64,000 nt of DNA from Butyrivibrio hungatei NK4A153 (lineage in GTDB: Bacteria > Bacillota > Clostridia > Lachnospirales > Lachnospiraceae), in assembly GCF_000424465.1 (NCBI RefSeq), contig NZ_AUJY01000008.1:124001-188000 (forward strand). The letters run 5' to 3'. Position numbers and translations under genes: made by a program. The notes beneath the pieces were generated by a model. The model was not told the origin of the DNA. It was given only the letters and a program-made list of their open reading frames with translations, and did no database searches. Below are positions 1 through 64,000 of this stretch, piece by piece. Within the stretch, counting starts at the first letter, position 1, and each line of letters opens with the position of its first letter.

Positions 1-340
1 AGAGGCAGTGCAAAAAACAAGAATAAAATTGTGAAATGGGTGAGATGGCCTGCTCATTTCTCATGAAGTAAGAAAATAGGCAGTGCATTTTGAAGTGAAA
101 TGGATAGAAAAAGCAGGAAAACCACTGCTTATATGTAGCGAAATGATAAAATAAGCAGAATGGAGTGCCTGCCTATATTATTAAAGGATGAGATATGAGC
201 AGTCCGAGTGAAGGCTCACGTGGAAAAATAGCTCAAAATTCTCTGCCTAAAATATCTTAAATGATGTTCTAGGCAGAACCGGTGCAGGTAAAGTGGCTTT
301 TTATAGCCTGATAGCGACTGCCTATTTATGGCAAACTAAA
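1..340. repeat. Degenerate hairpin repeats, family A (cut by window start)
   Basis: No gene is supported in the first 360 bases. The stretch contains repeated AGGCAGTGC, AAGCAG and CTGCCTAT words arranged as inverted pairs, for example ATAAGCAG with CTGCCTAT near 151-178, and AAGCAG with CTGCTTAT near 109-132. This is the same theme as the clearer tandem hairpin arrays elsewhere in the window but more decayed. The array probably extends left of the window. Confidence 0.45.
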
Positions 341-361
341 GGAAATAGCAGAGAAACTAAG

Positions 362-934
362 ATGAATGCTTCAATAATTGAAAATGCAAAAAGTTACATA
401 GAGGAAATTTTCAGTAATAACGCGGATGGACATGACGCGGCGCATTCGATGCGGGTTTATGCAAATGCTATGAGACTGGCGGAGCGTTATCCCGGGTGTG
501 ATAGCGAGGTCGTGGCGCTTGCGGCTTTATTACATGATGTTGATGATCATAAGTTGTTTGATACGAAGGACAATGCTAATGCGAGAGCTTTTTTGACAAG
601 TAATGATCTTGAAGAAAAAGAGATTGAGCAGATCTGTGCTATTATCAACGGAGTTTCTTTTAGCATGAACAGGGGCCAAAGGCCGGAGAGCATTGAAGGG
701 CAGATAGTGCAAGATGCGGATAGGCTTGATGCGATTGGAGCAGTGGGAATTGCAAGAACATTTGCGTACGGCGGAAAAGTCGGAAGATCTTTGGATGATT
801 CAATTCAGCACTTTTATGACAAGCTCTTGCTGTTAAAGGATGAGATGAATACCGAAGAAGCAAAGAAAATGGCTCTTCATCGTCATGAGTACATCAAAGG
901 GTTTATTGAGGAGTTTAATACAGAAACTAAATAA
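362..934 (+). CDS. HD-domain phosphohydrolase (YedJ/YpgQ-like)
   Basis: A 190-residue cytoplasmic protein of the HD superfamily, metal-dependent phosphohydrolases. The metal ligands are visible as H28, H58-D59 (in LLHDVDDHK) and the downstream DADRLDAIGAVGIARTF segment, which is typical of the YedJ/YpgQ group. Members of that group have been described as nucleotide pyrophosphatases, but the substrate here is unknown. The ATG at 362 is chosen because the protein then starts right before the conserved helix; an upstream in-frame start at 293 would add 23 unconserved residues inside the repeat region. The next gene begins 28 bases downstream. Confidence 0.85.
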   Translation: MNASIIENAKSYIEEIFSNNADGHDAAHSMRVYANAMRLAERYPGCDSEVVALAALLHDVDDHKLFDTKDNANARAFLTSNDLEEKEIEQICAIINGVSFSMNRGQRPESIEGQIVQDADRLDAIGAVGIARTFAYGGKVGRSLDDSIQHFYDKLLLLKDEMNTEEAKKMALHRHEYIKGFIEEFNTETK

Positions 935-962
935 ATACATAATTGAAACGGAGAAATTAGAA

Positions 963-1733
963 ATGAACGAGATAAAAATAGATTGGAACAGCATGGCAAA
1001 GGCATATGAGGAGTTTAATAATGCAGAGGATTCTTATAGCTACTGCATTGAGTGGCCGTGCATTAAGGAAATGCTTCCTGATTTGAAGGGAAAGACAGTA
1101 GTGGATTTAGGCTGTGGTACGGGGATATTTACTTTTCTTTTGGAAAAGAGTGAGCCGGCGAAGATTGTAGGAATCGACCTTTCGGAAGAAATGCTTAAGA
1201 TTGCGGGAGAAAAAGCCGGCGCAAGCGGTTCAAAGGCTGAATTTGTGCAGCATGATGCAGCTACTTGCAAAGAGGTGATAGATGAGCCTGTCGACTTTAT
1301 TTTTTCATCGACAACAAGTCATTACATTGAGAATTTGAAGCAGCTGTTTGAGAATGTGGCAAAAAGCCTTAAAGAAGGCGGGGAATGTATCTTTTCCGTG
1401 ATCAATCCGGTATATTCGGCGATGTATCCTGTTGAGCATGAAGATGGTTCTTTTCCTGAGGACGAAGAGTGGAATGTCAGATATATGGACAAAGCGATGA
1501 GGGCTTACATCCAGCCGTGGCTTGAGTACAACGATGACTACGAGAATCATCTCAGCAAAAGTTATCATCATATTTTTTCGGACTATGTAAATGCCATAGT
1601 TGGTGCGGGACTAAAGATTGAGAAGGTGTGTGAGCCGATGGCGCCCGAAGAATGGAAGGAAACGCAGGCTTACAGATACGAGAGCTTTGTTGAAAATCCG
1701 GTGTATATGATCATCAAGATGAAGAAGGCGTAA
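963..1733 (+). CDS. Class I SAM-dependent methyltransferase
   Basis: A 256-residue protein with a Rossmann-fold methyltransferase domain. Motif I reads VVDLGCGTGIFTF, followed by VGIDLSEEML (the acidic residue that binds the ribose) and a DFIFSSTTSHYI motif IV region. The C-terminal part (about 160-256) is a lid rich in aromatic residues, as in small-molecule methyltransferases. The ATG at 963 sits after GAGAAATTAG. The longer frame from 885 would overlap the HD gene by 50 bases and adds a non-conserved leader, so it was not used. The substrate cannot be told from the sequence. Confidence 0.85.
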   Translation: MNEIKIDWNSMAKAYEEFNNAEDSYSYCIEWPCIKEMLPDLKGKTVVDLGCGTGIFTFLLEKSEPAKIVGIDLSEEMLKIAGEKAGASGSKAEFVQHDAATCKEVIDEPVDFIFSSTTSHYIENLKQLFENVAKSLKEGGECIFSVINPVYSAMYPVEHEDGSFPEDEEWNVRYMDKAMRAYIQPWLEYNDDYENHLSKSYHHIFSDYVNAIVGAGLKIEKVCEPMAPEEWKETQAYRYESFVENPVYMIIKMKKA

Positions 1734-1803
1734 AACATAAGGGGCCGGAATAGCTGATGAAAGGCGGAGCTGACATCAGCTTATATTAGGAGACATAAGA
1801 AAA

Positions 1804-2244
1804 ATGGACAAGAAAATAATTGATTTTTTGATAAAAGCGAAGCAGGCAACTTATGCTGGAAAAGGCGCGGAGACTACACCGTCCAGGGAAAAATCGCATG
1901 ATCTGATCTATAAAGATGGAAATTATATGTACTACGATACGTACCTTGGCGGCAATAAGTTTGCAGGCGAGGAGGCGCTTTGGAGTGATGGCGAGCCGTT
2001 TTGGAGCATGAACTATGTAGGAAGAGTTATCGGAGATGGTTTTAGTGGAGATTTTCTGAAGGAAGCTCTTTTGCACGTTCCCGAGGATAAGCCTTTCAGA
2101 GGCCCTGCTGATTACAGCAACGGTGACTATAATTACAAGTGCAGCGTAGACGGCGATTTTGAGTGGTTCAGCGGAAAAGAGATCATAAGCTATAAAGGTA
2201 AGAGTGTTTACGAATGCGTATTTCATGGCGGAGCGATTGAGTGA
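1804..2244 (+). CDS. DUF5680-type protein
   Basis: A 146-residue soluble protein that I recognise as the DUF5680 family from its pattern of FLIKAKQATYAGKGAE, SHDLIY, TYLGGNKFAGEEA, WSMNYVGRV and SGDFLKEAL. The family is small and aromatic-rich, and in some genomes it is fused to XRE DNA-binding domains; its activity is not known to me. The start is preceded by AGGAGACATAAGAAAA. The gene is followed directly by the family-B hairpin array. Confidence 0.75.
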   Translation: MDKKIIDFLIKAKQATYAGKGAETTPSREKSHDLIYKDGNYMYYDTYLGGNKFAGEEALWSDGEPFWSMNYVGRVIGDGFSGDFLKEALLHVPEDKPFRGPADYSNGDYNYKCSVDGDFEWFSGKEIISYKGKSVYECVFHGGAIE

Positions 2245-2255
2245 AGGGATTGATA

Positions 2256-2515
2256 TCGACTTCTACACGTAGAAGTATGAGGTGAGAGAATGGCTTTACG
2301 GACATAGAATCCTTAAAATCGATTTTTACACGTAGAAGTAAGCGAATGAGGGAATGGCTTTACGGACATAGAATCTTGAAAATCGATTTTTACACGTAGA
2401 AGTAAGCGAATGAGGGAATGGCTTTACGGACATAGAATCTAGAAAATCGATTTTTACACGTAGGAATAAGTGAATGTGAGAAAGATTTTACGGACATAAA
2501 GTTTGTAATTGAACA
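2256..2515. repeat. Tandem hairpin array, family B (4 units, about 64 bp)
   Basis: Four tandem units each contain TTTACGGACATAGAATC followed by GATTTTTACACGTAGAAG. The outer TACG and CGTA words, and the inner AATC and GATT words, can pair, giving an imperfect hairpin. The array ends with ACGGACATAAAGTTTGTAA, which also ends the array at 28190-28475, so the two arrays share a defined 3' terminus. It fills the 345-base gap between the DUF5680 gene and the VOC gene; no coding sequence is supported there. Confidence 0.85.
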
Positions 2516-2589
2516 TAAGTGACGTAGGTGAGGACAAGAGAGTCTATTTGGATTATGTGATGGGCTGACCATAGTTAAGGAGGTAGCAG

Positions 2590-2973
2590 ATGAAGATAGA
2601 GCATGTAGCGATGTACGTTAATGAGCTGGAGGTGGCAAGAGATTTCTTTGTTAAATATCTTGGCGGAACATCCAACGACGGTTATCATAATGAGAAAACA
2701 GATTTTAGATCGTACTTCATCTCTTTTGATGACGGGGCAAGACTTGAACTAATGAATAAGCCGGGCTTGAATGATATGGAAAAACCGCTTAATCGTACGG
2801 GCTTCATTCACATTGCCTTTTCTGTGGGTAGTAAAGAAAAGGTCGATGAGCTGACTGAAATGCTTAAAGCTGCCGGCTACGATGTTGTCAGTGGCCCACG
2901 CACTACTGGTGATGGCTACTATGAGAGTTGCATCGTGGGGATTGAAGGGAATCAGATTGAGATTACGGTCTGA
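2590..2973 (+). CDS. VOC-family (glyoxalase/dioxygenase superfamily) protein
   Basis: A 127-residue single-unit VOC protein with two beta-alpha-beta-beta-beta modules. It starts [20 protein letters not shown], and the candidate metal-site residues are the N-terminal His, a central Glu (ARLELMNKP), IHIAFSVG in the second module, and a C-terminal Glu (NQIEITV). This layout matches small glyoxalase-like enzymes and antibiotic-binding relatives; the substrate is unknown. A good site, AAGGAGGTAGCAG, precedes the ATG. The downstream gene starts 15 bases after its stop, so the two are probably co-transcribed. Confidence 0.85.
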
Positions 2974-2987
2974 CAGGAGGGACGCAT

Positions 2988-3464
2988 ATGTTCAGAAAAA
3001 TGAGAAGATTTAATCAGCAGATAACTGATGAAGAGTGCATAGAAGTTCTCAAGAATACCAAGAGAGGTGTGCTTTCGCTTATAGGCGACGACGGATATCC
3101 TTATGGAGTGCCGCTTGTGCACTGGTATTGCGAAGAGGACGGTAAGATTTATTTTCACGGGGCAAAAGACGGACACAAGAATGATGCAATCAAGTCTTGT
3201 GACAAGGCTTGCTATACCGTTCACGATGAAGGCTACCGCGAAGAGGGCGAGTGGGCGCTGAACTTTAAGAGCGTTATCACTTTCGGAAGGATAAGCTTTG
3301 TGGAAGATGAAGAGAAGGCAAAAAAGATTTGCATTGCTATGGTAAAAAAATTCACGGACGATGAGGAGTTTCTTGCAAAAGAGCTCAAGTTCTTTTTCCC
3401 GCGAGTGCAGTGCTTTGAATTTACGCCGGAGCACATGACGGGAAAGAGAGTCAAAGAAGAATGA
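2988..3464 (+). CDS. Pyridoxamine 5'-phosphate oxidase-like (NimA-type) flavoprotein
   Basis: A 158-residue split-barrel protein. RGVLSLIGDDGYPYGVPL and KIYFHGAKDGHKNDAI are characteristic of the NimA/PNPOx-like FMN-binding family, whose members include nitroimidazole reductases. GEWALNFKSVITFGR is the third conserved segment. The start follows CAGGAGGGACGCAT. Its stop codon overlaps the ATG of the following methyltransferase by 4 bp (ATGA), indicating translational coupling. The family assignment is firm; a drug-resistance role is not shown by sequence. Confidence 0.85.
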   Translation: MFRKMRRFNQQITDEECIEVLKNTKRGVLSLIGDDGYPYGVPLVHWYCEEDGKIYFHGAKDGHKNDAIKSCDKACYTVHDEGYREEGEWALNFKSVITFGRISFVEDEEKAKKICIAMVKKFTDDEEFLAKELKFFFPRVQCFEFTPEHMTGKRVKEE

Positions 3465-4099
3465 AAAATCCATGGGAAGAGATTGGGCTGGACGACTACG
3501 AGAATCATATGAAGCTTGATTCCGTAAAGCAGCTTCAGACGCTTAATTCGATGATGAAGGCGCAGTTTGACGAGTATCCCGTGACTACAGCGATGGTTCT
3601 TGGCGTTGCGGGCGGAAACGGTCTGGAGCATGTGTATGGTGGCAAGTACAGCACTGTTTACGGCGTTGATATAAATGAGAAATATCTTGATGCTGTGGCG
3701 GCAAGATTTGCAGGAATGACGGATTCGGGAGTGCTTAAGCTACTTAAGGCTGATCTTATTTCTGAACCTGAGAAGTTGCCGCAGGCAGAGCTCTTGATAG
3801 CAAATCTGTTGATCGAGTACATCGGCTATGATGCTTTTGCAAAGGTGGTTTCCGCGGTGAATCCGCGCTTTGTATCTTGCGTTATCCAGATCAATGAGGA
3901 TGTCTGCAACTGGGTTTCCGATTCGCCTTACATTCATTCTTTTGACAAGCTTGAAGAGGTTCATCATCAGATGGAGGAGAATGAGCTTGTTGCTACAATG
4001 AATGCGGTTGGATATTCTGAGAAAGCGAAGATGAAAGAACGCCTTCCGAACGGAAAGGCACTTGTACGAATAGACTTTGAGAATGAAGTGCTTAACTGA
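3461..4099 (+). CDS. Class I SAM-dependent methyltransferase, small
   Basis: A 212-residue protein with a methyltransferase-like Rossmann segment: MVLGVAGGNGLEHV (motif I), YGVDINEKYLDAV with the ribose-binding Asp, and LLIANLLIEYIGY in the motif IV position. It overlaps the NimA-type gene by 4 bp and is presumably coupled to it. Motif I has AGGNG rather than the usual GCGTG, so it is a divergent member. The substrate is unknown. Confidence 0.75.
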   Translation: MKNPWEEIGLDDYENHMKLDSVKQLQTLNSMMKAQFDEYPVTTAMVLGVAGGNGLEHVYGGKYSTVYGVDINEKYLDAVAARFAGMTDSGVLKLLKADLISEPEKLPQAELLIANLLIEYIGYDAFAKVVSAVNPRFVSCVIQINEDVCNWVSDSPYIHSFDKLEEVHHQMEENELVATMNAVGYSEKAKMKERLPNGKALVRIDFENEVLN

Positions 4100-4117
4100 C
4101 ATGCCAAGGAGGTGTAC

Positions 4118-4195
4118 ATGAACAGTATTACCTACAGAGGATTAACGGAAAAAGACCGTAGGAACGAGCGCAATTTCATGCAGTATAAGTTGTAA
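4118..4195 (+). pseudogene. GNAT acetyltransferase remnant with the middle deleted
   Basis: A 25-codon frame behind a strong site (CCAAGGAGGTGTAC). It starts MNSITYRGLTEKD, like the N-terminus of the GNAT gene at 11639, which has Y-K-K-L-T-E-T-D in the same place. It ends NFMQYKL, identical to the last seven residues of that gene. The roughly 125 residues between are missing. It is best read as a GNAT gene reduced by an internal deletion that kept both ends in frame. A functional micropeptide is possible but unlikely. Confidence 0.65.
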
Positions 4196-4229
4196 TCAAA
4201 ATGTTTAGTAAATAAAAAGGTAAAATTCA

Positions 4230-4895
4230 ATGGCTTTACAAATGACTCACTTAGCAGTTGCCTTCAAGGTTGCAGAGATTTTGAGAATAGAGGATAACAG
4301 GGCGGAATATATTCTTGGATCCGTTGCGCCTGATTCTGTCTGGTTTTCGGATGCATATCTTGAGAAAAAAATTCATTCCCACAGTTTTGAAAACTGCGGA
4401 CCATGGGGCGATACGCAGTATTATGATAACTGGCTCCTGAACATAGAAGCCTTTTGGAAAAAGTACGTTGTAAGTGAGAAGGACGCGCAGACGAGAGCTT
4501 TTTTGACCGGAATGTGCGTGCACAATCTGACTGACTATTGGTACGACCTTATGGTCTGGAGTGCGCTTAAAAGAAAGATGATTCCGCCGATGACATTAGA
4601 TGAGTTTAAGGAAAAGTATTATCCTGAGGCGCAGTGTTTGGATAAATGGCTCTTTAAGAATTTTTACGGGTCAAAAGAGATTTTGAAGCTGCTTCGGGAG
4701 TCGAAGGAAACAGACTTTGAAGACTTCGTTACGGCTGATAATCAGGTTGCGATGAAGAGGCATCTTATTGAGAAGCAGTTCAATATTGAAGAAATTGTCG
4801 ATGTGTCTTCGAATGAAATGTTTGCGGTTAGTATGTTGAGCAGCTTCATTGATGAAGCGACAGAGAAGATATGTGAGCAGATACGAAATTATTAA
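4230..4895 (+). CDS. Zinc-dependent phospholipase C/D-like family protein
   Basis: A 221-residue protein resembling the zinc-dependent phospholipase C-like family. The pattern is an early His in MTHLAVAFKV, GSVAPDSVWFSD, HSHSFENCG, FLTGMCVHNLTDYWYD and helical segments after that, supplying His and Asp ligands for a zinc cluster. There is no signal peptide, so it is probably cytoplasmic. Its substrate is not deducible. The upstream spacer AAAAAGGTAAAATTCA supplies the ribosome site. Confidence 0.65.
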   Translation: MALQMTHLAVAFKVAEILRIEDNRAEYILGSVAPDSVWFSDAYLEKKIHSHSFENCGPWGDTQYYDNWLLNIEAFWKKYVVSEKDAQTRAFLTGMCVHNLTDYWYDLMVWSALKRKMIPPMTLDEFKEKYYPEAQCLDKWLFKNFYGSKEILKLLRESKETDFEDFVTADNQVAMKRHLIEKQFNIEEIVDVSSNEMFAVSMLSSFIDEATEKICEQIRNY

Positions 4896-5032
4896 AGCGA
4901 ACTGCGATATTCTTCATGTGATAATTTGAAACAGTGAATATATTGAATGCGTTTAAAGATTGGAAAACGCCGATTAGATCATTGTTTTCATAGATGTTGT
5001 GATAAAGCATAATTGATAATGAGGTTTTCAAA

Positions 5033-5632
5033 ATGAAATTTTATGTAGATTTTGATGACTGTCTGTGCGAGACGGCAAAGGCGTTTACAGTGATTGCAAA
5101 AAGGTTTTTCGGAAAAGATGTTCCGTATGAGAAGGTACGTTTTTTTAACTTGCAACAGTCTTTTGAACTTACCGATGATGAGTACGAAAAGCTGATGCTT
5201 GAGGGGCATCGCACGGAGGAGCTTCTTTCCTATGATGAAACTCCGGGGGCTTCTAAAGTGCTTAATGAACTTATCGACAAGGGGCATGAGGTCTTTGTTA
5301 TAACGGGGCGTCCGTCGAGTTCCTATGAGGCGTCAAGGAGATGGCTTGATGAGCATGGTCTGGAGCGTGCGACGCTTTATTGCCTGAACAAATACGGCAG
5401 GGACTCTTTTATCAAGAACAGCAATTTCAATCTGGAGCTTGAGGATTACTATAAGATGAGCTTTGACTATGCGATTGAGGACTCGCCGATGGCATTCAGG
5501 TTTTTTGACCATATGCCTGAGCTTAAGGTTCTTGTCATCGACAGGCCGTGGAATCACGAGTGTGAGCTACCGGGCGAGAACTACACAAGATGTTTTGACT
5601 GGGAGCAGATAAGGCGTGAGATTGGAGGATAA
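5033..5632 (+). CDS. HAD-family 5'-nucleotidase-like phosphatase
   Basis: A 199-residue HAD hydrolase. Motif I is FYVDFDDCLCET (nucleophile Asp and general acid Asp), motif II is VFVITGRPSS and motif IV is DYAIEDSPMAF. The helical cap between motifs I and II and the overall size fit the cytosolic deoxyribonucleotidase-like/YqfW group. The start is preceded by ATAATGAGG. It ends 3 bases before the next HAD gene, so two HAD phosphatases are probably co-expressed. Confidence 0.8.
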   Translation: MKFYVDFDDCLCETAKAFTVIAKRFFGKDVPYEKVRFFNLQQSFELTDDEYEKLMLEGHRTEELLSYDETPGASKVLNELIDKGHEVFVITGRPSSSYEASRRWLDEHGLERATLYCLNKYGRDSFIKNSNFNLELEDYYKMSFDYAIEDSPMAFRFFDHMPELKVLVIDRPWNHECELPGENYTRCFDWEQIRREIGG

Positions 5633-5635
5633 TTA

Positions 5636-6460
5636 TTGAGAACATTATACGTTTCAGATCTTGACGGAACTTTGCTGCAGAGCAATGAGCAGATGTCAGA
5701 ATATACTAACAATACGATAAATACGCTTGTGAGCAAGGGAATGCTCTTTTCCTATGCAACGGCACGTTCCCTGATAACGGCCAAAAAAGTCACTAAAGGG
5801 CTTAACGCAAAGATACCGCTGATTGTTTATAACGGTGCTTTTATCATTGATAACGTCACAGAGGAAGTGCTTCGGGCAAATTACTTTGATGAGAGTGTGA
5901 ATGATGTTTTGGAGAATCTTTTTTCACATGATATATATCCGATCGTGTATGGGATTGTTGATGGAAAAGAGAAGTTTTCTTTTGTCCCCGGGTTATGTAC
6001 GAAGGGAATGAACACATTCATAAATTCCCGCAAAGGTGACATTAGGACTAATCCGATCGATGATTATAGAGACTTGAAAAAAGGAAATATCTTTTACATT
6101 TCATGCATCGATGAGACGGAGAAGCTTGCGCCGATGTATGAGGCGTACAAGCGGGATTATCACTGCGTTTTTCAAAAAGATATTTATACGGGCGATCAGT
6201 GGCTTGAGATTTTGCCCAAGGCTGCGTCAAAGGCAAATGCCGTCAGGCAGCTGCGTGAGATGATCGGCTGCGATAAAGTTGTGGCTTTTGGCGACGGCAA
6301 AAATGACATAAGCCTTTTTCAAGCCGCCGACGAAGGCTATGCGGTCAGCAATGCGCATGAGGATTTGAAGAAAGTTGCTACGGGCGTCATTCTTTCCAAC
6401 AATGAGGACGGAGTGGCGAAGTGGCTTGAGAATGAAGTGGACTCTTTGGGACGGGGTTAG
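5636..6460 (+). CDS. Cof-type HAD-IIB sugar-phosphatase-like hydrolase
   Basis: A 274-residue HAD-IIB phosphatase. Motif I is YVSDLDGTLLQ, motif II lies in FSYATARSL, and motif IV is VVAFGDGKNDISLFQAA, the standard Cof signature. Such enzymes dephosphorylate sugar phosphates, pyridoxal phosphate or similar. The TTG at 5636 is chosen because it lies 8 bases after GGAGG and the conserved motif starts at once. The last residues, DSLGRG and the stop, are encoded by a dispersed GGGACGGGG repeat, suggesting that the repeat replaced the original end of the gene. Confidence 0.85.
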   Translation: MRTLYVSDLDGTLLQSNEQMSEYTNNTINTLVSKGMLFSYATARSLITAKKVTKGLNAKIPLIVYNGAFIIDNVTEEVLRANYFDESVNDVLENLFSHDIYPIVYGIVDGKEKFSFVPGLCTKGMNTFINSRKGDIRTNPIDDYRDLKKGNIFYISCIDETEKLAPMYEAYKRDYHCVFQKDIYTGDQWLEILPKAASKANAVRQLREMIGCDKVVAFGDGKNDISLFQAADEGYAVSNAHEDLKKVATGVILSNNEDGVAKWLENEVDSLGRG

Positions 6461-6472
6461 TGGTCCATTTTA
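6439..6472 (-). repeat. GTCCC/GGGAC dispersed repeat, copy 1
   Basis: This copy contains GGGACGGGGTTAGTGGTCC. Read on the minus strand it matches the copies at 38933, 44232 and 45622 (TGGACCAC, CCCCGTCCC). It overlaps the last codons and stop of the Cof-type phosphatase gene. A fainter copy (ACTCCTTGGGACGG) lies at 7603-7616 in the end of the next hydrolase gene. Confidence 0.7.
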
Positions 6473-6496
6473 GAGAATCTATATTTGGGAGAGACT

Positions 6497-6771
6497 ATGA
6501 GACAACTGGTAAAGCCGCGCCGATTGAAGCCGGGGGATACGATAGCAACGATCAGCCCTTGCAACGGTTGGGCCGGAGATGAAGGCATAAAATGGAAATC
6601 CGAGTCATACGGCAGATCGTTTCCGGAAAGCATTTTTGCCAAATTCCTATAATGTATGGACTTAACTTTGGTCATTCTTCACCGATGTTCATTTTACCTT
6701 ACGGGGCGCGGGCGGAGATTGATTGCGAAAAGAAGACATTTTCTGTTTTGGAGAGCGGAGTTACAGAGTGA
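6497..6771 (+). pseudogene. LD-carboxypeptidase (peptidase S66) remnant
   Basis: The first 33 codons read MRQLVKPRRLKPGDTIATIS, the classic N-terminus of S66 LD-carboxypeptidase/MccF-type proteins. The last 40 codons, in another frame, read MYGLNFGHSSPMFILPYG and then AEIDCEKKTFSVLESG, the classic C-terminus. Roughly 230 residues between them are missing and the frames differ. The gene was therefore inactivated by an internal deletion that left both ends. A weak site, GGGAGAGACT, still precedes the start. Confidence 0.8.
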
Positions 6772-6815
6772 GATGAGGGGCTGAAATGCCATATTGGGAC
6801 GATTGAGGAGAACTG

Positions 6816-7637
6816 ATGGAGCATAAGACAATTAACGGAGCCGGCGGAGTAGTACATTACTGGATTTCGCGGCCCAAAGAGACATCTAAGGGAGCTATAG
6901 TTTTTACTCACGGAGTTACTGCGGATCACACAATGTTTGAGAAGCAGCTTGAGTTTTTTGATAAGGAATATACTGTGATTACGTGGGATGTGCCGCTTCA
7001 TGGGCTGTCCGTAGATTACAGAGATTTCTCTTTTACAAATACAGCAAAGGATCTTAATGACATATTGGAGCAGGAGGCCGTGGAATCCGCGGCTCTGGTA
7101 GGCATGTCGCTTGGTGGATATCCGTCGCAGATGTTTGCTCATATGTATCCTGAAAAAGTGCAATGTTTCGTAGCACTTGATACTACACCTTTTGGAAAAA
7201 GATATTATTCTAAGTTTGATATGTGGTGCCTTTCGAAGGTTAAGCCGATGGCCGGGCTGTTCACTGATAAAGCGCTTCGAAAGAGCATGGCGAGATCGAT
7301 ATCGCTGACGGATTATTCATATAATAAAATGTTGGAAATTCTTGCGCCTATGACAAAAGCGCAGATTATCGCGCAGATGGACGTTGCGTATGGGAAGTTT
7401 GCGCAGGAAAACAGAGATATTGAGCTTAAGTGTCCTGTACTTATTTTGCTTGGAGATAAGGACAGAACAGGGAAAGTTATGCAGTATTGCAAAGCCTGGG
7501 CTGAGAATACAGGTTATCCGCTTCATATCATTGAGAATGCGTCGCATTTTTCAAACGGAGACAACGCGGAGCAAGTAAATAAGGAGATTGCAGAGTTTTT
7601 GGACTCCTTGGGACGGAAGGGTGAGCATGAAGATTAG
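6816..7637 (+). CDS. Alpha/beta hydrolase
   Basis: A 273-residue cytoplasmic alpha/beta-hydrolase. It has an oxyanion segment VFTHGVTADHTMF, the nucleophile elbow GMSLGGYPSQ (Ser), an acid in VLILLGDKDRTGK and a terminal His in IENASHFSNGD. These form a complete catalytic triad. The substrate is unknown. GAGGAGAACTG precedes the ATG. The C-terminus (LDSLGRK) resembles the end of the Cof-type phosphatase because a degraded GTCCC repeat lies here. The next gene starts inside its last codons. Confidence 0.85.
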   Translation: MEHKTINGAGGVVHYWISRPKETSKGAIVFTHGVTADHTMFEKQLEFFDKEYTVITWDVPLHGLSVDYRDFSFTNTAKDLNDILEQEAVESAALVGMSLGGYPSQMFAHMYPEKVQCFVALDTTPFGKRYYSKFDMWCLSKVKPMAGLFTDKALRKSMARSISLTDYSYNKMLEILAPMTKAQIIAQMDVAYGKFAQENRDIELKCPVLILLGDKDRTGKVMQYCKAWAENTGYPLHIIENASHFSNGDNAEQVNKEIAEFLDSLGRKGEHED

Positions 7638-8322
7638 AATTTTACAAGGCGTTGAGGAGGCGAAAAAAGCAAGAGGCACAGCAGTTGTAATTGATGTGTT
7701 TAGGGCTTTTTCGCTTGAGTGTTATCTCTTTGCTTCGGGGGCTGAAAGAATATTTCCCGTAGGCGCGGTTGAGACGGCAAGACAGCTTAAGGATGTACAT
7801 CCTGAGTACACTTTGATAGGAGAGAGACATGGAAGAATAATTCCCGGATTCGATATGGGTAATTCGCCTGCACAGATGGTTATTAGCATGATTAAAGACA
7901 AGACCATTGTTCATACCACAAGTGCCGGAACTCAGGGAATTGTTGCAGCGTCAATCGGTGCTGATGAGGTACTTACCGGAAGTCTTGTTAATGCAAGACC
8001 GGTTGCAGATTACATTATTAAAAAGAATCCGGATGAAGTATCTATTATTTGCATGGGAGTTAGGGGCGTTGAAGCTTCACCCGAGGATACGCTTTGCGGT
8101 GAGTATATAAAAGCTATGCTGACAGGTGAGAATATCAATATGGAAGAAGGGATTAAAGCTATCAGAAACCATAAAGAAGGAATGAAGTTTTTTGATCCGG
8201 AATTACAGGACGTTTTTCCTGCGAGGGATTTTGAAATGTGCACGGATGTCGACCGGTTCGATATGGTGCTGAAAGCCGTTAAGATTGATGATGATGTGTA
8301 TGAGACGGTAGTTGCAGAGTGA
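7627..8322 (+). CDS. 2-phosphosulfolactate phosphatase family protein (ComB-like)
   Basis: A 231-residue protein of the ComB family, with VVIDVFRAFS near the start, FDMGNSPAQM, TTSAGTQGI and EDTLCGEYI. In archaea ComB dephosphorylates 2-phosphosulfolactate for coenzyme M synthesis. Bacterial homologues occur widely without that pathway, so the substrate here is open. The ATG at 7627 overlaps the alpha/beta-hydrolase stop by 11 bp and follows GGAAGGGTGAGC. Starting at 7588 would only add residues read from the previous gene. Confidence 0.8.
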   Translation: MKIRILQGVEEAKKARGTAVVIDVFRAFSLECYLFASGAERIFPVGAVETARQLKDVHPEYTLIGERHGRIIPGFDMGNSPAQMVISMIKDKTIVHTTSAGTQGIVAASIGADEVLTGSLVNARPVADYIIKKNPDEVSIICMGVRGVEASPEDTLCGEYIKAMLTGENINMEEGIKAIRNHKEGMKFFDPELQDVFPARDFEMCTDVDRFDMVLKAVKIDDDVYETVVAE

Positions 8323-8338
8323 CGGAGTAAGGGAATCT

Positions 8339-8782
8339 ATGGTACAACTAAAAGAAATAACAGAAGACAATTTTATCGATGCATTTAATCTCAAGCTTGC
8401 ACCGGGGCAGGAGGAGTTTGTGTCGCATCCGATACGGAGCCTTGCGCAGGCATATGTGTACAGGAACCAATGCCGGCCGTTTGGAATCTATGCGGAAGGG
8501 AAGATGGTCGGATATGTCATGGTGATTTATGATTATGATATTCCGGAGTATGATATCTGGCACATGATGATCGATAAAGATTGTCAGGGGCATGGTTACG
8601 GAAAAGAGGCGCTTGACCGCGTGCTTGAATTTATTAAGACAAAGCCGTTCGGCGATTCGGAAAGAGTTGTTTTAACCTGTAATAAAAACAATCCTGTTGC
8701 GAGAAAAATGTATGAGGATAAAGGATTTGTGGCAACGGGAAATGAGGACGAAGACGAAATAGAACTTGCTATGTCGGTATAG
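8339..8782 (+). CDS. GNAT acetyltransferase (polyamine/BltD-like)
   Basis: A 147-residue single-domain GNAT. It has GKMVGYVMVIYDYD (beta4), IWHMMIDKDCQGHGYGKEAL (the acetyl-CoA pyrophosphate loop, Q-x-x-G-x-G) and a C-terminal NNPVARKMYEDKGF motif. The sequence style resembles spermine/spermidine acetyltransferases such as BltD. The ATG at 8339 follows AAGGGAATCT. It begins 16 bases after the ComB-like gene and is probably in the same transcript. Confidence 0.85.
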   Translation: MVQLKEITEDNFIDAFNLKLAPGQEEFVSHPIRSLAQAYVYRNQCRPFGIYAEGKMVGYVMVIYDYDIPEYDIWHMMIDKDCQGHGYGKEALDRVLEFIKTKPFGDSERVVLTCNKNNPVARKMYEDKGFVATGNEDEDEIELAMSV

Positions 8783-8827
8783 TAAAATCACTACTATTGT
8801 GAAAAAACAAATATGCGGAGGAGAAAA

Positions 8828-9205
8828 ATGGGATTCTGGTTTTTTATGGCAATAACTGATTTGCTTTGCCCCGGTATTATGATCTTTTTTGGAAAAATGT
8901 TTATGAGAAAAGCGCCAAAGAATATAAACGGCGTGTTTGGTTATCGAACGAAACGTTCCATGCAGAATAAAGATACTTGGAATTTTGCTCACAACTATTT
9001 TGGAAAGATATGGTATATTTGCGGGCTGGTTTCAATTCCTCTTTCGATAATTCCCATGTTATTCGTGTTGGGAAAAGATTACGATCAGATCGGAACTGTT
9101 GGCACAGGTATTATTATTGCACAAATACTTCCGCTTGTTGGCGCGATGATTCCGACAGAGCACGTACTTTCGAAAAGATTCGACGAGCTTGGAAGAGTTC
9201 GATAA
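8828..9205 (+). CDS. SdpI-family small membrane protein
   Basis: A 125-residue protein with three hydrophobic segments (about 5-24, 58-80 and 88-107). NGVFGYRTKRSMQNKDTWNF is the conserved SdpI-family loop. In Bacillus, SdpI confers immunity to the SdpC toxin; no sdpC-like gene is seen here, so immunity is not implied. The ATG at 8828 follows GCGGAGGAG at the right distance; an in-frame ATG at 8813 lies upstream of that site. Confidence 0.75.
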   Translation: MGFWFFMAITDLLCPGIMIFFGKMFMRKAPKNINGVFGYRTKRSMQNKDTWNFAHNYFGKIWYICGLVSIPLSIIPMLFVLGKDYDQIGTVGTGIIIAQILPLVGAMIPTEHVLSKRFDELGRVR

Positions 9206-9243
9206 ATAGATTCGGATGCATTCAAATGGGGAAGTGACTGAAA

Positions 9244-9894
9244 ATGCTTGAAAAAATGGATGATTTTTTTACTGCCCGTGCCAACGGATATGACGAGCAT
9301 ATGAAAAGCAATATTGTAGGTGCTTCGGCGTTTTATAAGTATACGGCTTCGCTTTTACCTACGGAGAAGAAAGCAAAGGTTCTGGATCTTGGTTGCGGTA
9401 CCGGCCTTGAGTTAGAAGAGTTTTTTGCTGTAAATCCGTATGGCAGTGTTACGGGGATAGACCTGACGGAAGCTATGCTCGAAGCGTTTAGGGCAAAGTT
9501 TTCGGATAAGGATATTACTATGATCTGCGGATCGTATTTTAATGTTTCTTTTGGCGAAGAGGTATTTGATGCGGCAGTGTCTGTGGAATCTTTGCATCAT
9601 TTTACCAAGGAGGAAAAAACACCTCTATATACCAAACTAAGAAAAGCTCTTAAACCCGGAGGCTATTTTATTATTACAGATTATTTTTCGGATTCGGATG
9701 AGCAGGAAGAATTCCATAGGCAGGAGCTTCTTCGGATAAGAAAAGAGCAAGAGCTTTCGGATGATATATTCTATCACTACGATACTCCGTTGACAGTTGA
9801 ACATGAAAAAGAAGCCCTTCTTGCTGCGGGATTTACGCAGGTTGAGGAGCTTAACCGGTGGGAAGTGACTCATACATTAAAAGCAGTCAGGTAA
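9244..9894 (+). CDS. Class I SAM-dependent methyltransferase
   Basis: A 216-residue methyltransferase with VLDLGCGTGLELEEFF (motif I), VTGIDLTEAML (ribose-binding Asp) and FDAAVSVESLHHF (motif IV), then LKPGGYFIITDYF. This matches the UbiE/Methyltransf_25 style of small-molecule methyltransferase. GGGGAAGTGACTGAAA precedes the start. It is the fourth unrelated-looking methyltransferase of the accessory region. Confidence 0.85.
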   Translation: MLEKMDDFFTARANGYDEHMKSNIVGASAFYKYTASLLPTEKKAKVLDLGCGTGLELEEFFAVNPYGSVTGIDLTEAMLEAFRAKFSDKDITMICGSYFNVSFGEEVFDAAVSVESLHHFTKEEKTPLYTKLRKALKPGGYFIITDYFSDSDEQEEFHRQELLRIRKEQELSDDIFYHYDTPLTVEHEKEALLAAGFTQVEELNRWEVTHTLKAVR

Positions 9895-10293
9895 CCGGTG
9901 GTTTATGTGGAATCAAGTTTACAGGACAGTTTAGGCATCAGTGAGAATGACCGGGAGGTAAAAGATGGCGAAGCAGAATATTTACAGGCTGTTATGTGAC
10001 GGCGGAATCTTTATCTTTTCACAGGAGCATCCGCTCACGACATGCTATTCAGGCACCGGTGACAGGTCTGAGGTATACAGTTATTGATATGAGTATAAGA
10101 TGACGACGATTTTTATGCCTCAAACACCGGAAATGAACGCTCATAGGTAGAAAGTCTTTTTAAGATGCTTCTTTTAAGTAATCGATATTAAAAAAGGTAT
10201 TACGGATAATAGGTTTATAACTACAAGAGCGTTATTAAGAACACGTGGAGTGTCATTGAAGTAGCCGGCAGGAAATATTATGTTGGAGAGAGC
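9895..10293. other. 399-base gap with a possible small gene remnant
   Basis: No convincing full gene. A 40-codon frame at 9965-10087 starts MAKQNIYRLLCDGGIFIF behind GACCGGGAGGTAAAAG, a credible ribosome site, and stops at TGA. Hydrophobic and aromatic residues suggest a truncated gene rather than a real micropeptide, but I do not recognise the family. The rest is AT-rich without clear repeats. Confidence 0.35.
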
Positions 10294-11073
10294 ATGAACA
10301 AGCAAGAGATAATTAGTATATTAAATAATTTTCCTTACAGTCACGACGAGTACTGGATAATTACCGGAAGCGCTATGGTTTTATATGGAATACGAGAGCA
10401 GACTCATGATATAGATATGGGATGTACATCTAAGATGGCAGATCAGCTTGAAGTAGATGGATATTCGTTTGTGTTAACTGAAAGTGGCAATAGGAAGTTT
10501 AAAATTGGGGAAAATATAGAAGCTTTTGAAAACTGGATTAAAGATACAACTGATATGGTTGATAGCGTTCCTGTAATCTCAATTAGAGGTCTCATCGAAA
10601 TGAAGCAGGAACTTGGGCGGGATAAGGATAAAAAAGACATTGCGCTAATCAAGGAATATTTGAATTCTAAGATTGAACTTATTGACAATGTATTGCAACC
10701 GGAAGATTTTGTGAGGCTTAGAAATACTACAGGCTTTGCAGATATTCCTGTGGAGCATGCAAGAAAGGCGCTTCGGAACGGCCTTGTAAATGTTTCAGCT
10801 TTAAAAGATGGCGAACTGATAGGAATGGGAAGGCTAGTCGGCGATGGGGCAATGTATTGGTATCTGCAGGAAATAGTTGTTTTGCCGGCATATCAAGGCA
10901 TGGGCATAGGAACCATGATAGTTAATCATCTTGTAGACTATGCCGTGAAGAATTCTTCTACAGGGAAATTTACAACTATTGGTGGTGTTTCTGCCAAAGG
11001 GAAAGAAGGCTTTTATCAGAAACTTGGATTTGAAGTGATCCCTAATGGCATAAGAAAAATGATAGAGATATAG
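10294..11073 (+). CDS. Nucleotidyltransferase-like domain fused to GNAT acetyltransferase
   Basis: A 259-residue two-domain protein. Residues 1-130 resemble a minimal nucleotidyltransferase of the DUF6036/AbiEii type: WIITGSAMVLYGIREQTHD followed by IDMG, where GS and DxD-like acids would form the active site, then ISIRGLIEMKQELGRDKDKKD. Residues 140-259 are a GNAT domain with WYLQEIVVLPAYQGMGIG and KEGFYQKLGF. Fusing a nucleotidyltransferase to an acetyltransferase recalls bifunctional drug-modifying enzymes, but the substrate is unknown. Confidence 0.75.
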   Translation: MNKQEIISILNNFPYSHDEYWIITGSAMVLYGIREQTHDIDMGCTSKMADQLEVDGYSFVLTESGNRKFKIGENIEAFENWIKDTTDMVDSVPVISIRGLIEMKQELGRDKDKKDIALIKEYLNSKIELIDNVLQPEDFVRLRNTTGFADIPVEHARKALRNGLVNVSALKDGELIGMGRLVGDGAMYWYLQEIVVLPAYQGMGIGTMIVNHLVDYAVKNSSTGKFTTIGGVSAKGKEGFYQKLGFEVIPNGIRKMIEI

Positions 11074-11155
11074 GTTTGTGTTGCAGTAAATTCATACTTG
11101 TATAGCTGCATCAATGAGAATGATTGTGATGTAAAAGGTTGCTAAGGAGAGAATT

Positions 11156-11608
11156 ATGCAAATTGAAATGGAACCAATTGGCTATGTTAGAAATGAAGTT
11201 AAGGACAGAAAAGATGTTTCCTGGGGAGAAGATACTTCTTCTATAGTGTTGAATGCAGAGTATATTTCAGGCTTGAAGGGGCTTGAAGATTTTTCGCATG
11301 TGATCATTTTATATCATCTTGATAAGGCAAAGTATGAAAAAGAAAAACATCTTCAAAGAAGGCCTCAGAATAGAGAAGATATGCCTCTGGTGGGTATTTT
11401 TTCCCAGCGTGGAAAAGACAGACCTAACAGGATTGGCATGACTTCGGTTGAAATTGTATCTGTTTCGGAAGACAGACTCGTTGTCAAGGGACTTGATGCG
11501 ATTGATGGCACACCGATCCTGGATATCAAGCCATACTATCCTGTATATGATAAAAAAGATGCAGTTGTTCCGGAGTGGGTTGACCGCTTGATGGAGCATT
11601 ATTTCTAA
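11156..11608 (+). CDS. trmO: tRNA (adenine37-N6)-methyltransferase TrmO
   Basis: A 150-residue TrmO/TsaA-family beta-barrel enzyme, which methylates the threonylcarbamoyl adenosine at position 37 of some tRNAs using SAM. Recognisable segments are MEPIGYVRNE at the start, GLEDFSHVIILYHL, RPQNREDMPLVGIFSQRGKD, RPNRIGMTSVEIV and LDIKPYYPVYD. The start follows GGAGAGAATT. The length fits the single-domain bacterial form. It is the most housekeeping-like gene of this part of the window. Confidence 0.9.
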   Translation: MQIEMEPIGYVRNEVKDRKDVSWGEDTSSIVLNAEYISGLKGLEDFSHVIILYHLDKAKYEKEKHLQRRPQNREDMPLVGIFSQRGKDRPNRIGMTSVEIVSVSEDRLVVKGLDAIDGTPILDIKPYYPVYDKKDAVVPEWVDRLMEHYF

Positions 11609-11638
11609 TAGATAAATTCAAGTTTGTAGGGGAGCGAA

Positions 11639-12091
11639 ATGGGAATAGTTTATAAAAAACTTACTGAAACTGACCTGAATACCTTTATAAAAATGCGTAT
11701 AAATCAACTGAGAGAAGAAGGGGCTAAAGAGGATATAGATTTAACTCCGGCTCTTAAGGATTATTATAGCAGACATATGGCAGATGGAACCTTTGTTTCC
11801 TGGTTAGCTTTTGATGGAGATAAAATTATTGGTACTAGTGGTATGTCTTTTGTTGAGAAACCTCCTTATTTTGGATGTCCATCTGGCAGAATAGGCTTAT
11901 TATCAAGTATGTATACAAATCCAGAATACAGACGTCAAGGAATTGCTAAAGAACTGCTTGATAGAGTTGTAAATGAGGCAAAAGCATATGGTTGTGGAAC
12001 AGTTCAAATCACAGCTTCTGATATGGGAGTGAAGTTGTATACCTCATATGGATTTAAGCATAACGAAAATTTTATGCAGTATAAGCTTTGA
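11639..12091 (+). CDS. GNAT acetyltransferase
   Basis: A 150-residue GNAT domain. It has IIGTSGMSFVEKPP, LLSSMYTNPEYRRQGIAKEL (the R-x-x-G-x-A acetyl-CoA loop) and a C-terminal GVKLYTSYGF. GGGGAGCGAA precedes the ATG. Its last residues, NFMQYKL, and its first residues match the deleted GNAT remnant at 4118-4195, so that remnant once was a paralogue of this gene. Confidence 0.88.
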   Translation: MGIVYKKLTETDLNTFIKMRINQLREEGAKEDIDLTPALKDYYSRHMADGTFVSWLAFDGDKIIGTSGMSFVEKPPYFGCPSGRIGLLSSMYTNPEYRRQGIAKELLDRVVNEAKAYGCGTVQITASDMGVKLYTSYGFKHNENFMQYKL

Positions 12092-12172
12092 GCAAGGATT
12101 AGGGGGAGAGACTTATGTTTTTCAAGCGAAGGATGGAGATAATGCATTATCTTTCCGAAAAGGAGATTAGAA

Positions 12173-12718
12173 ATGAAGAATGAAGAACTCATGCCAAAGC
12201 GCCTTGGACGAACAACATTATATGAAAGTGAACATGTATGTTTGTATTCTGACAGAGTGGCTCAGCCAAGCGGACAAATAACAGAAAATTATTATCAGAT
12301 TCATTATCCCAAGAAGGCTGTTGCAATTGTTATTTTTGATGAGGAAGATAACATCCTTCTTATTCAGAACAGGAGATATACTGTAGGCCGCCTTGAATGG
12401 GAAGTGCCCGCAGGAAGGATTGAGTATGGTGAATCAAACGAAGCTGCAGCTAAGAGAGAAGCTATAGAAGAAACGGGATGCGAGCTGGCTGATTTACAGT
12501 ATTTATGCTCTTATAATCCATCAAACGGAATGTCGGATTCTTTGATTCATTGTTTTGCGGCAAAGGTATCATCAGAAGGCGATTTTACAGATTCTGATGA
12601 GATAAATAATAAAAGATGGTTTTCAAAACAAGAGTATATGGATTTGTTAAAAACAAATGGAACAATGGACGGTGTCACCATTTTAGCAATTTTATATGCG
12701 CTGCAGTTTTATAAATGA
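12173..12718 (+). CDS. Nudix hydrolase (ADP-ribose pyrophosphatase-like)
   Basis: A 181-residue Nudix protein. The Nudix box is complete, from GRIEYGESNEAAAKREA through IEETG. The upstream AVAIVIFDEEDNILLIQNRR and PAGRIE segments match NudF-like ADP-ribose/sugar-nucleotide pyrophosphatases. It cleaves nucleoside diphosphates linked to another moiety. AAAAGGAGATTAGA precedes the ATG. A 22-codon frame at 12115-12183 with its own GGGGGAGAG site overlaps the start and might be a leader, or nothing. Confidence 0.88.
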   Translation: MKNEELMPKRLGRTTLYESEHVCLYSDRVAQPSGQITENYYQIHYPKKAVAIVIFDEEDNILLIQNRRYTVGRLEWEVPAGRIEYGESNEAAAKREAIEETGCELADLQYLCSYNPSNGMSDSLIHCFAAKVSSEGDFTDSDEINNKRWFSKQEYMDLLKTNGTMDGVTILAILYALQFYK

Positions 12719-12773
12719 TACGTAGTCGGTCGTAGGGAGAGATACGGAGCATCAAGGCAAAGGGTTAGATAAC

Positions 12774-13238
12774 ATGGTGAAAGAATATATTCTTGCAAAA
12801 ACTGCAGACATAGAAACTGTGTTTAACATAGTTCAGAATTCGATAAAAACCACATATCCCAAGTATTATCCTAAAGAGGTCGTTGAGTTTTTTAGCAATT
12901 TGCACAGCATGGAAAATATTCTAAAAGATATTGAGTGTGGTTTGGTTGGTATCCTTTTGGCCGATGGAATATGCGTTGGTACCGGCTGCTACAAGGATAA
13001 TCATATTACCAGAGTATATGTTGAGCCGGAATATCAGGGAAAAGGATATGGCACATGTATCATGGACTGTTTGGAAAAAAATATATCCGAGAAATTTCCT
13101 ACGGCAGTATTAGATGCATCTTTGCCGGCTTGTCATTTATATGAAAAAAGGGGATATAGAACTATTGAGCATTGCAAATATTCTGTTGAAAATGGCGCAA
13201 TTCTTGTGTATGAGATGATGGAAAAAGAACTCGCTTAG
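12774..13238 (+). CDS. GNAT acetyltransferase
   Basis: A 154-residue GNAT domain with ITRVYVEPEYQGKGYGTCIM (acetyl-CoA loop Q-x-x-G-x-G), LDASLPACHLYEKRGY and a final VYEMMEKEL strand. The substrate is unknown. AAAGGGTTAGATAAC lies before the ATG. It is the last gene before the type I toxin-antitoxin locus, and its stop lies 25 bases upstream of the antitoxin promoter. Confidence 0.87.
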   Translation: MVKEYILAKTADIETVFNIVQNSIKTTYPKYYPKEVVEFFSNLHSMENILKDIECGLVGILLADGICVGTGCYKDNHITRVYVEPEYQGKGYGTCIMDCLEKNISEKFPTAVLDASLPACHLYEKRGYRTIEHCKYSVENGAILVYEMMEKELA

Positions 13239-13263
13239 AACAATTTGAATATATAACATTGAT

Positions 13264-13292
13264 TTGACGATAATGTGCGGTAATGGTAGTAT
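13264..13292 (+). promoter_or_regulatory. Predicted antitoxin RNA promoter
   Basis: TTGACG and TAGTAT are separated by 17 bases (an overlapping TATAAT lies at 13290-13295). The position, just outside the 3' end of the toxin transcript and pointing into it, is what a convergent type I antitoxin needs. Confidence 0.6.
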
Positions 13293-13299
13293 AATAAAT

Positions 13300-13395
13300 G
13301 AAAAAGGTGCTACCGATAGACGGTTAGCCCCAAACAAGTTTAAGTAGTTAATAACCGCTCATACAAGTCTGCCAGGACAATGGGCGGTTATTTTT
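13300..13395 (+). ncRNA. Predicted antisense antitoxin RNA of a type I toxin-antitoxin locus
   Basis: A short + strand RNA is expected from the promoter at 13264-13292 to the terminator ending at 13395. It would be fully complementary to the 3' part of the minus-strand toxin mRNA, including the stem sequences GGTGCTACC and CGGTTAG that close that mRNA. Type I antitoxins of Firmicutes (for example SR4 against bsrG) overlap toxin 3' ends in the same convergent way. The prediction rests on layout; transcription is not shown. Confidence 0.6.
13350..13395 (+). terminator. Rho-independent terminator of the antitoxin RNA
   Basis: ATAACCGC (13351-13358) pairs with GCGGTTAT (13384-13391), followed by TTTTT. 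The stem also contains the original toxin stop codon on the opposite strand. Confidence 0.75.
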
Positions 13396-13611
13396 GTGTC
13401 TTGGATTCATGCTTTCCATGCATATAACCAAGACTAGAACAAAGAGTCGCTTGCGACTCTTTTCGCGCCGATGCGCGCAAGCTTTAGCTTGCATAATTCA
13501 TCTGCGCATCGGTCGCATCTATAGCGTAGCGATTTATATTTGATAGGAATACTATCAAATATAAGTCGCGCACAGTGCAAGCACCGCGATAAGGTCAGTG
13601 ATGGTGAGCAT
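13388..13611 (-). pseudogene. Small holin-like type I toxin gene, interrupted
   Basis: On the minus strand, GGAGGAACTTGCTT precedes an ATG (13609-13611) that opens MLTITDLIAVLALCATYI and then stops at 13555-13557. Further downstream, after about 120 bases of hairpins, a frame reads LGYMHGKHESKTQK and stops at 13388-13390 beside the antitoxin terminator. Joined, the halves make a roughly 33-residue protein with a hydrophobic N-half and a charged tail. That shape is typical of the small holin-like toxins of Firmicutes type I systems. As it stands only an 18-residue hydrophobic peptide can be made, so the toxin is probably inactive. Confidence 0.65.
13433..13565. repeat. Triple-hairpin element, copy 1, inside the toxin gene
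   Basis: On the + strand it has, in order: hairpin 1 AAAGAGTCGC/GCGACTCTTT with a CTTGC-type loop; a nested hairpin with outer arms CCGATGCGC/GCGCATCGG and inner arms GCAAGC/GCTTGC; then hairpin 3 TTATATTTGATAG/CTATCAAATATAA with a 5-base loop. The copies at 21206 and 34445 have the same order and loop sizes with different stem sequences. It splits the toxin frame. Confidence 0.7.
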
Positions 13612-13727
13612 AAGCAAGTTCCTCCAACAAAGATTTCTCATGAGAGATTTCTATGATTAACGGAGGTCACAGTCCTCCGGTTGAAGAACTAACCGCCTAC
13701 CGTAATTACTGGTAGCACCAAGTAATA

Positions 13728-13756
13728 ATTATAAAGAACGAATGTTCTGGAGTCAA
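13728..13756 (-). promoter_or_regulatory. Consensus promoter of the toxin mRNA
   Basis: On the minus strand, TTGACT (13751-13756) and TATAAT (13728-13733) are separated by exactly 17 bases, a near-perfect vegetative promoter. The expected start point falls at about 13721, right before GGTGCTACC, the 5' arm of the long-range stem. Confidence 0.8.
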
Positions 13757-13780
13757 TATTTGATTTTGGGGAGAGAGAAT

Positions 13781-14431
13781 ATGAACTACAAAATAATAGA
13801 TAAAGAAACATACTACAGAAAAGGTGTATTTCGCCACTTCTCAGAGGATTGCAAATGCTCGACTTCTATGACAGCCAGGATTGATGTTACAGATCTGGTT
13901 CTTTTTTCTAAAAAAGCAGGAACAAAGTTCTATATCAATTTCCTCTATATTCTTTCGAAGGTTCTCAATTCGCGAGACGATTACAGAATGGGGTATCTAT
14001 GGCAAACGGACGAGCTCATCTGCTACGATGTGATCAATCCTACTCAGTATGTTTTTCACGAAGATACCGAGACTTGTACTCCTGTATATACAAGATATGA
14101 TGAGGACTATGAAAGTTTCTACGCAGATGCTCTGAAGGATGTTGAAGAGGCTAAGAAAACAAGAGAATATATGCTGGATATGGCTAATCATCCAAACTGG
14201 TTTGATGCATCTTACATATCATGGCTTTCATATGATTCGCTTAATATTGAACTTCCGGATGGGCATTTGTTTTTTGCACCTATTATCAATTGGGGAAAAT
14301 ATCGCGAAGAGAACGGCAGACTTGTTATGCCTGTGAGTGTTCGATTGAATCATGCTATAGCTGATGGCTATCTGGTTGCGAATGTGTTCCGGCTTTTGGA
14401 AAAAGAGGTACAGTCTTTTGTGGAACCCTGA
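13781..14431 (+). CDS. Chloramphenicol acetyltransferase (CatA family)
   Basis: A 216-residue CAT-family protein, the usual length. The region from PVSVRLNHAIADGYLVANVF holds the catalytic His at residue 191 and the Asp-Gly that follows. Classical CATs have His-His-Ala-x-x-Asp-Gly; here the first His is Asn, which is also seen in divergent xenobiotic acetyltransferases. FRHFSEDCKCSTSMTARIDV and NWFDASYISWLSY match other CAT blocks. It O-acetylates chloramphenicol or another hydroxylated acceptor with acetyl-CoA. The ATG at 13781 follows GGGGAGAGAGAAT. Confidence 0.85.
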   Translation: MNYKIIDKETYYRKGVFRHFSEDCKCSTSMTARIDVTDLVLFSKKAGTKFYINFLYILSKVLNSRDDYRMGYLWQTDELICYDVINPTQYVFHEDTETCTPVYTRYDEDYESFYADALKDVEEAKKTREYMLDMANHPNWFDASYISWLSYDSLNIELPDGHLFFAPIINWGKYREENGRLVMPVSVRLNHAIADGYLVANVFRLLEKEVQSFVEP

Positions 14432-14460
14432 TAATTATAAAAACATTTACGAGGACGACC

Positions 14461-14955
14461 ATGTTGAAATTCATACACTTGTTTAAAAATTACTATCTGG
14501 GAATATCGCTTATAGGTGTTGCGGCATTTGTCATACAGGAGATTCCGTATATGATAATGCCGCTGATAAAACCTGCATCCAATCCGATAATGAACATGCA
14601 AAATGAGATTAAATGGCTTGAAACGGTTCAGGGTATATTTGGATTTCTGTGCATGATTTTGCTGATGCTGATCGTGAGGGATGATGTGAAAATTTTTTCG
14701 ATAGCATCTGCAAGAGAAAAAATCTTTTTCTGCTTAACCATTCTAATGATACTGATTAACTTTGTGGGATGGGCATTTTATTACAGCGGATATCAACGTG
14801 GATGGTTGATAGTATTAAGCCAATTCGCGGCGGTTCCTTTGTACTATCTTTTCTTTGGATTGTGGAAGAGCAATTATCTATTGGTTGGAGCGACAGGCCC
14901 GTTCTTTTTAATTCACACAATAAATGGAATATTGAATTTTGGGGTGAGGAAGTAA
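14461..14955 (+). CDS. Membrane protein of unknown function (5 TM)
   Basis: A 164-residue protein with about five hydrophobic segments (near 12-35, 56-73, 87-108, 115-133 and 138-158). I do not recognise the family. It starts 29 bases after the CAT gene behind TTACGAGGACGACC, so it is probably co-transcribed. The Tyr/Trp-rich helices and lack of charged pairs do not point to a known transporter family. Confidence 0.65.
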   Translation: MLKFIHLFKNYYLGISLIGVAAFVIQEIPYMIMPLIKPASNPIMNMQNEIKWLETVQGIFGFLCMILLMLIVRDDVKIFSIASAREKIFFCLTILMILINFVGWAFYYSGYQRGWLIVLSQFAAVPLYYLFFGLWKSNYLLVGATGPFFLIHTINGILNFGVRK

Positions 14956-15062
14956 ATTTAGGTTGCTTATAGGCGATGTTAACGCAAGATTGCCGGGGGC
15001 ATGATTTTAACGATTAAAAAGAAAATCGGCGAATAAACAGCGAAAATAGGTAAATACATAAT

Positions 15063-15648
15063 TCCTGCTGTCGAGAAGAGTACTTATGGCTTGATCATGA
15101 CAGCGGGAAATATAGTTTTATAAAAATCCGCTGTCGAAAAGTAGGCTTGTACCTTGATTGTGACAGCGGGAAATATAGTTTTACAAAAATCCGCTGTCGA
15201 GAAGAGTACTTGTGGCTTGATCATGACAGCGGGAAAAAACAGTTTTATAAAAATCGCTGTCGAGAAGAGTACTTGTGGCTTGATCATGACAGCGGGAAAT
15301 ATAGTTTTACAAAAATCCGCTGTCGAAAAGAGTACTTGTGGCTTGATCATGACAGCGGGAAAAAACAGTTTTATAAAAATCGTTGTTGAAAAGTAGGCTT
15401 GCGCCTTGATCATGACAGCGGGAAATATAGTTTTACAAAAATCCGCTGTCGAAAAGCAAGCTTGTGTCTTGATTATGACAGCGGGAAAAATAGTTTTACA
15501 AAAATCCGCTGTCGAAAAGCAAGCTTGTGTCTTGATTATGACAGCGGGAAAAAACAGTTTTATAATAATCGCTGTTGAAAAGCAAGTATTGGCTTTAATT
15601 ATGGCAGCGAGAAATGCAAATTTATAAATTCCGCCGAAAACTCGCTGC
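15063..15648. repeat. Tandem hairpin array, family C (8 units of 63 bp)
   Basis: Eight units of exactly 63 bases start at 15099 and are flanked by partial units. Each has GACAGCGG and CCGCTGTC arms around an A/T-rich loop, then a spacer such as AAGAGTACTTGTGGCTTGATC. Some arms change together: ATCGCTGTC and CGTTGTTG variants occur with altered partners. Because 63 is divisible by three, long open frames appear on both strands; they are by-products. The gap 14956-15728 holds nothing else. Family C recurs at 21580-21680. Confidence 0.9.
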
Positions 15649-15728
15649 AATATATAGGGACATTGAAGAATCGGCGCTAAAACCGGTACAGATGAGGCAC
15701 CATAAATTTTTTTACGAAGGTGATGACT

Positions 15729-16355
15729 ATGGATATGACTTTATATAGAGAGCAGAAAATAGTGGAGTATTTGGAAAAGACATACAATCCTACTGCAATT
15801 ATCAAGTACGGATCATATGCTGATGGTAGTGCCAATGAGAATAGCGATTTTGATGCGCTTGTGATTGCCGGAGATGTTGAAAAGCATGATTCGTCTGTAG
15901 TTGCGGATGCTGTTTTGGATGTTTGGATTTATCCTGAGAAAAAGTTTTTTTCTGAGTATGATCCCGAGAAATTTCTTCAAGTGTTTGATGGCATTATAAT
16001 TCAGGATCAGAATGGAGCGGCAGAAAAACTAATTAGAAAAGTAAATGAGCATATAGACCAAGCTTCGACGAAATCTGATGATGAAATAGAACAAGAGATT
16101 AATTGGTGCGAAAAGATGCTTGCAAGAACTGTCAGAGAAGATGCGGAAGGCTATTTTAGGTGGCACTGGCTTCTTATGGACAGTCTGGAAATCTATTTTG
16201 ATATAAAGCATTTGTATTATCATGGCCCTAAAAAGGCACTGCGATTTATGAAGGAAAATGATCCGGTGGCATTTGACGTATACTTTCGTGCATTAAAAGA
16301 GATGAATCGAGACAATCTGGCTCAGTGGATTAGAACGCTGAGGGATATGAAATAA
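15729..16355 (+). CDS. Nucleotidyltransferase-domain protein (aminoglycoside-adenylyltransferase-like)
   Basis: A 208-residue protein with an N-terminal Pol-beta-type nucleotidyltransferase domain: IIKYGSYADGSANENSDFD gives the G-S and D-x-D-type active site, and VLDVWIYP supplies the third acid. The rest is helical, like the C-terminal domain of AadE-like enzymes. It probably transfers a nucleotide to a small molecule, unknown here. The ATG at 15729 lies 8 bases after GAAGG; ATG 15723 is too close to that site. Confidence 0.7.
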   Translation: MDMTLYREQKIVEYLEKTYNPTAIIKYGSYADGSANENSDFDALVIAGDVEKHDSSVVADAVLDVWIYPEKKFFSEYDPEKFLQVFDGIIIQDQNGAAEKLIRKVNEHIDQASTKSDDEIEQEINWCEKMLARTVREDAEGYFRWHWLLMDSLEIYFDIKHLYYHGPKKALRFMKENDPVAFDVYFRALKEMNRDNLAQWIRTLRDMK

Positions 16356-16452
16356 GAAGCGCGACATCAACCTGACAAATCTTCGCAAACGAGGAAATGT
16401 ACCTAATCCGGATCTCGTCCATAATGGACTGTGTAAGAGGGAGAACAAAAGC

Positions 16453-17343
16453 ATGGAATGGATCGAAGCATTACAAAAAGCCATCACGTATATGGAGGAG
16501 CATCTTCTCGAGGAAATCAACTATGAAGATGTAGCGAAGCAGGTGCACACGTCGAGCTACGAGTTTCACAGGGCTTTCAGTTTCGTGACGGGCTTAACGG
16601 CCAACGCGTATATAAGAAACCGCCGCTTGTCTTTGGCGGGAAAAGAAGTTGTGGAGACCGATGCGAAGATCACCGATCTGGCGATGAAGTATGGATATGA
16701 GACACCGGAAAGTTTTACCAAAGCGTTTACAAGATTTCATGGTGTTGCGCCCAAAACAGCCAGAGAAGAAGACTGCAAACTTGTGCTTTTTAATCCGCTT
16801 ACGATTACTATATCTGTGAAAGGTGGTAAGAGTATGGATTATCGCATTGTTCAAACAAAGGAAAAGAAGTTTATTGCACTGGTAAGAGAGTTCAGCAACG
16901 GTATCATTAACGACGAAGCAAATCACGATGTAGCGGACTTCTGGGGAGAGTGCAACAGTAAGCAGATGCTTTCTCCGATACTTATGCTGAGAGAGGACGG
17001 GAAGCGCGACCTATACGGCCTTTGCAGTCCAACGAAAGAAGGAAAAGATACTTTTGAATACGGCATCGGCATCATTATTGATGAGGATACCAAAGAGTTT
17101 GACCGGAATGATCTGGAGAAAAAAGGTTTCCGCATCTGGGACGTCAATCCCGGTACATATGTGGTCTTTGAATGTGTAGGCGAAGACGGCGACAGCATCG
17201 CTAAGACCTGGGTAAAGTTCTATAAGGAGTTTTTGCCGCAGATGGGCTATGAAGCTTCTGAAGAGACTGACTATGAACTTTACTACGACGGAACCAGGCC
17301 GGATATATTCTGCGAGCTGTGGATCCCGATCAAGAAGAAGTAA
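16453..17343 (+). CDS. AraC-family regulator with GyrI-like effector domain
   Basis: A 296-residue regulator. Residues 5-105 are two AraC helix-turn-helix motifs (YEDVAKQVHTSSYEFHRAF, then MKYGYETPESFTKAFTRFHG). Residues 130-296 are a GyrI-like/AraC effector-binding domain ending ELYYDGTRPDIFCELWIPIK. This order, DNA-binding first and ligand-binding second, matches Rob/BmrR-like drug-sensing regulators. It likely activates a nearby or distant efflux gene on binding a hydrophobic ligand. AGAGGGAGAACAAAAGC precedes the start. Confidence 0.85.
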   Translation: MEWIEALQKAITYMEEHLLEEINYEDVAKQVHTSSYEFHRAFSFVTGLTANAYIRNRRLSLAGKEVVETDAKITDLAMKYGYETPESFTKAFTRFHGVAPKTAREEDCKLVLFNPLTITISVKGGKSMDYRIVQTKEKKFIALVREFSNGIINDEANHDVADFWGECNSKQMLSPILMLREDGKRDLYGLCSPTKEGKDTFEYGIGIIIDEDTKEFDRNDLEKKGFRIWDVNPGTYVVFECVGEDGDSIAKTWVKFYKEFLPQMGYEASEETDYELYYDGTRPDIFCELWIPIKKK

Positions 17344-17357
17344 AAAACAGCAACTTT

Positions 17358-17384
17358 AAGTTTATGGAGGAAACGATTACATAT
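17358..17384. repeat. 27-bp direct repeat, left copy
   Basis: Begins AAGTTTATGGAGGAAACGAT and is identical over 27 bases to 20826-20852. In the right copy it includes the ribosome site and start codon of the ACT-domain gene; here no gene follows. Confidence 0.85.
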
Positions 17385-17391
17385 AGTATAT

Positions 17392-17443
17392 AATGCAATT
17401 ATATCGCAACTATTGTTTTAGCAAATACTATTTGTAAGAAGTG
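17392..17443. repeat. 52-bp repeat, left copy
   Basis: Matches 21361-21412 with one difference in 52 bases (contains CGCAACTATTGTTTTAGCAA). Together with the 27-bp repeat just upstream, this reproduces the two ends of the ACT-gene block (20826-21412) with the gene missing between them. Confidence 0.85.
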
Positions 17444-17453
17444 AGTGGGGTTT

Positions 17454-18365
17454 ATGAAAGCTGTAAAAGAAAATAAAAGAACTTATAGGCAAATCAAAAG
17501 TTTAAAGGATATACCGCGCGCAGAACTGGGAGAAGGAGCGTATGATTTTCTGTGGCAATTTTTGGGCATGTGGTTACTTGTGTTTTCAGTTTTCTTTGGT
17601 TTATTTTTTTTGTGGAGCGATGAATCCGTCAGTTCCAGAACAAATGCAAACATAGTCATAATGTTTGTACTGGCAGTATATCTGCTTTTTGTGAAAAATG
17701 CATTTAGGGAAAAAATGAATAAGCGTGTACTTAGAATGAATCCGGATGGAATCATATATGAGTGGCCGTTTGGGATTACAAAACAGCACAGCTATAGTGA
17801 ATGGGCAGAATCTATAAATGCAGGACACTATCGCATAGGAAGCCGCGGCATTGAATTTTGGCTGGGATTTGAGAAGATAGTTTTCTTTTATAATGTGGGC
17901 CATTTAGGTGAGCGAAAAAAAGCGGAAGAACGATATGAAATGTTCGTTGATTATTTGGCTGAAGTTGATCCAATGCTCAGAGAAAAACTGCCGAAGTTCA
18001 CGAAGGAAAACATCGATTTACTGGATAAGCGCTGTTTTTACCACAGGAGTCGTAAGCATCAACTGATAGTAATGTTTTTTAATATGTTCTTATTTCTTAT
18101 GTTGATTGATTCAGGTGGACATAAGGGAGCGGTTGCTTCAGCATTTTTTTGCGGAATAATTGAGATATTTGTTTTGTATTTCTTGTCCAAAGGTGCTTAT
18201 TACAACTATAAAAATGAAATGGAAATCAGAAAAAAAATGCCGGATGAGACCGGATTGGTGCGAGATGATGGCATTGGAATTTTAAGACCATACTGGGGAT
18301 TTATATATGTAGTTTTGGTGTTTGGAATAAACTATGCCATGCAGTGCGCTATTTTATGGTTGTAA
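17454..18365 (+). CDS. Membrane protein of unknown function, next to the radical SAM gene
   Basis: A 303-residue protein with two hydrophobic segments near 36-54 and 66-82, a soluble middle (about 90-195) and three more near 203-218, 226-243 and 281-302. The middle part, MNPDGIIYEWPFG followed by SEWAESI, resembles the bacterial PH-like domains found in YcxB-type membrane proteins, but this is a weak likeness. It lies 47 bases upstream of the radical SAM gene and may belong to the same system, as membrane partner or transporter-like factor. The ATG at 17454 is preferred over GTG 17445. Confidence 0.6.
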   Translation: MKAVKENKRTYRQIKSLKDIPRAELGEGAYDFLWQFLGMWLLVFSVFFGLFFLWSDESVSSRTNANIVIMFVLAVYLLFVKNAFREKMNKRVLRMNPDGIIYEWPFGITKQHSYSEWAESINAGHYRIGSRGIEFWLGFEKIVFFYNVGHLGERKKAEERYEMFVDYLAEVDPMLREKLPKFTKENIDLLDKRCFYHRSRKHQLIVMFFNMFLFLMLIDSGGHKGAVASAFFCGIIEIFVLYFLSKGAYYNYKNEMEIRKKMPDETGLVRDDGIGILRPYWGFIYVVLVFGINYAMQCAILWL

Positions 18366-18412
18366 TTTGTTGGAAGACTTTTTTAGCATAATAATTGATA
18401 TGGGTAAAAAAT

Positions 18413-19792
18413 ATGATACGTGAAAAATTATATGAATTAAAAGAGTGGAAGGGCGTTGTACATACGACATGGAATCCAAACGGACCCGGTGTGATCAGAA
18501 TCCACATGATTCCGCCCAAATTTAGATTATTTCATTTTGCACCTTCTACGGTTATTTTAAATGGTCAGGATGTGTTGCCAATCAATGAGGCATGGGCGAT
18601 TCTTTTAACCGAGTTTGTTCGTGGGGTTAATAGTTTTGGCAATGGACAGATGAGCCGGGAAATTCTTGATGATATTTTGCTGGGTGTTTTTCATCGCGTA
18701 AGAAAAGTATATCCAACTGTATCAGACGAGCTTCTGAAAGAAGATTTGCAAACAATCGTCAGCACTTTTGATGACATTGCAAGAAATGAGCTTCCTGCTG
18801 TTGATATTGGAATAATGAGTCTTTCTGAGTATGCACCTCATATGACAGCGCCGCATAGAATGGACCTTATGGTATCAGCCATGACAAAAGACGGCAACTG
18901 GGCATGTAATCAGCATTGTCTTCATTGTTACGCCGCAGGCCAAAAATATGCGGAAACTAAAGAATTGTCAACTTCTGAATGGAAGAAGGTAATTGATTGT
19001 TGTAAGAGTGCAAGAATACCTCAGCTTACTTTTACCGGTGGAGAGCCGACTTTGCGAAAAGATTTAGTTGAGCTGATTCGATATTCGCGATGGTTTGTGA
19101 CGCGATTAAATACTAACGGAATACTTCTGACAGAGCAGTTGTCTAAGGATTTGATGGACGCTGAACTTGACAGTGTTCAGGTAACTTTGTATTCGCATAT
19201 TGAAGAAGTGCATAATGAGCTGGTTGGTTCAAAGCATTTCAATGATACGATAAACGGAATAAAAAATGCGTTGGCAGCAGGTTTGAATTTAAGTGTTAAT
19301 ACACCATTATGTTCACTTAATAAGGATTATGTAGGTATGCTGGAGTTCCTGCACGAATTAGGTGTGCAATACGTGACTTGTTCAGGTTTGATTGTCACGG
19401 GAAATGCTACTTCGGATGCATCAAGACAATCCCAGCTTACAAGTGATGAATTATATGAAATATTACGAGCTGCAAAAGAATATACCGACAATCATGACAT
19501 GGAAATAGATTTTACATCTCCGGGATGGATTGATAGTGGAAAATTAGCGCAGCTTCACATGGTCGTACCAAGTTGCGGGGCATGCCTTAGCAATATGGCA
19601 ATTAATCCGGACGGTAGGGTAATACCATGTCAAAGCTGGCTATCCGATGATACCCTTGGCGATATGCTCAAGGATCCTTGGAAGAAGATTTGGAATGGGC
19701 GAAAATGTAAGAAGATTCGAATGGAATCTGCAAAGGCTGAAGGAATATGCCCTCTTCGTAAAATGAATGAAGGGGAGGTAGTACATGAATAA
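18413..19792 (+). CDS. Radical SAM/SPASM-like peptide-modifying enzyme
   Basis: A 459-residue protein. Residues 165-173 are CNQHCLHCY, the C-x3-C-x2-C site for the 4Fe-4S cluster that cleaves SAM, and TFTGGEPTLRKDL follows. A SPASM-type tail binds extra clusters: CGAC at 388-391, NPDGRVIPC ending at C406, and CPL near the end. Residues 1-140 form an extra N-terminal domain; the stretch VLPINEAWAILLTEF with the helices after it could be a PqqD-like peptide-recognition fold (inference). The gene overlaps the Cys-Ala repeat protein by 8 bp. That, plus the SPASM tail, points to post-translational modification of the neighbour. Confidence 0.85.
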   Translation: MIREKLYELKEWKGVVHTTWNPNGPGVIRIHMIPPKFRLFHFAPSTVILNGQDVLPINEAWAILLTEFVRGVNSFGNGQMSREILDDILLGVFHRVRKVYPTVSDELLKEDLQTIVSTFDDIARNELPAVDIGIMSLSEYAPHMTAPHRMDLMVSAMTKDGNWACNQHCLHCYAAGQKYAETKELSTSEWKKVIDCCKSARIPQLTFTGGEPTLRKDLVELIRYSRWFVTRLNTNGILLTEQLSKDLMDAELDSVQVTLYSHIEEVHNELVGSKHFNDTINGIKNALAAGLNLSVNTPLCSLNKDYVGMLEFLHELGVQYVTCSGLIVTGNATSDASRQSQLTSDELYEILRAAKEYTDNHDMEIDFTSPGWIDSGKLAQLHMVVPSCGACLSNMAINPDGRVIPCQSWLSDDTLGDMLKDPWKKIWNGRKCKKIRMESAKAEGICPLRKMNEGEVVHE

Positions 19793-20792
19793 AAGAATAT
19801 TTGGTTTTGCTGTTGCAATAATCTTTTTTGCAAGTTTGTTATACTGCCCGGTTGTAAAGGCGGCAAAACCTTTAGATCACATTCATGATTATGAAGTGAC
19901 GGTAGATATGCGTAAAGATGGCTCCTGTGATATTTCGTATCATATCGTATGGGAGGTATTGGACAGTGAATCAGAGGGGCCGTTAACCTGGGTAAAGGTT
20001 GGATTAGCCAATAGATATGCCGATGAATTTAAAGCGATTTCCGACAATATTGATTCCATAAGTCATTACATTGATGATGGCGATTACGTAAGGCTTAACC
20101 TGGATAAAAGATATACGGCAGGAGAAACACTGGTACTTGATTTTTCGCTTCATCAAAAAAATCTTTTTAAAATGAAAAAAGATTGTGTCAATTATAAATT
20201 TACTCCGGGATGGTTTCCGGATACGCCGGTAGATAAAGTGGTAGTTCGTTGGAATGCTGAGGATGTTTTGGATGTCAGAGGTAATCCTAAGCTTGAGAAC
20301 GGATATTATGTATGGGTCAATGATGCCGGTGGATATAATCTGAAAGAAACTGCACGACTTTCTTATGACATAAATCAATATGACTATATGTCGGGAAATG
20401 TAAGCGACAAACCTTCGAATGACCAACATAGAGCTGACATTAGCGAATTATATACTGACGAGGACAAGCAATTATGCAGTATTATGTTATTGGTTATACC
20501 ATTAGGCGGACTGCTTATATGCATTGTCCTTATGAGTGTGTGTAAGGCGGTACGTGAAGATGGATATTCGGAAAAAAGAGGACTTGGTGCAAAGTTTTAT
20601 ATAGATCAGGATTTTAATAAGAGCACAAGTAGTAATTACCATGTCCATGACGGTGGCGGTGGTGGCGGATGTGCATGCGCCTGTGCATGTGCATGCGCTT
20701 GCGCGGGAGGTGGCCGTGCCGGTTGCTCCAGAAAAGATTTTTATGGCACCAGGCTGTATACGAAGGATATTTACGATGCGCTGAAGAAATAA
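19785..20792 (+). CDS. Signal-peptide membrane protein with (Cys-Ala)6 tail, candidate radical SAM substrate
   Basis: A 335-residue protein. Residues 1-26 are a signal peptide ending VVKAA. Residues 27-225 form a beta-rich extracytoplasmic domain like DUF2207 proteins. One transmembrane helix lies at about 229-250. The cytoplasmic tail carries G290-G295, six Cys-Ala pairs (296-307), GGGRAGC with a seventh Cys at 314, and SRKDFYGTRLY. The Cys and Ala codons vary (TGT/TGC, GCA/GCC/GCT/GCG), so the repeat is kept at protein level. GGGGAGGTAGTAC precedes the ATG, inside the radical SAM gene. Likely role: a membrane-anchored substrate whose Cys residues are modified, or bind metal. Confidence 0.8.
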   Translation: MNKRIFGFAVAIIFFASLLYCPVVKAAKPLDHIHDYEVTVDMRKDGSCDISYHIVWEVLDSESEGPLTWVKVGLANRYADEFKAISDNIDSISHYIDDGDYVRLNLDKRYTAGETLVLDFSLHQKNLFKMKKDCVNYKFTPGWFPDTPVDKVVVRWNAEDVLDVRGNPKLENGYYVWVNDAGGYNLKETARLSYDINQYDYMSGNVSDKPSNDQHRADISELYTDEDKQLCSIMLLVIPLGGLLICIVLMSVCKAVREDGYSEKRGLGAKFYIDQDFNKSTSSNYHVHDGGGGGGCACACACACACAGGGRAGCSRKDFYGTRLYTKDIYDALKK

Positions 20793-20825
20793 GGGGTATA
20801 AAAGGGGTATAAGCGCATGGGGGTG

Positions 20826-20852
20826 AAGTTTATGGAGGAAACGATTACATAT
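20826..20852. repeat. 27-bp direct repeat, right copy
   Basis: Identical to 17358-17384. This copy carries GGAGG and the first two bases of the ACT-domain start codon. Confidence 0.85.
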
Positions 20853-21216
20853 GGAATTGAAGAGAATTGAGCATAAACTTACTGTTTGCAAAGTGGCAGA
20901 GGCATCCAATATTAACATGGATGCCCCTTTCTACTTTATCGGTAAGACTGATGAAGAGTTGTCATTGGTGTGCAGAACGGAGGATGCGCCACAAAACACG
21001 CTCGAGCGTGATGATGGCTGGAGAGGCTTTCGTATTCAGGGGGTTCTTGATTTTTCATTGGTCGGCATTTTGTCAAAGCTGTCCGGCATACTCGCGGAGC
21101 ATAAAATCGGAATCTTCGCTGTGTCGACATATAACACGGATTATATTCTTGTGAAAGAAGAAAACTTTGAGCGAGCGTTGGACGTTTTGGCGTCTGAAGG
21201 GTATATAATAGTATGA
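20851..21216 (+). CDS. ACT-domain protein (ACT_7/CASTOR-like)
   Basis: A 121-residue protein with an N-terminal ACT-like half and a C-terminal ACT_7 half. LDFSLVGILSKLSGILAEHK and IGIFAVSTYNTDYILV are the standard segments of amino-acid-binding ACT_7 proteins. Such proteins probably sense small amino-acid-like ligands. It begins 58 bases after the Cys-Ala protein. The final codons and stop (IIV-stop) lie inside the 157-bp triple-hairpin repeat. Confidence 0.85.
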   Translation: MELKRIEHKLTVCKVAEASNINMDAPFYFIGKTDEELSLVCRTEDAPQNTLERDDGWRGFRIQGVLDFSLVGILSKLSGILAEHKIGIFAVSTYNTDYILVKEENFERALDVLASEGYIIV

Positions 21217-21362
21217 TATCTTAACTGAAATTACAGAAATCCGCACTGGCTGCGGATTTCGTGAGAACATGATTCAGGAGTCAACCAAGCCCTATCGACG
21301 AAGTCGATTCAAATTAGCTTGGTTTATGCATTCTTGAACTTCATGTTCAAGAATGCATAAAA
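21206..21362. repeat. Triple-hairpin element, copy 2 (157 bp)
   Basis: About 90% identical by eye to 34445-34601. It contains GAAATCCGCA/TGCGGATTTC, then the nested outer CCAAGC/GCTTGG and inner ATCGAC/GTCGAT arms, then GCATTCTTGAAC/GTTCAAGAATGC. Its left end overlaps the ACT gene stop. The order and loop sizes equal those of the element in the toxin gene at 13433-13565. Confidence 0.85.
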
Positions 21363-21412
21363 TGCAATTCTATCGCAACTATTGTTTTAGCAAATACTAT
21401 TTGTAAGAAGTG
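21361..21412. repeat. 52-bp repeat, right copy
   Basis: Matches 17392-17443 with one mismatch. It lies directly after the triple-hairpin element. The rest of 21413-21579 is AT-rich with one hairpin (GGCGG/CCGCC near 21521-21555) and no gene. Confidence 0.8.
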
Positions 21413-21579
21413 GGTAAGTTAAGTCGCCGAAATAAAGAGGTCATGATTAAAAAAGAAATGCGAATTTAAAGTTTTACGTTTAAAGTTTTGCTTTACGGAA
21501 AATAGAAGTGGAGATAAAGCGGCGGAAACCGGTGAATGTATGATTTTCGCCGCCGAAAAAGAAGCATTTTTTTAATTAT

Positions 21580-21680
21580 GACAGCGAAATAAACGGTTTT
21601 ATAAAATCCGCTGTTGAAAAGCAAGTTTTTGTCTTGATTATGGCAGCGGGAAATGCAACTTTATAAATTTCCGCTGTATT
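21580..21680. repeat. Hairpin units of family C (2 units)
   Basis: Two units with GACAGCG and CCGCTGTT arms and the spacer AAAAGCAAGTTTTTGTCTTG, clearly the same family as the array at 15063-15648, 6 kb away. Confidence 0.8.
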
Positions 21681-21704
21681 TAAGTTGAGTCCGGAAAGGG
21701 TACT

Positions 21705-21851
21705 ATGAACATACAAGTTATTAGGGCAACGGAAACATGGCAGCAGGCCGGTGCTTATTACGTCCGAATACATGGAATGGCAAAACAACACAATATTACG
21801 CTAAGGCGTGAGTTTGATGAACATGATAAGCCGGATACAAAATATATATGA
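21705..21851 (+). pseudogene. GNAT acetyltransferase, N-terminal fragment
   Basis: 48 codons starting MNIQVIRATETWQQAGAYYV and ending DEHDKPDTKYI-stop. This is the characteristic N-terminal third of a GNAT subfamily that normally continues with the acetyl-CoA-binding core. The core is absent; the next gene, 31 bases on, is a different GNAT. CCGGAAAGGGTACT precedes the ATG, so the fragment may still be translated. Confidence 0.7.
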
Positions 21852-21882
21852 CAAAATACATTATAAAAGGAGAGGCAATTAA

Positions 21883-22320
21883 ATGTTTGAAATAAAGGAC
21901 TGCGAGGACTACGAAGTAGCGAAAATGCTGATCAGGGAATACTCTGAAATAAAAGGTGCCGAGAGCTGCTATGTATCATTGGATAAAGAATTGGCGGATC
22001 TTGGCACGTATTATAAAGGCGGAGCTCTTTTGATTGGATTTGAAAATGAAAATCCTATAGCTACTATCGCGATTAAACATGTAGATGATGAAACCTGTGA
22101 AGCGCGAAGACTGTATATTAAGCCTGATTATCGCGGAAAAGGCTATGCAAGAATTCTTATGAATGAGATGTTGGACAGAAGCCGAGAGCTTGGTTTTAAA
22201 GAAGTGAAATTTACTACCAAGCCGGAAGTGATGAGCGTTGGATATGGTCTGTATAAGCGCATGGGTTTTGAAGAAGTTGATTGCACTGACGGTGTGGCTT
22301 CGATGAGAATGGCTTTGTGA
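21883..22320 (+). CDS. GNAT acetyltransferase
   Basis: A 145-residue GNAT with CEARRLYIKPDYRGKGYARI (acetyl-CoA loop R-x-x-G-x-A), LMNEMLDRSRELGF and YGLYKRMGFEEVD. Its style matches the PhnO/YitI-like general acetyltransferases. GGAGAGGCAATTAA precedes the ATG. It may be co-transcribed with the chromate transporter pair, which starts 19 bases downstream. Confidence 0.87.
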   Translation: MFEIKDCEDYEVAKMLIREYSEIKGAESCYVSLDKELADLGTYYKGGALLIGFENENPIATIAIKHVDDETCEARRLYIKPDYRGKGYARILMNEMLDRSRELGFKEVKFTTKPEVMSVGYGLYKRMGFEEVDCTDGVASMRMAL

Positions 22321-22339
22321 TAATTAAGGAGACGTTAAA

Positions 22340-22912
22340 GTGCCTGTATTATTTGAATTGTTTTTTACCTTTGCCAAAATAGGATTGTTTACCTTTGGCG
22401 GAGGTTATGCGATGCTCTCTCTGATAGAGAATATTTGCGTTGAGAATAAAAAATGGATAACACATGATGAAATGATGACGGTTGCGGTAATCGCGGAGTC
22501 TACACCGGGGCCTATAGCGATTAACTGTGCAACCTATGTCGGATATAAGAAAGGTAAATTACAGGGAGCAATCGCAGCAACGCTTGGGGTGGTGCTCCCT
22601 TCTTTCATAATTATCTATTTAATATCAAGATTTCTGGATCATTTTCTTGAGATAACCCGGGTAGCAAATGCTTTTAGGGGAATCAAGATAGCGGTGGGAA
22701 TTCTTATCATAGACGCAGCTTTAAAGATGCTAAAAAAGATGAAAAAAGCGCCATTGCAGATTTCAATGGTCTGCTTTGCTGTGATTTCAATGGTAGTGAT
22801 CAATCTTTTTTCACTAAATATATCTTCGATGGTATTGATGCTCGCGGCTGCAGTTATTGGACTTATGGTATTTATGATAAAAAATGCGGAAAAGGAGCGG
22901 GTAGAGAAATGA
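22340..22912 (+). CDS. Chromate transporter-family protein, first half
   Basis: A 190-residue membrane protein of the CHR family. LFTFGGGYAMLSLIE and AESTPGPIAINCATYVG are the signature segments, and there are about six hydrophobic helices. Short CHR proteins act as pairs of antiparallel half-transporters, and the second half follows with a 4-bp overlap. Family members export chromate or related anions, though many have unknown substrates. The start is GTG at 22340 behind AAGGAGACGTTAAA. Confidence 0.9.
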   Translation: MPVLFELFFTFAKIGLFTFGGGYAMLSLIENICVENKKWITHDEMMTVAVIAESTPGPIAINCATYVGYKKGKLQGAIAATLGVVLPSFIIIYLISRFLDHFLEITRVANAFRGIKIAVGILIIDAALKMLKKMKKAPLQISMVCFAVISMVVINLFSLNISSMVLMLAAAVIGLMVFMIKNAEKERVEK

Positions 22913-23469
22913 TATATCTTGATTTGCTCATAGGCTTTTTGGAAGTCGGCTTCTTTTCTTTTGGTGGCGCCTATGCAGCGATTCCACTTATCAGGGATGT
23001 GGTTATGACTCATGGATGGCTCGATGAAGAGATGTTGACATATATGATCGCAATAAGCGAAAGTACTCCCGGACCGATCATGGTAAACATGGCTACATAT
23101 GTGGGAAGTGAAAAAGGAGGACTTATAGGTGCGGCAATTGCCACTACAGCGGTTGTGTTGCCGGCTTTTTTCATCATTTTGCTGATCATGGTAGTTATGA
23201 ATAAGTTCCTCCAAAATCAATATGTAAAAGCGGTTTTGAGTGGATTAAAGCCGTGTATTATCGGTATTATTTTGGTTACGGGAACACATATGCTCGTAAA
23301 AAACTGCGGACTGTTATTTGATTCCAAGGCGGATTTTCTCACAATCGGGCTGACCTGCGCTATTGCGCTTATATATTTTGGCTCAAGGAAGGTTTTGAAA
23401 AAGGGCCTGAATCCTATCATGCTTATTTGTTTGTCGGCAGTGGTGGGAATTGTGGCATATTCATTATAG
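22909..23469 (+). CDS. Chromate transporter-family protein, second half
   Basis: A 186-residue partner of the preceding gene with the same signature (FFSFGGAYAAIPLIRD and SESTPGPIMVNMATYVG) and about six membrane segments. The 4-bp overlap (ATGA) and the matching size indicate a two-subunit CHR transporter. GGAGCGGGTAGAGAA provides the ribosome site within the upstream gene. Confidence 0.9.
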   Translation: MIYLDLLIGFLEVGFFSFGGAYAAIPLIRDVVMTHGWLDEEMLTYMIAISESTPGPIMVNMATYVGSEKGGLIGAAIATTAVVLPAFFIILLIMVVMNKFLQNQYVKAVLSGLKPCIIGIILVTGTHMLVKNCGLLFDSKADFLTIGLTCAIALIYFGSRKVLKKGLNPIMLICLSAVVGIVAYSL

Positions 23470-23496
23470 AAAGCGAATAGCATAGGAGGAAGAAAA

Positions 23497-24054
23497 ATGA
23501 TTGATCTTGATGCATTGGTAAAAAATTTTTTCCCTAAAATAAAAGAAGTCGGATTAGCTGCTAAGGCAGATGAAGCCTCGGTTGTAGAATCTTTGAAAAA
23601 ATATCCAAGGGATATGCTTGAGGACTTGGGCGAAGAAGAGATTGTCGTCTTTATGCTGGCGGCTGTTTCGTTTTCGGATGCATTCCTTACAGATTTTGAA
23701 GGCATCGGGTATGATGAATTTCTAAAAGAAATCCAAGATATTTCAGCCGGAGAATTGTCTTTTAGTGATGTAAACAATAATGTTTCGGAAGAAATTCTTG
23801 AAAAGGGAATCGGAACAAGTGAAGTGTCTTTTAAATGTAACGGGGAAGCGTTCAACTATACAGCCAAGGTGTATTACGATTGGTTTGATGTTAAATTCAT
23901 ATCTTTCTTAAAAACAGTTTTTGAGAAAAAGGGGATTGAGAAAAGGCTGATAGTTTTCGGTGACCCGAACGGAACTTTTATCACATATAAAAAGCCTGAG
24001 TTCGTTAAGAAATTCAAAGAAAACTTCCCGATGATGAAGGCTGATATAGCATAA
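23497..24054 (+). CDS. Protein of unknown function
   Basis: A 185-residue soluble acidic protein; I do not recognise a family. The N-terminal half is helical (VVESLKKYPRDMLEDLGEEE) and the C-terminal half is beta-rich with a Trp/Tyr patch (VYYDWFDVKFISF) and ends NGTFITYKKPEFVKKF. There are no membrane segments or signal peptide. It has a strong site (TAGGAGGAAGAAAA) and lies 27 bases after the chromate transporter pair. Confidence 0.7.
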   Translation: MIDLDALVKNFFPKIKEVGLAAKADEASVVESLKKYPRDMLEDLGEEEIVVFMLAAVSFSDAFLTDFEGIGYDEFLKEIQDISAGELSFSDVNNNVSEEILEKGIGTSEVSFKCNGEAFNYTAKVYYDWFDVKFISFLKTVFEKKGIEKRLIVFGDPNGTFITYKKPEFVKKFKENFPMMKADIA

Positions 24055-24106
24055 GATTTTAGAAGTTTGGTGAAAAAAACGTGATTTACCAAGCCGGAGG
24101 ATTTGA

Positions 24107-24541
24107 ATGGAATTTAGAAAACTAACGGAAGAGGATTTATTGTCATTGCTTGAGTTATACAAACAGCTTCAACCTGATGATTCTTTATCTTCAGAAAAAA
24201 GTAAGATTGTGTGGCAGGAAATTCAGAATAATCCGAATATTCAATATTTTGGAGCGGTTGATGACGGCAAGGTAGTATCTACTTGTTATGCGGTGTATAT
24301 TCCTAATCTTACAAGAAACAATCGGGGTATCTGCTTTATTGAAAATGTAGTAACGGATGAGAAATACAGAAATCGGGGATTGGCGTCAAAGGTCATTGAT
24401 ATGGCCGTAGCATACGCGAAAGAGAAGGATTGCTATAAGGTTATTCTTCAAAGCGGAACTGCACGGGGAGAGGCGCATAGATTTTATGAAAGCAAAGGAT
24501 TTGACGGGGATTCAAAAAAGGCATTTGATATGAGACTATGA
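24107..24541 (+). CDS. GNAT acetyltransferase
   Basis: A 144-residue GNAT with GICFIENVVTDEKYRNRGLASKV split as a beta strand and the R-x-x-G-x-A loop, then YKVILQSGTARGEAHRFYES, a C-terminal segment typical of aminoglycoside/PhnO-like acetyltransferases. AAGCCGGAGGATTTGA precedes the start. The stop overlaps the region of the MBL gene's ribosome site by a few bases. Confidence 0.87.
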   Translation: MEFRKLTEEDLLSLLELYKQLQPDDSLSSEKSKIVWQEIQNNPNIQYFGAVDDGKVVSTCYAVYIPNLTRNNRGICFIENVVTDEKYRNRGLASKVIDMAVAYAKEKDCYKVILQSGTARGEAHRFYESKGFDGDSKKAFDMRL

Positions 24542-24564
24542 TAATGTTTCGGGAGGTCTTTTGT

Positions 24565-25335
24565 ATGGAAAAAGAATTGTATATTAAGCAATTAAAGCCT
24601 TTTCTATATCTTATGGATGAGGCGCACGAAGCAACGGGGTACATAGTTGTAGGCGATGAAAGAGTCTGCGTGATCGATACGATGAATGGCTATAATGACC
24701 TTCACAAGGTTGTCAGGGAAATTACTGACAAGCCGATCGTTGTTGTAAACACGCATGGCCATCCGGATCATATCTTTGGGAATGTATACTTTGATGAGGC
24801 ATACATGAATCCTAAGGATTTTGAAATGGCATCGTCTTTTTTTAATGAGCCTGAATTTGTGAAGATTTGTAATGAGAAAGGCTTATCTGTTCCTCCGCTT
24901 AAGCCGATTAAAGGCGGCGATGTGATAGATCTTGGCGGAAAGACACTTGAAGTATATGAACTTCCGGGGCATACTCCCGGCGGAATTCTGTTGCTTCTAA
25001 GGGAGGAGAGGATTCTTTTCACAGGTGATTCCGTTAACCATCATTTATGGATGCAATTGGACGGCTGCCCGGAGATGCAAGAATACGTAAAGGCGCTTGA
25101 TAAGATCATGTTCTTGGAAAAAGAGGCTGATGTGATATTGCACGGGCATGCGACAGGCTTTGACGACATATCATTGCTCAGGTGTATGCGGCAAGGTGCA
25201 GTTGAAATATGCAACGGCGAAACAGAAAATGACCTGCCATACAATTGGTTCGGCGGCGTGGCAAAGCAACATCCGTTCAAGCTTGAAAAAGGTAAGGAGT
25301 ATGACCAGACTGTGAGCGTTATATGCTATCGGTAA
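24565..25335 (+). CDS. MBL-fold metallo-hydrolase
   Basis: A 256-residue metallo-beta-lactamase-fold hydrolase. NTHGHPDHIFGN is the H-x-H-x-D-H zinc motif. ELPGHTPGGILLLL gives the next His, FTGDSV the bridging Asp, and LHGHA the last His. The full set indicates a two-zinc hydrolase of the glyoxalase II/general MBL group. The ATG at 24565 follows GGGAGGTCTTTTGT; the longer frame from 24538 would overlap the GNAT gene. The substrate is unknown. Confidence 0.87.
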   Translation: MEKELYIKQLKPFLYLMDEAHEATGYIVVGDERVCVIDTMNGYNDLHKVVREITDKPIVVVNTHGHPDHIFGNVYFDEAYMNPKDFEMASSFFNEPEFVKICNEKGLSVPPLKPIKGGDVIDLGGKTLEVYELPGHTPGGILLLLREERILFTGDSVNHHLWMQLDGCPEMQEYVKALDKIMFLEKEADVILHGHATGFDDISLLRCMRQGAVEICNGETENDLPYNWFGGVAKQHPFKLEKGKEYDQTVSVICYR

Positions 25336-25346
25336 GTAATAAAAAA

Positions 25347-25375
25347 TTGACTGGGATGTTGCAAAATGTTATAGT
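25347..25375 (+). promoter_or_regulatory. Promoter of the hicAB operon
   Basis: TTGACT (25347-25352) and TATAGT (25370-25375) are separated by 17 bases. It sits 32 bases upstream of the HicA start, so hicAB has its own promoter inside a run of same-strand genes. Confidence 0.75.
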
Positions 25376-25406
25376 GTAACTGGAAAATAGTTGCAAAGGA
25401 GTTGCT

Positions 25407-25667
25407 GTGCCAAAGAAATCTAAGTTATTGGAAAAACTGTTGTCAAAACCGGCACCAACAAGCTTTACCATACGAGAGCTTGATGCTCTGATGAAGCAGT
25501 GTGGATGTGAAAAATTTGAAGGTGGAAGAGGTTCAGGAATAGGTTATTATCATGTGGAAACTAAGCGAATACTTCAGTTTGATGGACCACATCCGGGAAA
25601 CGAATTATATCGATACCATATTAAAATGATTAAAGCTTTTTTGAAGGAAGTAGGTGAGATAGAATGA
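25407..25667 (+). CDS. hicA: HicA-family mRNA interferase toxin
   Basis: An 86-residue HicA-like toxin, a double-stranded-RNA-binding-fold RNase that cleaves mRNA. IRELDALMKQCGCEK and GGRGSGIGYYHV match the first helix and following strand, with the probable catalytic His in YYHV. The FDGPHPGNELYRYHIKMIKAF segment ends like other HicA proteins. The start is GTG at 25407, 6 bases after AAAGGAG. It overlaps the antitoxin gene by 4 bp. Confidence 0.85.
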   Translation: MPKKSKLLEKLLSKPAPTSFTIRELDALMKQCGCEKFEGGRGSGIGYYHVETKRILQFDGPHPGNELYRYHIKMIKAFLKEVGEIE

Positions 25668-26011
25668 TCAGTTCATTGATGGAATACAATGGGTATCATG
25701 CAAAAGTTGAGTTTGACAGTGAGGACCAGATTTTTATAGGTCATGTGCTTGGAATCAATGACTCTTTGAATTTTCATGGAGAGTCTGTAAAGGAGCTAAC
25801 TCAGTCAATGCACGACTGTATAGATAATTACCTTGATTACTGTAAACAAGTTGGAAAAGAACCTGAACGCGAGTTTAAAGGATCTTTTAATGTGCGTATT
25901 AAACCGGAGCAGCATAAAAAAATCGCTTTATACGCTGCAAATGAGGGAATCACGATAAATCAGTTTGTATCAAGGGCAATAGATGATGAACTTGATATTC
26001 TTGAAGGATAA
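25664..26011 (+). CDS. hicB: HicB-family antitoxin
   Basis: A 115-residue antitoxin. The N-terminal partial RNase-H-like domain is visible as YNGYHAKVEFDSEDQIFIG and HVLGINDSLNFHGESVKEL. The C-terminal FNVRIKPEQHKKIALYA and TINQFVSRAID is a ribbon-helix-helix DNA-binding domain, so it probably represses the promoter at 25347. It neutralises HicA by direct binding. The overlap with hicA ensures coupled synthesis. Confidence 0.9.
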   Translation: MISSLMEYNGYHAKVEFDSEDQIFIGHVLGINDSLNFHGESVKELTQSMHDCIDNYLDYCKQVGKEPEREFKGSFNVRIKPEQHKKIALYAANEGITINQFVSRAIDDELDILEG

Positions 26012-26032
26012 ATTGAAATACTATTAGTATAT

Positions 26033-26072
26033 AAAAGTACCAAGCGAAACATAATCCGTGCGGTACTTTTTT
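26033..26072 (+). terminator. Rho-independent terminator after hicAB
   Basis: AAAAGTACC (26033-26041) pairs with GGTACTTTT (26062-26070), followed by further T residues. With its own promoter and terminator, hicAB is a closed unit. Confidence 0.75.
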
Positions 26073-26138
26073 GATATTACATATTCTTGAGTTTTTTTTA
26101 TGAGATGACTTAGAGGAAGCCAAAAGGAAGGTATAAAA

Positions 26139-26636
26139 ATGGATAGCTTTGTTGATGCATTATTATCTGTCAAAACTGATAAAATCCCAGATGAATATGA
26201 TTGGTTTGCACCGCTTATTGGTGATTGGAATTGTGATTACTATGATGAATTTAATGGTCAAAAAAGATATGTAAAGGGAGAGTGGCTCTTTAGAAGAGTG
26301 CTTGAAGGTGCGGGAATACAGGATGTTTTTATATTTCCGTCGCGTGATACCAAAGAAAAAGCGCCTCAGCCGGATGGTGAATACGGCTCTTCTTTGCGCA
26401 TGTTTAATCATTTTGAGAATTGCTATGATGTTGTATATACATGCGATCACTGTATGAAGAGACTGCGTTTTGATAAGAAAGGCAATGAACTTGTGGGAAA
26501 GGTTCTGGATGAAGAGAATACCTATTGGATTTTTTCTGATATTACTGATAACAGTTTTACTTGGAAAAACGTAATGATTTCTGATGATGGCACTTACACT
26601 CTTGATTGTGAAATACACGGAAAGCGTGTGAGATGA
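26139..26636 (+). CDS. Calycin-like/DUF1579-type protein
   Basis: A 165-residue soluble protein. WFAPLIGDWNCDYYDEF, GEWLFRRVLEGAGIQDVFIF and SLRMFNHFENCYDVVY are typical of small lipocalin-like beta barrels (DUF1579-like), in which the first GDW marks the barrel start. Such proteins bind small hydrophobic ligands, but no function is established here. CAAAAGGAAGGTATAAAA precedes the ATG. Confidence 0.65.
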   Translation: MDSFVDALLSVKTDKIPDEYDWFAPLIGDWNCDYYDEFNGQKRYVKGEWLFRRVLEGAGIQDVFIFPSRDTKEKAPQPDGEYGSSLRMFNHFENCYDVVYTCDHCMKRLRFDKKGNELVGKVLDEENTYWIFSDITDNSFTWKNVMISDDGTYTLDCEIHGKRVR

Positions 26637-26774
26637 TCATGTTTTAGGGGAGCATTTATTTGGAAAAAAGGCTATAGACACAACTGTCTAATGCAGTAAA
26701 TACGGCAATTCCCGCTTTGTGTCGTGTTAATGCTGCTTCGGATTAAATTATCATGCAAGGGAAGGAGGTATCCC

Positions 26775-27971
26775 ATGGATCAGAAGAAGATAGGCTTATT
26801 TTTAAAAGACTTGAGAAAAGAAAAAGGGATTACCCAGGAAGAACTTGCGCAGCTCCTTGGTGTGTCTTCAAGGAGCGTTTCACGTTGGGAGACAGGATCT
26901 AATATGCCGGATATTTCTCTTTTGTCCGCTATTGCTGATTATTACGATGTGGATGTGCGAGAAATAATTGATGGCGAAAGGAAAAGCGGGATGAATGAAG
27001 AAATAAAAGAAGTTGCCGACAAAATGGCAGATTACGCAGGAACGGAGAAAAGCAGTCTTTTCAAATGGGTAAGGATAATCAGCCTGATAGGAACAATGTT
27101 TCTGACTCTGGCAGTTGTGTTTCAGTGCATTGAATATGAGCCTAATATATTCAGGTTCGGGGCGGTTGTATTATCTTTTTTGGGATTGGTGGCATTTGCC
27201 ATAACAACGCTTTATGCCAATGGAATATTGGAAAAACTTGCCGAGAAAAAACATTTTACAACAGTTGTGCGTGTAATTGTCATTTTGCTTATCGTAATAA
27301 GCATAAAATTTATCATGATGAGTACCGTTATTATCGGACTTGGCCTTTTGGAGGCTAGCCAGCCCTATGATAAGAAGTCGGGAATCGATAACTATGATAA
27401 AGAGTATTTGCTTGAAGAATACGGATCTGATCTTGATACCGGATTATTTATTTTTCCAAATGATGGCCAAAATGCTGTTTCTGTAGAATATGAATCGTCT
27501 CTAAAATCAGGGATGTTTGATACGGATGGATATATATTTTTTTCTGCCACATATGAAGATGATGAGTTCAAAAAAGAAGTCGAACGTTTGTCAGAAATAT
27601 CTTGCACGGTGTTCGAATCAAAGCATGAGGATAGTGATTATCATATAGGAAATATCATATATGATACTGAAAGCTATAAGTTTCCTGCATATGTTGCATC
27701 GGACGGGTATAGTAGTGTTTATGAGTATGCACTTATCGATAATGAAAATAAGCGGATTATTTATGTATTATTATCACATCCCGATATAGCGAATGATGAA
27801 TCGGGGACGATTCAAACGGAGTATTTGAAAAAAGATTTAAATGCATATGATCTGAAGAATGGATCTACACTTGAAAGATTTTCAATTTACAGTTTTGGGT
27901 TTTCAAAGGGAATTTGGAGTGAATATTCTCCAGAAGACGAGGGAAGAGAAACATCAGGAAATCCCAGGTAA
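26775..27971 (+). CDS. XRE-family regulator with membrane and extracytoplasmic domains
   Basis: A 398-residue protein. Residues 7-60 are an XRE helix-turn-helix (KGITQEELAQLLGVSSRSVS, then RWETGSNMPD). Hydrophobic segments lie near 98-118, 126-147 and 164-190. Residues 195-398 form an acidic, Ser/Tyr-rich outer or cytoplasmic domain of unknown kind. This layout suggests a membrane-bound transcription factor that senses an envelope signal. The ATG at 26775 follows GAAGGAGGTATCCC; the longer frame from 26724 was rejected. Confidence 0.75.
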   Translation: MDQKKIGLFLKDLRKEKGITQEELAQLLGVSSRSVSRWETGSNMPDISLLSAIADYYDVDVREIIDGERKSGMNEEIKEVADKMADYAGTEKSSLFKWVRIISLIGTMFLTLAVVFQCIEYEPNIFRFGAVVLSFLGLVAFAITTLYANGILEKLAEKKHFTTVVRVIVILLIVISIKFIMMSTVIIGLGLLEASQPYDKKSGIDNYDKEYLLEEYGSDLDTGLFIFPNDGQNAVSVEYESSLKSGMFDTDGYIFFSATYEDDEFKKEVERLSEISCTVFESKHEDSDYHIGNIIYDTESYKFPAYVASDGYSSVYEYALIDNENKRIIYVLLSHPDIANDESGTIQTEYLKKDLNAYDLKNGSTLERFSIYSFGFSKGIWSEYSPEDEGRETSGNPR

Positions 27972-28006
27972 TCCAAAGTGAAAAAAGTGATCGGAGGAGC
28001 TTAGAT

Positions 28007-28168
28007 ATGCTAAATACAAGGGTAAAAGAATTTCTTGAAGAAAACGGTTTTGGAGACAGGCTTACAGAGCATGCGGAGACTATAGATACTGTTGAACATG
28101 CGGCACAGCAGATTGGTTGCACAGAGTCTGAGATTGCAAAGACGCTGTCTTTTATTGTGCAAGGCTGA
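28007..28168 (+). pseudogene. YbaK/ProX-type aminoacyl-tRNA deacylase, N-terminal fragment
   Basis: 53 codons behind TCGGAGGAGCTTAGAT. They start MLNTRVKEFLEENGF and reach VEHAAQQIGCTESEIAKTLS, the N-terminus of YbaK/EbsC-like editing proteins (normally about 155 residues). The frame stops shortly after TLSFIVQG, where the family-D hairpin array begins. The C-terminal catalytic part is lost. Confidence 0.75.
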
Positions 28169-28189
28169 CTTCTTGCATCGAATAGAGAA

Positions 28190-28475
28190 TGCTATTACGG
28201 GTATAGAATCCGAGAAAAAGATTTATGCACGCAGAAATGAGTGAATGTGGTAATGGCTTTACGGGCATAGAATCTGAGAAATGGATCTGTACACGTAGAA
28301 ATGAGCTAATGTAGAAGTGACTTTACGGACATTAAAACCCTAGAATTGATCTGTACACGTAGAGGTAAGTGGATTTAGGAGTAATAATACGGACATAGAA
28401 TCCATAAATAGATTTTGTACACGTAGAAATAAGAGAATGCGAAATGGCTTTTACGGATATAAAGTTTGTAATTGA
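28190..28475. repeat. Tandem hairpin array, family B/D (4-5 units)
   Basis: Units of about 64-68 bases with TTTACGGGCATAGAATC, then GATCTGTACACGTAGA, diverged from the array at 2256-2515. It ends with ACGGATATAAAGTTTGTAA, the same terminal sequence as the first array. It follows the truncated YbaK gene and fills the gap 28169-28497, which holds no other feature. Confidence 0.85.
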
Positions 28476-28497
28476 TATACAAGGATGGGGTGGTTAG

Positions 28498-29457
28498 ATG
28501 AAAATAATTGTTTATAACAATGCATTAAAATCGAGGCACAAGAATATGATAAGAGAAACGGCAGAGCAAGTAGGTGCTGATGTATGTTTTATAGAATCTG
28601 AAGACAGCATTCCGGAGGAATTCGAGGATGCAGAAATCTTTTATGGGCCCGGATTAAAAACAATCGGAAAGAGTAAGCATATTAAGTGGTTTTGCGCGCC
28701 CTCTGCGGGGGTTGATTTTCTTTTGAAACCGGGTGTATTTGCAAATGAGGACTGCATCATTACTAATTCTGCAGGGGCATATGGAGTCAGTATTGCAGAA
28801 CATATAGTCATGTTGAGTCTTATGTTGATGAGACAGATGCATGTTTTTTTCAGAAAGTCTATTTTGGGAGAATGGGGCAGACCGTTGCCTCAGAAGTCGC
28901 TTAAGGACTGTAGGATTACGGTGCTTGGTACCGGTGATATCGGAAGTTCTTTTGCAAAAAGAGCGAAAGCGTTTGAACCTAAGAGTATTGTAGGCGTGTG
29001 CAGGAGTGGAAAATGCAGCGAAAGTTCTTTTGACAAGATATTCAGAATTGATGAGCTTGATGAAGTGCTCCGTGATACCGAGCTGCTGGTCATGTGCCTT
29101 CCGGGGACTGCGGAGACAGAAGGGGTGTTATCCAAAGAAAGAATGGCACTTCTGCCTCAGGGCGCATATGTTGTGAACGTCGGACGCGGATCGGCGATTG
29201 ATGAAAGCGCACTTGTAGAGAATCTTGAGAGTGGAAGGCTTGCGGGGGCGGCGCTGGATGTGTTTGCAAACGAGCCGCTTTCGGAGGCAAGTCCTCTTTG
29301 GAATACTAAGAACCTGATCATAACGCCGCATGTGGCAGGCAATTTGACACTTGATCATACGCTTGATAAAAATGTTGAAATGTTCTGCGAGAATATGGTC
29401 AATTACGCCGAGGGCAGGCCGCTTAAGCATGTGATTGATAAGGCGAGAGGGTATTGA
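28498..29457 (+). CDS. D-isomer-specific 2-hydroxyacid dehydrogenase family protein
   Basis: A 319-residue NAD(P)-dependent dehydrogenase. It has ITVLGTGDIGSSFAKRAKAF (nucleotide-binding G-x-G-x-x-G), VVNVGRGSAIDE (substrate Arg), DVFANEPL (catalytic Glu) and ITPHVAGN (catalytic His). The full set supports oxidation/reduction of a 2-hydroxyacid. The start follows GGATGGGGTGGTTAG. It lies between two hairpin arrays. Confidence 0.88.
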   Translation: MKIIVYNNALKSRHKNMIRETAEQVGADVCFIESEDSIPEEFEDAEIFYGPGLKTIGKSKHIKWFCAPSAGVDFLLKPGVFANEDCIITNSAGAYGVSIAEHIVMLSLMLMRQMHVFFRKSILGEWGRPLPQKSLKDCRITVLGTGDIGSSFAKRAKAFEPKSIVGVCRSGKCSESSFDKIFRIDELDEVLRDTELLVMCLPGTAETEGVLSKERMALLPQGAYVVNVGRGSAIDESALVENLESGRLAGAALDVFANEPLSEASPLWNTKNLIITPHVAGNLTLDHTLDKNVEMFCENMVNYAEGRPLKHVIDKARGY

Positions 29458-29494
29458 TACAGGTGTAGGGGCGAAGAGTGATGTGGCGTAATCG

Positions 29495-29925
29495 CATGAC
29501 TGCAGGAGAAGAAATGGCAATCTGAGCCATATGGATTTTTCGAGATGTTATGACCCTAGAAGGTAAAAAAGCTGATTTGGGTCATATGGCTTTGCGAGGT
29601 GCTATGACCCTAGAAGGTGAAAAGGCTGATTTAGGTCATATGGCTTTGCGAGGTGCTATGACCCTAGAAGGTGAAAAAGCTGATTTGGGTCATATGGCTT
29701 TGCGAGATGCTATGACCCTAGAAGGTGAAAAAGCTGATTTAGGTCATATATCTTTGCGAGATACTATGACTCTGGAAGAGGAAATTGCGGAATAGGGTCA
29801 TTCGCAGGAGCGGAATCGGATGACTGCAGAAGAGAAAATGCCACGTTGAGTCAACTTCCGGGGGGAGCCGCATGACTGCGGAAAAGAAAATCACCAAGTT
29901 GAGTCAATCGGCGCCATGAAATCAA
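29495..29925. repeat. Tandem hairpin array, family E (54-bp units)
   Basis: Five units, starting at 29550, 29604, 29658, 29712 and 29766, each have ATGACCCTAGAAGG and GGGTCAT arms. The fifth has ATGACTC with GGGTCAT. Flanking degenerate units pair as ATGACTGC with TTGAGTCA (29822-29855 and 29871-29907). Because 54 is divisible by three, an 81-codon open frame runs through it; it lacks a ribosome site and is not called. The gap 29458-29955 contains nothing else. Confidence 0.85.
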
Positions 29926-29955
29926 TCCACAACAATATAGAACGAAGGTGAAAGC

Positions 29956-30384
29956 ATGCAGATAAAATTTTACGACAAGATGGAAGATTCACATCTTAAA
30001 TTTGCGGTTATTATTGCTAAGATGGATGGAAAGTATGTATTTTGCAAGCACAGAGAGCGCAGTACATATGAGATTCCGGGCGGGCACAGAGAAGATGGCG
30101 AATCTATATTGGATGCCGCAAAGCGTGAGCTTTATGAGGAGACCGGTGCGGTGAAGTATGATATCAAACCGGTCTGCATCTATTCGGTTACAGCGCCTGA
30201 TGAGTTCGATGGAGCGGAAACTTTCGGCGGCCTGTTCTATGCTGAGATTAAAGAGCTGGAAAAAGAGCTCCACAGTGAGATCGAGAGAATTGCGTTCTTT
30301 GATGAGGTGCCGCAAGAGCTGACTTATCCGCTGATTCAGCCAAAGCTGATTGATGAGGCGAAAAGACGCGGATTTATAGGTTAA
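29956..30384 (+). CDS. Nudix hydrolase
   Basis: A 142-residue MutT-like protein with the Nudix box GGHREDGESILDAAKREL, then YEETG. FAVIIAKMDGKYVFCKHRER precedes it, and the acidic C-terminus lacks other domains. The substrate is some nucleoside diphosphate derivative. GAACGAAGGTGAAAGC precedes the start. Confidence 0.87.
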   Translation: MQIKFYDKMEDSHLKFAVIIAKMDGKYVFCKHRERSTYEIPGGHREDGESILDAAKRELYEETGAVKYDIKPVCIYSVTAPDEFDGAETFGGLFYAEIKELEKELHSEIERIAFFDEVPQELTYPLIQPKLIDEAKRRGFIG

Positions 30385-30389
30385 AATCG

Positions 30390-30505
30390 ATGTTGATCAT
30401 GATTTTGGTGATGAAACCGATAATGAGCTTGATTTCCGATGATGGAAACAATGCTAATCATGATTTTACGGTGATGAAACCGAATAGAGCAAATGTAGCT
30501 AATAT
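30390..30505. repeat. Short hairpin repeat (2-3 units)
   Basis: AATCATGATTTT with GGTGATGAAACCGA occurs twice (30398-30423 and 30457-30483) around a related intermediate unit, with imperfect inverted arms. It looks like a minor member of the hairpin-array type. Confidence 0.5.
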
Positions 30506-30526
30506 GCTGGCTTGGAGGCTTATCGG

Positions 30527-31273
30527 ATGAAACGTTACGAATACGGAAATCCCGATTCTGCAAATGTGCTTGTTCAGATGATCGGGGAACACGAAGTTTC
30601 GGGGATGGAAAAAGAAATTGCGCATATAAAAGAGAATGTCGGAGACGATTTCTTTTTGCTTGCCTATAAGGTTGAAGATTGGAATATGGAGCTGTCGCCG
30701 TGGCAGGCACCTGCAGTGTTTGGAGATGAAGGTTTTGGAGGCGGTGCGGGTGAGACGCTGAAAGAATTATTACAGGATTTGAGAAGTGGTAATGTGCTGT
30801 CTGAGTATACGAATGATGAGGCACTGTCAGAGAAGACTAAAGATAAATTATTTTCACCGCTGACAGGTGGCAAAGAAGTTACGGGAATATCACGTGAGAA
30901 AAAGAAATACTTCATCGGCGGATATTCACTCGCGGGCTTATTTGCGCTGTGGGCGGCTTATCAAACAGATCTTTTTACCGGAGTGGCAGCAGCTTCGCCG
31001 TCTATATGGTTTCCGGGATTTGTTGATCACATGAAAGCAGGCAAGATCAATGCGGACAGAGTGTACCTGAGCCTTGGAAATCGCGAGGCAAAGACAAGGA
31101 ATTCCGTGATGGCGACTGTTGCGGATTGCATTGAGATTTCTTTTGACCTGTTGCGGAAGCAAGGCGTTATGAGTATGCTTGAATGGAATGAAGGAAACCA
31201 CTTCAAGGATGCGGACATAAGGACTGCGAAGGCGTTCTCGTGGGTGCTGAATGGACCCGGGGGACGGGGGTAG
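30527..31273 (+). CDS. Alpha/beta hydrolase (esterase-like)
   Basis: A 248-residue hydrolase with the nucleophile elbow GGYSLAGLFALWAA, VAAASPSIWFPGF after it, and a C-terminal GNHFKDADIRT with the catalytic His. This resembles esterase D/ferri-siderophore-esterase-like proteins lacking a signal peptide. The ATG at 30527 follows TTGGAGGCTTATCGG. The last residues (LNGPGGRG-stop) are encoded by a GTCCC repeat. Confidence 0.8.
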   Translation: MKRYEYGNPDSANVLVQMIGEHEVSGMEKEIAHIKENVGDDFFLLAYKVEDWNMELSPWQAPAVFGDEGFGGGAGETLKELLQDLRSGNVLSEYTNDEALSEKTKDKLFSPLTGGKEVTGISREKKKYFIGGYSLAGLFALWAAYQTDLFTGVAAASPSIWFPGFVDHMKAGKINADRVYLSLGNREAKTRNSVMATVADCIEISFDLLRKQGVMSMLEWNEGNHFKDADIRTAKAFSWVLNGPGGRG

Positions 31274-31283
31274 TGGACCATTA
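31252..31283 (-). repeat. GTCCC/GGGAC dispersed repeat, copy 2
   Basis: Reads GGGGGACGGGGGTAGTGGAC on the + strand. It supplies the last codons and the stop of the esterase-like gene. Confidence 0.75.
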
Positions 31284-31320
31284 ATTACACTAAATAACTG
31301 GATGAAATGGGGCTTGAAAC

Positions 31321-32118
31321 ATGAAAAAGAATGGTTACGTAACTTTGGGCAATACTGTGATGCATTATGTTGCTTTTGGAGATGGGGCGAAAAAACTGGT
31401 TGTTTTGCCGGGATTGTCGGATGGACTTGCTACGGTGAAAGGAAAAGCGTGGATTCTTGCGGGTTCATACAAGAAATTTTGGGCTGACTATACCGTTTAT
31501 ATGTTTAGCAGGAAGGAAGACATGCCGGATGGGTACAGCATCAAGGATATGGCGGATGATCTGGCTTTGGCGATGAAGAGTTTGGGAATTGAGAAGGCTT
31601 CTGTTCTTGGCGTGTCGCAGGGCGGAATGATAGCACAATGTCTTGCCGTAAATCATTCTGAGATGGTTGAAAAGCTGATTCTTGCTGTGACGGCGCCGTA
31701 TGCCAATCCTGTTCTGAAGGATGCTGTGACGGGGTGGATCGATATGGCAAGGAGAGATGATCACAAGACGCTTATGATTGATACTGCCGAAAAAATGTAC
31801 TCGCAAAAGTACCTTGATAAGAACAGAAAAATATTTCCGCTTGTTGCAAAGCTTACCAAGCCTGCAAGTTATGATAGGTTTTATAAGAATGCGTATGCGA
31901 TTTTGGATTTTGATGTACGTGATGAACTCTCAAAGATATCCGCGCCGACGCTGATCATTGCGGGAAGCGATGATAAAACGGTAGGAAATGATGCGGCAGC
32001 AGAGCTTAGCGACGGCATCAAGGGGAGCGATAAATACATCTACAATGGACTTGGACACGGCGCATTTGAAGAAGCAAAGGATTTTTATGACAGAGTGCTG
32101 GAGTTTTGTGAGAGATAA
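31321..32118 (+). CDS. Alpha/beta hydrolase
   Basis: A 265-residue hydrolase. GVSQGGMIAQCLAV is the nucleophile elbow (Ser), LIIAGSDDKTVG holds the acid, and GLGHGAFEEAKDF the His. The N-terminus YVTLGNTVMHYVAFGDGAKK matches the standard alpha/beta-hydrolase fold proteins. The substrate is unknown. A terminator lies 43 bases downstream. Confidence 0.85.
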   Translation: MKKNGYVTLGNTVMHYVAFGDGAKKLVVLPGLSDGLATVKGKAWILAGSYKKFWADYTVYMFSRKEDMPDGYSIKDMADDLALAMKSLGIEKASVLGVSQGGMIAQCLAVNHSEMVEKLILAVTAPYANPVLKDAVTGWIDMARRDDHKTLMIDTAEKMYSQKYLDKNRKIFPLVAKLTKPASYDRFYKNAYAILDFDVRDELSKISAPTLIIAGSDDKTVGNDAAAELSDGIKGSDKYIYNGLGHGAFEEAKDFYDRVLEFCER

Positions 32119-32161
32119 ATTTGTAAGCTTGTGATATGATAATAAATACGTCTGATTTTAG

Positions 32162-32197
32162 GTAGCACTTTCGGATTTGAAAAAAGTGCTACTTTTT
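32162..32197 (+). terminator. Rho-independent terminator
   Basis: GTAGCACTTT (32162-32171) pairs with AAAGTGCTAC (32183-32192), followed by TTTTT. It ends the run that includes the alpha/beta hydrolases. Confidence 0.85.
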
Positions 32198-32305
32198 ATG
32201 CGTATATTTTTTGACGCTGTACAATTGAGGAGTATTTCTTTACAATTTATATGCAGAACTAAAGAATGATGAAATGTGCATGCGATGCATGTATGGAGAA
32301 ATGAC

Positions 32306-34345
32306 ATGGGAAATGAAATATTTGAAAATGAACAGGCCCATTTGACAAAGACCTATAATAAACTGCTGGATATTAAGAAGAATCTCGAGGAGCAGATTAC
32401 TGCCCTGAATGAGAAAGCGGTTGAAGATAAAAATGATATTCGTGACAACATCCGTTTTGATTACGCAGATGTTGAGACTACGATGGAGACTCTCGCTGAG
32501 ATTGAGGTATGGAACCGTTACATTGATACCTACAATGTTGAGAGTAATTCTTTGGGTAAAAGACTCGAGACAGTCAATAAACTTCTGGAGTCGCCTTATT
32601 TTGCAAAGATCGAGCTTGTGTTTGAAGGCGAGAGTGTGCCTGAAAGTTACTACATCGGACGAGCTGCAATCTCAGAAAACGGCTATGATCAGATGGTTGT
32701 AGACTGGAGATCTCCGATTGCCGAAGTTTACTACAATCAGGAGAACGGGCACACAAGTTACATGGTTGAGGACAGGACAATACCTGTTGACTTAAGGCTT
32801 CGTCGTCAGTTTGAGATAAATAAGGACAAGCTTGTTTCGTTTTTTGATACACAGATTGCGATTGAGGATCCGATGCTTCTTAAGTCTCTTTCGCAGACCC
32901 GCTCTGACAAGATGCAGGCTATTACAGCCACAATTCAGAAAGAGCAAAATACGGTTATCAGGTATCCCGATGTGCAGGTTCTTTTGGTGAACGGTATTGC
33001 AGGTAGTGGTAAGACTTCGGTTCTTTTGCAGAGAATAGCATATCTTTTTTATCAAAAGAGAAAGACACTTCGTCCCGAGCATGTATGTCTTTTAACCCTT
33101 AATCCGGTATTCCGCGATTATATCGACAATGTCCTTCCGGATCTTGGAGAGACCAATCCGCCGACTTTGACGTGGCATGAGTTTCTTAAGAAAGTGGGCG
33201 TTCCTTTTGCGGATAACGAATATGACGGCACAGGTGACGGAAGTTTGCAGAAGATCCATGATGCTTTGCTTACGTTGAGCCCCGAAGAGGATGATTTCTA
33301 CAATATTACTCACAACGGCAAGACTGTGATGTCAAAGAGCGATGTGTTTGATGTGGTAAAAAGATTTTCCAAATTCCCGATGGGAGTGCGCCTGATCCAG
33401 ACGGTTGCGGATGAACTTGAAGAGCGGGCCAAAAACATTCTAAGGAGCAAAGATATTTTTAATGAGGATTCCGAGAATTCGGCAGGATCTGATGCGGCTG
33501 AGGAAAACCGCATTGAAAATGACTTTGGCGGAGCGCTTAGCTTTATCAGACGTTGTAATTTCGTCAACATCAAGCATGTTGCGCAGCGTATTCTCGGAAG
33601 CGAGTATATCACTGCTGCGGAGTGGATCTATACTAAGATGGAGCTTACAGGTAAGTGTGATAGAAATGTGCGTTATGTCATGATCGACGAAGTGCAGGAT
33701 TACACTGAGGCGCAGCTCATGGTATTTAGTAAATTTTTCCCCAACGCGCGTTTTATGCTGCTTGGAGATGAGTTCCAGGCAATCAGAAAGGGCACGATTT
33801 CTTTTGGCCGGATAAAAGAGATGGCAGAAGCAGCGGGAAAAGAATTCGTGGAGCTTCCACTTATGACAAGCTACCGAAGCTCACCGGAGATAACAGAAAT
33901 GTTTGCTTCGCTCCTTCCTCAGGAAAAGAAAATGATGGTTTCATCGGTAAAGCGCTCGGGAGAAGAGATTGTTATAAAGAGCTGTGATTCCGATAGCGAG
34001 TATTATAAGGAACTTATTTCTCTTATAAATGAGTTTGAAAAGAAAGACGGCCTTACTGCAGTTATTTGCAGAAGCGGTTACAGTCTTGAAAAGATTGCCG
34101 GTGCGCTCGGAGATAAAGCACCGCAGCTTATTGCTGAAAGCGACAGTTTGCCAAAGAAAGGTGCATTTTTGATAGAGCTTGCACTTGCGAAAGGTCTTGA
34201 GTTTGATAACGTGATCCTGGCCGATGCAGATGCGGAGTCTTATCCTTCCGATGAACTCGGCAAACATTGCCTGTATACGGCTGTATCCAGAGCTACGCAG
34301 CATCTGGCTGTTTTGGCGAAAGGGAAGTTGACGGAGAATATTTAA
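32306..34345 (+). CDS. helD: HelD-like UvrD-family ATPase (RNA polymerase recycling factor)
   Basis: A 679-residue superfamily-1 helicase-type ATPase. An N-terminal coiled-coil (about 1-80; HLTKTYNKLLDIKKNLEEQI) is followed by VVDWRSPIAEVYY, a HelD hallmark. Walker A is VNGIAGSGKTSVLLQR, motif II is YVMIDEVQDYTEAQL and motif VI is LYTAVSRATQHL. Such proteins dislodge stalled RNA polymerase. The ATG at 32306 has GGAGAAATGAC before it; a longer frame from 32276 adds a Met-rich leader without support. Confidence 0.85.
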   Translation: MGNEIFENEQAHLTKTYNKLLDIKKNLEEQITALNEKAVEDKNDIRDNIRFDYADVETTMETLAEIEVWNRYIDTYNVESNSLGKRLETVNKLLESPYFAKIELVFEGESVPESYYIGRAAISENGYDQMVVDWRSPIAEVYYNQENGHTSYMVEDRTIPVDLRLRRQFEINKDKLVSFFDTQIAIEDPMLLKSLSQTRSDKMQAITATIQKEQNTVIRYPDVQVLLVNGIAGSGKTSVLLQRIAYLFYQKRKTLRPEHVCLLTLNPVFRDYIDNVLPDLGETNPPTLTWHEFLKKVGVPFADNEYDGTGDGSLQKIHDALLTLSPEEDDFYNITHNGKTVMSKSDVFDVVKRFSKFPMGVRLIQTVADELEERAKNILRSKDIFNEDSENSAGSDAAEENRIENDFGGALSFIRRCNFVNIKHVAQRILGSEYITAAEWIYTKMELTGKCDRNVRYVMIDEVQDYTEAQLMVFSKFFPNARFMLLGDEFQAIRKGTISFGRIKEMAEAAGKEFVELPLMTSYRSSPEITEMFASLLPQEKKMMVSSVKRSGEEIVIKSCDSDSEYYKELISLINEFEKKDGLTAVICRSGYSLEKIAGALGDKAPQLIAESDSLPKKGAFLIELALAKGLEFDNVILADADAESYPSDELGKHCLYTAVSRATQHLAVLAKGKLTENI

Positions 34346-34444
34346 GAAATCCTTGAGTTTGGAAAAGGTTGTGAGCCTTCGGCGGACTTTCATGCAGAAG
34401 GCTTAAAAAACCGCTTGCATGGCGGGCTTATCGATGTTAGCATG

Positions 34445-34601
34445 TAATAGTATGATATCTTAGATGAAATTACAGAAATCCGCACTTGCTGCGGATTTCG
34501 TGAGAAAGTGATTCAAGAGTCAACCAAGCCCCATCGACGAAGTCGATTTTAATTGGCTTGGTTTATACATTCTTGAACTTCATGTTCAAGAATGTATAAA
34601 A
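34445..34601. repeat. Triple-hairpin element, copy 3 (157 bp)
   Basis: Same sequence family as 21206-21362, starting at TAATAGTATGATATCTTA. Arms: GAAATCCGCA/TGCGGATTTC, outer CCAAGCC/GGCTTGG with inner ATCGAC/GTCGAT, and TACATTCTTGAAC/GTTCAAGAATGTA. In the last hairpin both arms changed relative to copy 2 (G/C pair to A/T pair), which keeps the pairing. The gap 34346-34909 also contains a terminator and a GTCCC repeat but no gene. Confidence 0.85.
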
Positions 34602-34769
34602 GTATAAAGAAAGAACGCGTAGCGTTTAGGTGAGGATATGTACAGAAGATAATTAGTTTAGGTGAACACTATCAGTGATGATGAGGCTGCTTACGGCGGC
34701 TGTTTTGTGTGCGCTTAATCTGGATTATCATGCATGTTTAGCCTATATGTAATGTGGGTCTATTTGTGT

Positions 34770-34806
34770 GAGTCTATTTTGCGTATGCAGAATAGGCTTT
34801 TTCTTT
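34770..34806 (+). terminator. Terminator-like hairpin upstream of the ABC-F gene
   Basis: AGTCTATTTTGC pairs, with G-T pairs, to GCAGAATAGGCT, followed by TTTTTC. The hairpin with T-run sits about 100 bases ahead of the ABC-F start, so attenuation of that gene is possible. Confidence 0.6.
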
Positions 34807-34813
34807 TTCCATA

Positions 34814-34846
34814 TGGTCCCAGGGGACGGGGGTAGTGGACCATTTT
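34814..34846 (-). repeat. GTCCC/GGGAC dispersed repeat, copy 3
   Basis: TGGTCCCAGGGGACGGGGG with GTAGTGGACCA. In this copy TGGTCC and GGACCA can pair as outer arms and GTCCC/GGGAC as a short inner palindrome. Confidence 0.75.
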
Positions 34847-34909
34847 GGCGAGCGAATGCGAGAGCAGAGCTTCCTTACGTACTCATCATTTTACCTTTGG
34901 AGGAACAAT

Positions 34910-36451
34910 ATGCTTAACGTAAAAAACTTAACAATAACGCACCGCAAGGACCTGCGCGTCATTCTTGATAAATTCAATTTGACTCTAAACGACGGCGATA
35001 AGGCTGTGATAATCGGCGAGGAGGGCAACGGCAAATCTACGCTGATGAAATGGATATACGATCCGGAGCTTGCGGAAGAGTACGCGGAGTGCGAAGGCGA
35101 GAGAATTCTTGGCTACGAAGTCCTTGGCTATCTGCCGCAGGAACTTCCTGAATGGGAAAAAGAAAAAACTCTTTATGATTACTTTTCGGAAGCCGGGAGC
35201 TTTTTTGACAAGACACCGAAAGAACTCTCGGAGATGGCGAATGAATTCCGGGTTTCTAAGGATTTCTTTTACGCAGATCAAAAGATGGGGAGCCTTTCCG
35301 GTGGCGAAAAAGTAAAGGCGCAGCTGATGCGTATACTGATTGACGAGCCGACGGTTCTGCTTTTAGATGAACCGTCAAATGATATCGACATAAGCACGCT
35401 GGAACTTCTTGAGAGGCTGATAAATGGGTGGAAGCACATAGTTCTTTTCATCTCGCATGACGAGACGCTTATTGAAAACACGGCCAATGTGATAATTCAT
35501 ATCGAGCAGATCATGCGCAAGACCAAGAGCCGTTACGTGGTCGTGAAGGACAACTACAGGCATTACATTGCGCATAGAGCGGAGGCTTTCGAGAGGCAGG
35601 AGCAGCTTGCGCTTAATGACCGTAAGGAAAAGAAGCTTCGTGACGAGAGATACAACAGGATTCATGATAAGGTTGAGCGGGCGCTTTCGAATGTTTCGCG
35701 GCAGGAGCCGGGAGTCGGAAAGATGCTTAAGGATAAAATGCGCGCGGTGAAGTCGATGGAAAAGCGCTTTGAGAAGCAGGATGCGAACATGACGGAGCGG
35801 CCTGAGCAGGAGGAGGCAATCTTTTTTAAACTGGGAAAAGAAAATTCGAGGATGCCGGCAGGTAAGACGGTTATCGAGTTTTCTCTTGATGAGCTGGTTG
35901 CGCCCGATGGTTCAAAGGTCTTGGCAAAAGATATTTTTCTAAGGGTAAGAGGACCTGAGAAGGTATGCATTGTTGGAACAAATGGAGTTGGGAAAACTAC
36001 GCTTCTTAGGTTGATTGCGGATGAACTTCTGGCAAGAGAAGACCTGAGGGTACAGTATATGCCGCAGAATTATGAGGATTTGCTTGATCTTGATGTGACG
36101 CCGGTGGAATTTTTGGATGACACGGGAGATAAGGAGGTTCGCACGCGCATAAGGACTTATCTTGGTTCGCTTAAATATACCGCAGATGAGATGGAGCATC
36201 CTATTCGTGAGCTTTCGGGCGGGCAGAAGGCGAAAGTGTTGCTTCTTAAGATGAGTCTTTCCGATGCGAATGTGCTTGTTTTGGATGAGCCAACGCGTAA
36301 CTTCTCGCCACTTTCGGGACCTGTTATCAGGAAGATGATAGCTTCTTTTCCGGGCGCGGTGATCAGCATATCGCATGATAGGAAGTATATTGAGGAAGTG
36401 TGCACGAAGAAGTATTTACTTACGAGAGAGGGACTTGAGGAAACTAAATGA
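34910..36451 (+). CDS. ABC-F family ATP-binding protein
   Basis: A 513-residue protein with two ABC ATPase domains and no membrane segments. The first has GEEGNGKSTLMKW and LSGGEKVKAQL then LLLDEPSNDID. The linker (about 200-320) is basic and helical. The second has GTNGVGKTTLLRL, LSGGQKAKVLL and LVLDEPTRNFSPLSGPVI. ABC-F proteins act on the ribosome, either in translation or in antibiotic protection. The ATG at 34910 follows TTTGGAGGAACAAT. The alternative start at 34835 lies in the repeat and was rejected. Confidence 0.9.
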   Translation: MLNVKNLTITHRKDLRVILDKFNLTLNDGDKAVIIGEEGNGKSTLMKWIYDPELAEEYAECEGERILGYEVLGYLPQELPEWEKEKTLYDYFSEAGSFFDKTPKELSEMANEFRVSKDFFYADQKMGSLSGGEKVKAQLMRILIDEPTVLLLDEPSNDIDISTLELLERLINGWKHIVLFISHDETLIENTANVIIHIEQIMRKTKSRYVVVKDNYRHYIAHRAEAFERQEQLALNDRKEKKLRDERYNRIHDKVERALSNVSRQEPGVGKMLKDKMRAVKSMEKRFEKQDANMTERPEQEEAIFFKLGKENSRMPAGKTVIEFSLDELVAPDGSKVLAKDIFLRVRGPEKVCIVGTNGVGKTTLLRLIADELLAREDLRVQYMPQNYEDLLDLDVTPVEFLDDTGDKEVRTRIRTYLGSLKYTADEMEHPIRELSGGQKAKVLLLKMSLSDANVLVLDEPTRNFSPLSGPVIRKMIASFPGAVISISHDRKYIEEVCTKKYLLTREGLEETK

Positions 36452-36496
36452 ACACGGAATATTGGATGAAACATATATATAATTCGTGGAAGATAT

Positions 36497-36945
36497 GTAC
36501 GGTGCAGGGAAGTGAATAAGCACCGTACAGAGGAGCGGCGTATGATGCGTGCGGTGCAGAAAAGTGAAAGAGCACCGCACAGATGAGCGGCATAAGATAT
36601 GTACGGTGCAGAAAAACTAATATGCACTGTACAGGAAAGTCGTGGAAGATATGTGCGGTGCGGGGAAGTAAATTAGCACCGCACAGATGAGCGGCATAAG
36701 ATGTGTACGGTGCAGGGAAGTAAATTAGCACCGCACAGATGAGCGGCATAAGATATATACGGTGCAGAAAAGCTAATATGCACCGTACAGGAAAGTCGTG
36801 GAAGATATGTACGGTGCGGGGAAGTGAATAAGCACCGCACACAGGCGCGGGATAAGATCTGTACGGTGCAGGGAAGTAAATTAGCACCGCACAGATGAGC
36901 GACAGAAGATGCGTACGGTACAGGCAGACGTAAAATGGACCGTAC
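36497..36945. repeat. Tandem hairpin array, family F (9 units of 52 bp)
   Basis: Nine units spaced exactly 52 bases from 36497. Arms change together: units 1 and 3-like have GTACGGTGC with GCACCGTAC, units 2 and 4 have GTGCGGTGC with GCACCGCAC, and unit 9 has GTACGGT with ACCGTAC. Spacers alternate between AGATGAGCGGCATAAGATAT and AGGAAAGTCGTGGAAGATAT types. The paired changes argue that the hairpin itself is maintained. A long minus-strand frame across it is a by-product. It fills 36452-36969. Confidence 0.9.
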
Positions 36946-36969
36946 AGAATTTTGGAGGACAGAATAGAA

Positions 36970-37515
36970 ATGAAATATAACAAGATTATTACTTTAAAAA
37001 ACGGAAGAGAGGCACTTCTTCGAAACGGCGAATATGCTGATGGCGAGGCTGTTTTTGTGAATTTTAATGAGACTCATGCGGAGACGGATTATCTTTTATC
37101 CTATCCTGATGAAAATAGTTTCGATGCGCAGCAGGAGGCGGAGTTCCTTAAGGAGAAAACGGAGAGTCCAAATGAGATTGAGATAGTTGCAGTGGTAGAC
37201 GGTGTTGCCGCCGGAACAGCTGGTATCGAAGCGGTTGGATCAAAGTACAAGCTTAAGCACCGCGCAGAGCTTGGAATTGCTATTTTGAAGGAGTATTGGG
37301 GGCTTGGGCTTGGCAAGGCTCTTATGGAGGCTTGCATAGAATGTGCCAAAGAAGCAGGCTACACGCAGCTGGAATTAAATGCTGTTGCAGAGAATGAAAG
37401 AGCGGTGGCATTATACAAGAAGATGGGATTTGTGGAGTATGGCCGCAATCCCAGAGGTTTTAACTCAAGAGTAAGCGGGTATCAGGAAGTTGTATATATG
37501 TTGCTTGAGCTGTGA
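36970..37515 (+). CDS. GNAT acetyltransferase (RimJ/RimL-like)
   Basis: A 181-residue GNAT with AELGIAILKEYWGLGLGKAL (the acetyl-CoA loop G-L-G-x-G-K/A), LELNAVAENERAVALYKKMG and GFVEYGRNPRGF. The N-terminus NKIITLKNGREALLRN matches ribosomal-protein or small-molecule GNATs. The ATG at 36970 follows TTGGAGGACAGAATAGAA. It comes directly after the family-F array. Confidence 0.87.
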   Translation: MKYNKIITLKNGREALLRNGEYADGEAVFVNFNETHAETDYLLSYPDENSFDAQQEAEFLKEKTESPNEIEIVAVVDGVAAGTAGIEAVGSKYKLKHRAELGIAILKEYWGLGLGKALMEACIECAKEAGYTQLELNAVAENERAVALYKKMGFVEYGRNPRGFNSRVSGYQEVVYMLLEL

Positions 37516-37540
37516 CAAGTTATAAGGAAGGGTTTGTAAT

Positions 37541-38400
37541 ATGACAATCGAAAAGAATTACAGAGATAACGAATATCTCAGAAATTCCTTCAATGAGCTT
37601 GCAGGCAAGGTGTTTGGCGGCTGAATTTTGAAGGTTGGTACCGGAATGGCTTTTGGAAAGATAATTACATTCCGTATTCGGTTGTGGCTGACGGGAAGAT
37701 TGTTTCGAATGTTTCGGTGAATGCTTGCAATATGAATTATGACGGCAGAATTGTTAAGCTTATCCAGATTGGAACGGTAATGACCGATCCTGATTACAGG
37801 GGGAGGGGATACGCAAGGATGCTGATGGAGAAGATTGTTGAAGACTACGAAAACAAAGTTGATGGAATATATCTTTTTGCAAACGATTCTGTCGTTGATT
37901 TCTATCCTAAGTTTGGCTTTCGAAAGAGTAGAGAATTTCAGTTTAGTAAGGCTGTTAATAATGATGCAGAGCGGACTGCGCAGCTTGTTCCAATGTCGGA
38001 AAAGAGAGATTGGGACAAAATGGTGCAAATTCTTAATCAAACCGAGCAAAATGCCAAGGTGTATATGGTTTCCAACGCTGGGCTGTACATGTTTTACCTG
38101 GCTCAGTTCATGAGGGAAAATACTTTTTATATCGAGGATTGTGACAGTTATGCGATTGCAGAGATTGAGGACGATACTTTGATTCTTCATGCCGTTGTCG
38201 GTAGTGGCGCGATAGACCGCGTGATATCTGCTTTTGGAAAAGAAATTAAGAAAGTCATTCTCGCATTTACACCGAACGATTCGACAGGTTATGATAAGAG
38301 CGAGGTTGTAGAGGAAGATACACATCTTTTTGTAAGAGGGAAGTTCTTCGACGAAAACGGTGAGGATGAGTTTATGTTTCAGGCGATAACGCACGCTTGA
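37541..38400 (+). pseudogene. GNAT acetyltransferase with frameshift
   Basis: The first 27 codons (37541-37621) read MTIEKNYRDNEYLRNSFNEL and AGKVFGG, then TGA. The next frame starts immediately with LNFEGWYRNGFWKDNYIPYS and continues to 38400 through GTVMTDPDYRGRGYARMLME, a GNAT acetyl-CoA loop, plus a C-terminal domain. A single-base loss near 37620 explains the break; a sequencing error cannot be excluded. GGAAGGGTTTGTAAT precedes the first ATG. Confidence 0.75.
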
Positions 38401-38438
38401 TGGGAAAGCACATGAATAGTGCTTAAGAGGGAGATTTT

Positions 38439-38903
38439 ATGTCAGACAGCATTGCTTATAACTGGACAGACGGAAGTAATAAGGATTTTCAGGAGTTTTA
38501 TAGAAAGACAGAGGAATATTACAGCAAGATTGTTGGCGGAATAGAGAACAGAAGAGCTTTTGTGCCATATAACCATTCTGACGGAATACCCAATGTGCTT
38601 ATTGCATATATCGGGGATGTTGCCGTTGCATGCGCAGGATTTAAGCCGTATTCGAACGATGATGCTGAGATTAAGCGTGTTTGGGTGGAACCTGATTACA
38701 GAGGCAGGCACATTGCCAAAGATTTAATGAAGCAGATTGAAGATAGAGTTAGAGAATTTGGATATAAAAGAACAATTCTTCAAACAAGAGCGATAATGGC
38801 TGATGCTGTTGGACTTTATGAGAAGCTTGGCTACAGCAAAATCGAGAATTATCCGCCGTATGATAATCTGGTCGGAGCGGTGTGTATGGCAAAAAATCTG
38901 TGA
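38439..38903 (+). CDS. GNAT acetyltransferase
   Basis: A 154-residue GNAT with AEIKRVWVEPDYRGRHIAKDL (loop R-x-x-x-A), REFGYKRTILQTRAIM and GLYEKLGYSKIENYPPYD. The pattern is typical of the large family of uncharacterised bacterial GNATs. GAGGGAGATTTT precedes the ATG. Confidence 0.87.
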   Translation: MSDSIAYNWTDGSNKDFQEFYRKTEEYYSKIVGGIENRRAFVPYNHSDGIPNVLIAYIGDVAVACAGFKPYSNDDAEIKRVWVEPDYRGRHIAKDLMKQIEDRVREFGYKRTILQTRAIMADAVGLYEKLGYSKIENYPPYDNLVGAVCMAKNL

Positions 38904-38932
38904 AAAACGGTATATATTATATGTTGTGCAAT

Positions 38933-38964
38933 AATGGACCACAACCCCCGTCCCTATGGACCAA
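38933..38964 (+). repeat. GTCCC/GGGAC dispersed repeat, copy 4
   Basis: AATGGACCACAACCCCCGTC with CCTATGGACCA. It lies in the 90-base gap before the MATE gene and would encode residues MDHNPRPYGPK if translation began early. Confidence 0.8.
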
Positions 38965-38993
38965 AAGGACGGATACCAACGAAAGAGAAACTC

Positions 38994-40358
38994 ATGGAAG
39001 ATAAGAAATTTCTTTTTGAAAAAGATAATATACCGCATGCGCTGGGAGTGATGGCGCTTCCGGCGATTGCGAGTCAGCTGATTGCACTGATATATAACCT
39101 TGCGGATACGTGGTTTGTCGGAAGGACAAATAATCCGTACATGGTGGCGGCTTGTTCTCTGGTGATGCCGATTTATATGCTGACAATTGTGATATCAAAT
39201 ATCTTTGGAGCTGGTGGAGGTACGCTTATTGCGCGCCTTATCGGTGCGGGTAATGATGAAGAAGCATCGAAAGTGTCAGCGGCCTGTATATGTATGGCGC
39301 TGGGAGTCGGATGCCTTTTCTCATTACTTAGTTTGATAGGGATGACGAAGATACTTGTTTTTCTTGGGGCGAGCGAAAATGTGCTTGAGTTTTCCAGGCA
39401 GTACATGCTTTTTGTGGTTGTTATCGGTGGAGTACCGTTTATTTTCAGCAGCACGGTTTCATCAATGCTAAGAAGCATAGGACTTTCGGCAAAGGCATCG
39501 TTTGGGCTTAGTATGGGCGGCGTGCTTAATACTGTGCTTGATCCTATTTTTATGTTTGTGATTTTGCCTGACGGAAAGCAGGTTATGGGTGCCGCGCTTG
39601 CAACTATGCTAAGTAATATTGTGGTTTCGGTGTATTTTATCGTTACTTACCATAAGGCGGGAAAAGAAACTATTCTCAGATTTAGGACAAACGGCGAATA
39701 TCCTTCGAGAGAGTCTTTTTACTCAATATTTGGAGTGGGAATTCCTGCGGCTGTGGGAGTGCTTCTTTTTGACCTGTGTACGATCGTGATAAATCGCCTG
39801 TCAGCGTCGTATGGCGATGTTGAGCTGGCCGCCATCGGAATTGTGCTTAAAGCCGAGCGTCTGCCGCTTAATATCGGAATCGGTATCTGCATGGGCATGG
39901 TTCCGCTGATCGCGTACAGTTATTCTTCGGGCGATAGAAAAAGAATGGACGGAATTTTCAGATTCGGCAGAGTAGTGGGGCTTGCGATAGGAGTTGTGAG
40001 TGTGATCTTGTATTATGCATTTGCGCCTTTGATCATGAGGGCATTTATCGGAGATCCCGACACGGTGCGCTTTGGAACGCAGTTCCTTCGTGCGAGGTGC
40101 TTTGCAACGCCGCTGATGTTCCTTTGCTTTTCGATGGTTCATTTTGCACAGGCAATCGGGCGCGGAAAAGAATCTTTTTGGCTTGCCGTGATAAGACAGA
40201 TTGTCTTTAACATACCTATCCTGATCCTGTTTAACCGTCTGTTTGGAATGACGGGAATTGTGTGGACGCAGGCTGTCGCGGATATGTTTACGGTCATTGC
40301 TTCATACATTATTTATGCAAGGATAAGGAAACATGAAGGTTGGCCGGCGGGAGTGTGA
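38994..40358 (+). CDS. MATE-family multidrug/metabolite exporter
   Basis: A 454-residue membrane protein with twelve predicted helices in two halves. Recognisable are PAIASQLIALIYNLADTWFV, IFGAGGGTLIARLIGAG, ASENVLEFSRQYM and the second-half GVGIPAAVGVLLF. MATE proteins exchange Na+ or H+ for drugs or metabolites. The ATG at 38994 follows AAAGAGAAACTC. Starting at 38934 would use the dispersed repeat as an N-terminus and was rejected because there is no ribosome site there. Confidence 0.88.
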   Translation: MEDKKFLFEKDNIPHALGVMALPAIASQLIALIYNLADTWFVGRTNNPYMVAACSLVMPIYMLTIVISNIFGAGGGTLIARLIGAGNDEEASKVSAACICMALGVGCLFSLLSLIGMTKILVFLGASENVLEFSRQYMLFVVVIGGVPFIFSSTVSSMLRSIGLSAKASFGLSMGGVLNTVLDPIFMFVILPDGKQVMGAALATMLSNIVVSVYFIVTYHKAGKETILRFRTNGEYPSRESFYSIFGVGIPAAVGVLLFDLCTIVINRLSASYGDVELAAIGIVLKAERLPLNIGIGICMGMVPLIAYSYSSGDRKRMDGIFRFGRVVGLAIGVVSVILYYAFAPLIMRAFIGDPDTVRFGTQFLRARCFATPLMFLCFSMVHFAQAIGRGKESFWLAVIRQIVFNIPILILFNRLFGMTGIVWTQAVADMFTVIASYIIYARIRKHEGWPAGV

Positions 40359-40364
40359 CAGAGT

Positions 40365-41240
40365 ATGAAGATTTTAGTTGTTGGTGGGACGAGATTTTTT
40401 GGCATTCCTATGGTGAATGCGCTTATAAATGCGGGGCATGATGTGACGGTCGCGACGCGCGGGAATAATGCGCTTAGTTTTTGCGGGAGCGTTAGGCATA
40501 TTGTTATGGACAGGACTGATACGGAAAGTGTCAAAAGAGCTGTAGGTGACGGGAGTTTTGAAGTGGTAATTGACAAGGTTGCGTACAGTTCAAATGATGT
40601 GAGAGCTCTTTTGCCCAATATCAAGTGTGATAGGTATATTCAGATGTCGACGTGCTCGGTTTATGCGAAAGATGCGCCGCTTATTGGAGAAAATGAGTTT
40701 GATGCCGCTAAGTATCCGCTGGTGTGGGCGTACAGAACGGAGGATTATGACGAGTCCAAACGGCAGGCGGAAAGGGCGACTTATGAGTTCATGGACGCTG
40801 GGAAGTGCGTGTTTGTCAGGTATCCCATCGTGCTGGGCGAAAATGACTATACCGGAAGGCTTCGGTTTTATGTAGAGCATATCATGAATGAGTTGCCGAT
40901 GTTTGTGGATGACCTTGATTATGGGATTTCTTTTATCCATGAAAAAGAAGCAGGCGAGTTTATCGCGTTTCTTACAAGTGCCGATGTGTGCGGGCCGATA
41001 AATGGCTGCTCTAAGGGAATTGTCAAGATTTCTGAGCTTATCGGTTATATTGAAAAGAAAACCGGAAAGGCTGCGGTTTACAGCAAAGATGGTGACGTGG
41101 CTCCTTATAATGGACTTGAAAATGACATGAGCCTTGATACGCAGAAAGCGCGGGCGCTGGGATTTGAGTTTTCGGAGCTTGGTGATTGGATTTATGAGCT
41201 GATGGATTATGAGATTGATATGGTGGAGAGGTGTGTATGA
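40365..41240 (+). CDS. NAD-dependent epimerase/dehydratase (extended SDR)
   Basis: A 291-residue SDR protein. MKILVVGGTRFFGIPMVNAL is the nucleotide-binding G-x-x-x-F-G-like segment, with RGNNALSF after it. The usual Y-x-x-x-K is replaced by YDESKRQAE with an upstream Ser/Thr. It most likely works on a nucleotide sugar or other small metabolite. Its last codons overlap crcB by 4 bp. Confidence 0.85.
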   Translation: MKILVVGGTRFFGIPMVNALINAGHDVTVATRGNNALSFCGSVRHIVMDRTDTESVKRAVGDGSFEVVIDKVAYSSNDVRALLPNIKCDRYIQMSTCSVYAKDAPLIGENEFDAAKYPLVWAYRTEDYDESKRQAERATYEFMDAGKCVFVRYPIVLGENDYTGRLRFYVEHIMNELPMFVDDLDYGISFIHEKEAGEFIAFLTSADVCGPINGCSKGIVKISELIGYIEKKTGKAAVYSKDGDVAPYNGLENDMSLDTQKARALGFEFSELGDWIYELMDYEIDMVERCV

Positions 41241-41605
41241 ATTTTTTGTTTGTTGCTCTCGGAGGAGCTTTGGGAGCGGTGCTAAGATATGCGATAAGTC
41301 TTATTCCGGTTAAATCCGGATTTCCGATACTGACGCTTGTTACAAATATTTTAGGTGCAGTTTTGATCGGATTTATCGTAGGGCTTGCCGATAACAATGA
41401 AGGTATATCGGGAAATACTGTTCTTTTCTGGAAAACGGGAGTGTGCGGAGGCTTTACAACGTTTTCTACGTTTTCGCTTGAGGCGGTCAATCTTTTTGAA
41501 AAGAAGCAGTATGGCGCAGGCGGAGTGTATGTGGCGCTTAGTTTTGCGTGCTGTATTGTCGGCGTAATCTGCGGCAAGAGGCTTGCGGCGCTTGTTAAAG
41601 GGTGA
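41237..41605 (+). CDS. crcB: CrcB/Fluc fluoride channel
   Basis: A 122-residue four-helix membrane protein. GGALGAVLRYAISL, TLVTNILGAVLIGF (the conserved Asn) and GVCGGFTTFSTFSLEAV (the T-F-S-T-F motif) identify the Fluc fluoride channel, which forms dual-topology dimers and lowers cytoplasmic fluoride. The ATG at 41237 follows GGAGAGGTGT and overlaps the SDR gene by 4 bp. No fluoride riboswitch is visible just upstream. Confidence 0.92.
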   Translation: MNFLFVALGGALGAVLRYAISLIPVKSGFPILTLVTNILGAVLIGFIVGLADNNEGISGNTVLFWKTGVCGGFTTFSTFSLEAVNLFEKKQYGAGGVYVALSFACCIVGVICGKRLAALVKG

Positions 41606-41642
41606 TTCGGCAGTGAGATTTTTGGAAAAGGAGGATGGGGGC

Positions 41643-42110
41643 ATGGACGTAGAACTCAGGCTTGTAACAATCGATGAGATTGAAATTGTATGGAAGATGC
41701 AAGTGGAGGCATTTGCGGAGCTTTTGGAGAAGTATCAAGATTACGTAATGAGCCCCGGTGCGGAGAAACTTGAAAAAGTCATTGCCAGGTTCAAACAGCC
41801 TTGGACGAAATATTTTTTTATTATGCATGGAGATGAAAAGGTAGGAGCAATCCGTATCGTTGACATGAAAGACGGAAGCAGGAAGCGTATCTCTCCAATA
41901 TGGATAATGCAGGAATTTAGGGGGAGAGGATATGCGCAACAGGCGGTAAAGGAGGCGGAGAAGCTATACGGATCCGAGCATTGGTGCCTTGATACGATAC
42001 TTCAGGAAAAAGGAAATCTGCATTTGTATGAGAAACTTGGTTACCATCAAACGGGTAAGATTGAAAAGGTAAATGAGCACATGGATATTGTCTTTTATGA
42101 AAAAGGGTGA
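41643..42110 (+). CDS. GNAT acetyltransferase
   Basis: A 155-residue GNAT with ISPIWIMQEFRGRGYAQQAV (loop R-G-x-G-x-A), DTILQEKGNLHLYEKLGYHQ and a final MDIVFYEKG. The ATG at 41643 follows AAAAGGAGGATGGGGGC. The longer frame from 41583 would overlap crcB and is not used. Confidence 0.86.
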   Translation: MDVELRLVTIDEIEIVWKMQVEAFAELLEKYQDYVMSPGAEKLEKVIARFKQPWTKYFFIMHGDEKVGAIRIVDMKDGSRKRISPIWIMQEFRGRGYAQQAVKEAEKLYGSEHWCLDTILQEKGNLHLYEKLGYHQTGKIEKVNEHMDIVFYEKG

Positions 42111-42115
42111 TAAGC

Positions 42116-42271
42116 ATGGATAAAAAGAACCAGGATAAGAAACTGAAAGAAATCGAGCTCAAGCAGAATAAGTATGCGGATAAGATATCAGCGGTTTCTG
42201 CGGAGCAACTGGCTAAGGCACTTGAGACTCTTATGGCAAAAGATAAAGACAAGGATAAGGACAAGAGATGA
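42116..42271 (+). CDS. Small Lys-rich protein (51 aa)
   Basis: A 51-residue protein, MDKKNQDKKLKEIELKQNKY onward, ending in a Lys-Asp repeat (DKDKDKDKR). One amphipathic helix region (SAVSAEQLAKALETLMAK) lies between charged ends. It starts 5 bases after the GNAT stop, whose GGGTGATAAGC region supplies the ribosome site, and overlaps the PhzF gene by 4 bp (ATGA). Its position inside a tight operon makes it credible. Function unknown. Confidence 0.6.
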   Translation: MDKKNQDKKLKEIELKQNKYADKISAVSAEQLAKALETLMAKDKDKDKDKR

Positions 42272-43041
42272 GACAGTATATTGTAGATGCATTTACAGAC
42301 AAGCTTTTTCATGGAAATCAGGCGGCAGTTTGTGTTTTGGATAAGTGGTTGCCTGAAGAACTTATGATGAATATTACCAGGGAGAATAATTTTTCGGAGA
42401 CGGCATTTGCCGTGAAATCCAATGACGGATATGATCTCCGCTGGTTTACACCTGGGGGAGAAATCAATTTGTGCGGACATGCGACGTTGGCGACGGCGTT
42501 TGTTCTTTTTAACTATTATGAGAAGAACGCGGATAACATTACCTTTCATACCATGAGCGGTGATCTGTTTATTCATAGGCAGCAGGATGAGATTGTCATG
42601 GACTTTCCGGCATATCGGCTTAATGAAACACCTGTCACTGAACAGATGACCAAGGCAACGGGGCATACGCCTGTCAGAGCGTTTATTGATCGTGATCTTA
42701 TGCTTGTTTATGAAGATGAACAGATAATTCGCGAGATGTCGCCTGATTTTGATGAGATGATTCAACTTGATGGCGGTGGAGTTGGTGTAACGGCTCCGGG
42801 AAAAGAGTATGATTGTGTTTCAAGATTTTTTACCCCGAAAGATAAGATAAATGAAGATCCTGTTACCGGTTCCGCTCACTGCATGATTGCGCCGTATTGG
42901 GCAGAGCAACTTGGAAAAAAAGAAATTCACGCGTATCAGGCATCTGAACGAGGAGGCAAGCTTGAATGCAGAATTCAGGCGGATAGAGTGGTGATTATAG
43001 GCAAGGCGGTGTTGTACTCTGTGAGTGAATTATTTGTGTAG
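42268..43041 (+). CDS. PhzF-family isomerase/epimerase
   Basis: A 257-residue PhzF-like protein. DAFTDKLFHGNQAAVCVLD is the start typical of the family, with FSETAFAVKS (catalytic Glu), LRWFTPGGEINLCGHATLA and DPVTGSAHCMIAPYW as later blocks. PhzF acts in phenazine synthesis; most homologues have unknown substrates, so only the fold is assigned. The ATG overlaps the small Lys-rich gene by 4 bp. Confidence 0.87.
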   Translation: MRQYIVDAFTDKLFHGNQAAVCVLDKWLPEELMMNITRENNFSETAFAVKSNDGYDLRWFTPGGEINLCGHATLATAFVLFNYYEKNADNITFHTMSGDLFIHRQQDEIVMDFPAYRLNETPVTEQMTKATGHTPVRAFIDRDLMLVYEDEQIIREMSPDFDEMIQLDGGGVGVTAPGKEYDCVSRFFTPKDKINEDPVTGSAHCMIAPYWAEQLGKKEIHAYQASERGGKLECRIQADRVVIIGKAVLYSVSELFV

Positions 43042-43054
43042 GAGATGGCAAAAT

Positions 43055-43429
43055 ATGAAAAGAGAACTTGGTATAGCAAGGTGCGGATTGGCGTGCTGCC
43101 TTTGCAGTGAGAACGATCATTGCGGAGGTTGTGACTCTGGTGAGTGCCCGGGAGATGCTTGGTGCGAGAACAGGAAGTGCTCCAAAGAGAAAGACTATGG
43201 GCATTGCTACGATTGCGACAGCGACTGCAAGAAAGGCATGTTTGGCAAGATAAAGCCGTATGGATTCACACTTTTTGTAAAGAGATACGGAGAGGAAGAA
43301 CTGCTTAACTGTCTAGAAAGGAATGAGCGAAACGGCATAGTCTATCACAGGAAAGGTATTATTGGAGACTATGACGATTTTGATGATGTTGAGGAATTGA
43401 TACGATTCATTAAGACGGGTGAAAGATAA
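43055..43429 (+). CDS. DUF3795-like Cys-rich protein
   Basis: A 124-residue protein with many Cys (ARCGLACCLCSENDHCGGCD, then more CxxC pairs through CYDCDSDC) in the first 70 residues, followed by a helical tail (LERNERNGIVYHRKG). This is the DUF3795 pattern, probably a zinc-binding domain. GGAGATGGCAAAAT precedes the ATG at 43055; the frame upstream to 43025 overlaps the PhzF gene. Confidence 0.8.
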   Translation: MKRELGIARCGLACCLCSENDHCGGCDSGECPGDAWCENRKCSKEKDYGHCYDCDSDCKKGMFGKIKPYGFTLFVKRYGEEELLNCLERNERNGIVYHRKGIIGDYDDFDDVEELIRFIKTGER

Positions 43430-43460
43430 ATTTAGAAATAGGATATATGCGACTTTTTGT

Positions 43461-43490
43461 AATGAACCATAAACCTCGTCCCATGTAGAC
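43461..43490 (+). repeat. GTCCC/GGGAC dispersed repeat, copy 5 (degraded)
   Basis: AATGAACCATAAACCTCGTC followed by CCATGTAGAC, with several changes from the other copies. It lies just before the Nudix gene. Confidence 0.6.
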
Positions 43491-43515
43491 TATAGCAAAT
43501 AGATGAGAGGTGAAC

Positions 43516-44229
43516 ATGACTACAATTATCAAGGCAAAAGAACTGATCATAAAAGGCGAAGAGAACATACTGGAATTACCGGAGAATCTAAAAGAACAGG
43601 TTTCAATATATTGGAATGAGCAAAAAAGGCAGCATCCCGGAATGTTTAACGGGCCGGTGTATTCGGTGCTTGATATGGAGAACAACAACGGCGAGATTAC
43701 CTTGGAGTGCGCACTTTCCGATTATGCGAATTACAAGTACAGTGAAATACATGATTTGGGAGAATTTGCGTGCAGGAATCTTTACGCGGGATGTCTTTTA
43801 AAATCTTGTGAAGGAAAATATATTGTTGCTCTAAATGGTGCGGGTTCTGAATTTACAGGCAAGATACAGTTTATTGGAGGCGCGATGGATCCTGAAGATA
43901 AGGATGATGTGACGGGAAAACTTGATCCGCTTATTACCGTGATGAGAGAACTTGAGGAAGAAGCCGGAAAAGAGATTAGGAATAGTATCAAAAATGTCGG
44001 AGAAACCTATCTTATAACTAACGGCAGAAAATATGGTATAGGCACGGTGCTTCAGTCATCTATGAGTGCGGATGAGTTAACCGCGGCGCTTGGCAGATTC
44101 AAGGACAGTACGCATAATAACGAGATAGACAATCTTGTTGCTTTTGGAAAAGAAAACAAGGATGAACTTGAGAATTACGTAGACAGGCAGGATATCGGTG
44201 TGGTGGAGTTTTTGAAAGAAGTACTTTGA
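43516..44229 (+). CDS. Nudix-domain hydrolase-like protein
   Basis: A 237-residue protein. The Nudix box has an insertion: QFIGGAMDPEDKDDV, then VMRELEEEAGKEI (the R-E-x-x-E-E-x-G core is intact). The N-terminal 90 residues are an added domain (LKEQVSIYWNEQKRQHPGMF). This layout resembles Nudix proteins of unknown substrate. The ATG at 43516 follows AGATGAGAGGTGAAC. Confidence 0.75.
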   Translation: MTTIIKAKELIIKGEENILELPENLKEQVSIYWNEQKRQHPGMFNGPVYSVLDMENNNGEITLECALSDYANYKYSEIHDLGEFACRNLYAGCLLKSCEGKYIVALNGAGSEFTGKIQFIGGAMDPEDKDDVTGKLDPLITVMRELEEEAGKEIRNSIKNVGETYLITNGRKYGIGTVLQSSMSADELTAALGRFKDSTHNNEIDNLVAFGKENKDELENYVDRQDIGVVEFLKEVL

Positions 44230-44231
44230 AA

Positions 44232-44263
44232 AATGGACCACAAACCCCGTCCCCATGGACCAT
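44232..44263 (+). repeat. GTCCC/GGGAC dispersed repeat, copy 6
   Basis: AATGGACCACAAACCCCGTC and CCCATGGACCA, 3 bases after the Nudix stop. Its right end runs into the ribosome site (AGAGG) of the following GNAT gene. Confidence 0.8.
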
Positions 44264-44275
44264 AGAGGATTAAAA

Positions 44276-45043
44276 ATGACTAACAAAGAAATACTGGAAA
44301 TAGCGCTTCGGCAGTCGGCGGAAGACAACGGTTGCCGTGCGGAGGATTTTTTGTCGGATAAAAATGTTGTTGTTCCGTTCAGGCTAGGTGAGAAGGCGCG
44401 CAAGTACTATAAGGAGCCGATAACGTGCAATTTCATTACGTACGGTAATAACGTGGTTGCGGCTTCATCGGATGAAGTTGCGGATATTGTAAAAGAGTAC
44501 GTCGGAAAGTTTGAGTTTTATCACTGCTTTGAGACGCCAAATATGAATTGGCTCATTGAGAGGATTGAAAAACTTGGGCATAAGGTGTGTTTCATGGCAG
44601 AGTTCTTTTTGCCCGATATTGAAAAGATGCCGGTGCTTGAGTGCTCATATGCTACAAGGATTCTGGGACCTAAGGATTTCAAGGCGTTGTATCTTCCGCA
44701 GTGGAGCAATGCACTTTGCAGTGCCCGCAAGGAACTCGATGTTCTTGGAATGGGCGCGTACGATGGCGATAAGCTTGTGGGATTTGCAGGGGCTTCTGCG
44801 GACTGCGACGATATGTGGCAGATAGGAGTGGACGTTCTTCCCGAGTATAGGCGGAATGGAATAGCGTCAGCTCTTACTAATATGCTGGCAAAAGAGATAC
44901 TTAAACGCGGCAAGGTTCCGTTTTATTGCTGTGCGTGGTCGAATGTAAGGTCGGCAAGAAATGCGATAAGAAGCGGATTTGTGCCCTCGTGGGTTGAAGT
45001 AACGGTGAAGCCTGCGGAGGTTGTGGACGGAATGAATAAATGA
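44276..45043 (+). CDS. GNAT acetyltransferase with N-terminal extension
   Basis: A 255-residue protein. Residues 1-120 are a helical domain of unknown role (ALRQSAEDNGCRAEDF). Residues 125-255 are GNAT: DDMWQIGVDVLPEYRRNGIA and NVRSARNAIRSGFVPSWVEV. It resembles two-domain GNATs in Clostridia. The ATG at 44276 follows AGAGGATTAAAA. It overlaps the next GNAT gene by 4 bp. Confidence 0.83.
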   Translation: MTNKEILEIALRQSAEDNGCRAEDFLSDKNVVVPFRLGEKARKYYKEPITCNFITYGNNVVAASSDEVADIVKEYVGKFEFYHCFETPNMNWLIERIEKLGHKVCFMAEFFLPDIEKMPVLECSYATRILGPKDFKALYLPQWSNALCSARKELDVLGMGAYDGDKLVGFAGASADCDDMWQIGVDVLPEYRRNGIASALTNMLAKEILKRGKVPFYCCAWSNVRSARNAIRSGFVPSWVEVTVKPAEVVDGMNK

Positions 45044-45558
45044 CAACAATGGAAAGGACTATAGACTTGGAAAAAGAATACAAGATCATAACAGCCACGG
45101 AGGAAGACCGTGAGGAGATATTGGCGCTGTATAAAGCGCAGATCGGAAGGGAACTTTGCCCGTGGGATGAGTATTATCCGTCGAATGAGACAATCGATGC
45201 GGATTTTGCGCGTGACGGACTGTTTGTATTAAAGGAAGACGGGATAATAAAAGCTGCGATTTCGATTGATGAAGATGAGGAAGTTAACAGGCTTCCCTGT
45301 TGGGATAAGAATCTCGAACCTGAGGGAGAGCTTGCTAGGCTTGCAGTCCTTCCTGCGGAGCAGAATAAGGGACTTGCAAGGATAATGCTTAAGCATGGCA
45401 TGGAGGAGCTTAAGAGACGCGGATGTAACGGAATTCACATACTTGTCGGTAAGTACAATACCAAGGCAATCCGCTCATATGCGGTATTTGGATTTAATGA
45501 AGTGGGCGAGTGTCATTTGTACGATCAGGATTTTTTATGCTATGAAAAAGAGCTGTGA
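45040..45558 (+). CDS. GNAT acetyltransferase
   Basis: A 172-residue GNAT with ELARLAVLPAEQNKGLARIM (acetyl-CoA loop Q-N-K-G-L-A), NGIHILVGKYNTKAIRSYAV and FGFNEVGECHLYD. It overlaps the previous GNAT by 4 bp, so two acetyltransferases are made from one message. ATG 45049 is an alternative start. Confidence 0.85.
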   Translation: MTTMERTIDLEKEYKIITATEEDREEILALYKAQIGRELCPWDEYYPSNETIDADFARDGLFVLKEDGIIKAAISIDEDEEVNRLPCWDKNLEPEGELARLAVLPAEQNKGLARIMLKHGMEELKRRGCNGIHILVGKYNTKAIRSYAVFGFNEVGECHLYDQDFLCYEKEL

Positions 45559-45613
45559 CATGATCCGGCAGAGAGAACTATTACTAAATAAAAGCTTTGG
45601 AAGGTAATTATTC

Positions 45614-46564
45614 ATGAAACAAAATGGACCACAAACCCCGTCCCCCGGGACCAAAAGCACTTTGCTGCAGAACAAATTTGTAGTATGTCTGTTGGCGGTA
45701 TTCTGTTGCCTCTTGTGGGGGAGTGCGTTCCCGAGTATCAAGGCGGGATATGAGATGTTTGAGATCGGCGCGCAGGACAGCGTGTCGCAGATTCTTTTTG
45801 CGGGAATAAGATTCTTGCTGGCGGGAGTGCTGACGATCATTTTCGGAAGCCTCCTTCAGAGAAAAGTTCTTTTTCCCAAGAAGACATCATGGAAGATGGT
45901 CTGCACTCTCAGTGTTTTTCAGACGATGCTGCAGTATTTTTTCTTTTATATAGGACTTGCGCATGCATCGGGAGTGAAGTCGTCGATAATCAATGGGATG
46001 ACAACGTTTTTTGCGATTCTTTTGGCATGCCTTGTAAGGAAGCAGGAGCACCTGTCTTCGGAAAAGATAATCGGCTGCCTTCTCGGAACTGCGGGAGTTA
46101 TCATTGTCAGCTTGTCAGGCGGAAGTATCGGTGCGGGATTTGCGCTTAACGGCGAAGGCTTTATCCTGATCGCTGCGGTTTCGTATGCAATTTCATCGGT
46201 GCTTATAAAGGAGTACTCCGTAAAAGAGAATCCGGTGACGCTCAGCGGATATCAGTTCCTTATTGGTGGCTTTGTCATGATGGTTGTAGGATTTGCGGCA
46301 GGTGGAAGGATTCACCTGACAAGACCGATTGGCATTCTGCTTATCATATACATGGCATTGATATCGTCGGTTGCGTACTCGATATGGGGGATTTTGCTCA
46401 AGCACAATCCTGTATCGACGGTTACGATCTACGGTTTCTCGAATCCAATCTTCGGAGCTCTTTTGTCCGCATTCTTCCTTGCTGAGTGGGATAAGCTGAG
46501 TCTTAGGTATGTGACGGCTCTTTTGCTTGTCAGTCTGGGAATATATGTGGTCAACAGAAAGTAA
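45614..46564 (+). CDS. EamA-family (DMT) transporter
   Basis: A 316-residue protein with ten hydrophobic helices. It carries two EamA repeats: LLWGSAFPSIKAGYEM, then FALNGEGFILIAAVSYAISS and SVAYSIWGILLKHNPV. It probably exports a metabolite or amino acid. GGAAGGTAATTATTC precedes the ATG at 45614. Residues 4-14 (NGPQTPSPGTK) are encoded by a GTCCC repeat inserted in frame after the third codon. Confidence 0.85.
   Translation: MKQNGPQTPSPGTKSTLLQNKFVVCLLAVFCCLLWGSAFPSIKAGYEMFEIGAQDSVSQILFAGIRFLLAGVLTIIFGSLLQRKVLFPKKTSWKMVCTLSVFQTMLQYFFFYIGLAHASGVKSSIINGMTTFFAILLACLVRKQEHLSSEKIIGCLLGTAGVIIVSLSGGSIGAGFALNGEGFILIAAVSYAISSVLIKEYSVKENPVTLSGYQFLIGGFVMMVVGFAAGGRIHLTRPIGILLIIYMALISSVAYSIWGILLKHNPVSTVTIYGFSNPIFGALLSAFFLAEWDKLSLRYVTALLLVSLGIYVVNRK
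45622..45653 (+). repeat. GTCCC/GGGAC dispersed repeat, copy 7, inside a coding sequence
   Basis: AATGGACCACAAACCCCGTC and CCCCGGGACCA. Unlike other copies it lies between the start codon and the first membrane segment of the EamA gene and is translated in frame. A stretch of the EamA N-terminus is thus derived from the repeat. Confidence 0.8.
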
Positions 46565-46745
46565 AGGCGTTCAATTCCTCCTGTCGTCTGAGTCACAGAA
46601 AAATATACTGTATATCGTAAAAATATGTTAAAATGAATCAATAACGCATCAACGTAGTAATAACAGAGTGTACTGAAAATTTCCGGGGAATGGCGTTTAA
46701 GGGATGCTTGATCCGGTTTGTAAAAGGCAGGAGGAACTGTTTTAT

Positions 46746-48737
46746 ATGAAAGGTACTATCAAAGAAAAGCTTACGTTAGTTGTAATTCTCATTGTCGTCG
46801 CGGCAATGGTCATTTCCTCGGCAGTTATTGTCGGAACGTCGGGTGGCAAGCTTACCGGACAGCTTACAAATCAGCTTCAGATAAACGCTGATAAGTATGC
46901 AAATTCGATTAATGCCTGGATTGAGATGGAAAAAGGTCTTAACAGTGCAGGTGCTGCGGCATTGGCTGCACTTCCCGACAAATCCTATAATGTTGAACAT
47001 GCTCAGCAGATGGTCACGACGCAGGCTGCCGGACATTCTGAGTTTCTTAATCTTTATTATGGTATGGCAGATAAGACACATCTGCAGATGGATCCAAATG
47101 CAAAGCCGCCGGAGGGCTACGATCCCACACAGAGGGGATGGTACAAGGCAGCAGAGGCAGCAGGAACGACCATAGTGACAGATCCGTATATGGACGTTTT
47201 GATTGGCGGTATGTGTATCACTATCGCAACGCCTGTTTACAGGAACGGCCAGCTTGCGGGCGTTCTCGGAGCAGATTTTACCCTTGATTATATCGCAAAT
47301 GTTGTCAACAGCATTCCGTACAGCAAAGGCGAGTACGGCTTCCTTGTTGATGCAAGCGGCAATTACATAATGCATGAAAATGATGCGTTCCTTCCGGGGG
47401 AAGAGACGGCAACGGCTGTGCTTAACGTTATGCCGGGCATATCTTCGATAATTACGACGCCGGGTAGCGAAGTGGTTCTTACGAAGGACTACGATTCCGA
47501 AAAGAATTACATCGCAACATCCACTATAGAAGGCTGTAACTGGGCGCTTGGTCTTGTTATGCCAAGGAAAAACGTCAGCGGCACCATAACACAACTTATC
47601 GTAACTGCCATAATTATTACGTTGATAGCAATAGCTGCTGTAATTGTTATTATGACAAAGCTTATAGGTGTGCAGCTTGCGCCTATGGAAGAAATGAAGT
47701 CTTTTGTAAAAGAGAAAGTCATAGGCAATGAAAATATCAAGCAGACCCGCTCAGAGACGGAAGAAATAAGATATCTTTTGACAGAGCTCGAAGACCGCGT
47801 CATTGATACGATACATAAGACTAAAGACGAATCGCAGCTTATAAAAGACAAGATGACGAGTGCGTCCGATAAGATTACCGATATCAAAGACAGTATTTCC
47901 GAGATAAATGAAGCGATGCAACGCACGGAGGGAGGCATAGAGACCCAGACGGCCAGCATCCAGAACATTGACAAGATATGTGATAATGTTATGACTGCAA
48001 CGGAGAGCTTTGCGGCTGATACCAAGAGTATGAGCGACAGAACCAATGAAGTGATCGGAAGAGTTAAAGAGATGGTTCCCGAGATCCTTGCAAACAAGAA
48101 TCATGCGGTTGAGATGACGAACAGGGCAAAAGAGGAGCTTGAAGAAGCTCTTAAGGGAATTCAGGTAATTGAGCAGATTGTGAATGTGGCAAGTGCAATT
48201 CAGGATATCGCAAGCCAGACAAATCTTCTTGCACTCAATGCCAGCATAGAAGCGGCAAGAGCGGGAGAAGCGGGCAAAGGTTTTGCGGTTGTCGCAAGTG
48301 AGATCAACAGCTTAAGTACTACAACAGGAAATGAGATTGATAAGGTAAATGCACTTACAAACGAAGTTACAGCCAATGTAAATGAGCTTTCGAGAGTAAG
48401 TAATCAGATCATCACATTTCTTACCGACAGAGTGCTTAAAGATTATGATAATCTTGAGACTCTTGCGAAGAATTACATGGATGATGCAAATTATTACAGC
48501 GACATAAGTAAGGGGCTTGGCAGCGGTGCCAAGGAAGTAAGCACATCCGTAGCCGATATCAACAATGTACTGGAAAGAATAAATTCCGTGCAGAAAGAGC
48601 TTGGCGAAGCGGTTCGCGATATCTCGAACAATATGCAGAGTATCACAGAATACAGTGCGAATGTTTCGGGTGAGACCAAGGATGTAATGGATAGCATCAT
48701 AAATCTTCAGGATACAACAGATAAGTTCAACGTATAA
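46746..48737 (+). CDS. Methyl-accepting chemotaxis protein with dCache-type sensor
   Basis: A 663-residue chemoreceptor. A signal-anchor helix ([17 protein letters not shown]) is followed by an extracytoplasmic dCache_1 domain up to about 280 ([11 protein letters not shown], then [12 protein letters not shown]), and a second helix at about 285-310. The signalling tip is [20 protein letters not shown], then [15 protein letters not shown] domain is not obvious; [10 protein letters not shown] takes its place. Ligands of dCache domains include amino acids and organic acids. The ATG at 46746 has AGGAGG 11 bases upstream. Confidence 0.88.
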
Positions 48738-48772
48738 GGCGGTAACCCCTTTGCCGTGATATATATAAGAGT

Positions 48773-48810
48773 CTGCAACTGTCAGAAAATAGGCAGTTGC
48801 AGTTTTTTTT
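48773..48810 (+). terminator. Rho-independent terminator after the first chemoreceptor
   Basis: CTGCAACTG (48773-48781) pairs with CAGTTGCAG (48794-48802), followed by eight T residues. Confidence 0.9.
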
Positions 48811-48937
48811 ATATCATATGAAATTGCTTTGCAACTCTTTGTTCTTGATTTAAATACAACTGATATTTATAAAAAAGTTGTAAAATTCGCTAAAAATCCG
48901 TAAAGATTGTCAAGATTTACGTAAATGCGTAATAGGG

Positions 48938-48946
48938 TGGTATAAT
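48938..48946 (+). promoter_or_regulatory. Possible extended -10 promoter for the second chemoreceptor
   Basis: TGGTATAAT is an extended -10 element, with a poor TTTACG 19 bases upstream. It lies 35 bases before the second chemoreceptor. No flagellar sigma-28-type sequence was seen. Confidence 0.4.
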
Positions 48947-48980
48947 CTATAATATAGGAAAAGAACGGAGGAAGGGCGCT

Positions 48981-50456
48981 ATGCAGGAAAATCATTTAAA
49001 ACGCACTTGTAAACTAGTATTTCTAATTCACGTAATTACGACTTTTTTTTCAATTGTCGGTCTAATGTCGCAGATCACAATGTCAGATCTTGCTCCGATC
49101 AGAGGAATTATCCCTTTGATAATGGTTATATTGGTATTTATCGCAGATTCGGTGTATCTTTTCATCAGTAAGGGTGGAGTTACATATATAAGAATACTTG
49201 CGATCACATATTCTATAGTTTATTGTGCAATGCTTAACAGCGGGAACACGGGTACGACATATCCATATATGATCCCATTTTTGATCGTATTTCTTCTTAC
49301 ACTTGATAGCTTAAGTGTAAAAGTCGGAGTTATCGGATTTGCCGTTTCCAATCTTATAAGAGTAATACTTACTATTACTACTTCAGCGAATATTCAGAAT
49401 GATATCGAAGTTATCATGATAGAGGCGATCATTTCAATCCTTACGGTTGTTACGATCCTTAAGGGTTATGGGCTTCTTTCAAGATTCTTTGAGGAATCAC
49501 TTGATGAAGTTACATCGGTTTCGGATAAAAATAAGACTATCACCGAAAAAATCACGGAAGTTGCCGACAGTGTAGTGGAAGACGTTTCTTCCGTAAGCGA
49601 AGCGCTTAAAACTATCGGTGAATCTGTAGAGCTTCTTGATGAGACTATGGAAAACATCATGGTTGGAACGCAGAATACCGCTGAGGCAATTACTCATCAG
49701 ACAACCCAGACGCATGATATTCAGGATATTATCGATGATACCAAGAAGAGTGCGGACATAGTTGAGAACATAAACAACGAAGCTGCAGATGCCCTCAAAG
49801 AAGGCATGGGTGTCATGGAATCCTTGTTTGAAGAGGTTGAAAAAGCCAGAAAAGCAGGAGAAAATCTTCAGACAGCTGCGGATGAACTTCGTTCCAACAC
49901 TGAGGATGTAAGCGGAATCACAAGCATTATCCTTTCAATTTCATCACAGACCAACCTTCTTGCACTCAATGCCAGCATAGAGGCTGCAAGAGCGGGCGAA
50001 GTGGGTAAGGGATTTGCGGTAGTTGCCGATGAGATCAGAAATCTTGCCGAGCAGACAAGAAATGAGACAGAGAATATTACACGTATTATTGAGATTCTTA
50101 CAGCGAATGCCGATACAGTCGCTGACTGCGCTACAATAAGCTCACAGTCTGCAATCCGCGAGACTGAATATACACAGAGCGCATCCAAGAAGTTTGAGTT
50201 TATCAGTGAGAAACTTGCGGAACTTAGTCAGGCTATCAATGATATTGCTAATTTCATTTCATCACTTAGCAGTGCAAATAACGAGATTGTAGACAGCGCC
50301 AGCACGTTGTCAGCTACGAGTGAAGAGATAAGTGCAAGTTCGACCGAGGCTTCCAAGGCAAGTTCAAGAAACGTTGAACTCGTTGCACAGTTCAAGAAGT
50401 CTATGGACGGTATTATTGCGAAGATTGAGGAACTTCAGAAATATACACAGGGATAA
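48981..50456 (+). CDS. Methyl-accepting chemotaxis protein with membrane-embedded sensor
   Basis: A 491-residue chemoreceptor without a periplasmic domain. Residues 10-165 form about six hydrophobic helices (starting [18 protein letters not shown]). The cytoplasmic signalling part has the tip [20 protein letters not shown], then [12 protein letters not shown]. Polytopic-sensor MCPs often sense membrane, redox or hydrophobic signals. AACGGAGGAAGGGCGCT precedes the ATG. It ends at a strong terminator. Confidence 0.87.
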
Positions 50457-50483
50457 AAGAGAATACTAAAAAGCAATCAATAT

Positions 50484-50523
50484 AAGGGTTGTGGAAAGCA
50501 AAAACTTTTCACAACCCTTTTTC
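50484..50523. terminator. Terminator between the chemoreceptor and araC genes (probably two-way)
   Basis: AAGGGTTGTGGAAAG pairs with CTTTTCACAACCCTT, followed by TTT on the + strand. The two genes converge here. Confidence 0.8.
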
Positions 50524-50552
50524 TTTGGACTTTGGTGAAGCGATATTGCTTA

Positions 50553-51521
50553 TTACGGCCTTATTTTTGCAAAATGCGGATTTGCGGAGAGCGGATGTTG
50601 CTCCTCGTTAAGTATCCTGAATTGTGAAGGCGGATAGCCGGTGGCTTTCTTAAATGCACGTGTGAAAGCTGTACAACTTGTAAAGCCGGCCTGATAGGAA
50701 ATATCTGTGACGGTCAGTTCGGGATTTGAAAGAAGCGTTTTGGCATAGCTTATTCGCATCTGCTGAAGATATTGATATAAGGTCATTCCGGTGTATTCGG
50801 AAAAAATCCTCTCGAAGTAATATTTGCTGAAACCTGCATGAGCAGCGACGCTTTCAAGAGTCAGATCTTCCGTAAAGTGCTCTGAGAGGTAGCTGCATAC
50901 ATTGCTCAGAGAGGCATTGTTTTTAAAATTAGTCGAAGCTGAGGCAGACTCGGGCTCACGGAAAAGATTAATGTTTTTTCCGCAGAAAGCAATAAATTGC
51001 ATAAGAATTGAATAAATCTCAAGTTCATCGTAAGGTGCGAGTTCTGAAAAAGATATAACTTCGTCGTCCATCTCTTCTTCGTGCATATGAACCCGCGGTG
51101 CGGAACCGAAATATAACTTCATTATCGTATCGATAAGGCCACACAGATAATTATATATATCAGGCGGACATGTCTTTTTCTTAATGTGCAGAGCGGGGGA
51201 CATAAGACGGAATGCCCGATCCATTTCTTTTAAATTGATTATTCCGGAAAAGTCGGCTTGAATGTACACTCTGGTTCCCGGTGTCGGAGAAAAAATCTCA
51301 TGAATAATGGTGGGGCAGATTAATAGAATGTCATCTATTTCGACATGATAAGTCTGATTGGCACAGATTACCTTGTAGGGAGCTTCTTTTGGCCAGATAA
51401 TCTCGATATCTGTGTGCCAGTGCGGTGGAAAATCGGCGTGCAGACGGTTTATGAACATCCGCAAACTTGTGTTGATCTTGTGTCTGACATTTTCTTTGGT
51501 GCTTGAATAACAATATTTCAT
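50553..51521 (-). CDS. AraC-family regulator of the xylo-oligosaccharide operon
   Basis: A 322-residue regulator. The N-terminus is a cupin-like ligand domain (FPPHWHTDIEIIWPKEAP). The C-terminal 100 residues are two helix-turn-helix motifs (LTLESVAAHAGFSKYYFER, then ISYQAGFTSCTAFTRAFKKA). It faces the binding protein-permease-GH120 operon across a 337-base gap, so it likely activates that operon in response to xylose-derived sugars. This is inferred from position. Confidence 0.85.
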   Translation of the reverse strand: MKYCYSSTKENVRHKINTSLRMFINRLHADFPPHWHTDIEIIWPKEAPYKVICANQTYHVEIDDILLICPTIIHEIFSPTPGTRVYIQADFSGIINLKEMDRAFRLMSPALHIKKKTCPPDIYNYLCGLIDTIMKLYFGSAPRVHMHEEEMDDEVISFSELAPYDELEIYSILMQFIAFCGKNINLFREPESASASTNFKNNASLSNVCSYLSEHFTEDLTLESVAAHAGFSKYYFERIFSEYTGMTLYQYLQQMRISYAKTLLSNPELTVTDISYQAGFTSCTAFTRAFKKATGYPPSQFRILNEEQHPLSANPHFAKIRP

Positions 51522-51858
51522 ACTACAAAAAGAACTCCTGAAATAATAAAAAACGGTGCAAAATCATAAAAGGCAATTTTTGTTTTATGATACAACATTA
51601 TAGCATGAATTGATGGTAAAAATGTCTAACAGCTCAGCATTATGTCATAATTTATGTAGATAAATAATGTAAACTGTGAAAAAATGCACAAACAATAGAG
51701 CAATTTTGGTATGGTAGATGGCAATTTTCCACACGCGTAAAAAAGTAAATTATTATAGAATTATGTAAAGGAATGAAACAGTTTATTGTTTCATGAAGGA
51801 GAGATTTTCAGAGAATCTGAAAAGTAACAAAGGTATTTATATGATAGGAGGGTAAGAT
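51522..51858. promoter_or_regulatory. Divergent control region between araC and the transporter operon
   Basis: No gene. It contains an inverted repeat ATGAAACA/TGTTTCAT (51775-51796) in the operon leader, a stretch of AT-rich sequence with potential -10 elements (for example near 51755), and the ribosome site GATAGGAGGGTAAGAT. AraC sites cannot be defined from one sequence. Confidence 0.4.
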
Positions 51859-53289
51859 ATGAACAAAAAGGTATTGGCTACTTTTTTTGCAACGGTCTTG
51901 GCAACTACTACGCTTGTTGGATGTGGTGGAAGTTCTGCCACTACGACACCGTCGGCAGGTGGCTCCGGAGCTGATGCGACGGCGCAGGCAAATTCTTCTG
52001 CGGGAAAGCAGACGGACGGAAAGAATCTACCGACACTTACAACTGAGCCACTTGAAATAACTCTTTGGGACATAGCTACGGAGGATCCGGCAAAAACCAC
52101 GCAGGAAGGTGCTGTGCAGAGATTTATGAAGGATTATCCGAATATCAAGGTTAATCAGGTACATCAGCAGAATGACAATTATAAACAGCAGCTTGTTGTT
52201 GCGATGAGTTCGGGACAGGCGCCTGACATCTATGTTCACTGGGGCGGTGGTCCTATGGCGGAGTATTACAAATCAGGTTTTGCCAACGATCTTACCGAAA
52301 TGTATGCAAAATACGATCATCCCGAATTTATAGATGCTGCGGTTGCGCAGTCGACATATGACGGAAAGATGCTTGCTATTCCTTTCGGCGGACTTTCGGG
52401 CTGTGATATTTTCTATAATAAGACAATCTTCAAAGATCTTGGTCTTGAGGTTCCCAAAACGATTGATGAACTTGAGGCTGTTTGCGAGAAACTGAAAGCA
52501 AACAATATCATTCCGTTCTCACTTGCAAATGCATCAAAGTGGACAGGCTCAATGTATTACATGTATCTTGTTGCACGTCACTCCGGAAATGCTGAGTTTG
52601 ACGCGGCTTATACACAGGAAAACGGCGGAACATTCACAAGCGACGCATTTGTTTATGCAGGCTCCAAGATTCAGGATTGGGTTAAAAAAGGATATTTCCC
52701 TGATGGCGTTAATTCACTTTCAGCTGATGATAATCAGGACAGAGCACTTCTCTATGACGGTTCGGCTGCAATGATGCTTCACGGTGCATGGCAGGTATCG
52801 GGAATAAAAGCGGACAGCGAAGAGTGGTACAACGAAAATGTCGGCGTATTCCGTTTCCCTGAAGATTCGGAAGCAAAGGCAAAGGGCGTTCCTCAGGATG
52901 TAGAGATCGGTACAGCAATCGGTATGGGAATGTCATTTAACTGCTTCAAAGATGATAAAACTGTGGATCAGGAAAAACTTGACGCATGCTATGTGCTTGC
53001 AACACAGTATTACAATGATGACACATATAACAATGACCAGCTTTCAAGCGGAACACAGCCTTCAATTAAAGGAATGGAAGAAAATATCGACGATCCTAAC
53101 ATGAAGGTTATAGCTGATGTATTCTTTAATGCTTCCAATGTACAGCTTTGGTATGATCAGTATCTTCCCGCATCAGTAACGGAAGTACACAAGAACTGCA
53201 TGACTGAGCTGTTTGGCCTTGAAAAGACACCGGAAGAGATTGGAAAAGAGCATGATGATGCTATGAAGAAAGCTATTGCCGAACAGTGA
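51859..53289 (+). CDS. Sugar ABC transporter, substrate-binding lipoprotein
   Basis: A 476-residue family-1 extracellular binding protein. The signal peptide ends in the lipobox TLVGCGG, with the lipid-modified Cys at 22. A Gly/Thr/Ala-rich linker follows. The mature part has ITLWDIATEDPAKTTQEGAV, QAPDIYVHWGGG and the C-terminal YLPASVTEVHKNCMTELFG. It would deliver oligosaccharides to the two downstream permeases. No ATPase gene is present; such systems often share a MsmX-type ATPase encoded elsewhere. Confidence 0.88.
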   Translation: MNKKVLATFFATVLATTTLVGCGGSSATTTPSAGGSGADATAQANSSAGKQTDGKNLPTLTTEPLEITLWDIATEDPAKTTQEGAVQRFMKDYPNIKVNQVHQQNDNYKQQLVVAMSSGQAPDIYVHWGGGPMAEYYKSGFANDLTEMYAKYDHPEFIDAAVAQSTYDGKMLAIPFGGLSGCDIFYNKTIFKDLGLEVPKTIDELEAVCEKLKANNIIPFSLANASKWTGSMYYMYLVARHSGNAEFDAAYTQENGGTFTSDAFVYAGSKIQDWVKKGYFPDGVNSLSADDNQDRALLYDGSAAMMLHGAWQVSGIKADSEEWYNENVGVFRFPEDSEAKAKGVPQDVEIGTAIGMGMSFNCFKDDKTVDQEKLDACYVLATQYYNDDTYNNDQLSSGTQPSIKGMEENIDDPNMKVIADVFFNASNVQLWYDQYLPASVTEVHKNCMTELFGLEKTPEEIGKEHDDAMKKAIAEQ

Positions 53290-53312
53290 AAATAAAAAGC
53301 AATGCGCATAGA

Positions 53313-53348
53313 TCGCTGCCTGCGGGGAGTTTTTCCTGCGGGCAGCGA
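53313..53348 (+). promoter_or_regulatory. Strong hairpin between the binding-protein and permease genes
   Basis: CGCTGCC (53314-53320) with inner GCGGGGAG pairs to CTTCCTGC-type bases and GGCAGCG (53341-53347) around a T5 loop. There is no T-run after it. Hairpins here commonly protect the binding-protein message so that it is made in excess over the permeases. Confidence 0.65.
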
Positions 53349-53388
53349 CTGTTATAAAAAAGTGAAAATGCGGCAGGAAGGAGTTTAT

Positions 53389-54300
53389 GTGAAAAATGAA
53401 AATAATATAGGGCTTGCACAGGCCAGAGCCAAAAGCACGGCAAAAGCGGCAACGGTCTTTCTTATACCGGCTCTTTTGCTTATAACGATATATATAATCT
53501 ATCCGGTCATTGATACTTTCGTGATAAGCGGATATAAGTGGAACGGTATTTCATCCGACAGGATTTTTATAGGAACAGAGAACTGGGTATCACTCTTTAA
53601 AGATGAGATGTTTTGGAAATCTTTTAAACATAATCTGATCGTCATGGTATTCTCGATTCTTTTGCAGATACCCATGGGTATGCTTCTTGCAACATTCCTG
53701 GATGCGGGAGGAAAAAAATTCAACATATTTAAAATCATCTGGTTTCTGCCATATCTAATGAGTTCTGTTGCGATAGCTTTCCTTTTTGTATATGCACTTG
53801 CAACAAATGGAGGAATTGTTTCATCACTCGCTACGCTTATTATGGGTAAGAAAACTACGATAGATCTTTTGGGAACCGCGCCCAATGCGCTTTATACCGT
53901 AATAGGCGTTATGGCGTGGCAGTTTACACCTTTTTACATGGTCTATTTCATCGCCGGATACGGAAACATCGATACATCGATATACGAGGCGGCTATCATC
54001 GACGGCGCAACAAGATGGCAGTATATAAAGCATATTGCGATTCCTCTTTTGGGACCTATTTTCAAGACCGCATGCACGATGTCTCTTATAGGTTCGCTTA
54101 AGTACTTTGATATGATCTGGAACATGACTCAGGGAGGGCCTGCAGGTTCGACGGAACTTATGGCTACATACATGTACAAGCTCTCGTTCCAGCAGTTCAA
54201 TATGGGTTATGGTTCGGCAGTGGCAGCAGGAATGTTCCTTCTTATAACGGCTATCGCGTTGATATTTAACAAAGTTTTCAAGGTTAAGGAGGAATATTGA
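53389..54300 (+). CDS. Sugar ABC transporter permease (MalF type)
   Basis: A 303-residue permease with six helices (ATVFLIPALLLITIYIIYPV as the first). The cytoplasmic EAA loop is EAAIIDGATRWQYIKHIAIP, which docks with the ATPase. The GTG at 53389 is chosen because GGAAGGAG lies 5 bases upstream; an earlier ATG at 53302 would translate the hairpin region. It works with the next gene. Confidence 0.87.
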   Translation: MKNENNIGLAQARAKSTAKAATVFLIPALLLITIYIIYPVIDTFVISGYKWNGISSDRIFIGTENWVSLFKDEMFWKSFKHNLIVMVFSILLQIPMGMLLATFLDAGGKKFNIFKIIWFLPYLMSSVAIAFLFVYALATNGGIVSSLATLIMGKKTTIDLLGTAPNALYTVIGVMAWQFTPFYMVYFIAGYGNIDTSIYEAAIIDGATRWQYIKHIAIPLLGPIFKTACTMSLIGSLKYFDMIWNMTQGGPAGSTELMATYMYKLSFQQFNMGYGSAVAAGMFLLITAIALIFNKVFKVKEEY

Positions 54301-54302
54301 GT

Positions 54303-55172
54303 ATGGTCAATCCAAATATGAGTGAAGCGGATTATCGTAAGTCCAAGATAAAATCGAGGATCGCGTGGGGAGTAGCTATATTTTTCGCATGCATCTGGCT
54401 GGTACTTACGCTTACACCGTTCTTCTTTATGATAATAAATTCGTTCAGAAAACAGTTTGATATGCTGCAACAGGGCGTTTTCCATCTGCCCGATCCGTGG
54501 TTCTTTGATAATTATGTAAATGTTGTTTCGCATGGATTTTTCGGATATTTCTTAAGAAGTGTGATCGTGGTTGCGATATCGCTTGTGCTTATGCTTGCCA
54601 TTTCGGCATTTGCGGCATATCCGCTTGCAAGAATGAGCTTTAAATTAAATCCGTTCATTTATGCGCTTATCGTAGCTATGATGTCGGTTCCGATGCACGT
54701 TACTTTGATACCTATCTTTAAGCTCACAACATCGGTGGGGCTCTACGATTCGCTCGGATCGCTGATAGGACCTTATGTTGCATTTGCGCTTCCGATGTCG
54801 GTGTTTATTTTGACGGCATTTATGAAAACGATTCCGAAGGAAGTGGAAGAGTCTGCGGAAATTGACGGATGCAACCGCTATCAGAACTTTTTTAAGATGA
54901 TACTTCCTCTTTCCAAATCGGGACTTTCGACGCTTGCGATTTATAACGGCGTTTCGATGTGGAATGAATTTGCTTTTGCCAACACCTTGCTCATTACTCC
55001 CGAGAAAAAGACATTACCTCTTGCACTTGGGCAGTTTAAGGGCGAACATTCGCTTGATATTCCGATCATCTTGGCGGTACTGACTCTTTCGGTGCTTCCC
55101 ATGATAACTCTTTTTATCGTTTTCCAGGATAAACTTGTAAAAGGAATGATGGCAGGCGCGGTTAAAGGCTGA
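54303..55172 (+). CDS. Sugar ABC transporter permease (MalG type)
   Basis: A 289-residue partner permease with six helices and the EAA loop EESAEIDGCNRYQNFFKMIL. The TTG at 54297 and the ATG at 54303 are both possible; the ATG is preferred because it lies 10 bases after AAGGAGG. It begins at the stop of the first permease gene. It ends 62 bases before the GH120 gene. Confidence 0.87.
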   Translation: MVNPNMSEADYRKSKIKSRIAWGVAIFFACIWLVLTLTPFFFMIINSFRKQFDMLQQGVFHLPDPWFFDNYVNVVSHGFFGYFLRSVIVVAISLVLMLAISAFAAYPLARMSFKLNPFIYALIVAMMSVPMHVTLIPIFKLTTSVGLYDSLGSLIGPYVAFALPMSVFILTAFMKTIPKEVEESAEIDGCNRYQNFFKMILPLSKSGLSTLAIYNGVSMWNEFAFANTLLITPEKKTLPLALGQFKGEHSLDIPIILAVLTLSVLPMITLFIVFQDKLVKGMMAGAVKG

Positions 55173-55234
55173 AAACGGCGATATAAACAGAACTTACGGG
55201 AATAAAAACTTTTTTAATGTAAAGGAAGGGGCCT

Positions 55235-57247
55235 ATGATAATTTACGTAGATGCAAGTGCTGAGCACGACGGAAACGGAAGCAGGAATTTACCTTTTAAA
55301 AGAATAAACGAAGCGGCGAAAGTTGCGATGCCGGGAGATGAGGTTGCTGTTGCGCCCGGAACTTACAGGGAATATGTCAATCCGGTCAATCCCGGAACTT
55401 CGGAAAATCGAATAACTTACAGAAGTGAGAAGCCGCTTGGCGCCGTTATAACAGGTGCCGAGAAGATCACGGGATGGTCGAAGTTTAAGGGCGGTGTGTG
55501 GACGGCACGGGTAAAAAACAGTATCTTTGGCAGTTACAATCCTTACACGACGCTTGTTTACGGCGACTGGTATTTTGCGACGCCAAATAAGCATACGGGC
55601 TGTGTGTGGCTTAATGACGAGGCGCTGTATGAAGCTCTTAGTATCGATGAGTGCGCTGAAGGAAAAGTTTACGAGTGTTCGTGGGATCCCGAGAATTCCA
55701 AGAGAAAATGGTACGCAGAGCAGGATAATGAAAATGACGAGACAGTTTTTTATGCCAATTTCGGCGGAGCGGATCCAAATAAAGAAAATGTCGAGATTAC
55801 CGTAAGGCGCGAGTGCTTCATGCCTGAAAAAGAGGGCGTTGGCTATATAACCGTAAGTGGCTTTAATATAAACAAAGCTGCGACGACGTGGGCTCCTCCC
55901 GCTGCTTATCAGGACGGAATGATAAGTCCGCACTGGAGTAAAGGCTGGATAATAGAAGACTGCGAGATCTGGGGCAGTAAGTGCGCGGGCATTTGCGTTG
56001 GGCGTTACTACGATCCCGAGAATAGCAATTTTTATACAACAAAGCATGTTAAGAGTCCTACTCAGATGGAGAGAGATTCTGTGTGCCGCGGTCAGTATTA
56101 CGGATGGTTAAAAGAAAAGATCGGCGGACATATAATCCGAAGAAACAATATTCACCACTGCGAGCAGGGCGGAATCATTGGCCGTATGGGCGGAGTGTTC
56201 AGCGTTATCGAGGACAATCATATTCATCACATAAACAATATGATGGAGCTTGGAGGAGCCGAGATAGCGGGGATAAAGATGCATGCCGCAATCGATGTTG
56301 TAATGAGACGAAATCATATTCACCACTGCACAATGGGAATCTGGTGTGACTGGGAGGCGCAGGGAACAAGGATAACGCAGAACCTGTTGCACGACAATCA
56401 GCGTCCTTCTTTTGCAAAGCAGTTGCAGGGCGGTATGACTTGTCAGGATCTGTTTGTTGAAGTAAGCCACGGACCTACGCTTATCGATAACAACATTTTA
56501 TTGTCGGATGTTTCGCTCAGGATAGCAACTCAGGGTGTTGCGATGGTACATAATCTTTGCGCGGGCTCTTTTACCTATGTCGGAGACGGAACGACCTGGA
56601 GATATACGCCTTATCATATGCAGCACAGAACGGAAGTTATGGGCTTTATGACAATCCTTCATGGGGATGACAGGTTCTACAACAATATCTTCATACAGAA
56701 GTGGCCGGCCGAAGATCTTGAGCTTTTAAATGATTCTGACCCGGATGAGAAGTATACGGAGAACAGGAAAGTCGGAACATATTGCTTTGACGAATATCCT
56801 ACTTATGATGAGTGGATCCCGCAATTCGATATGGAGACGGAATATCCAAACATGAGGAAGCATGAAGATGCGCACTTTAGCCATCTTCCCATATGGATTG
56901 ACGGAAATGCATACTTTGAAGGCGCACTTCCGTGGAAAAAAGAGGAGAATGCATTCTTCGATGATTCGGGAAAGGTATACGTTGATGTGGTTGAAAAGGA
57001 TGGTGAATATTTCCTTGATACAAATATCTACGAGGCACTTGGCGACTTTAAGGTCTGTATGATCTCGACCGAGACTCTCGGCGAAGCGTTTGAACCTCAG
57101 CAGAAGTTTGAAAATCCCGATGGAACCCCGATTACTTTCGATGTGGATTATCTCGGAAACCACCGAGGTGCGGGCATTATCCCCGGACCGTTAGCTTCAG
57201 GGGATGACGCTAAGAATAAGCTTTACGCGAAACTTGATATTGAATAA
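55235..57247 (+). CDS. GH120-family beta-xylosidase (parallel beta-helix)
   Basis: A 670-residue protein matching XylC of Thermoanaerobacterium (GH120) along its length by memory. Shared segments are SKGWIIEDCEIWGSKC, AEIAGIKMHAAIDVV and WCDWEAQGTRI, then DLFVEVSHGP. The nucleophile corresponds to D372 and the acid/base to E409 (D382 and E405 in XylC). It has no signal peptide, so it would hydrolyse imported xylo-oligosaccharides inside the cell. GGAAGGGGCCT precedes the ATG. It is the last gene of the transporter operon. Confidence 0.85.
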   Translation: MIIYVDASAEHDGNGSRNLPFKRINEAAKVAMPGDEVAVAPGTYREYVNPVNPGTSENRITYRSEKPLGAVITGAEKITGWSKFKGGVWTARVKNSIFGSYNPYTTLVYGDWYFATPNKHTGCVWLNDEALYEALSIDECAEGKVYECSWDPENSKRKWYAEQDNENDETVFYANFGGADPNKENVEITVRRECFMPEKEGVGYITVSGFNINKAATTWAPPAAYQDGMISPHWSKGWIIEDCEIWGSKCAGICVGRYYDPENSNFYTTKHVKSPTQMERDSVCRGQYYGWLKEKIGGHIIRRNNIHHCEQGGIIGRMGGVFSVIEDNHIHHINNMMELGGAEIAGIKMHAAIDVVMRRNHIHHCTMGIWCDWEAQGTRITQNLLHDNQRPSFAKQLQGGMTCQDLFVEVSHGPTLIDNNILLSDVSLRIATQGVAMVHNLCAGSFTYVGDGTTWRYTPYHMQHRTEVMGFMTILHGDDRFYNNIFIQKWPAEDLELLNDSDPDEKYTENRKVGTYCFDEYPTYDEWIPQFDMETEYPNMRKHEDAHFSHLPIWIDGNAYFEGALPWKKEENAFFDDSGKVYVDVVEKDGEYFLDTNIYEALGDFKVCMISTETLGEAFEPQQKFENPDGTPITFDVDYLGNHRGAGIIPGPLASGDDAKNKLYAKLDIE

Positions 57248-57264
57248 AGATTAATTAAAGGAGC

Positions 57265-57294
57265 AGCTGTCACGTTGATAGCTGTTTCTTTTTA
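57265..57294 (+). terminator. Terminator of the xylo-oligosaccharide operon
   Basis: AGCTGTCA (57265-57272) pairs with TGATAGCT (57276-57283), followed by GTTTCTTTTT. Confidence 0.75.
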
Positions 57295-57306
57295 TTGGAG
57301 AGCAAG

Positions 57307-57321
57307 TTTCCAAATTGGAAA
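57307..57321. promoter_or_regulatory. Palindromic operator candidate before the XRE gene
   Basis: TTTCCAAATTGGAAA is a perfect 15-base palindrome with a half-copy (TTTCCAAA) at 57361-57368. It lies between the terminator and the XRE regulator gene, where an autoregulatory site would be expected. Confidence 0.5.
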
Positions 57322-57422
57322 AAATATTTTATCTTATTTGTGCATTTGATGTATTATTTTTTTCCAAAGAGTCAAATAGAATTATTCCATAAGCGATTAT
57401 TTACTATAGAAAGGAACAACGG

Positions 57423-58523
57423 ATGAAACTTAAGTTGCATGAAAATATAAAAAGATTAAGAAGAGAGAGAAATCTGACGCAGGAAAAACTTGCAGAGATA
57501 TTGGGAGTAACTGTCGGCGCGGTGTCTAAGTGGGAGAATGGAAACAATACACCGGATATAGTGATGCTGGCAACGATAGCAAGCTTTTTTGATGTGTCAA
57601 TCGATGTCCTTTTGGGATATGACATGGCATCTAAGAAAGCCGCGAAACTGGTTGAAAGTATAGATTCACTTGTATGTGAGCACAGATTCGATGAAGCGGA
57701 AAATCTTTCAAAAGATGCCATTTCAAGGTACCCTCATGATTTTTCTGTCATCTACGCATCTGCCAAACTTTATTGTGTGAAGGCGCTTGAGAATATGGAT
57801 AAGGAAGATGCGCGTAAGGCAATGGGGCTTTTGACAAGATCTATGGATTATATATCGCAAAACACAGATCCTGACATAAATGATTTCGTGATAAGAACGC
57901 AGATCGCGTACAATTACATGATCATAGATGAAAAGGCCGCCCTTGAAATGTTTAAGGAAATCAACTTCGGTGGGATAAACGACACAATCCTGGCGTTTGT
58001 GTATCTTCAGAACGGAGAAATAAATCAGGCACTAAATTATAGTACATCGGGCATAATAAACCACCTTGGCGAACTGATAGGTTCTACGGCATACATGATT
58101 CTGGCTCTTTCCGGAAAAGGTGGAAAGACGAATATCGGTGAGGCGGTCTGCATCGCGGATACGATGATCAAAGTAATCGATTTTTTTGCAAAAGACGAAG
58201 TCGGATGCTTTTACAAATATAAGGCTTTTTACCATGCGATAAAGGCATATCTTTGCGTTTGCATGGGAGACTTTAAAGGAATGAAAAAGAGTATTTCCGA
58301 GGGAAAAAAACTTGCAGCGTGCTTTGATGAAAAAAGTTCAAATGACATGGCGAAGCAGCTTAAGTTCTATCATTCGGACAAGAAGCAGTATTACATGATT
58401 GATAGCATCGGTGAAAATGCGACTTTGGGAATAGGTGCGTTTTTTTCAAAGCAGCTTGCGAAGATGGCATTTATCGATAAAGAAGCGCTTAAAATGATTA
58501 ATGATTATTGGGACAAGAATTGA
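57423..58523 (+). CDS. XRE-family regulator with TPR-like domain
   Basis: A 366-residue protein. Residues 7-61 are an XRE helix-turn-helix (RNLTQEKLAEILGVTVGAVS, then KWENGNNTPD). The remainder is an all-helical repeat region resembling TPRs (KAISRYPHDFSVIYASAKLY-like pairs). TPR-type partners often bind peptides or sense metabolic signals. GAAAGGAACAACGG precedes the ATG. Confidence 0.85.
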   Translation: MKLKLHENIKRLRRERNLTQEKLAEILGVTVGAVSKWENGNNTPDIVMLATIASFFDVSIDVLLGYDMASKKAAKLVESIDSLVCEHRFDEAENLSKDAISRYPHDFSVIYASAKLYCVKALENMDKEDARKAMGLLTRSMDYISQNTDPDINDFVIRTQIAYNYMIIDEKAALEMFKEINFGGINDTILAFVYLQNGEINQALNYSTSGIINHLGELIGSTAYMILALSGKGGKTNIGEAVCIADTMIKVIDFFAKDEVGCFYKYKAFYHAIKAYLCVCMGDFKGMKKSISEGKKLAACFDEKSSNDMAKQLKFYHSDKKQYYMIDSIGENATLGIGAFFSKQLAKMAFIDKEALKMINDYWDKN

Positions 58524-58679
58524 TGAAGGGGGCTGTAAAGAATTTAAAATGAAATTTCGGGAAAATATTAAAAAACGATAAAGCGATTATAAATAATTTA
58601 TAAAGTATTTACAGCACTGATTGAATTGTATAAAATATTATGATAGGTTATTTCCTCAGAATGAAATAGGAGGCGTAAT

Positions 58680-60092
58680 ATGTTCAAAAAAGTGTTAACA
58701 ATTTTACTGTCTGCAGTGATTTCTTTGTGCTCACTTGCAGGTTGTGGTGCAAGTGGCGGTGAGGAAGGAATTTCTGAGGCAGAAGCTGTTAATGAGAATG
58801 AGCTTCCTTCAGGAGATATTAATCTCAGAGTATGGGGATCTGAAGAAGATACAGATCTTATTAATCAGATCATATCAAGTTTTGAAGCTGAATATTCCTC
58901 ACAGGCAAAATTCAATATTACATTTGAAGCTCATAGCGAGTCTTCTGCCAAGGATGATATTCTCGGTGATGTTCTCAATGCACCTGATGTTTTTACTTTT
59001 GCGGATGACCAGTTGCTTGCGCTGATTGCGTCGGGTGTTCTTAAAGAAGTTCCCAATGCTTCGGAAATATCAGGAAGAAATCTTGCGGCTTCAAGTGAGG
59101 CTGCTTCTTTTAACGGAAATTTGTATGCTTATCCTTTGACAGCGGATAATGGATATTTTCTTTTTTATGATAAAAAGTATTTGACTGATGAAGATGTGCA
59201 GACTATGGACGGAATCCTTGCTGTTGCTGAACGGGAGGGCAAAAAGTTATTCATGGAACTGACTTCAGGTTGGTATATTTATTCATTTTTCGGTAATACA
59301 GATATGGAAATCGGTCTTGATGACGACGGAATATCTACTTTCTGTAACTGGAATGCAAAAAATACCAAGATAAAGGGTGTGGATGTTGCACAGGCTATGT
59401 TGGATATCGCTCGCAATCCGGGATTTTTGAGTGCGGTTAATGATGACTTTGGCGTTGGGGCTGCAAATGGAACTATTATTGCGGGAATTAGCGGAACATG
59501 GGATGAAAACGAGATTAAGGAAGCATGGGGCAATGATTATGCTGCAACAAAGCTTCCCACATATACTGTTGCCGGGCAGCAGCTTCAGATGTCAAGCTAT
59601 GCGGGATATAAGCTAGTAGGTGTCAATTCGTATTCTGAAAATACTGCTTGGGCAAATAAGTTTGCCGATTGGATGACAAATGAACAGAATCAGAGTCTCA
59701 GATTCTCGATGAGAGGTCAGGGACCTTCAAATACAGCAGCTTCATCTTCAGGTGAAGTTGCTCAGTCAAAGGGACTTCAGGCACTTCAGAAGCAGGCTGA
59801 GTTTGCAAGTCTTCAGAGAGTCGGTGGAACATTCTGGGATCCTGCAACAAATTTTGGAACAATTATAAGCGAGGGTAATACTAAGGGCAAAAATCTGCAG
59901 ACACTTTTAAATGAGATGGTTACCGACATTACAGGTATAGAATCAACAGGAGATGCGGAAGGTGCTGAGACTTCGGGAGAGGAAACAGATACAGAAGAGG
60001 CAGCAGAAGATTCTGCGGAAGAAACTGCGGAAGAGGGTGATAGCTCGGATAGTGATGACGGCGCAGAAGCAAGTTCTGAGGCAAGTGAGTAA
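58680..60092 (+). CDS. Orphan sugar-binding lipoprotein with acidic tail
   Basis: A 470-residue family-1 solute-binding protein. The lipobox is SLAGCGASGG (Cys 22). It has NLRVWGSEEDTDLINQII, DVFTFADDQLLALIASGVL and ANKFADWMTNEQNQSLRFSM, as in maltose/glucan-binding proteins. The last 45 residues are Glu/Asp/Ser-rich without Lys or Arg. No permease genes flank it; the next gene 15 bases later is a chemoreceptor. It may present ligand to that receptor rather than to a transporter. AATAGGAGGCGTAAT precedes the ATG. Confidence 0.82.
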   Translation: MFKKVLTILLSAVISLCSLAGCGASGGEEGISEAEAVNENELPSGDINLRVWGSEEDTDLINQIISSFEAEYSSQAKFNITFEAHSESSAKDDILGDVLNAPDVFTFADDQLLALIASGVLKEVPNASEISGRNLAASSEAASFNGNLYAYPLTADNGYFLFYDKKYLTDEDVQTMDGILAVAEREGKKLFMELTSGWYIYSFFGNTDMEIGLDDDGISTFCNWNAKNTKIKGVDVAQAMLDIARNPGFLSAVNDDFGVGAANGTIIAGISGTWDENEIKEAWGNDYAATKLPTYTVAGQQLQMSSYAGYKLVGVNSYSENTAWANKFADWMTNEQNQSLRFSMRGQGPSNTAASSSGEVAQSKGLQALQKQAEFASLQRVGGTFWDPATNFGTIISEGNTKGKNLQTLLNEMVTDITGIESTGDAEGAETSGEETDTEEAAEDSAEETAEEGDSSDSDDGAEASSEASE

Positions 60093-60107
60093 TAGGAGGT
60101 TGGATCG

Positions 60108-61835
60108 ATGAAGAGAAAAGCAAGTATTCGTGTAATGATTATGGTTCCGGTCCTTCTATTGGGATTTGTTTCCATTTTTTCAAATGTAATGTCATTAACA
60201 AACCTTAGAAAAGTAAATAAGACAGCGTCAACAATTGCGGATGACTATATGTCTGCCATAAATGAACTTGATACTATCGGACAGACATCCAAAAGCATCC
60301 ATACTTTGGCTCTGTCACATATTGTAGCCACTGATTTTGAGACGATGACTTATGTAATTACCGAAATTGAAGCGGAAGAGGCAGTTATGGATCAGACAAT
60401 GGCTGATTACAAAAAGTATGTCACCAAGGATAGCACGGCAAGCTATGATAAGATGATTGCTGATTATCATGGTTTCAGAGATGCGGTTAAGGTTCTTTTG
60501 GCACAGAGCGCAGCTCAGAAAACCAAGGATGCATATGCGACTGCAAATGGCCTTGTTGCTGAGAGCTCAAAGCAGTTGAATGCAGACATCAACGATATTA
60601 TTGGTGTATTTCGTGATAGTTCCGATACAGCAAGACAGGATCTCGGCTCCAGCTATATGGTTGCAAGAATTTCGGGATTTGCGGTGATTTTTATAAGTAT
60701 TCTTGCTGTGGTAATTGCACTTTACATTGTACTTAGACATGTAATAAGCCCTGTGATCAAGGCTGAGGCGGAGCTTAATGAAATCATTGAAGGTATCAAC
60801 AGACGTGAGGGGGATCTTACAAAGCGTATCACGATTGAATCCAATGATGAGATCGGAGCTCTTGGTAAGGGTATCAACTCATTTATTGAACATCTTCAGA
60901 ATATCTTTTTGACCATCACAAACAATTCATCTGCAATGGATAAGGTTGTAAGCGATGTTTTGGGAAGTGTAAAGACATCAAACAGCAGTGCCGCAGATCT
61001 TTCTGCGCTTACGGAGGAACTTACCGCTACTATGGAGGAGGTTGCGGACAGTGCAGGTACTATTAATAAAAATACGGAAGCTGTAAGAGCTGAAGTTGAT
61101 GAGATGGCTGATAAGAGTCACGAGATAAATGAATATTCAAAGATTATGAAAGAGCATGCGGATGCTATGGAACAGTCTGCAAGAACAACTATGGCTGAAA
61201 CAAATGCTAAGGTTGAGGATATTCTTACATCTCTTAATCAGGCTATTGAAGACAGCCGGAGTGTTGATCAGGTTAATTCACTTACAGCTGAGATCATGAG
61301 TATTGCGACACAGACAAACCTTCTTTCTCTTAACGCTTCTATCGAAGCTGCAAGAGCAGGAGCAGCCGGAAAAGGCTTTGCGGTTGTTGCGAGTGAGATT
61401 GGATCTCTTGCCGAATACAGTAAGAGAACTGCCGGAAACATTCAGGAAATCAACTCTGTTGTTGTTGAGGCGGCTCATAATCTTTCAAGCAGCTCAAATG
61501 AACTTGTTGATTATTTGCAGAATTCAATCTTGCCTCAGTTTGAAAAGTTTGTTGAAGACGGCGAAAAATATAAAGAGAATGCCAATTACATCGAAAGCGT
61601 CATGAACGACTTCAGCAATAAGACAGAAGGATTTAAGTCAACTTTCAGTGATATAGCAGAGTCTATCAACAATATCACAACATCCATAGAAGACGGCGTC
61701 CGCGGTGTTTCTTCAGCAGCTGAAAGCACTCAGGTACTTGTATCCGATATGGACAATATTTCAAGACGTATGGATGAGAATAGCCGTATTGCAGGCGAAC
61801 TTGATGAGGAAACGGCTATTTTCTCAAAGATATAA
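60108..61835 (+). CDS. Methyl-accepting chemotaxis protein (4HB sensor, HAMP)
   Basis: A 575-residue chemoreceptor. It has helix 1 ([18 protein letters not shown]), a four-helix-bundle sensor to about 180, helix 2 ([20 protein letters not shown]), HAMP around 205-260 ([14 protein letters not shown], then [12 protein letters not shown]), and a signalling tip [20 protein letters not shown]. Four-helix-bundle sensors can bind sugar-loaded binding proteins, as Tar binds maltose-binding protein. The binding lipoprotein gene lies just upstream, in the same transcript. GAGTAATAGGAGGTTGGATCG precedes the ATG. Confidence 0.88.
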
Positions 61836-61896
61836 CAAGGTAACTTTCCCTTATTTACAAGGATTGTGAACCTTTATATAGTGATTGGATTGCGGT

Positions 61897-61944
61897 TTTC
61901 CCTTGTTTTTGCCCTTATGAGGTAGATACAAGGGAAACTTTTTT
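61897..61944 (+). terminator. Rho-independent terminator after the third chemoreceptor
   Basis: TTTCCCTTGT (61897-61906) pairs with ACAAGGGAAA (61928-61937), followed by CTTTTTT. A further gap to 62062 holds no gene. Confidence 0.85.
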
Positions 61945-62062
61945 ATCCGACTATAACCCGATAAAGCTGCATGGTTGCACGTTTTTTCGTGCAATTTTTT
62001 AAACCGATAAATACAGTGATTAGGGAGCAAAAGTTTGATAGTTATTTGTGCTTTTTGAAATA

Positions 62063-62386
62063 TTAGGTCATTTTTTCAAAGAATTTATCAAGATCCATTG
62101 CGCCATAAGGTTTACGGACAATTTCAACGCGCTCATTGGTTTCATCTACAATGTATAGAACAACGTAATTGTCAACATTCAATCGGCGCATACCAAGGCT
62201 TGCAATAGTTGATGGAATGGATCCTGCAACAGGTAAGATCATTTTCAGAAATTGATCATTGATATATAGACCAAGACTTTTTAGTAATTCCTCATCTGCT
62301 GGGGATATAGAAGTCTTGGTCTTTTCATTTATTTTTCTATGGCGTTCAAATACCAGGGCAAGGGCTTCTCGCACTTTGCTGAACAA
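62063..62386 (-). pseudogene. RelE/ParE-like toxin remnant
   Basis: A 107-codon frame. The last 50 residues, MRRLNVDNYVVLYIVDETNE, then RVEIVRKPYGAMDLDKF, look like the C-terminal half of RelE/ParE-superfamily toxins (N-Y-x-x-x-Y-x-V-D-x-x-x, then I-x-R-x-x-Y-G). The first half does not match the family and no proper start or antitoxin gene is visible. I read it as a decayed or rearranged toxin gene downstream of the LacI gene. Confidence 0.5.
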
Positions 62387-62404
62387 TATTTTAAAAAGTG
62401 TAGT

Positions 62405-63463
62405 TTATTTAATCGTATTTCCGGTTGATTCTCTTATTATGATATCTGTTTCTACATATGTTTTTTTGTAAGGAGTATTTGGATTTGCGATCCTGGAAAG
62501 CAGAATATCCGCAGCAATAAAGCCCATGGAGCTTGAATGGATCTTCACCGTGGTAAGACTTGGCTCGATGATGGTGGCTTCGGGCGCATTATCAAATCCG
62601 CAGACCGCAACGTCCTTCGGAACTTTTTTACCAAGCTGCCTAAGGGCCTTTATGGTGCAGATTGCAAGGTAATCGTTGGCACAAAAGAAAACTTCAGGCA
62701 TTTTCCCAAGCTCGCTGATCCTTGCAGCGAGATAATCTGTATCTTTGTACGGACTCGTGTCGTCATCAAGAATACAGGATCCGGTGTCGATGCCAATCCC
62801 GCTATCTGTCATGGCTGAAACGTAGGCCTGCCACCTCTCATTGAAGGACTGGCAATGGAATCTGTCACCAACAAATGAGATGTTTCTCTTTCCGCTTTGG
62901 ATAAATGAACTGATCAGGCGGTAGACGCTTGTAACATTCTCCATGTAGAGAGTATCAGCTGCCAATCCGAATTTCTGAAGAACAGGGGTATCTACAAAGA
63001 GAATGGGAATATTCAGGCTGCAGAGGAATTTGCTGTATTTTTCGGAAAAGAGCTCTATACAGAGAATTCCTGCTATATTGTCCATGGAAAAATTAGTTGG
63101 GAGGCTTAAGGATTCAATATCATTATCTTTAATAATGTTGATTGAAAGCTTGTAGCCCAGTGAATCTATTCTGTTCTGAAATGCCTCAAGAAGCTTGGTC
63201 CCTGAATGGGATGCACCGGGAAAAGAATGAGTGAACAGGGCTATTTCTGTCTTGCCGTCCTTTAATGCTAAGAGCGTACTTGATGCTGTATCAGCGGTAT
63301 CAGCTAAACTAAACTGCTTGTAGCCCATGGCTGTAGCCATCTGACAGATCTTACTCCTGGTTTCCGAAGATACGCTTCCTGAGTTGTTAAGTGCTCTGGA
63401 AACAGTATTTCTTGACATTCCAAGTGCGTCTGCAATTTCCTGTAATGTTACTCTTTTTCCCAT
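62405..63463 (-). CDS. LacI-family transcriptional regulator
   Basis: A 352-residue regulator. Residues 4-27 are the LacI helix-turn-helix (VTLQEIADALGMSRNTVSRA). The periplasmic-binding-protein-like domain follows (EIALFTHSFPGASHSG, ICGFDNAPEATIIEPS and LTTVKIHSSSMGFIAADI). It is divergent from a lipoprotein gene at 63711, whose product resembles a glycosidase. It likely represses that gene until a sugar binds. Two identical-style operator motifs lie between the genes. Confidence 0.88.
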   Translation of the reverse strand: MGKRVTLQEIADALGMSRNTVSRALNNSGSVSSETRSKICQMATAMGYKQFSLADTADTASSTLLALKDGKTEIALFTHSFPGASHSGTKLLEAFQNRIDSLGYKLSINIIKDNDIESLSLPTNFSMDNIAGILCIELFSEKYSKFLCSLNIPILFVDTPVLQKFGLAADTLYMENVTSVYRLISSFIQSGKRNISFVGDRFHCQSFNERWQAYVSAMTDSGIGIDTGSCILDDDTSPYKDTDYLAARISELGKMPEVFFCANDYLAICTIKALRQLGKKVPKDVAVCGFDNAPEATIIEPSLTTVKIHSSSMGFIAADILLSRIANPNTPYKKTYVETDIIIRESTGNTIK

Positions 63464-63533
63464 AATGGATGTCCCCTCAATACTTTCTGAGTTTTTTTAT
63501 ATTCGGTAAATATCATAACGCTGCAATAGTAAT

Positions 63534-63546
63534 GTGTCAAATGCAC
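63534..63546. promoter_or_regulatory. Operator-like motif near lacI-type gene, copy 1
   Basis: GTGTCAAATGCAC. A second copy (GTGTCATATGCAC) lies at 63620-63632 and a partial inverted copy at 63646-63657. The spacing in the divergent region fits LacI-family binding. Confidence 0.5.
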
Positions 63547-63619
63547 TAATTTCTGTATGACAATTGTGCATAATTTACAAAAAAGAAACCCATAAAAACA
63601 CTGAATTTCACGAAAAGCT

Positions 63620-63632
63620 GTGTCATATGCAC
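63620..63632. promoter_or_regulatory. Operator-like motif near lacI-type gene, copy 2
   Basis: GTGTCATATGCAC ends 7 bases before the -35 element of the + strand promoter at 63640, well placed for regulation there. Confidence 0.5.
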
Positions 63633-63639
63633 TTTTAGA

Positions 63640-63668
63640 TTGATACAAATGACACAAAATGCTATATT
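63640..63668 (+). promoter_or_regulatory. Promoter of the truncated lipoprotein gene
   Basis: TTGATA (63640-63645) and TATATT (63663-63668) with a 17-base spacer. Confidence 0.65.
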
Positions 63669-63710
63669 GTTTCTGTCAAGTGATAGTGCAAAATCACCAA
63701 GGGAGGAATT

Positions 63711-64000
63711 ATGCATAGAATAAAAACATTGCTTTTGATTGGCATTATGACCATCGCCAGTGTTGGATGCTCATACAAAGCCGCAGAACCGGATACTACT
63801 TTAGATGAAACAACAGAGGAAAACGTGCAGTCAGCGGATGAAAAGTATCTGGGAGAGAACATTGAAGATCATATCGTTTTTCCGTCATCAGTGGAGGGAC
63901 TTGTGGGCGATACAATGCCGTTTTACGACGAGGGAAAGTACAATGTCTTTTACCTGGCAGACCAGAGAGACGGTAAGCAGGGATATCACCCTTGGGGGCT
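63711..64000 (+). CDS. Lipoprotein resembling five-bladed beta-propeller glycosidases (partial)
   Basis: The first 96 codons only; the gene runs off the window. It has a signal peptide with lipobox SVGCSY (Cys 18), an acidic linker and then FPSSVEGLVGDTMPFYDEGK, with YNVFYLADQRD and HPWG. The G-D-x-M-P-F-Y and H-P-W elements are like those of GH32/GH43-clan (beta-propeller) enzymes that cut fructosides or arabinosides. Surface attachment fits an extracellular sugar-degrading role. GGGAGGAATT precedes the ATG. Confidence 0.65.
   Translation, partial: MHRIKTLLLIGIMTIASVGCSYKAAEPDTTLDETTEENVQSADEKYLGENIEDHIVFPSSVEGLVGDTMPFYDEGKYNVFYLADQRDGKQGYHPWG

Follow-up and report, generated by a model that had tools for sequence, protein, structure and literature searches.

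The window, a 64,000-nucleotide stretch of the Butyrivibrio hungatei NK4A153 genome, contains a gene for a radical SAM/SPASM-type enzyme followed on the same strand by a gene for a membrane protein whose C-terminal tail alternates cysteine and alanine (Table 1). The two open reading frames (18413-19792 and 19785-20792) agree with the 8-bp overlap described in an earlier, sequence-only reading of this DNA. We placed the enzyme start at the ATG at 18413 rather than at an alternative upstream TTG (18395), because that is where the alignment with the closest relatives begins to hold. A promoter scan of positions 17200-21300 was uninformative, since it returned 6 sites where 11.9 were expected in shuffles. 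The gene preceding the pair, whose product has no Pfam family above cut-off, was considered as a core part and set aside: it is present in just 10 of 24 loci and so lies outside the core, and it is unrelated to the third gene of the (Cys-His-Ser-Ala)n loci described below (0.8 %).

Table 1 Features of the enzyme-tail locus, in window coordinates.
Feature	Position	Strand	Details and evidence
Third gene, membrane protein, possible accessory	17445..18365	+	306 aa; kept in 10/24 loci examined
Radical SAM/SPASM-type enzyme, proposed tail maturase	18413..19792	+	459 aa; Pfam, alignment, solved relatives, tree
Enzyme N-terminal domain, residues 1-146, possible RiPP-recognition element	18413..18850	+	NG motif conserved at 50-51
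CX3CX2C radical SAM cluster motif, Cys 165/169/172	18905..18928	+	Alignment
C-terminal auxiliary-cluster region of enzyme	19574..19750	+	Cys 388, 406, 446 and Cys 391; alignment
Cys-Ala-tail membrane protein, proposed substrate, DUF2207-like ectodomain	19785..20792	+	335 aa; ORF, Pfam, alignment
Signal-peptide-like hydrophobic segment, residues 1-28	19785..19868	+	Hydropathy only
Predicted single transmembrane segment, residues 227-258	20463..20558	+	Hydropathy and charge count only
Gly6 spacer, residues 290-295	20652..20669	+	
(Cys-Ala)6 repeat, residues 296-307, predicted modification site	20670..20705	+	Translation, alignment, codon comparison
Conserved post-repeat motif GGGRAGCSRKDFY, including seventh Cys (314)	20706..20744	+	Alignment, codon comparison

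Hydropathy places one hydrophobic segment at the N terminus of the membrane protein (residues 1-28) and one further segment at residues 227-258, after which the 335-residue translation runs through Gly6 (290-295), (Cys-Ala)6 (296-307), GGGRAG and a seventh cysteine (314); Gly6, the repeat and the seventh cysteine had been picked out in the sequence-only reading. By charge count, residues before segment 227-258 are acidic and those after it more basic; the tail is predicted to be cytosolic, with the ectodomain outside. Of 22 such proteins, 13 have more Lys and Arg behind the membrane segment than ahead of it, 5 have equal frequencies and 4 have fewer. The topology first proposed, a signal peptide and a single helix, suits the two segments of the window protein. 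Of the 22 proteins, 4 have an extra hydrophobic stretch in the presumed cytosolic part. Tail-bearing partner proteins span about 300-690 residues as read in the loci. The suggested kinship to DUF2207 (PF09972) survives as a distant likeness, below the Pfam gathering cut-off for the window protein (E = 0.048, 14.3 versus 24.4 bits) and at E <= 0.01 in only 3 of 26 scanned relatives (best 1.7e-4); the f18, f23 and CHSA carriers scanned gave no match. No NCBIfam family, TIGR04222 included, matched the window membrane protein at E <= 1, and TIGR04222 was absent from three relatives at E <= 1e-3. AlphaFold models of both window proteins were too poor to draw on (mean pLDDT 46 and 53).

The repeat draws on both codons for Cys and on each of the four for Ala. 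Over 28 tail codons, the nearer locus L031 has 23 identical, 4 synonymous and 1 nonsynonymous; L032, also from Butyrivibrio hungatei, has 15, 12 and 1, and L033 has 12, 16 and 0, respectively. Because these changes are nearly all synonymous, the protein sequence is what is kept, as had been argued from codon variation within the repeat itself. While the rest of the partner protein diverges, the tail is its most conserved region, and a chance repeat is excluded because the tail and its adjacent enzyme recur in other families.

The enzyme belongs to the radical SAM superfamily (PF04055, E = 1.9e-17, 64.4 bits against a cut-off of 29.5) and matches the SPASM domain (PF13186, E = 7.2e-9, 36.2 against 21.5 bits). 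The CNQHCLHCY motif (residues 165-173) and Cys 388, 391 and 406 noted previously are all present, together with a further invariant cysteine at 446. Across alignment A1, CX3CX2C and Cys 388, 406 and 446 are invariant in 32 of 32 enzymes and Cys 391 is found in 25; in the family sample, Cys 388, 406 and 446 occur in 27 of 27 enzymes and CX2CX5C in none of the 27. This motif of the second SPASM cluster is missing from the window-type enzyme, its Cys columns being filled in 11-12 of the 32 enzymes, those of the f18, f23, f59 and f121 types. The missing CX2CX5C makes the window type Twitch-like, and on its PF13186 match and auxiliary cysteines we assign the enzyme to the SPASM/Twitch subfamily.

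Against NCBIfam, the best 25 of 65 families for the window enzyme all score far below cut-off (NirJ2, 106 bits against 500; MoaA, 101; AhbD, 95; SkfB, 59.6 against 300), and the cofactor enzymes NirJ2, MoaA and AhbD outscore SkfB. In two scans of relatives, no model reached cut-off among the best 25 families listed per scan; TIGR04340, from the ACGX system, appears among the matches listed for L106 only, at 63.5 against 400 bits. The sequence-only reading could not match the pair to a named RiPP class; from NCBIfam, Pfam and the solved structures, neither protein could be placed in a specific family. The sactipeptide maturase SkfB (6efn) is the best solved-structure match (E = 1.3e-26), and PqqE, CteB, SuiB, anSME (4k36 and 4k37, E about 2e-6), cytosylglucuronate decarboxylase and MoaA are also among the solved relatives. 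These sequence relationships, with SkfB as best solved match, fit peptide modification, but with NirJ2, MoaA and AhbD ahead of SkfB in NCBIfam and with cytosylglucuronate decarboxylase and MoaA among the solved relatives, kinship to peptide maturases is not exclusive.

The N-terminal domain of the enzyme is a possible RiPP-recognition element. The f18-type domain matches the PqqD profile (hhalign 69.9 %, E = 4e-5), and the window-type domain is related to that of the f18-type enzymes (49.8 %). Compared with the PqqD profile itself, the window type gives a weak 5.2 %, the CHSA type 18.2 %, the f59 type 0.7 % and all types pooled 15.9 %, with three controls at 0.2-0.3 %. Pfam PqqD had no match listed for nine enzyme N termini and stayed below threshold in all three CHSA-type enzymes scanned (E = 0.012-0.16).

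We then surveyed the pair in other genomes. In a sample of 397 genomes from this family, Cys-Ala-tail proteins occur in 27, and the identical 27 encode a close homologue of the enzyme; the tail gene adjoins the enzyme gene in all 27, so the adjacency check suggested in the sequence-only reading bears out the pairing. Both tail-less homologues of the membrane protein in this sample lie in genomes without the enzyme. A (Cys-Ala)4 DNA pattern searched in 398 phylum and 381 class genomes recovered real tail genes in 13 and 9 genomes, respectively. The enzyme adjoins them in all 13 phylum genomes and in 8 of the 9 class genomes, the ninth locus ending at a contig edge. A control with the reversed pattern gave hits in a few genomes too, and we rejected pattern matches in 4 of 17 phylum genomes (G501, G543, G600, G519) and 4 of 13 class genomes (G1011, G804, G843, G868), where there was either no ORF or a repetitive ORF without the enzyme. 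In G778 and G575, spurious pattern sites occur alongside a real tail gene.

Searches starting from the enzyme lead to the same loci. A profile search of 319 phylum genomes returned 11 enzymes at E <= 1e-130, all with an adjoining Cys-Ala tail, followed by a gap to the next match at E = 1e-66. When 13 selected genomes were searched with the window enzyme, the enzyme beside the tail always ranked first: in 4 it is the sole match, and in the other 9, where a second match reaches E <= 1e-8, its lead is at least 50 orders of magnitude. In a tree with 17 further radical SAM proteins, the tail-associated enzymes group in a single clade (support 99/99), although gene order and carrier protein differ among them. 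Judged by longest-ORF starts, 22 of the 24 loci have overlapping genes; the spacing is 211 bp in L120 and 107 bp in L122, and G1017 has duplicated tail genes with one common enzyme. Wherever both sides of the locus are readable, the two genes are adjacent partners, and their pairing, which is carried by some anaerobic bacteria and recurs in several bacterial families, is a real, conserved system. Carriage on a mobile element was considered and rejected: plasmid records gave no match to the window membrane protein, and one unverified 'Bacteriophage sp.' scaffold with the pair, being without annotation, may be bacterial DNA.

A related enzyme type pairs with (Cys-His-Ser-Ala)n tails borne by carriers of the same kind, so that enzyme type and tail type change together, and the system is broader than the Cys-Ala repeat alone. 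Since the 27 tail-bearing homologues adjoin the enzyme and the two tail-less ones occur without it, we propose that the tail, anchored in the membrane, is the enzyme's substrate, whatever the bond formed, with a probability of roughly three in four; this core claim of the sequence-only reading passes the adjacency check set there, and that reading as a whole is supported in part. That the partner is a membrane protein without assigned function or product would suit a tail serving instead as a membrane dock for an enzyme acting on some other substrate. A dock, however, would require neither a Cys-Ala alternation conserved at almost all positions nor a switch to (Cys-His-Ser-Ala)n along with the enzyme type, and we regard it as highly improbable.

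CXC runs are natural metal ligands, and some relatives place His between the cysteines, as in (Cys-His-Ser-Ala)n and CAHSSC. Both features would suit an unmodified, metallothionein-like tail that binds metal or an iron-sulfur cluster, with an enzyme that needs or uses the bound metal. This seems unlikely, since in all fully readable cases the tail gene is linked to a single radical SAM clade, and since SkfB, the best solved relative whose function is known, modifies a peptide.

With the tail as substrate, we lean slightly towards thioether chemistry. Within the same three-in-four estimate falls modification by another reaction, such as conversion of Cys to formylglycine as in anSME, epimerisation or C-C bond formation. 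Radical SAM RiPP enzymes and anSME perform these reactions, as described in PMC8326336; anSME is among the solved relatives here, and TvgB places a C-C modification in each TVGG repeat according to PMC9062424. Strict conservation of the cysteines and the position of SkfB as top solved relative lean instead to chemistry at Cys sulfur. The CXAXR-type sulfatase motif is absent from the repeat, and a non-thioether product is in our judgement rather doubtful.

The usual precursor plan combines a radical SAM enzyme with a Cys-rich C-terminal core, which the window pair resembles, and the modified tail could thus be cut off and exported as a conventional RiPP. Against this, the tail is predicted to be cytosolic, and the precursor would have a large ectodomain. 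No protease- or exporter-like family was common across subgroups among 24 neighbourhoods, of which some had short flanks and whose genes were grouped by clustering rather than by Pfam scan; a transporter-like cluster turned up in 4 loci, with neither a fixed offset nor a fixed strand. Release as a peptide is quite unlikely, and lacking a common protease or exporter the product probably remains on the membrane protein. In place of the small leader-bearing precursor, protease and export that characterise sactipeptides and ranthipeptides, the enzyme has a membrane protein as its partner.

We therefore favour a model for the tail as substrate in which a dedicated radical SAM/SPASM-type maturase would act in the cytosol on the Cys-Ala tail of its membrane protein partner. 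The enzyme would bind the partner near the tail, generate a 5'-deoxyadenosyl radical and modify the cysteines of the repeat in succession, most likely forming S-to-carbon (thioether) bonds to intervening or flanking residues while the auxiliary cluster holds a cysteine, as proposed for sactisynthases. The product would be neither cleaved nor exported, leaving a tethered, gene-encoded module at the inner membrane face that perhaps binds metal or senses redox state. More tentatively, the pairs may represent a widespread unnamed class in which one radical SAM lineage crosslinks (Cys-Ala)n or (Cys-His-Ser-Ala)n tails into a permanent poly-thioether module with a metal, redox or signal role rather than a secreted product. 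Radical SAM peptide maturases are so far known mainly from small secreted natural products; if the model is true, their type of modification would extend to cell-envelope proteins. The regular repeat would then offer a good system for studying processive radical chemistry, with two repeat alphabets in related lineages of a strict two-gene unit, and the pair would be a first biochemical handle on DUF2207-like proteins.

Citing Azevedo et al. 2015, the review PMC8172795 lists a sactipeptide cluster for Butyrivibrio hungatei XBD2006; this may or may not be the present locus, and the genome has three other radical SAM matches. SkfB, the closest solved structure by sequence, comprises RRE, radical SAM and Twitch domains with an open auxiliary-cluster site, as described in PMC6231123. 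The window enzyme shares with it the lack of second-cluster CX2CX5C ligands and has three invariant auxiliary cysteines. It differs in scoring far under the SkfB model cut-off (59.6 versus 300 bits), in an N-terminal domain that is not clearly an RRE, and in a proposed substrate that is a 335-residue membrane protein rather than a 55-residue precursor. TvgB makes the same C-C modification in every TVGG repeat of its precursor TvgA, and PMC9062424 also mentions an Asp-Cys motif, uncharacterised, with as many as six repeats; these systems join a radical SAM-SPASM enzyme to a repetitive substrate modified at each repeat, as proposed here, but their substrates are small peptides. The main text of that paper contains neither 'Cys-Ala' nor 'DUF2207', and we found no open-licence PMC paper combining DUF2207 with radical SAM; the DUF2207 protein SMU.243 of S. 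mutans is described with Gly/Ser, whereas the window protein has Cys-Ala.

The sequence-only reading contrasted a membrane-anchored protein target with a small free peptide; protein modification in itself is known from QhpD and proposed for TIGR04222 proteins. QhpD is a radical SAM enzyme that forms thioethers in a real protein subunit, QhpC (PMC8172795), yet QhpC is a dehydrogenase small subunit with Cys-Asp/Glu links rather than a membrane protein with a repeat tail. Closer in architecture are TIGR04222 membrane proteins, whose Cys-containing, Gly/Ser-rich C-terminal tails are proposed in PMC12452194 as substrates of the peptide-modifying MNIO (DUF692) enzymes encoded beside them. These enzymes belong to a different superfamily from radical SAM, and the TIGR04222 tail is predicted there to be periplasmic, whereas that of the window protein is predicted to be cytosolic. 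The TIGR04222-MNIO association is also loose, with 490 of 1372 TIGR04222-bearing genomes lacking MNIO genes (PMC12452194), whereas the association of enzyme and tail is strict in the present samples.

In the samples searched, the gene for the radical SAM protein (P0001, the proposed tail maturase) and the gene for the membrane protein with the Cys-Ala tail (P0002, the proposed substrate) are strictly paired; the enzymes form a single clade, the tail is conserved, and enzyme type and repeat type match. In the window, the 3′ end of the enzyme gene overlaps the start of the tail gene by 8 bp, and P0002 ends in Gly6-(Cys-Ala)6-GGGRAGC followed by 21 more residues. Every motif position named in the sequence-only reading was correct when the window open reading frames (ORFs) were read again, and the enzyme has an additional invariant cysteine, Cys446, absent from that list. 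Two Cys codons and four Ala codons are in use in the Cys-Ala run. Across the 28 tail codons, 4 synonymous and 1 nonsynonymous changes separate the window from the named relative L031, 12 and 1 from L032 (Butyrivibrio hungatei), and 16 and 0 from L033. Since nearly all of these changes are synonymous, what is kept is the protein sequence, which bears out the earlier claim of protein-level selection on the repeat.

Features of the window, with position, strand and basis
Feature	Position	Strand	Basis
Radical SAM protein, 459 aa	18413-19792	+	ORF reading
Membrane protein with Cys-Ala tail, 335 aa	19785-20792	+	ORF reading
Third membrane-protein gene	17445-18365		
Tandem arrays, periods about 52-64 bp and multiples	2255-2498, 15055-15582, 28195-28461, 29528-29824, 36484-36947		
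Two short neighbouring ORFs, by resemblance a candidate HicA/HicB-type pair	25407-26011		

Among 397 genomes of the same family, 29 contain a match to P0002 (E ≤ 1e-3), and 27 of these have a tail with 4 to 6 consecutive Cys-Ala units. The neighbouring radical SAM gene that the sequence-only reading had proposed looking for was found in all 27, as a P0001 homologue immediately adjoining the tail gene; this count includes G355, where a contig end splits the enzyme and the rest lies on another contig. Of the two remaining genomes, G082 has a P0002 homologue without the tail and no P0001-like gene within the 14 kb around it, and the P0002 match in G383 is marginal and contains stops. The reverse search with P0001 (E ≤ 1e-60) returned 27 of the 397 genomes, the same 27. 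Both genes are missing from G207, which belongs to the same genus, and the module is therefore accessory.

Phylum and class samples, which partly overlap each other and the family sample (G000 is common to all), were searched at the DNA level with a degenerate pattern for (Cys-Ala)4, followed by ORF reading. The pattern matched 17 of 398 phylum genomes; 13 have a real tail gene, each with the enzyme adjacent (13/13), and 4 were rejected as having no real tail gene on ORF reading. Matches in 13 of 381 class genomes yielded 9 real tail genes, with the enzyme adjacent in 8 and the ninth (G973) leaving its contig. When 319 genomes of the phylum were searched with an enzyme profile (A1), 11 matches reached E ≤ 1e-130, the next coming only at 1e-66, and a Cys-Ala tail is present in all 11 genomes above this gap, that of G624 being cut by a contig end. 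In G1017 a single enzyme accompanies a tandem pair of tail genes, an arrangement read at locus L155 (5782-9078), where the repeat of copy 2 has a Cys-to-Tyr change (CACACAYACACA). In G1091, a transposase-like insertion breaks the tail gene and the enzyme gene is intact, an arrangement read at L154 (9807-11829; transposase named by eye). The pair also occurs in L250 (MT837216.1), an unverified 7.4-kb 'Bacteriophage sp.' record from human faeces.

Mean column identity in an alignment of 26 tail proteins (A2; f18/f23 locus types and L161 left out) is 27%, yet Cys 300, 304, 306 and 314 and Ala 301, 303, 305 and 307 are invariant. By hydropathy, all 22 carriers tested (the membrane proteins bearing the tail) have a later membrane segment, and 21 of them also have an N-terminal segment, the exception being L245, whose start is missing from the sequence read. 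A third hydrophobic stretch exceeds the threshold in 7; in 3 of these (L105, L109, L120) it coincides with the Cys-Ala run, and in 4 (L106, L107, L108, L245) it lies within the cytosolic domain. K/R residues are commoner after the membrane segment in 13 carriers, equal in 5 and rarer in 4. These hydropathy and charge patterns fit, without proving, a topology with the ectodomain outside and the tail inside, like that described for DUF2207 proteins, which have an outside ectodomain and an intracellular Gly/Ser-rich C terminus (PMC10457818). The DUF2207 score itself is under threshold. Ectodomains of the Lachno type (here all of A2) and the f18 type are related (97.7%), as are f18-type and (Cys-His-Ser-Ala)n, or CHSA-type, carriers (95.8%); CHSA compared directly with Lachno gives only 5.8%. 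We use 'Lachno-type' as a label of our own, based on taxonomy and on loci L031-L033, which carry the names Butyrivibrio and Pseudobutyrivibrio; f18, f59 and similar labels are codes for families. In the f18/f23 type, the enzyme gene is downstream of the tail gene, and the tail forms the extreme C terminus (CACACACACASSGGCT or ...GGGGCT) after a larger cytosolic domain. A TPM domain came up in both of the loci scanned, as part of the tail protein in L110 and as the product of a neighbouring gene in L109. Tail proteins of L098-L103 have a zinc-ribbon-like CPGCG...CxYCGRS between membrane segment and tail.

The enzyme alignment underlying A1 comprises 32 sequences (13 of the family-sample 27, the 3 named relatives L031-L033, 4 f18/f23, 8 f59/f121 and 4 class-search sequences), leaving out L097 and L103, which have long extensions, and 12 further family-sample enzymes. 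When these 32 tail-adjacent enzymes are placed in a tree with 17 other radical SAM proteins (49 in total), they group together with support of 99/99; the outgroup consists of only those 17, taken from 13 genomes and some long-branched. Cys 165, 169, 172, 388, 406 and 446 are invariant (32/32), and Cys 391 is present in 25. Among the 27 enzymes of the family sample, all have Cys 388, 406 and 446, 22 have Cys 391 and 26 have Cys 165/169/172, the exception being an enzyme cut by a contig end. The CX2CX5C columns of a second SPASM cluster are filled in 11-12 of the 32 (f18, f23, f59 and f121 types), and these ligands are missing in the other 20 and in 27/27 of the family sample. With these ligands missing and three auxiliary cysteines invariant, the window enzyme type is Twitch-like, a pattern that would allow a coordination site to stay open. 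The Twitch domain of SkfB contains such an open site, and in CteB a substrate cysteine ligates the open site (PMC6231123). SkfB is the closest solved structure by sequence (E = 1.3e-26), and cytosylglucuronate decarboxylase, PqqE, MoaA, CteB, SuiB and anSME are further members of the 18 solved relatives listed. Counting against a peptide-maturase reading, NCBIfam scores are higher for three cofactor enzymes (NirJ2, MoaA and AhbD) than for SkfB, with every score under its cut-off. Compared with a PqqD (RRE) profile by hhalign, the N-terminal domain scores 69.9% in the f18 type (controls 0.2-0.3%), 5.2% in the window type and 0.7% in the f59 type; between types, the domains match at 49.8% (f18-Lachno), 47.5% (f18-f59) and 99.3% (f59-Lachno). 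Given the PqqD likeness of the f18 type and these matches between types, the domain could plausibly be an RRE.

Just under the A1 score gap lie G405, G676 and G492 (E about 1e-63 to 1e-67), in which the enzyme gene overlaps a gene for a carrier of the same overall plan with a (Cys-His-Ser-Ala)n tail. At the CHSA loci L243 (4265-6960), L244 (5821-8834) and L245 (5290-8207), carriers are DUF2207-like, and the overlapping radical SAM/SPASM and tail genes are followed by another conserved membrane-protein gene. A quick tree without three long outgroup branches joins the three CHSA enzymes to the 32 Cys-Ala enzymes (SH-aLRT 88, no bootstrap); their N-terminal domains show no clear match to those of the Cys-Ala type (0.3-3.7%). 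Of the next-lower matches, the three examined (L226, L227 and L231) are other radical SAM genes, the first two adjoining haem-synthesis genes by eye. Several family members mix both repeat alphabets (CAHSSCACAC...). Because (Cys-His-Ser-Ala)n tails pair with related enzymes and mixed alphabets occur, these sequences support a model in which the enzyme would read the repeat.

Across 24 neighbourhoods with flanks of about 1 to 12 kb, whose neighbouring genes were clustered, the enzyme and tail genes are the sole universal genes. They overlap in 22 of the 24 by longest-ORF starts, which exaggerate overlap, and gaps in the others are 0 and 9 bp; beyond these loci, gaps reach 211 bp in L120 and 107 bp in L122. 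The third membrane-protein gene occurs in 10/24 loci and is absent from L098-L103. A transporter-like cluster is present in 4/24 at variable offsets and strands, the remaining clusters are common to 3 loci, and clustering revealed no protease-like family shared between neighbourhoods.

In the proposed mechanism, the repeat cysteines would be modified in the cytosol, probably to thioethers, and the modified product would remain on the membrane protein. No named family was found for either protein in NCBIfam or Pfam, and in the literature searched, which leaves out most subscription papers, no paper combined DUF2207 with radical SAM. The closest published concept found is the TIGR04222-MNIO proposal (PMC12452194), and QhpD is a precedent for thioethers made in a protein (PMC8172795).
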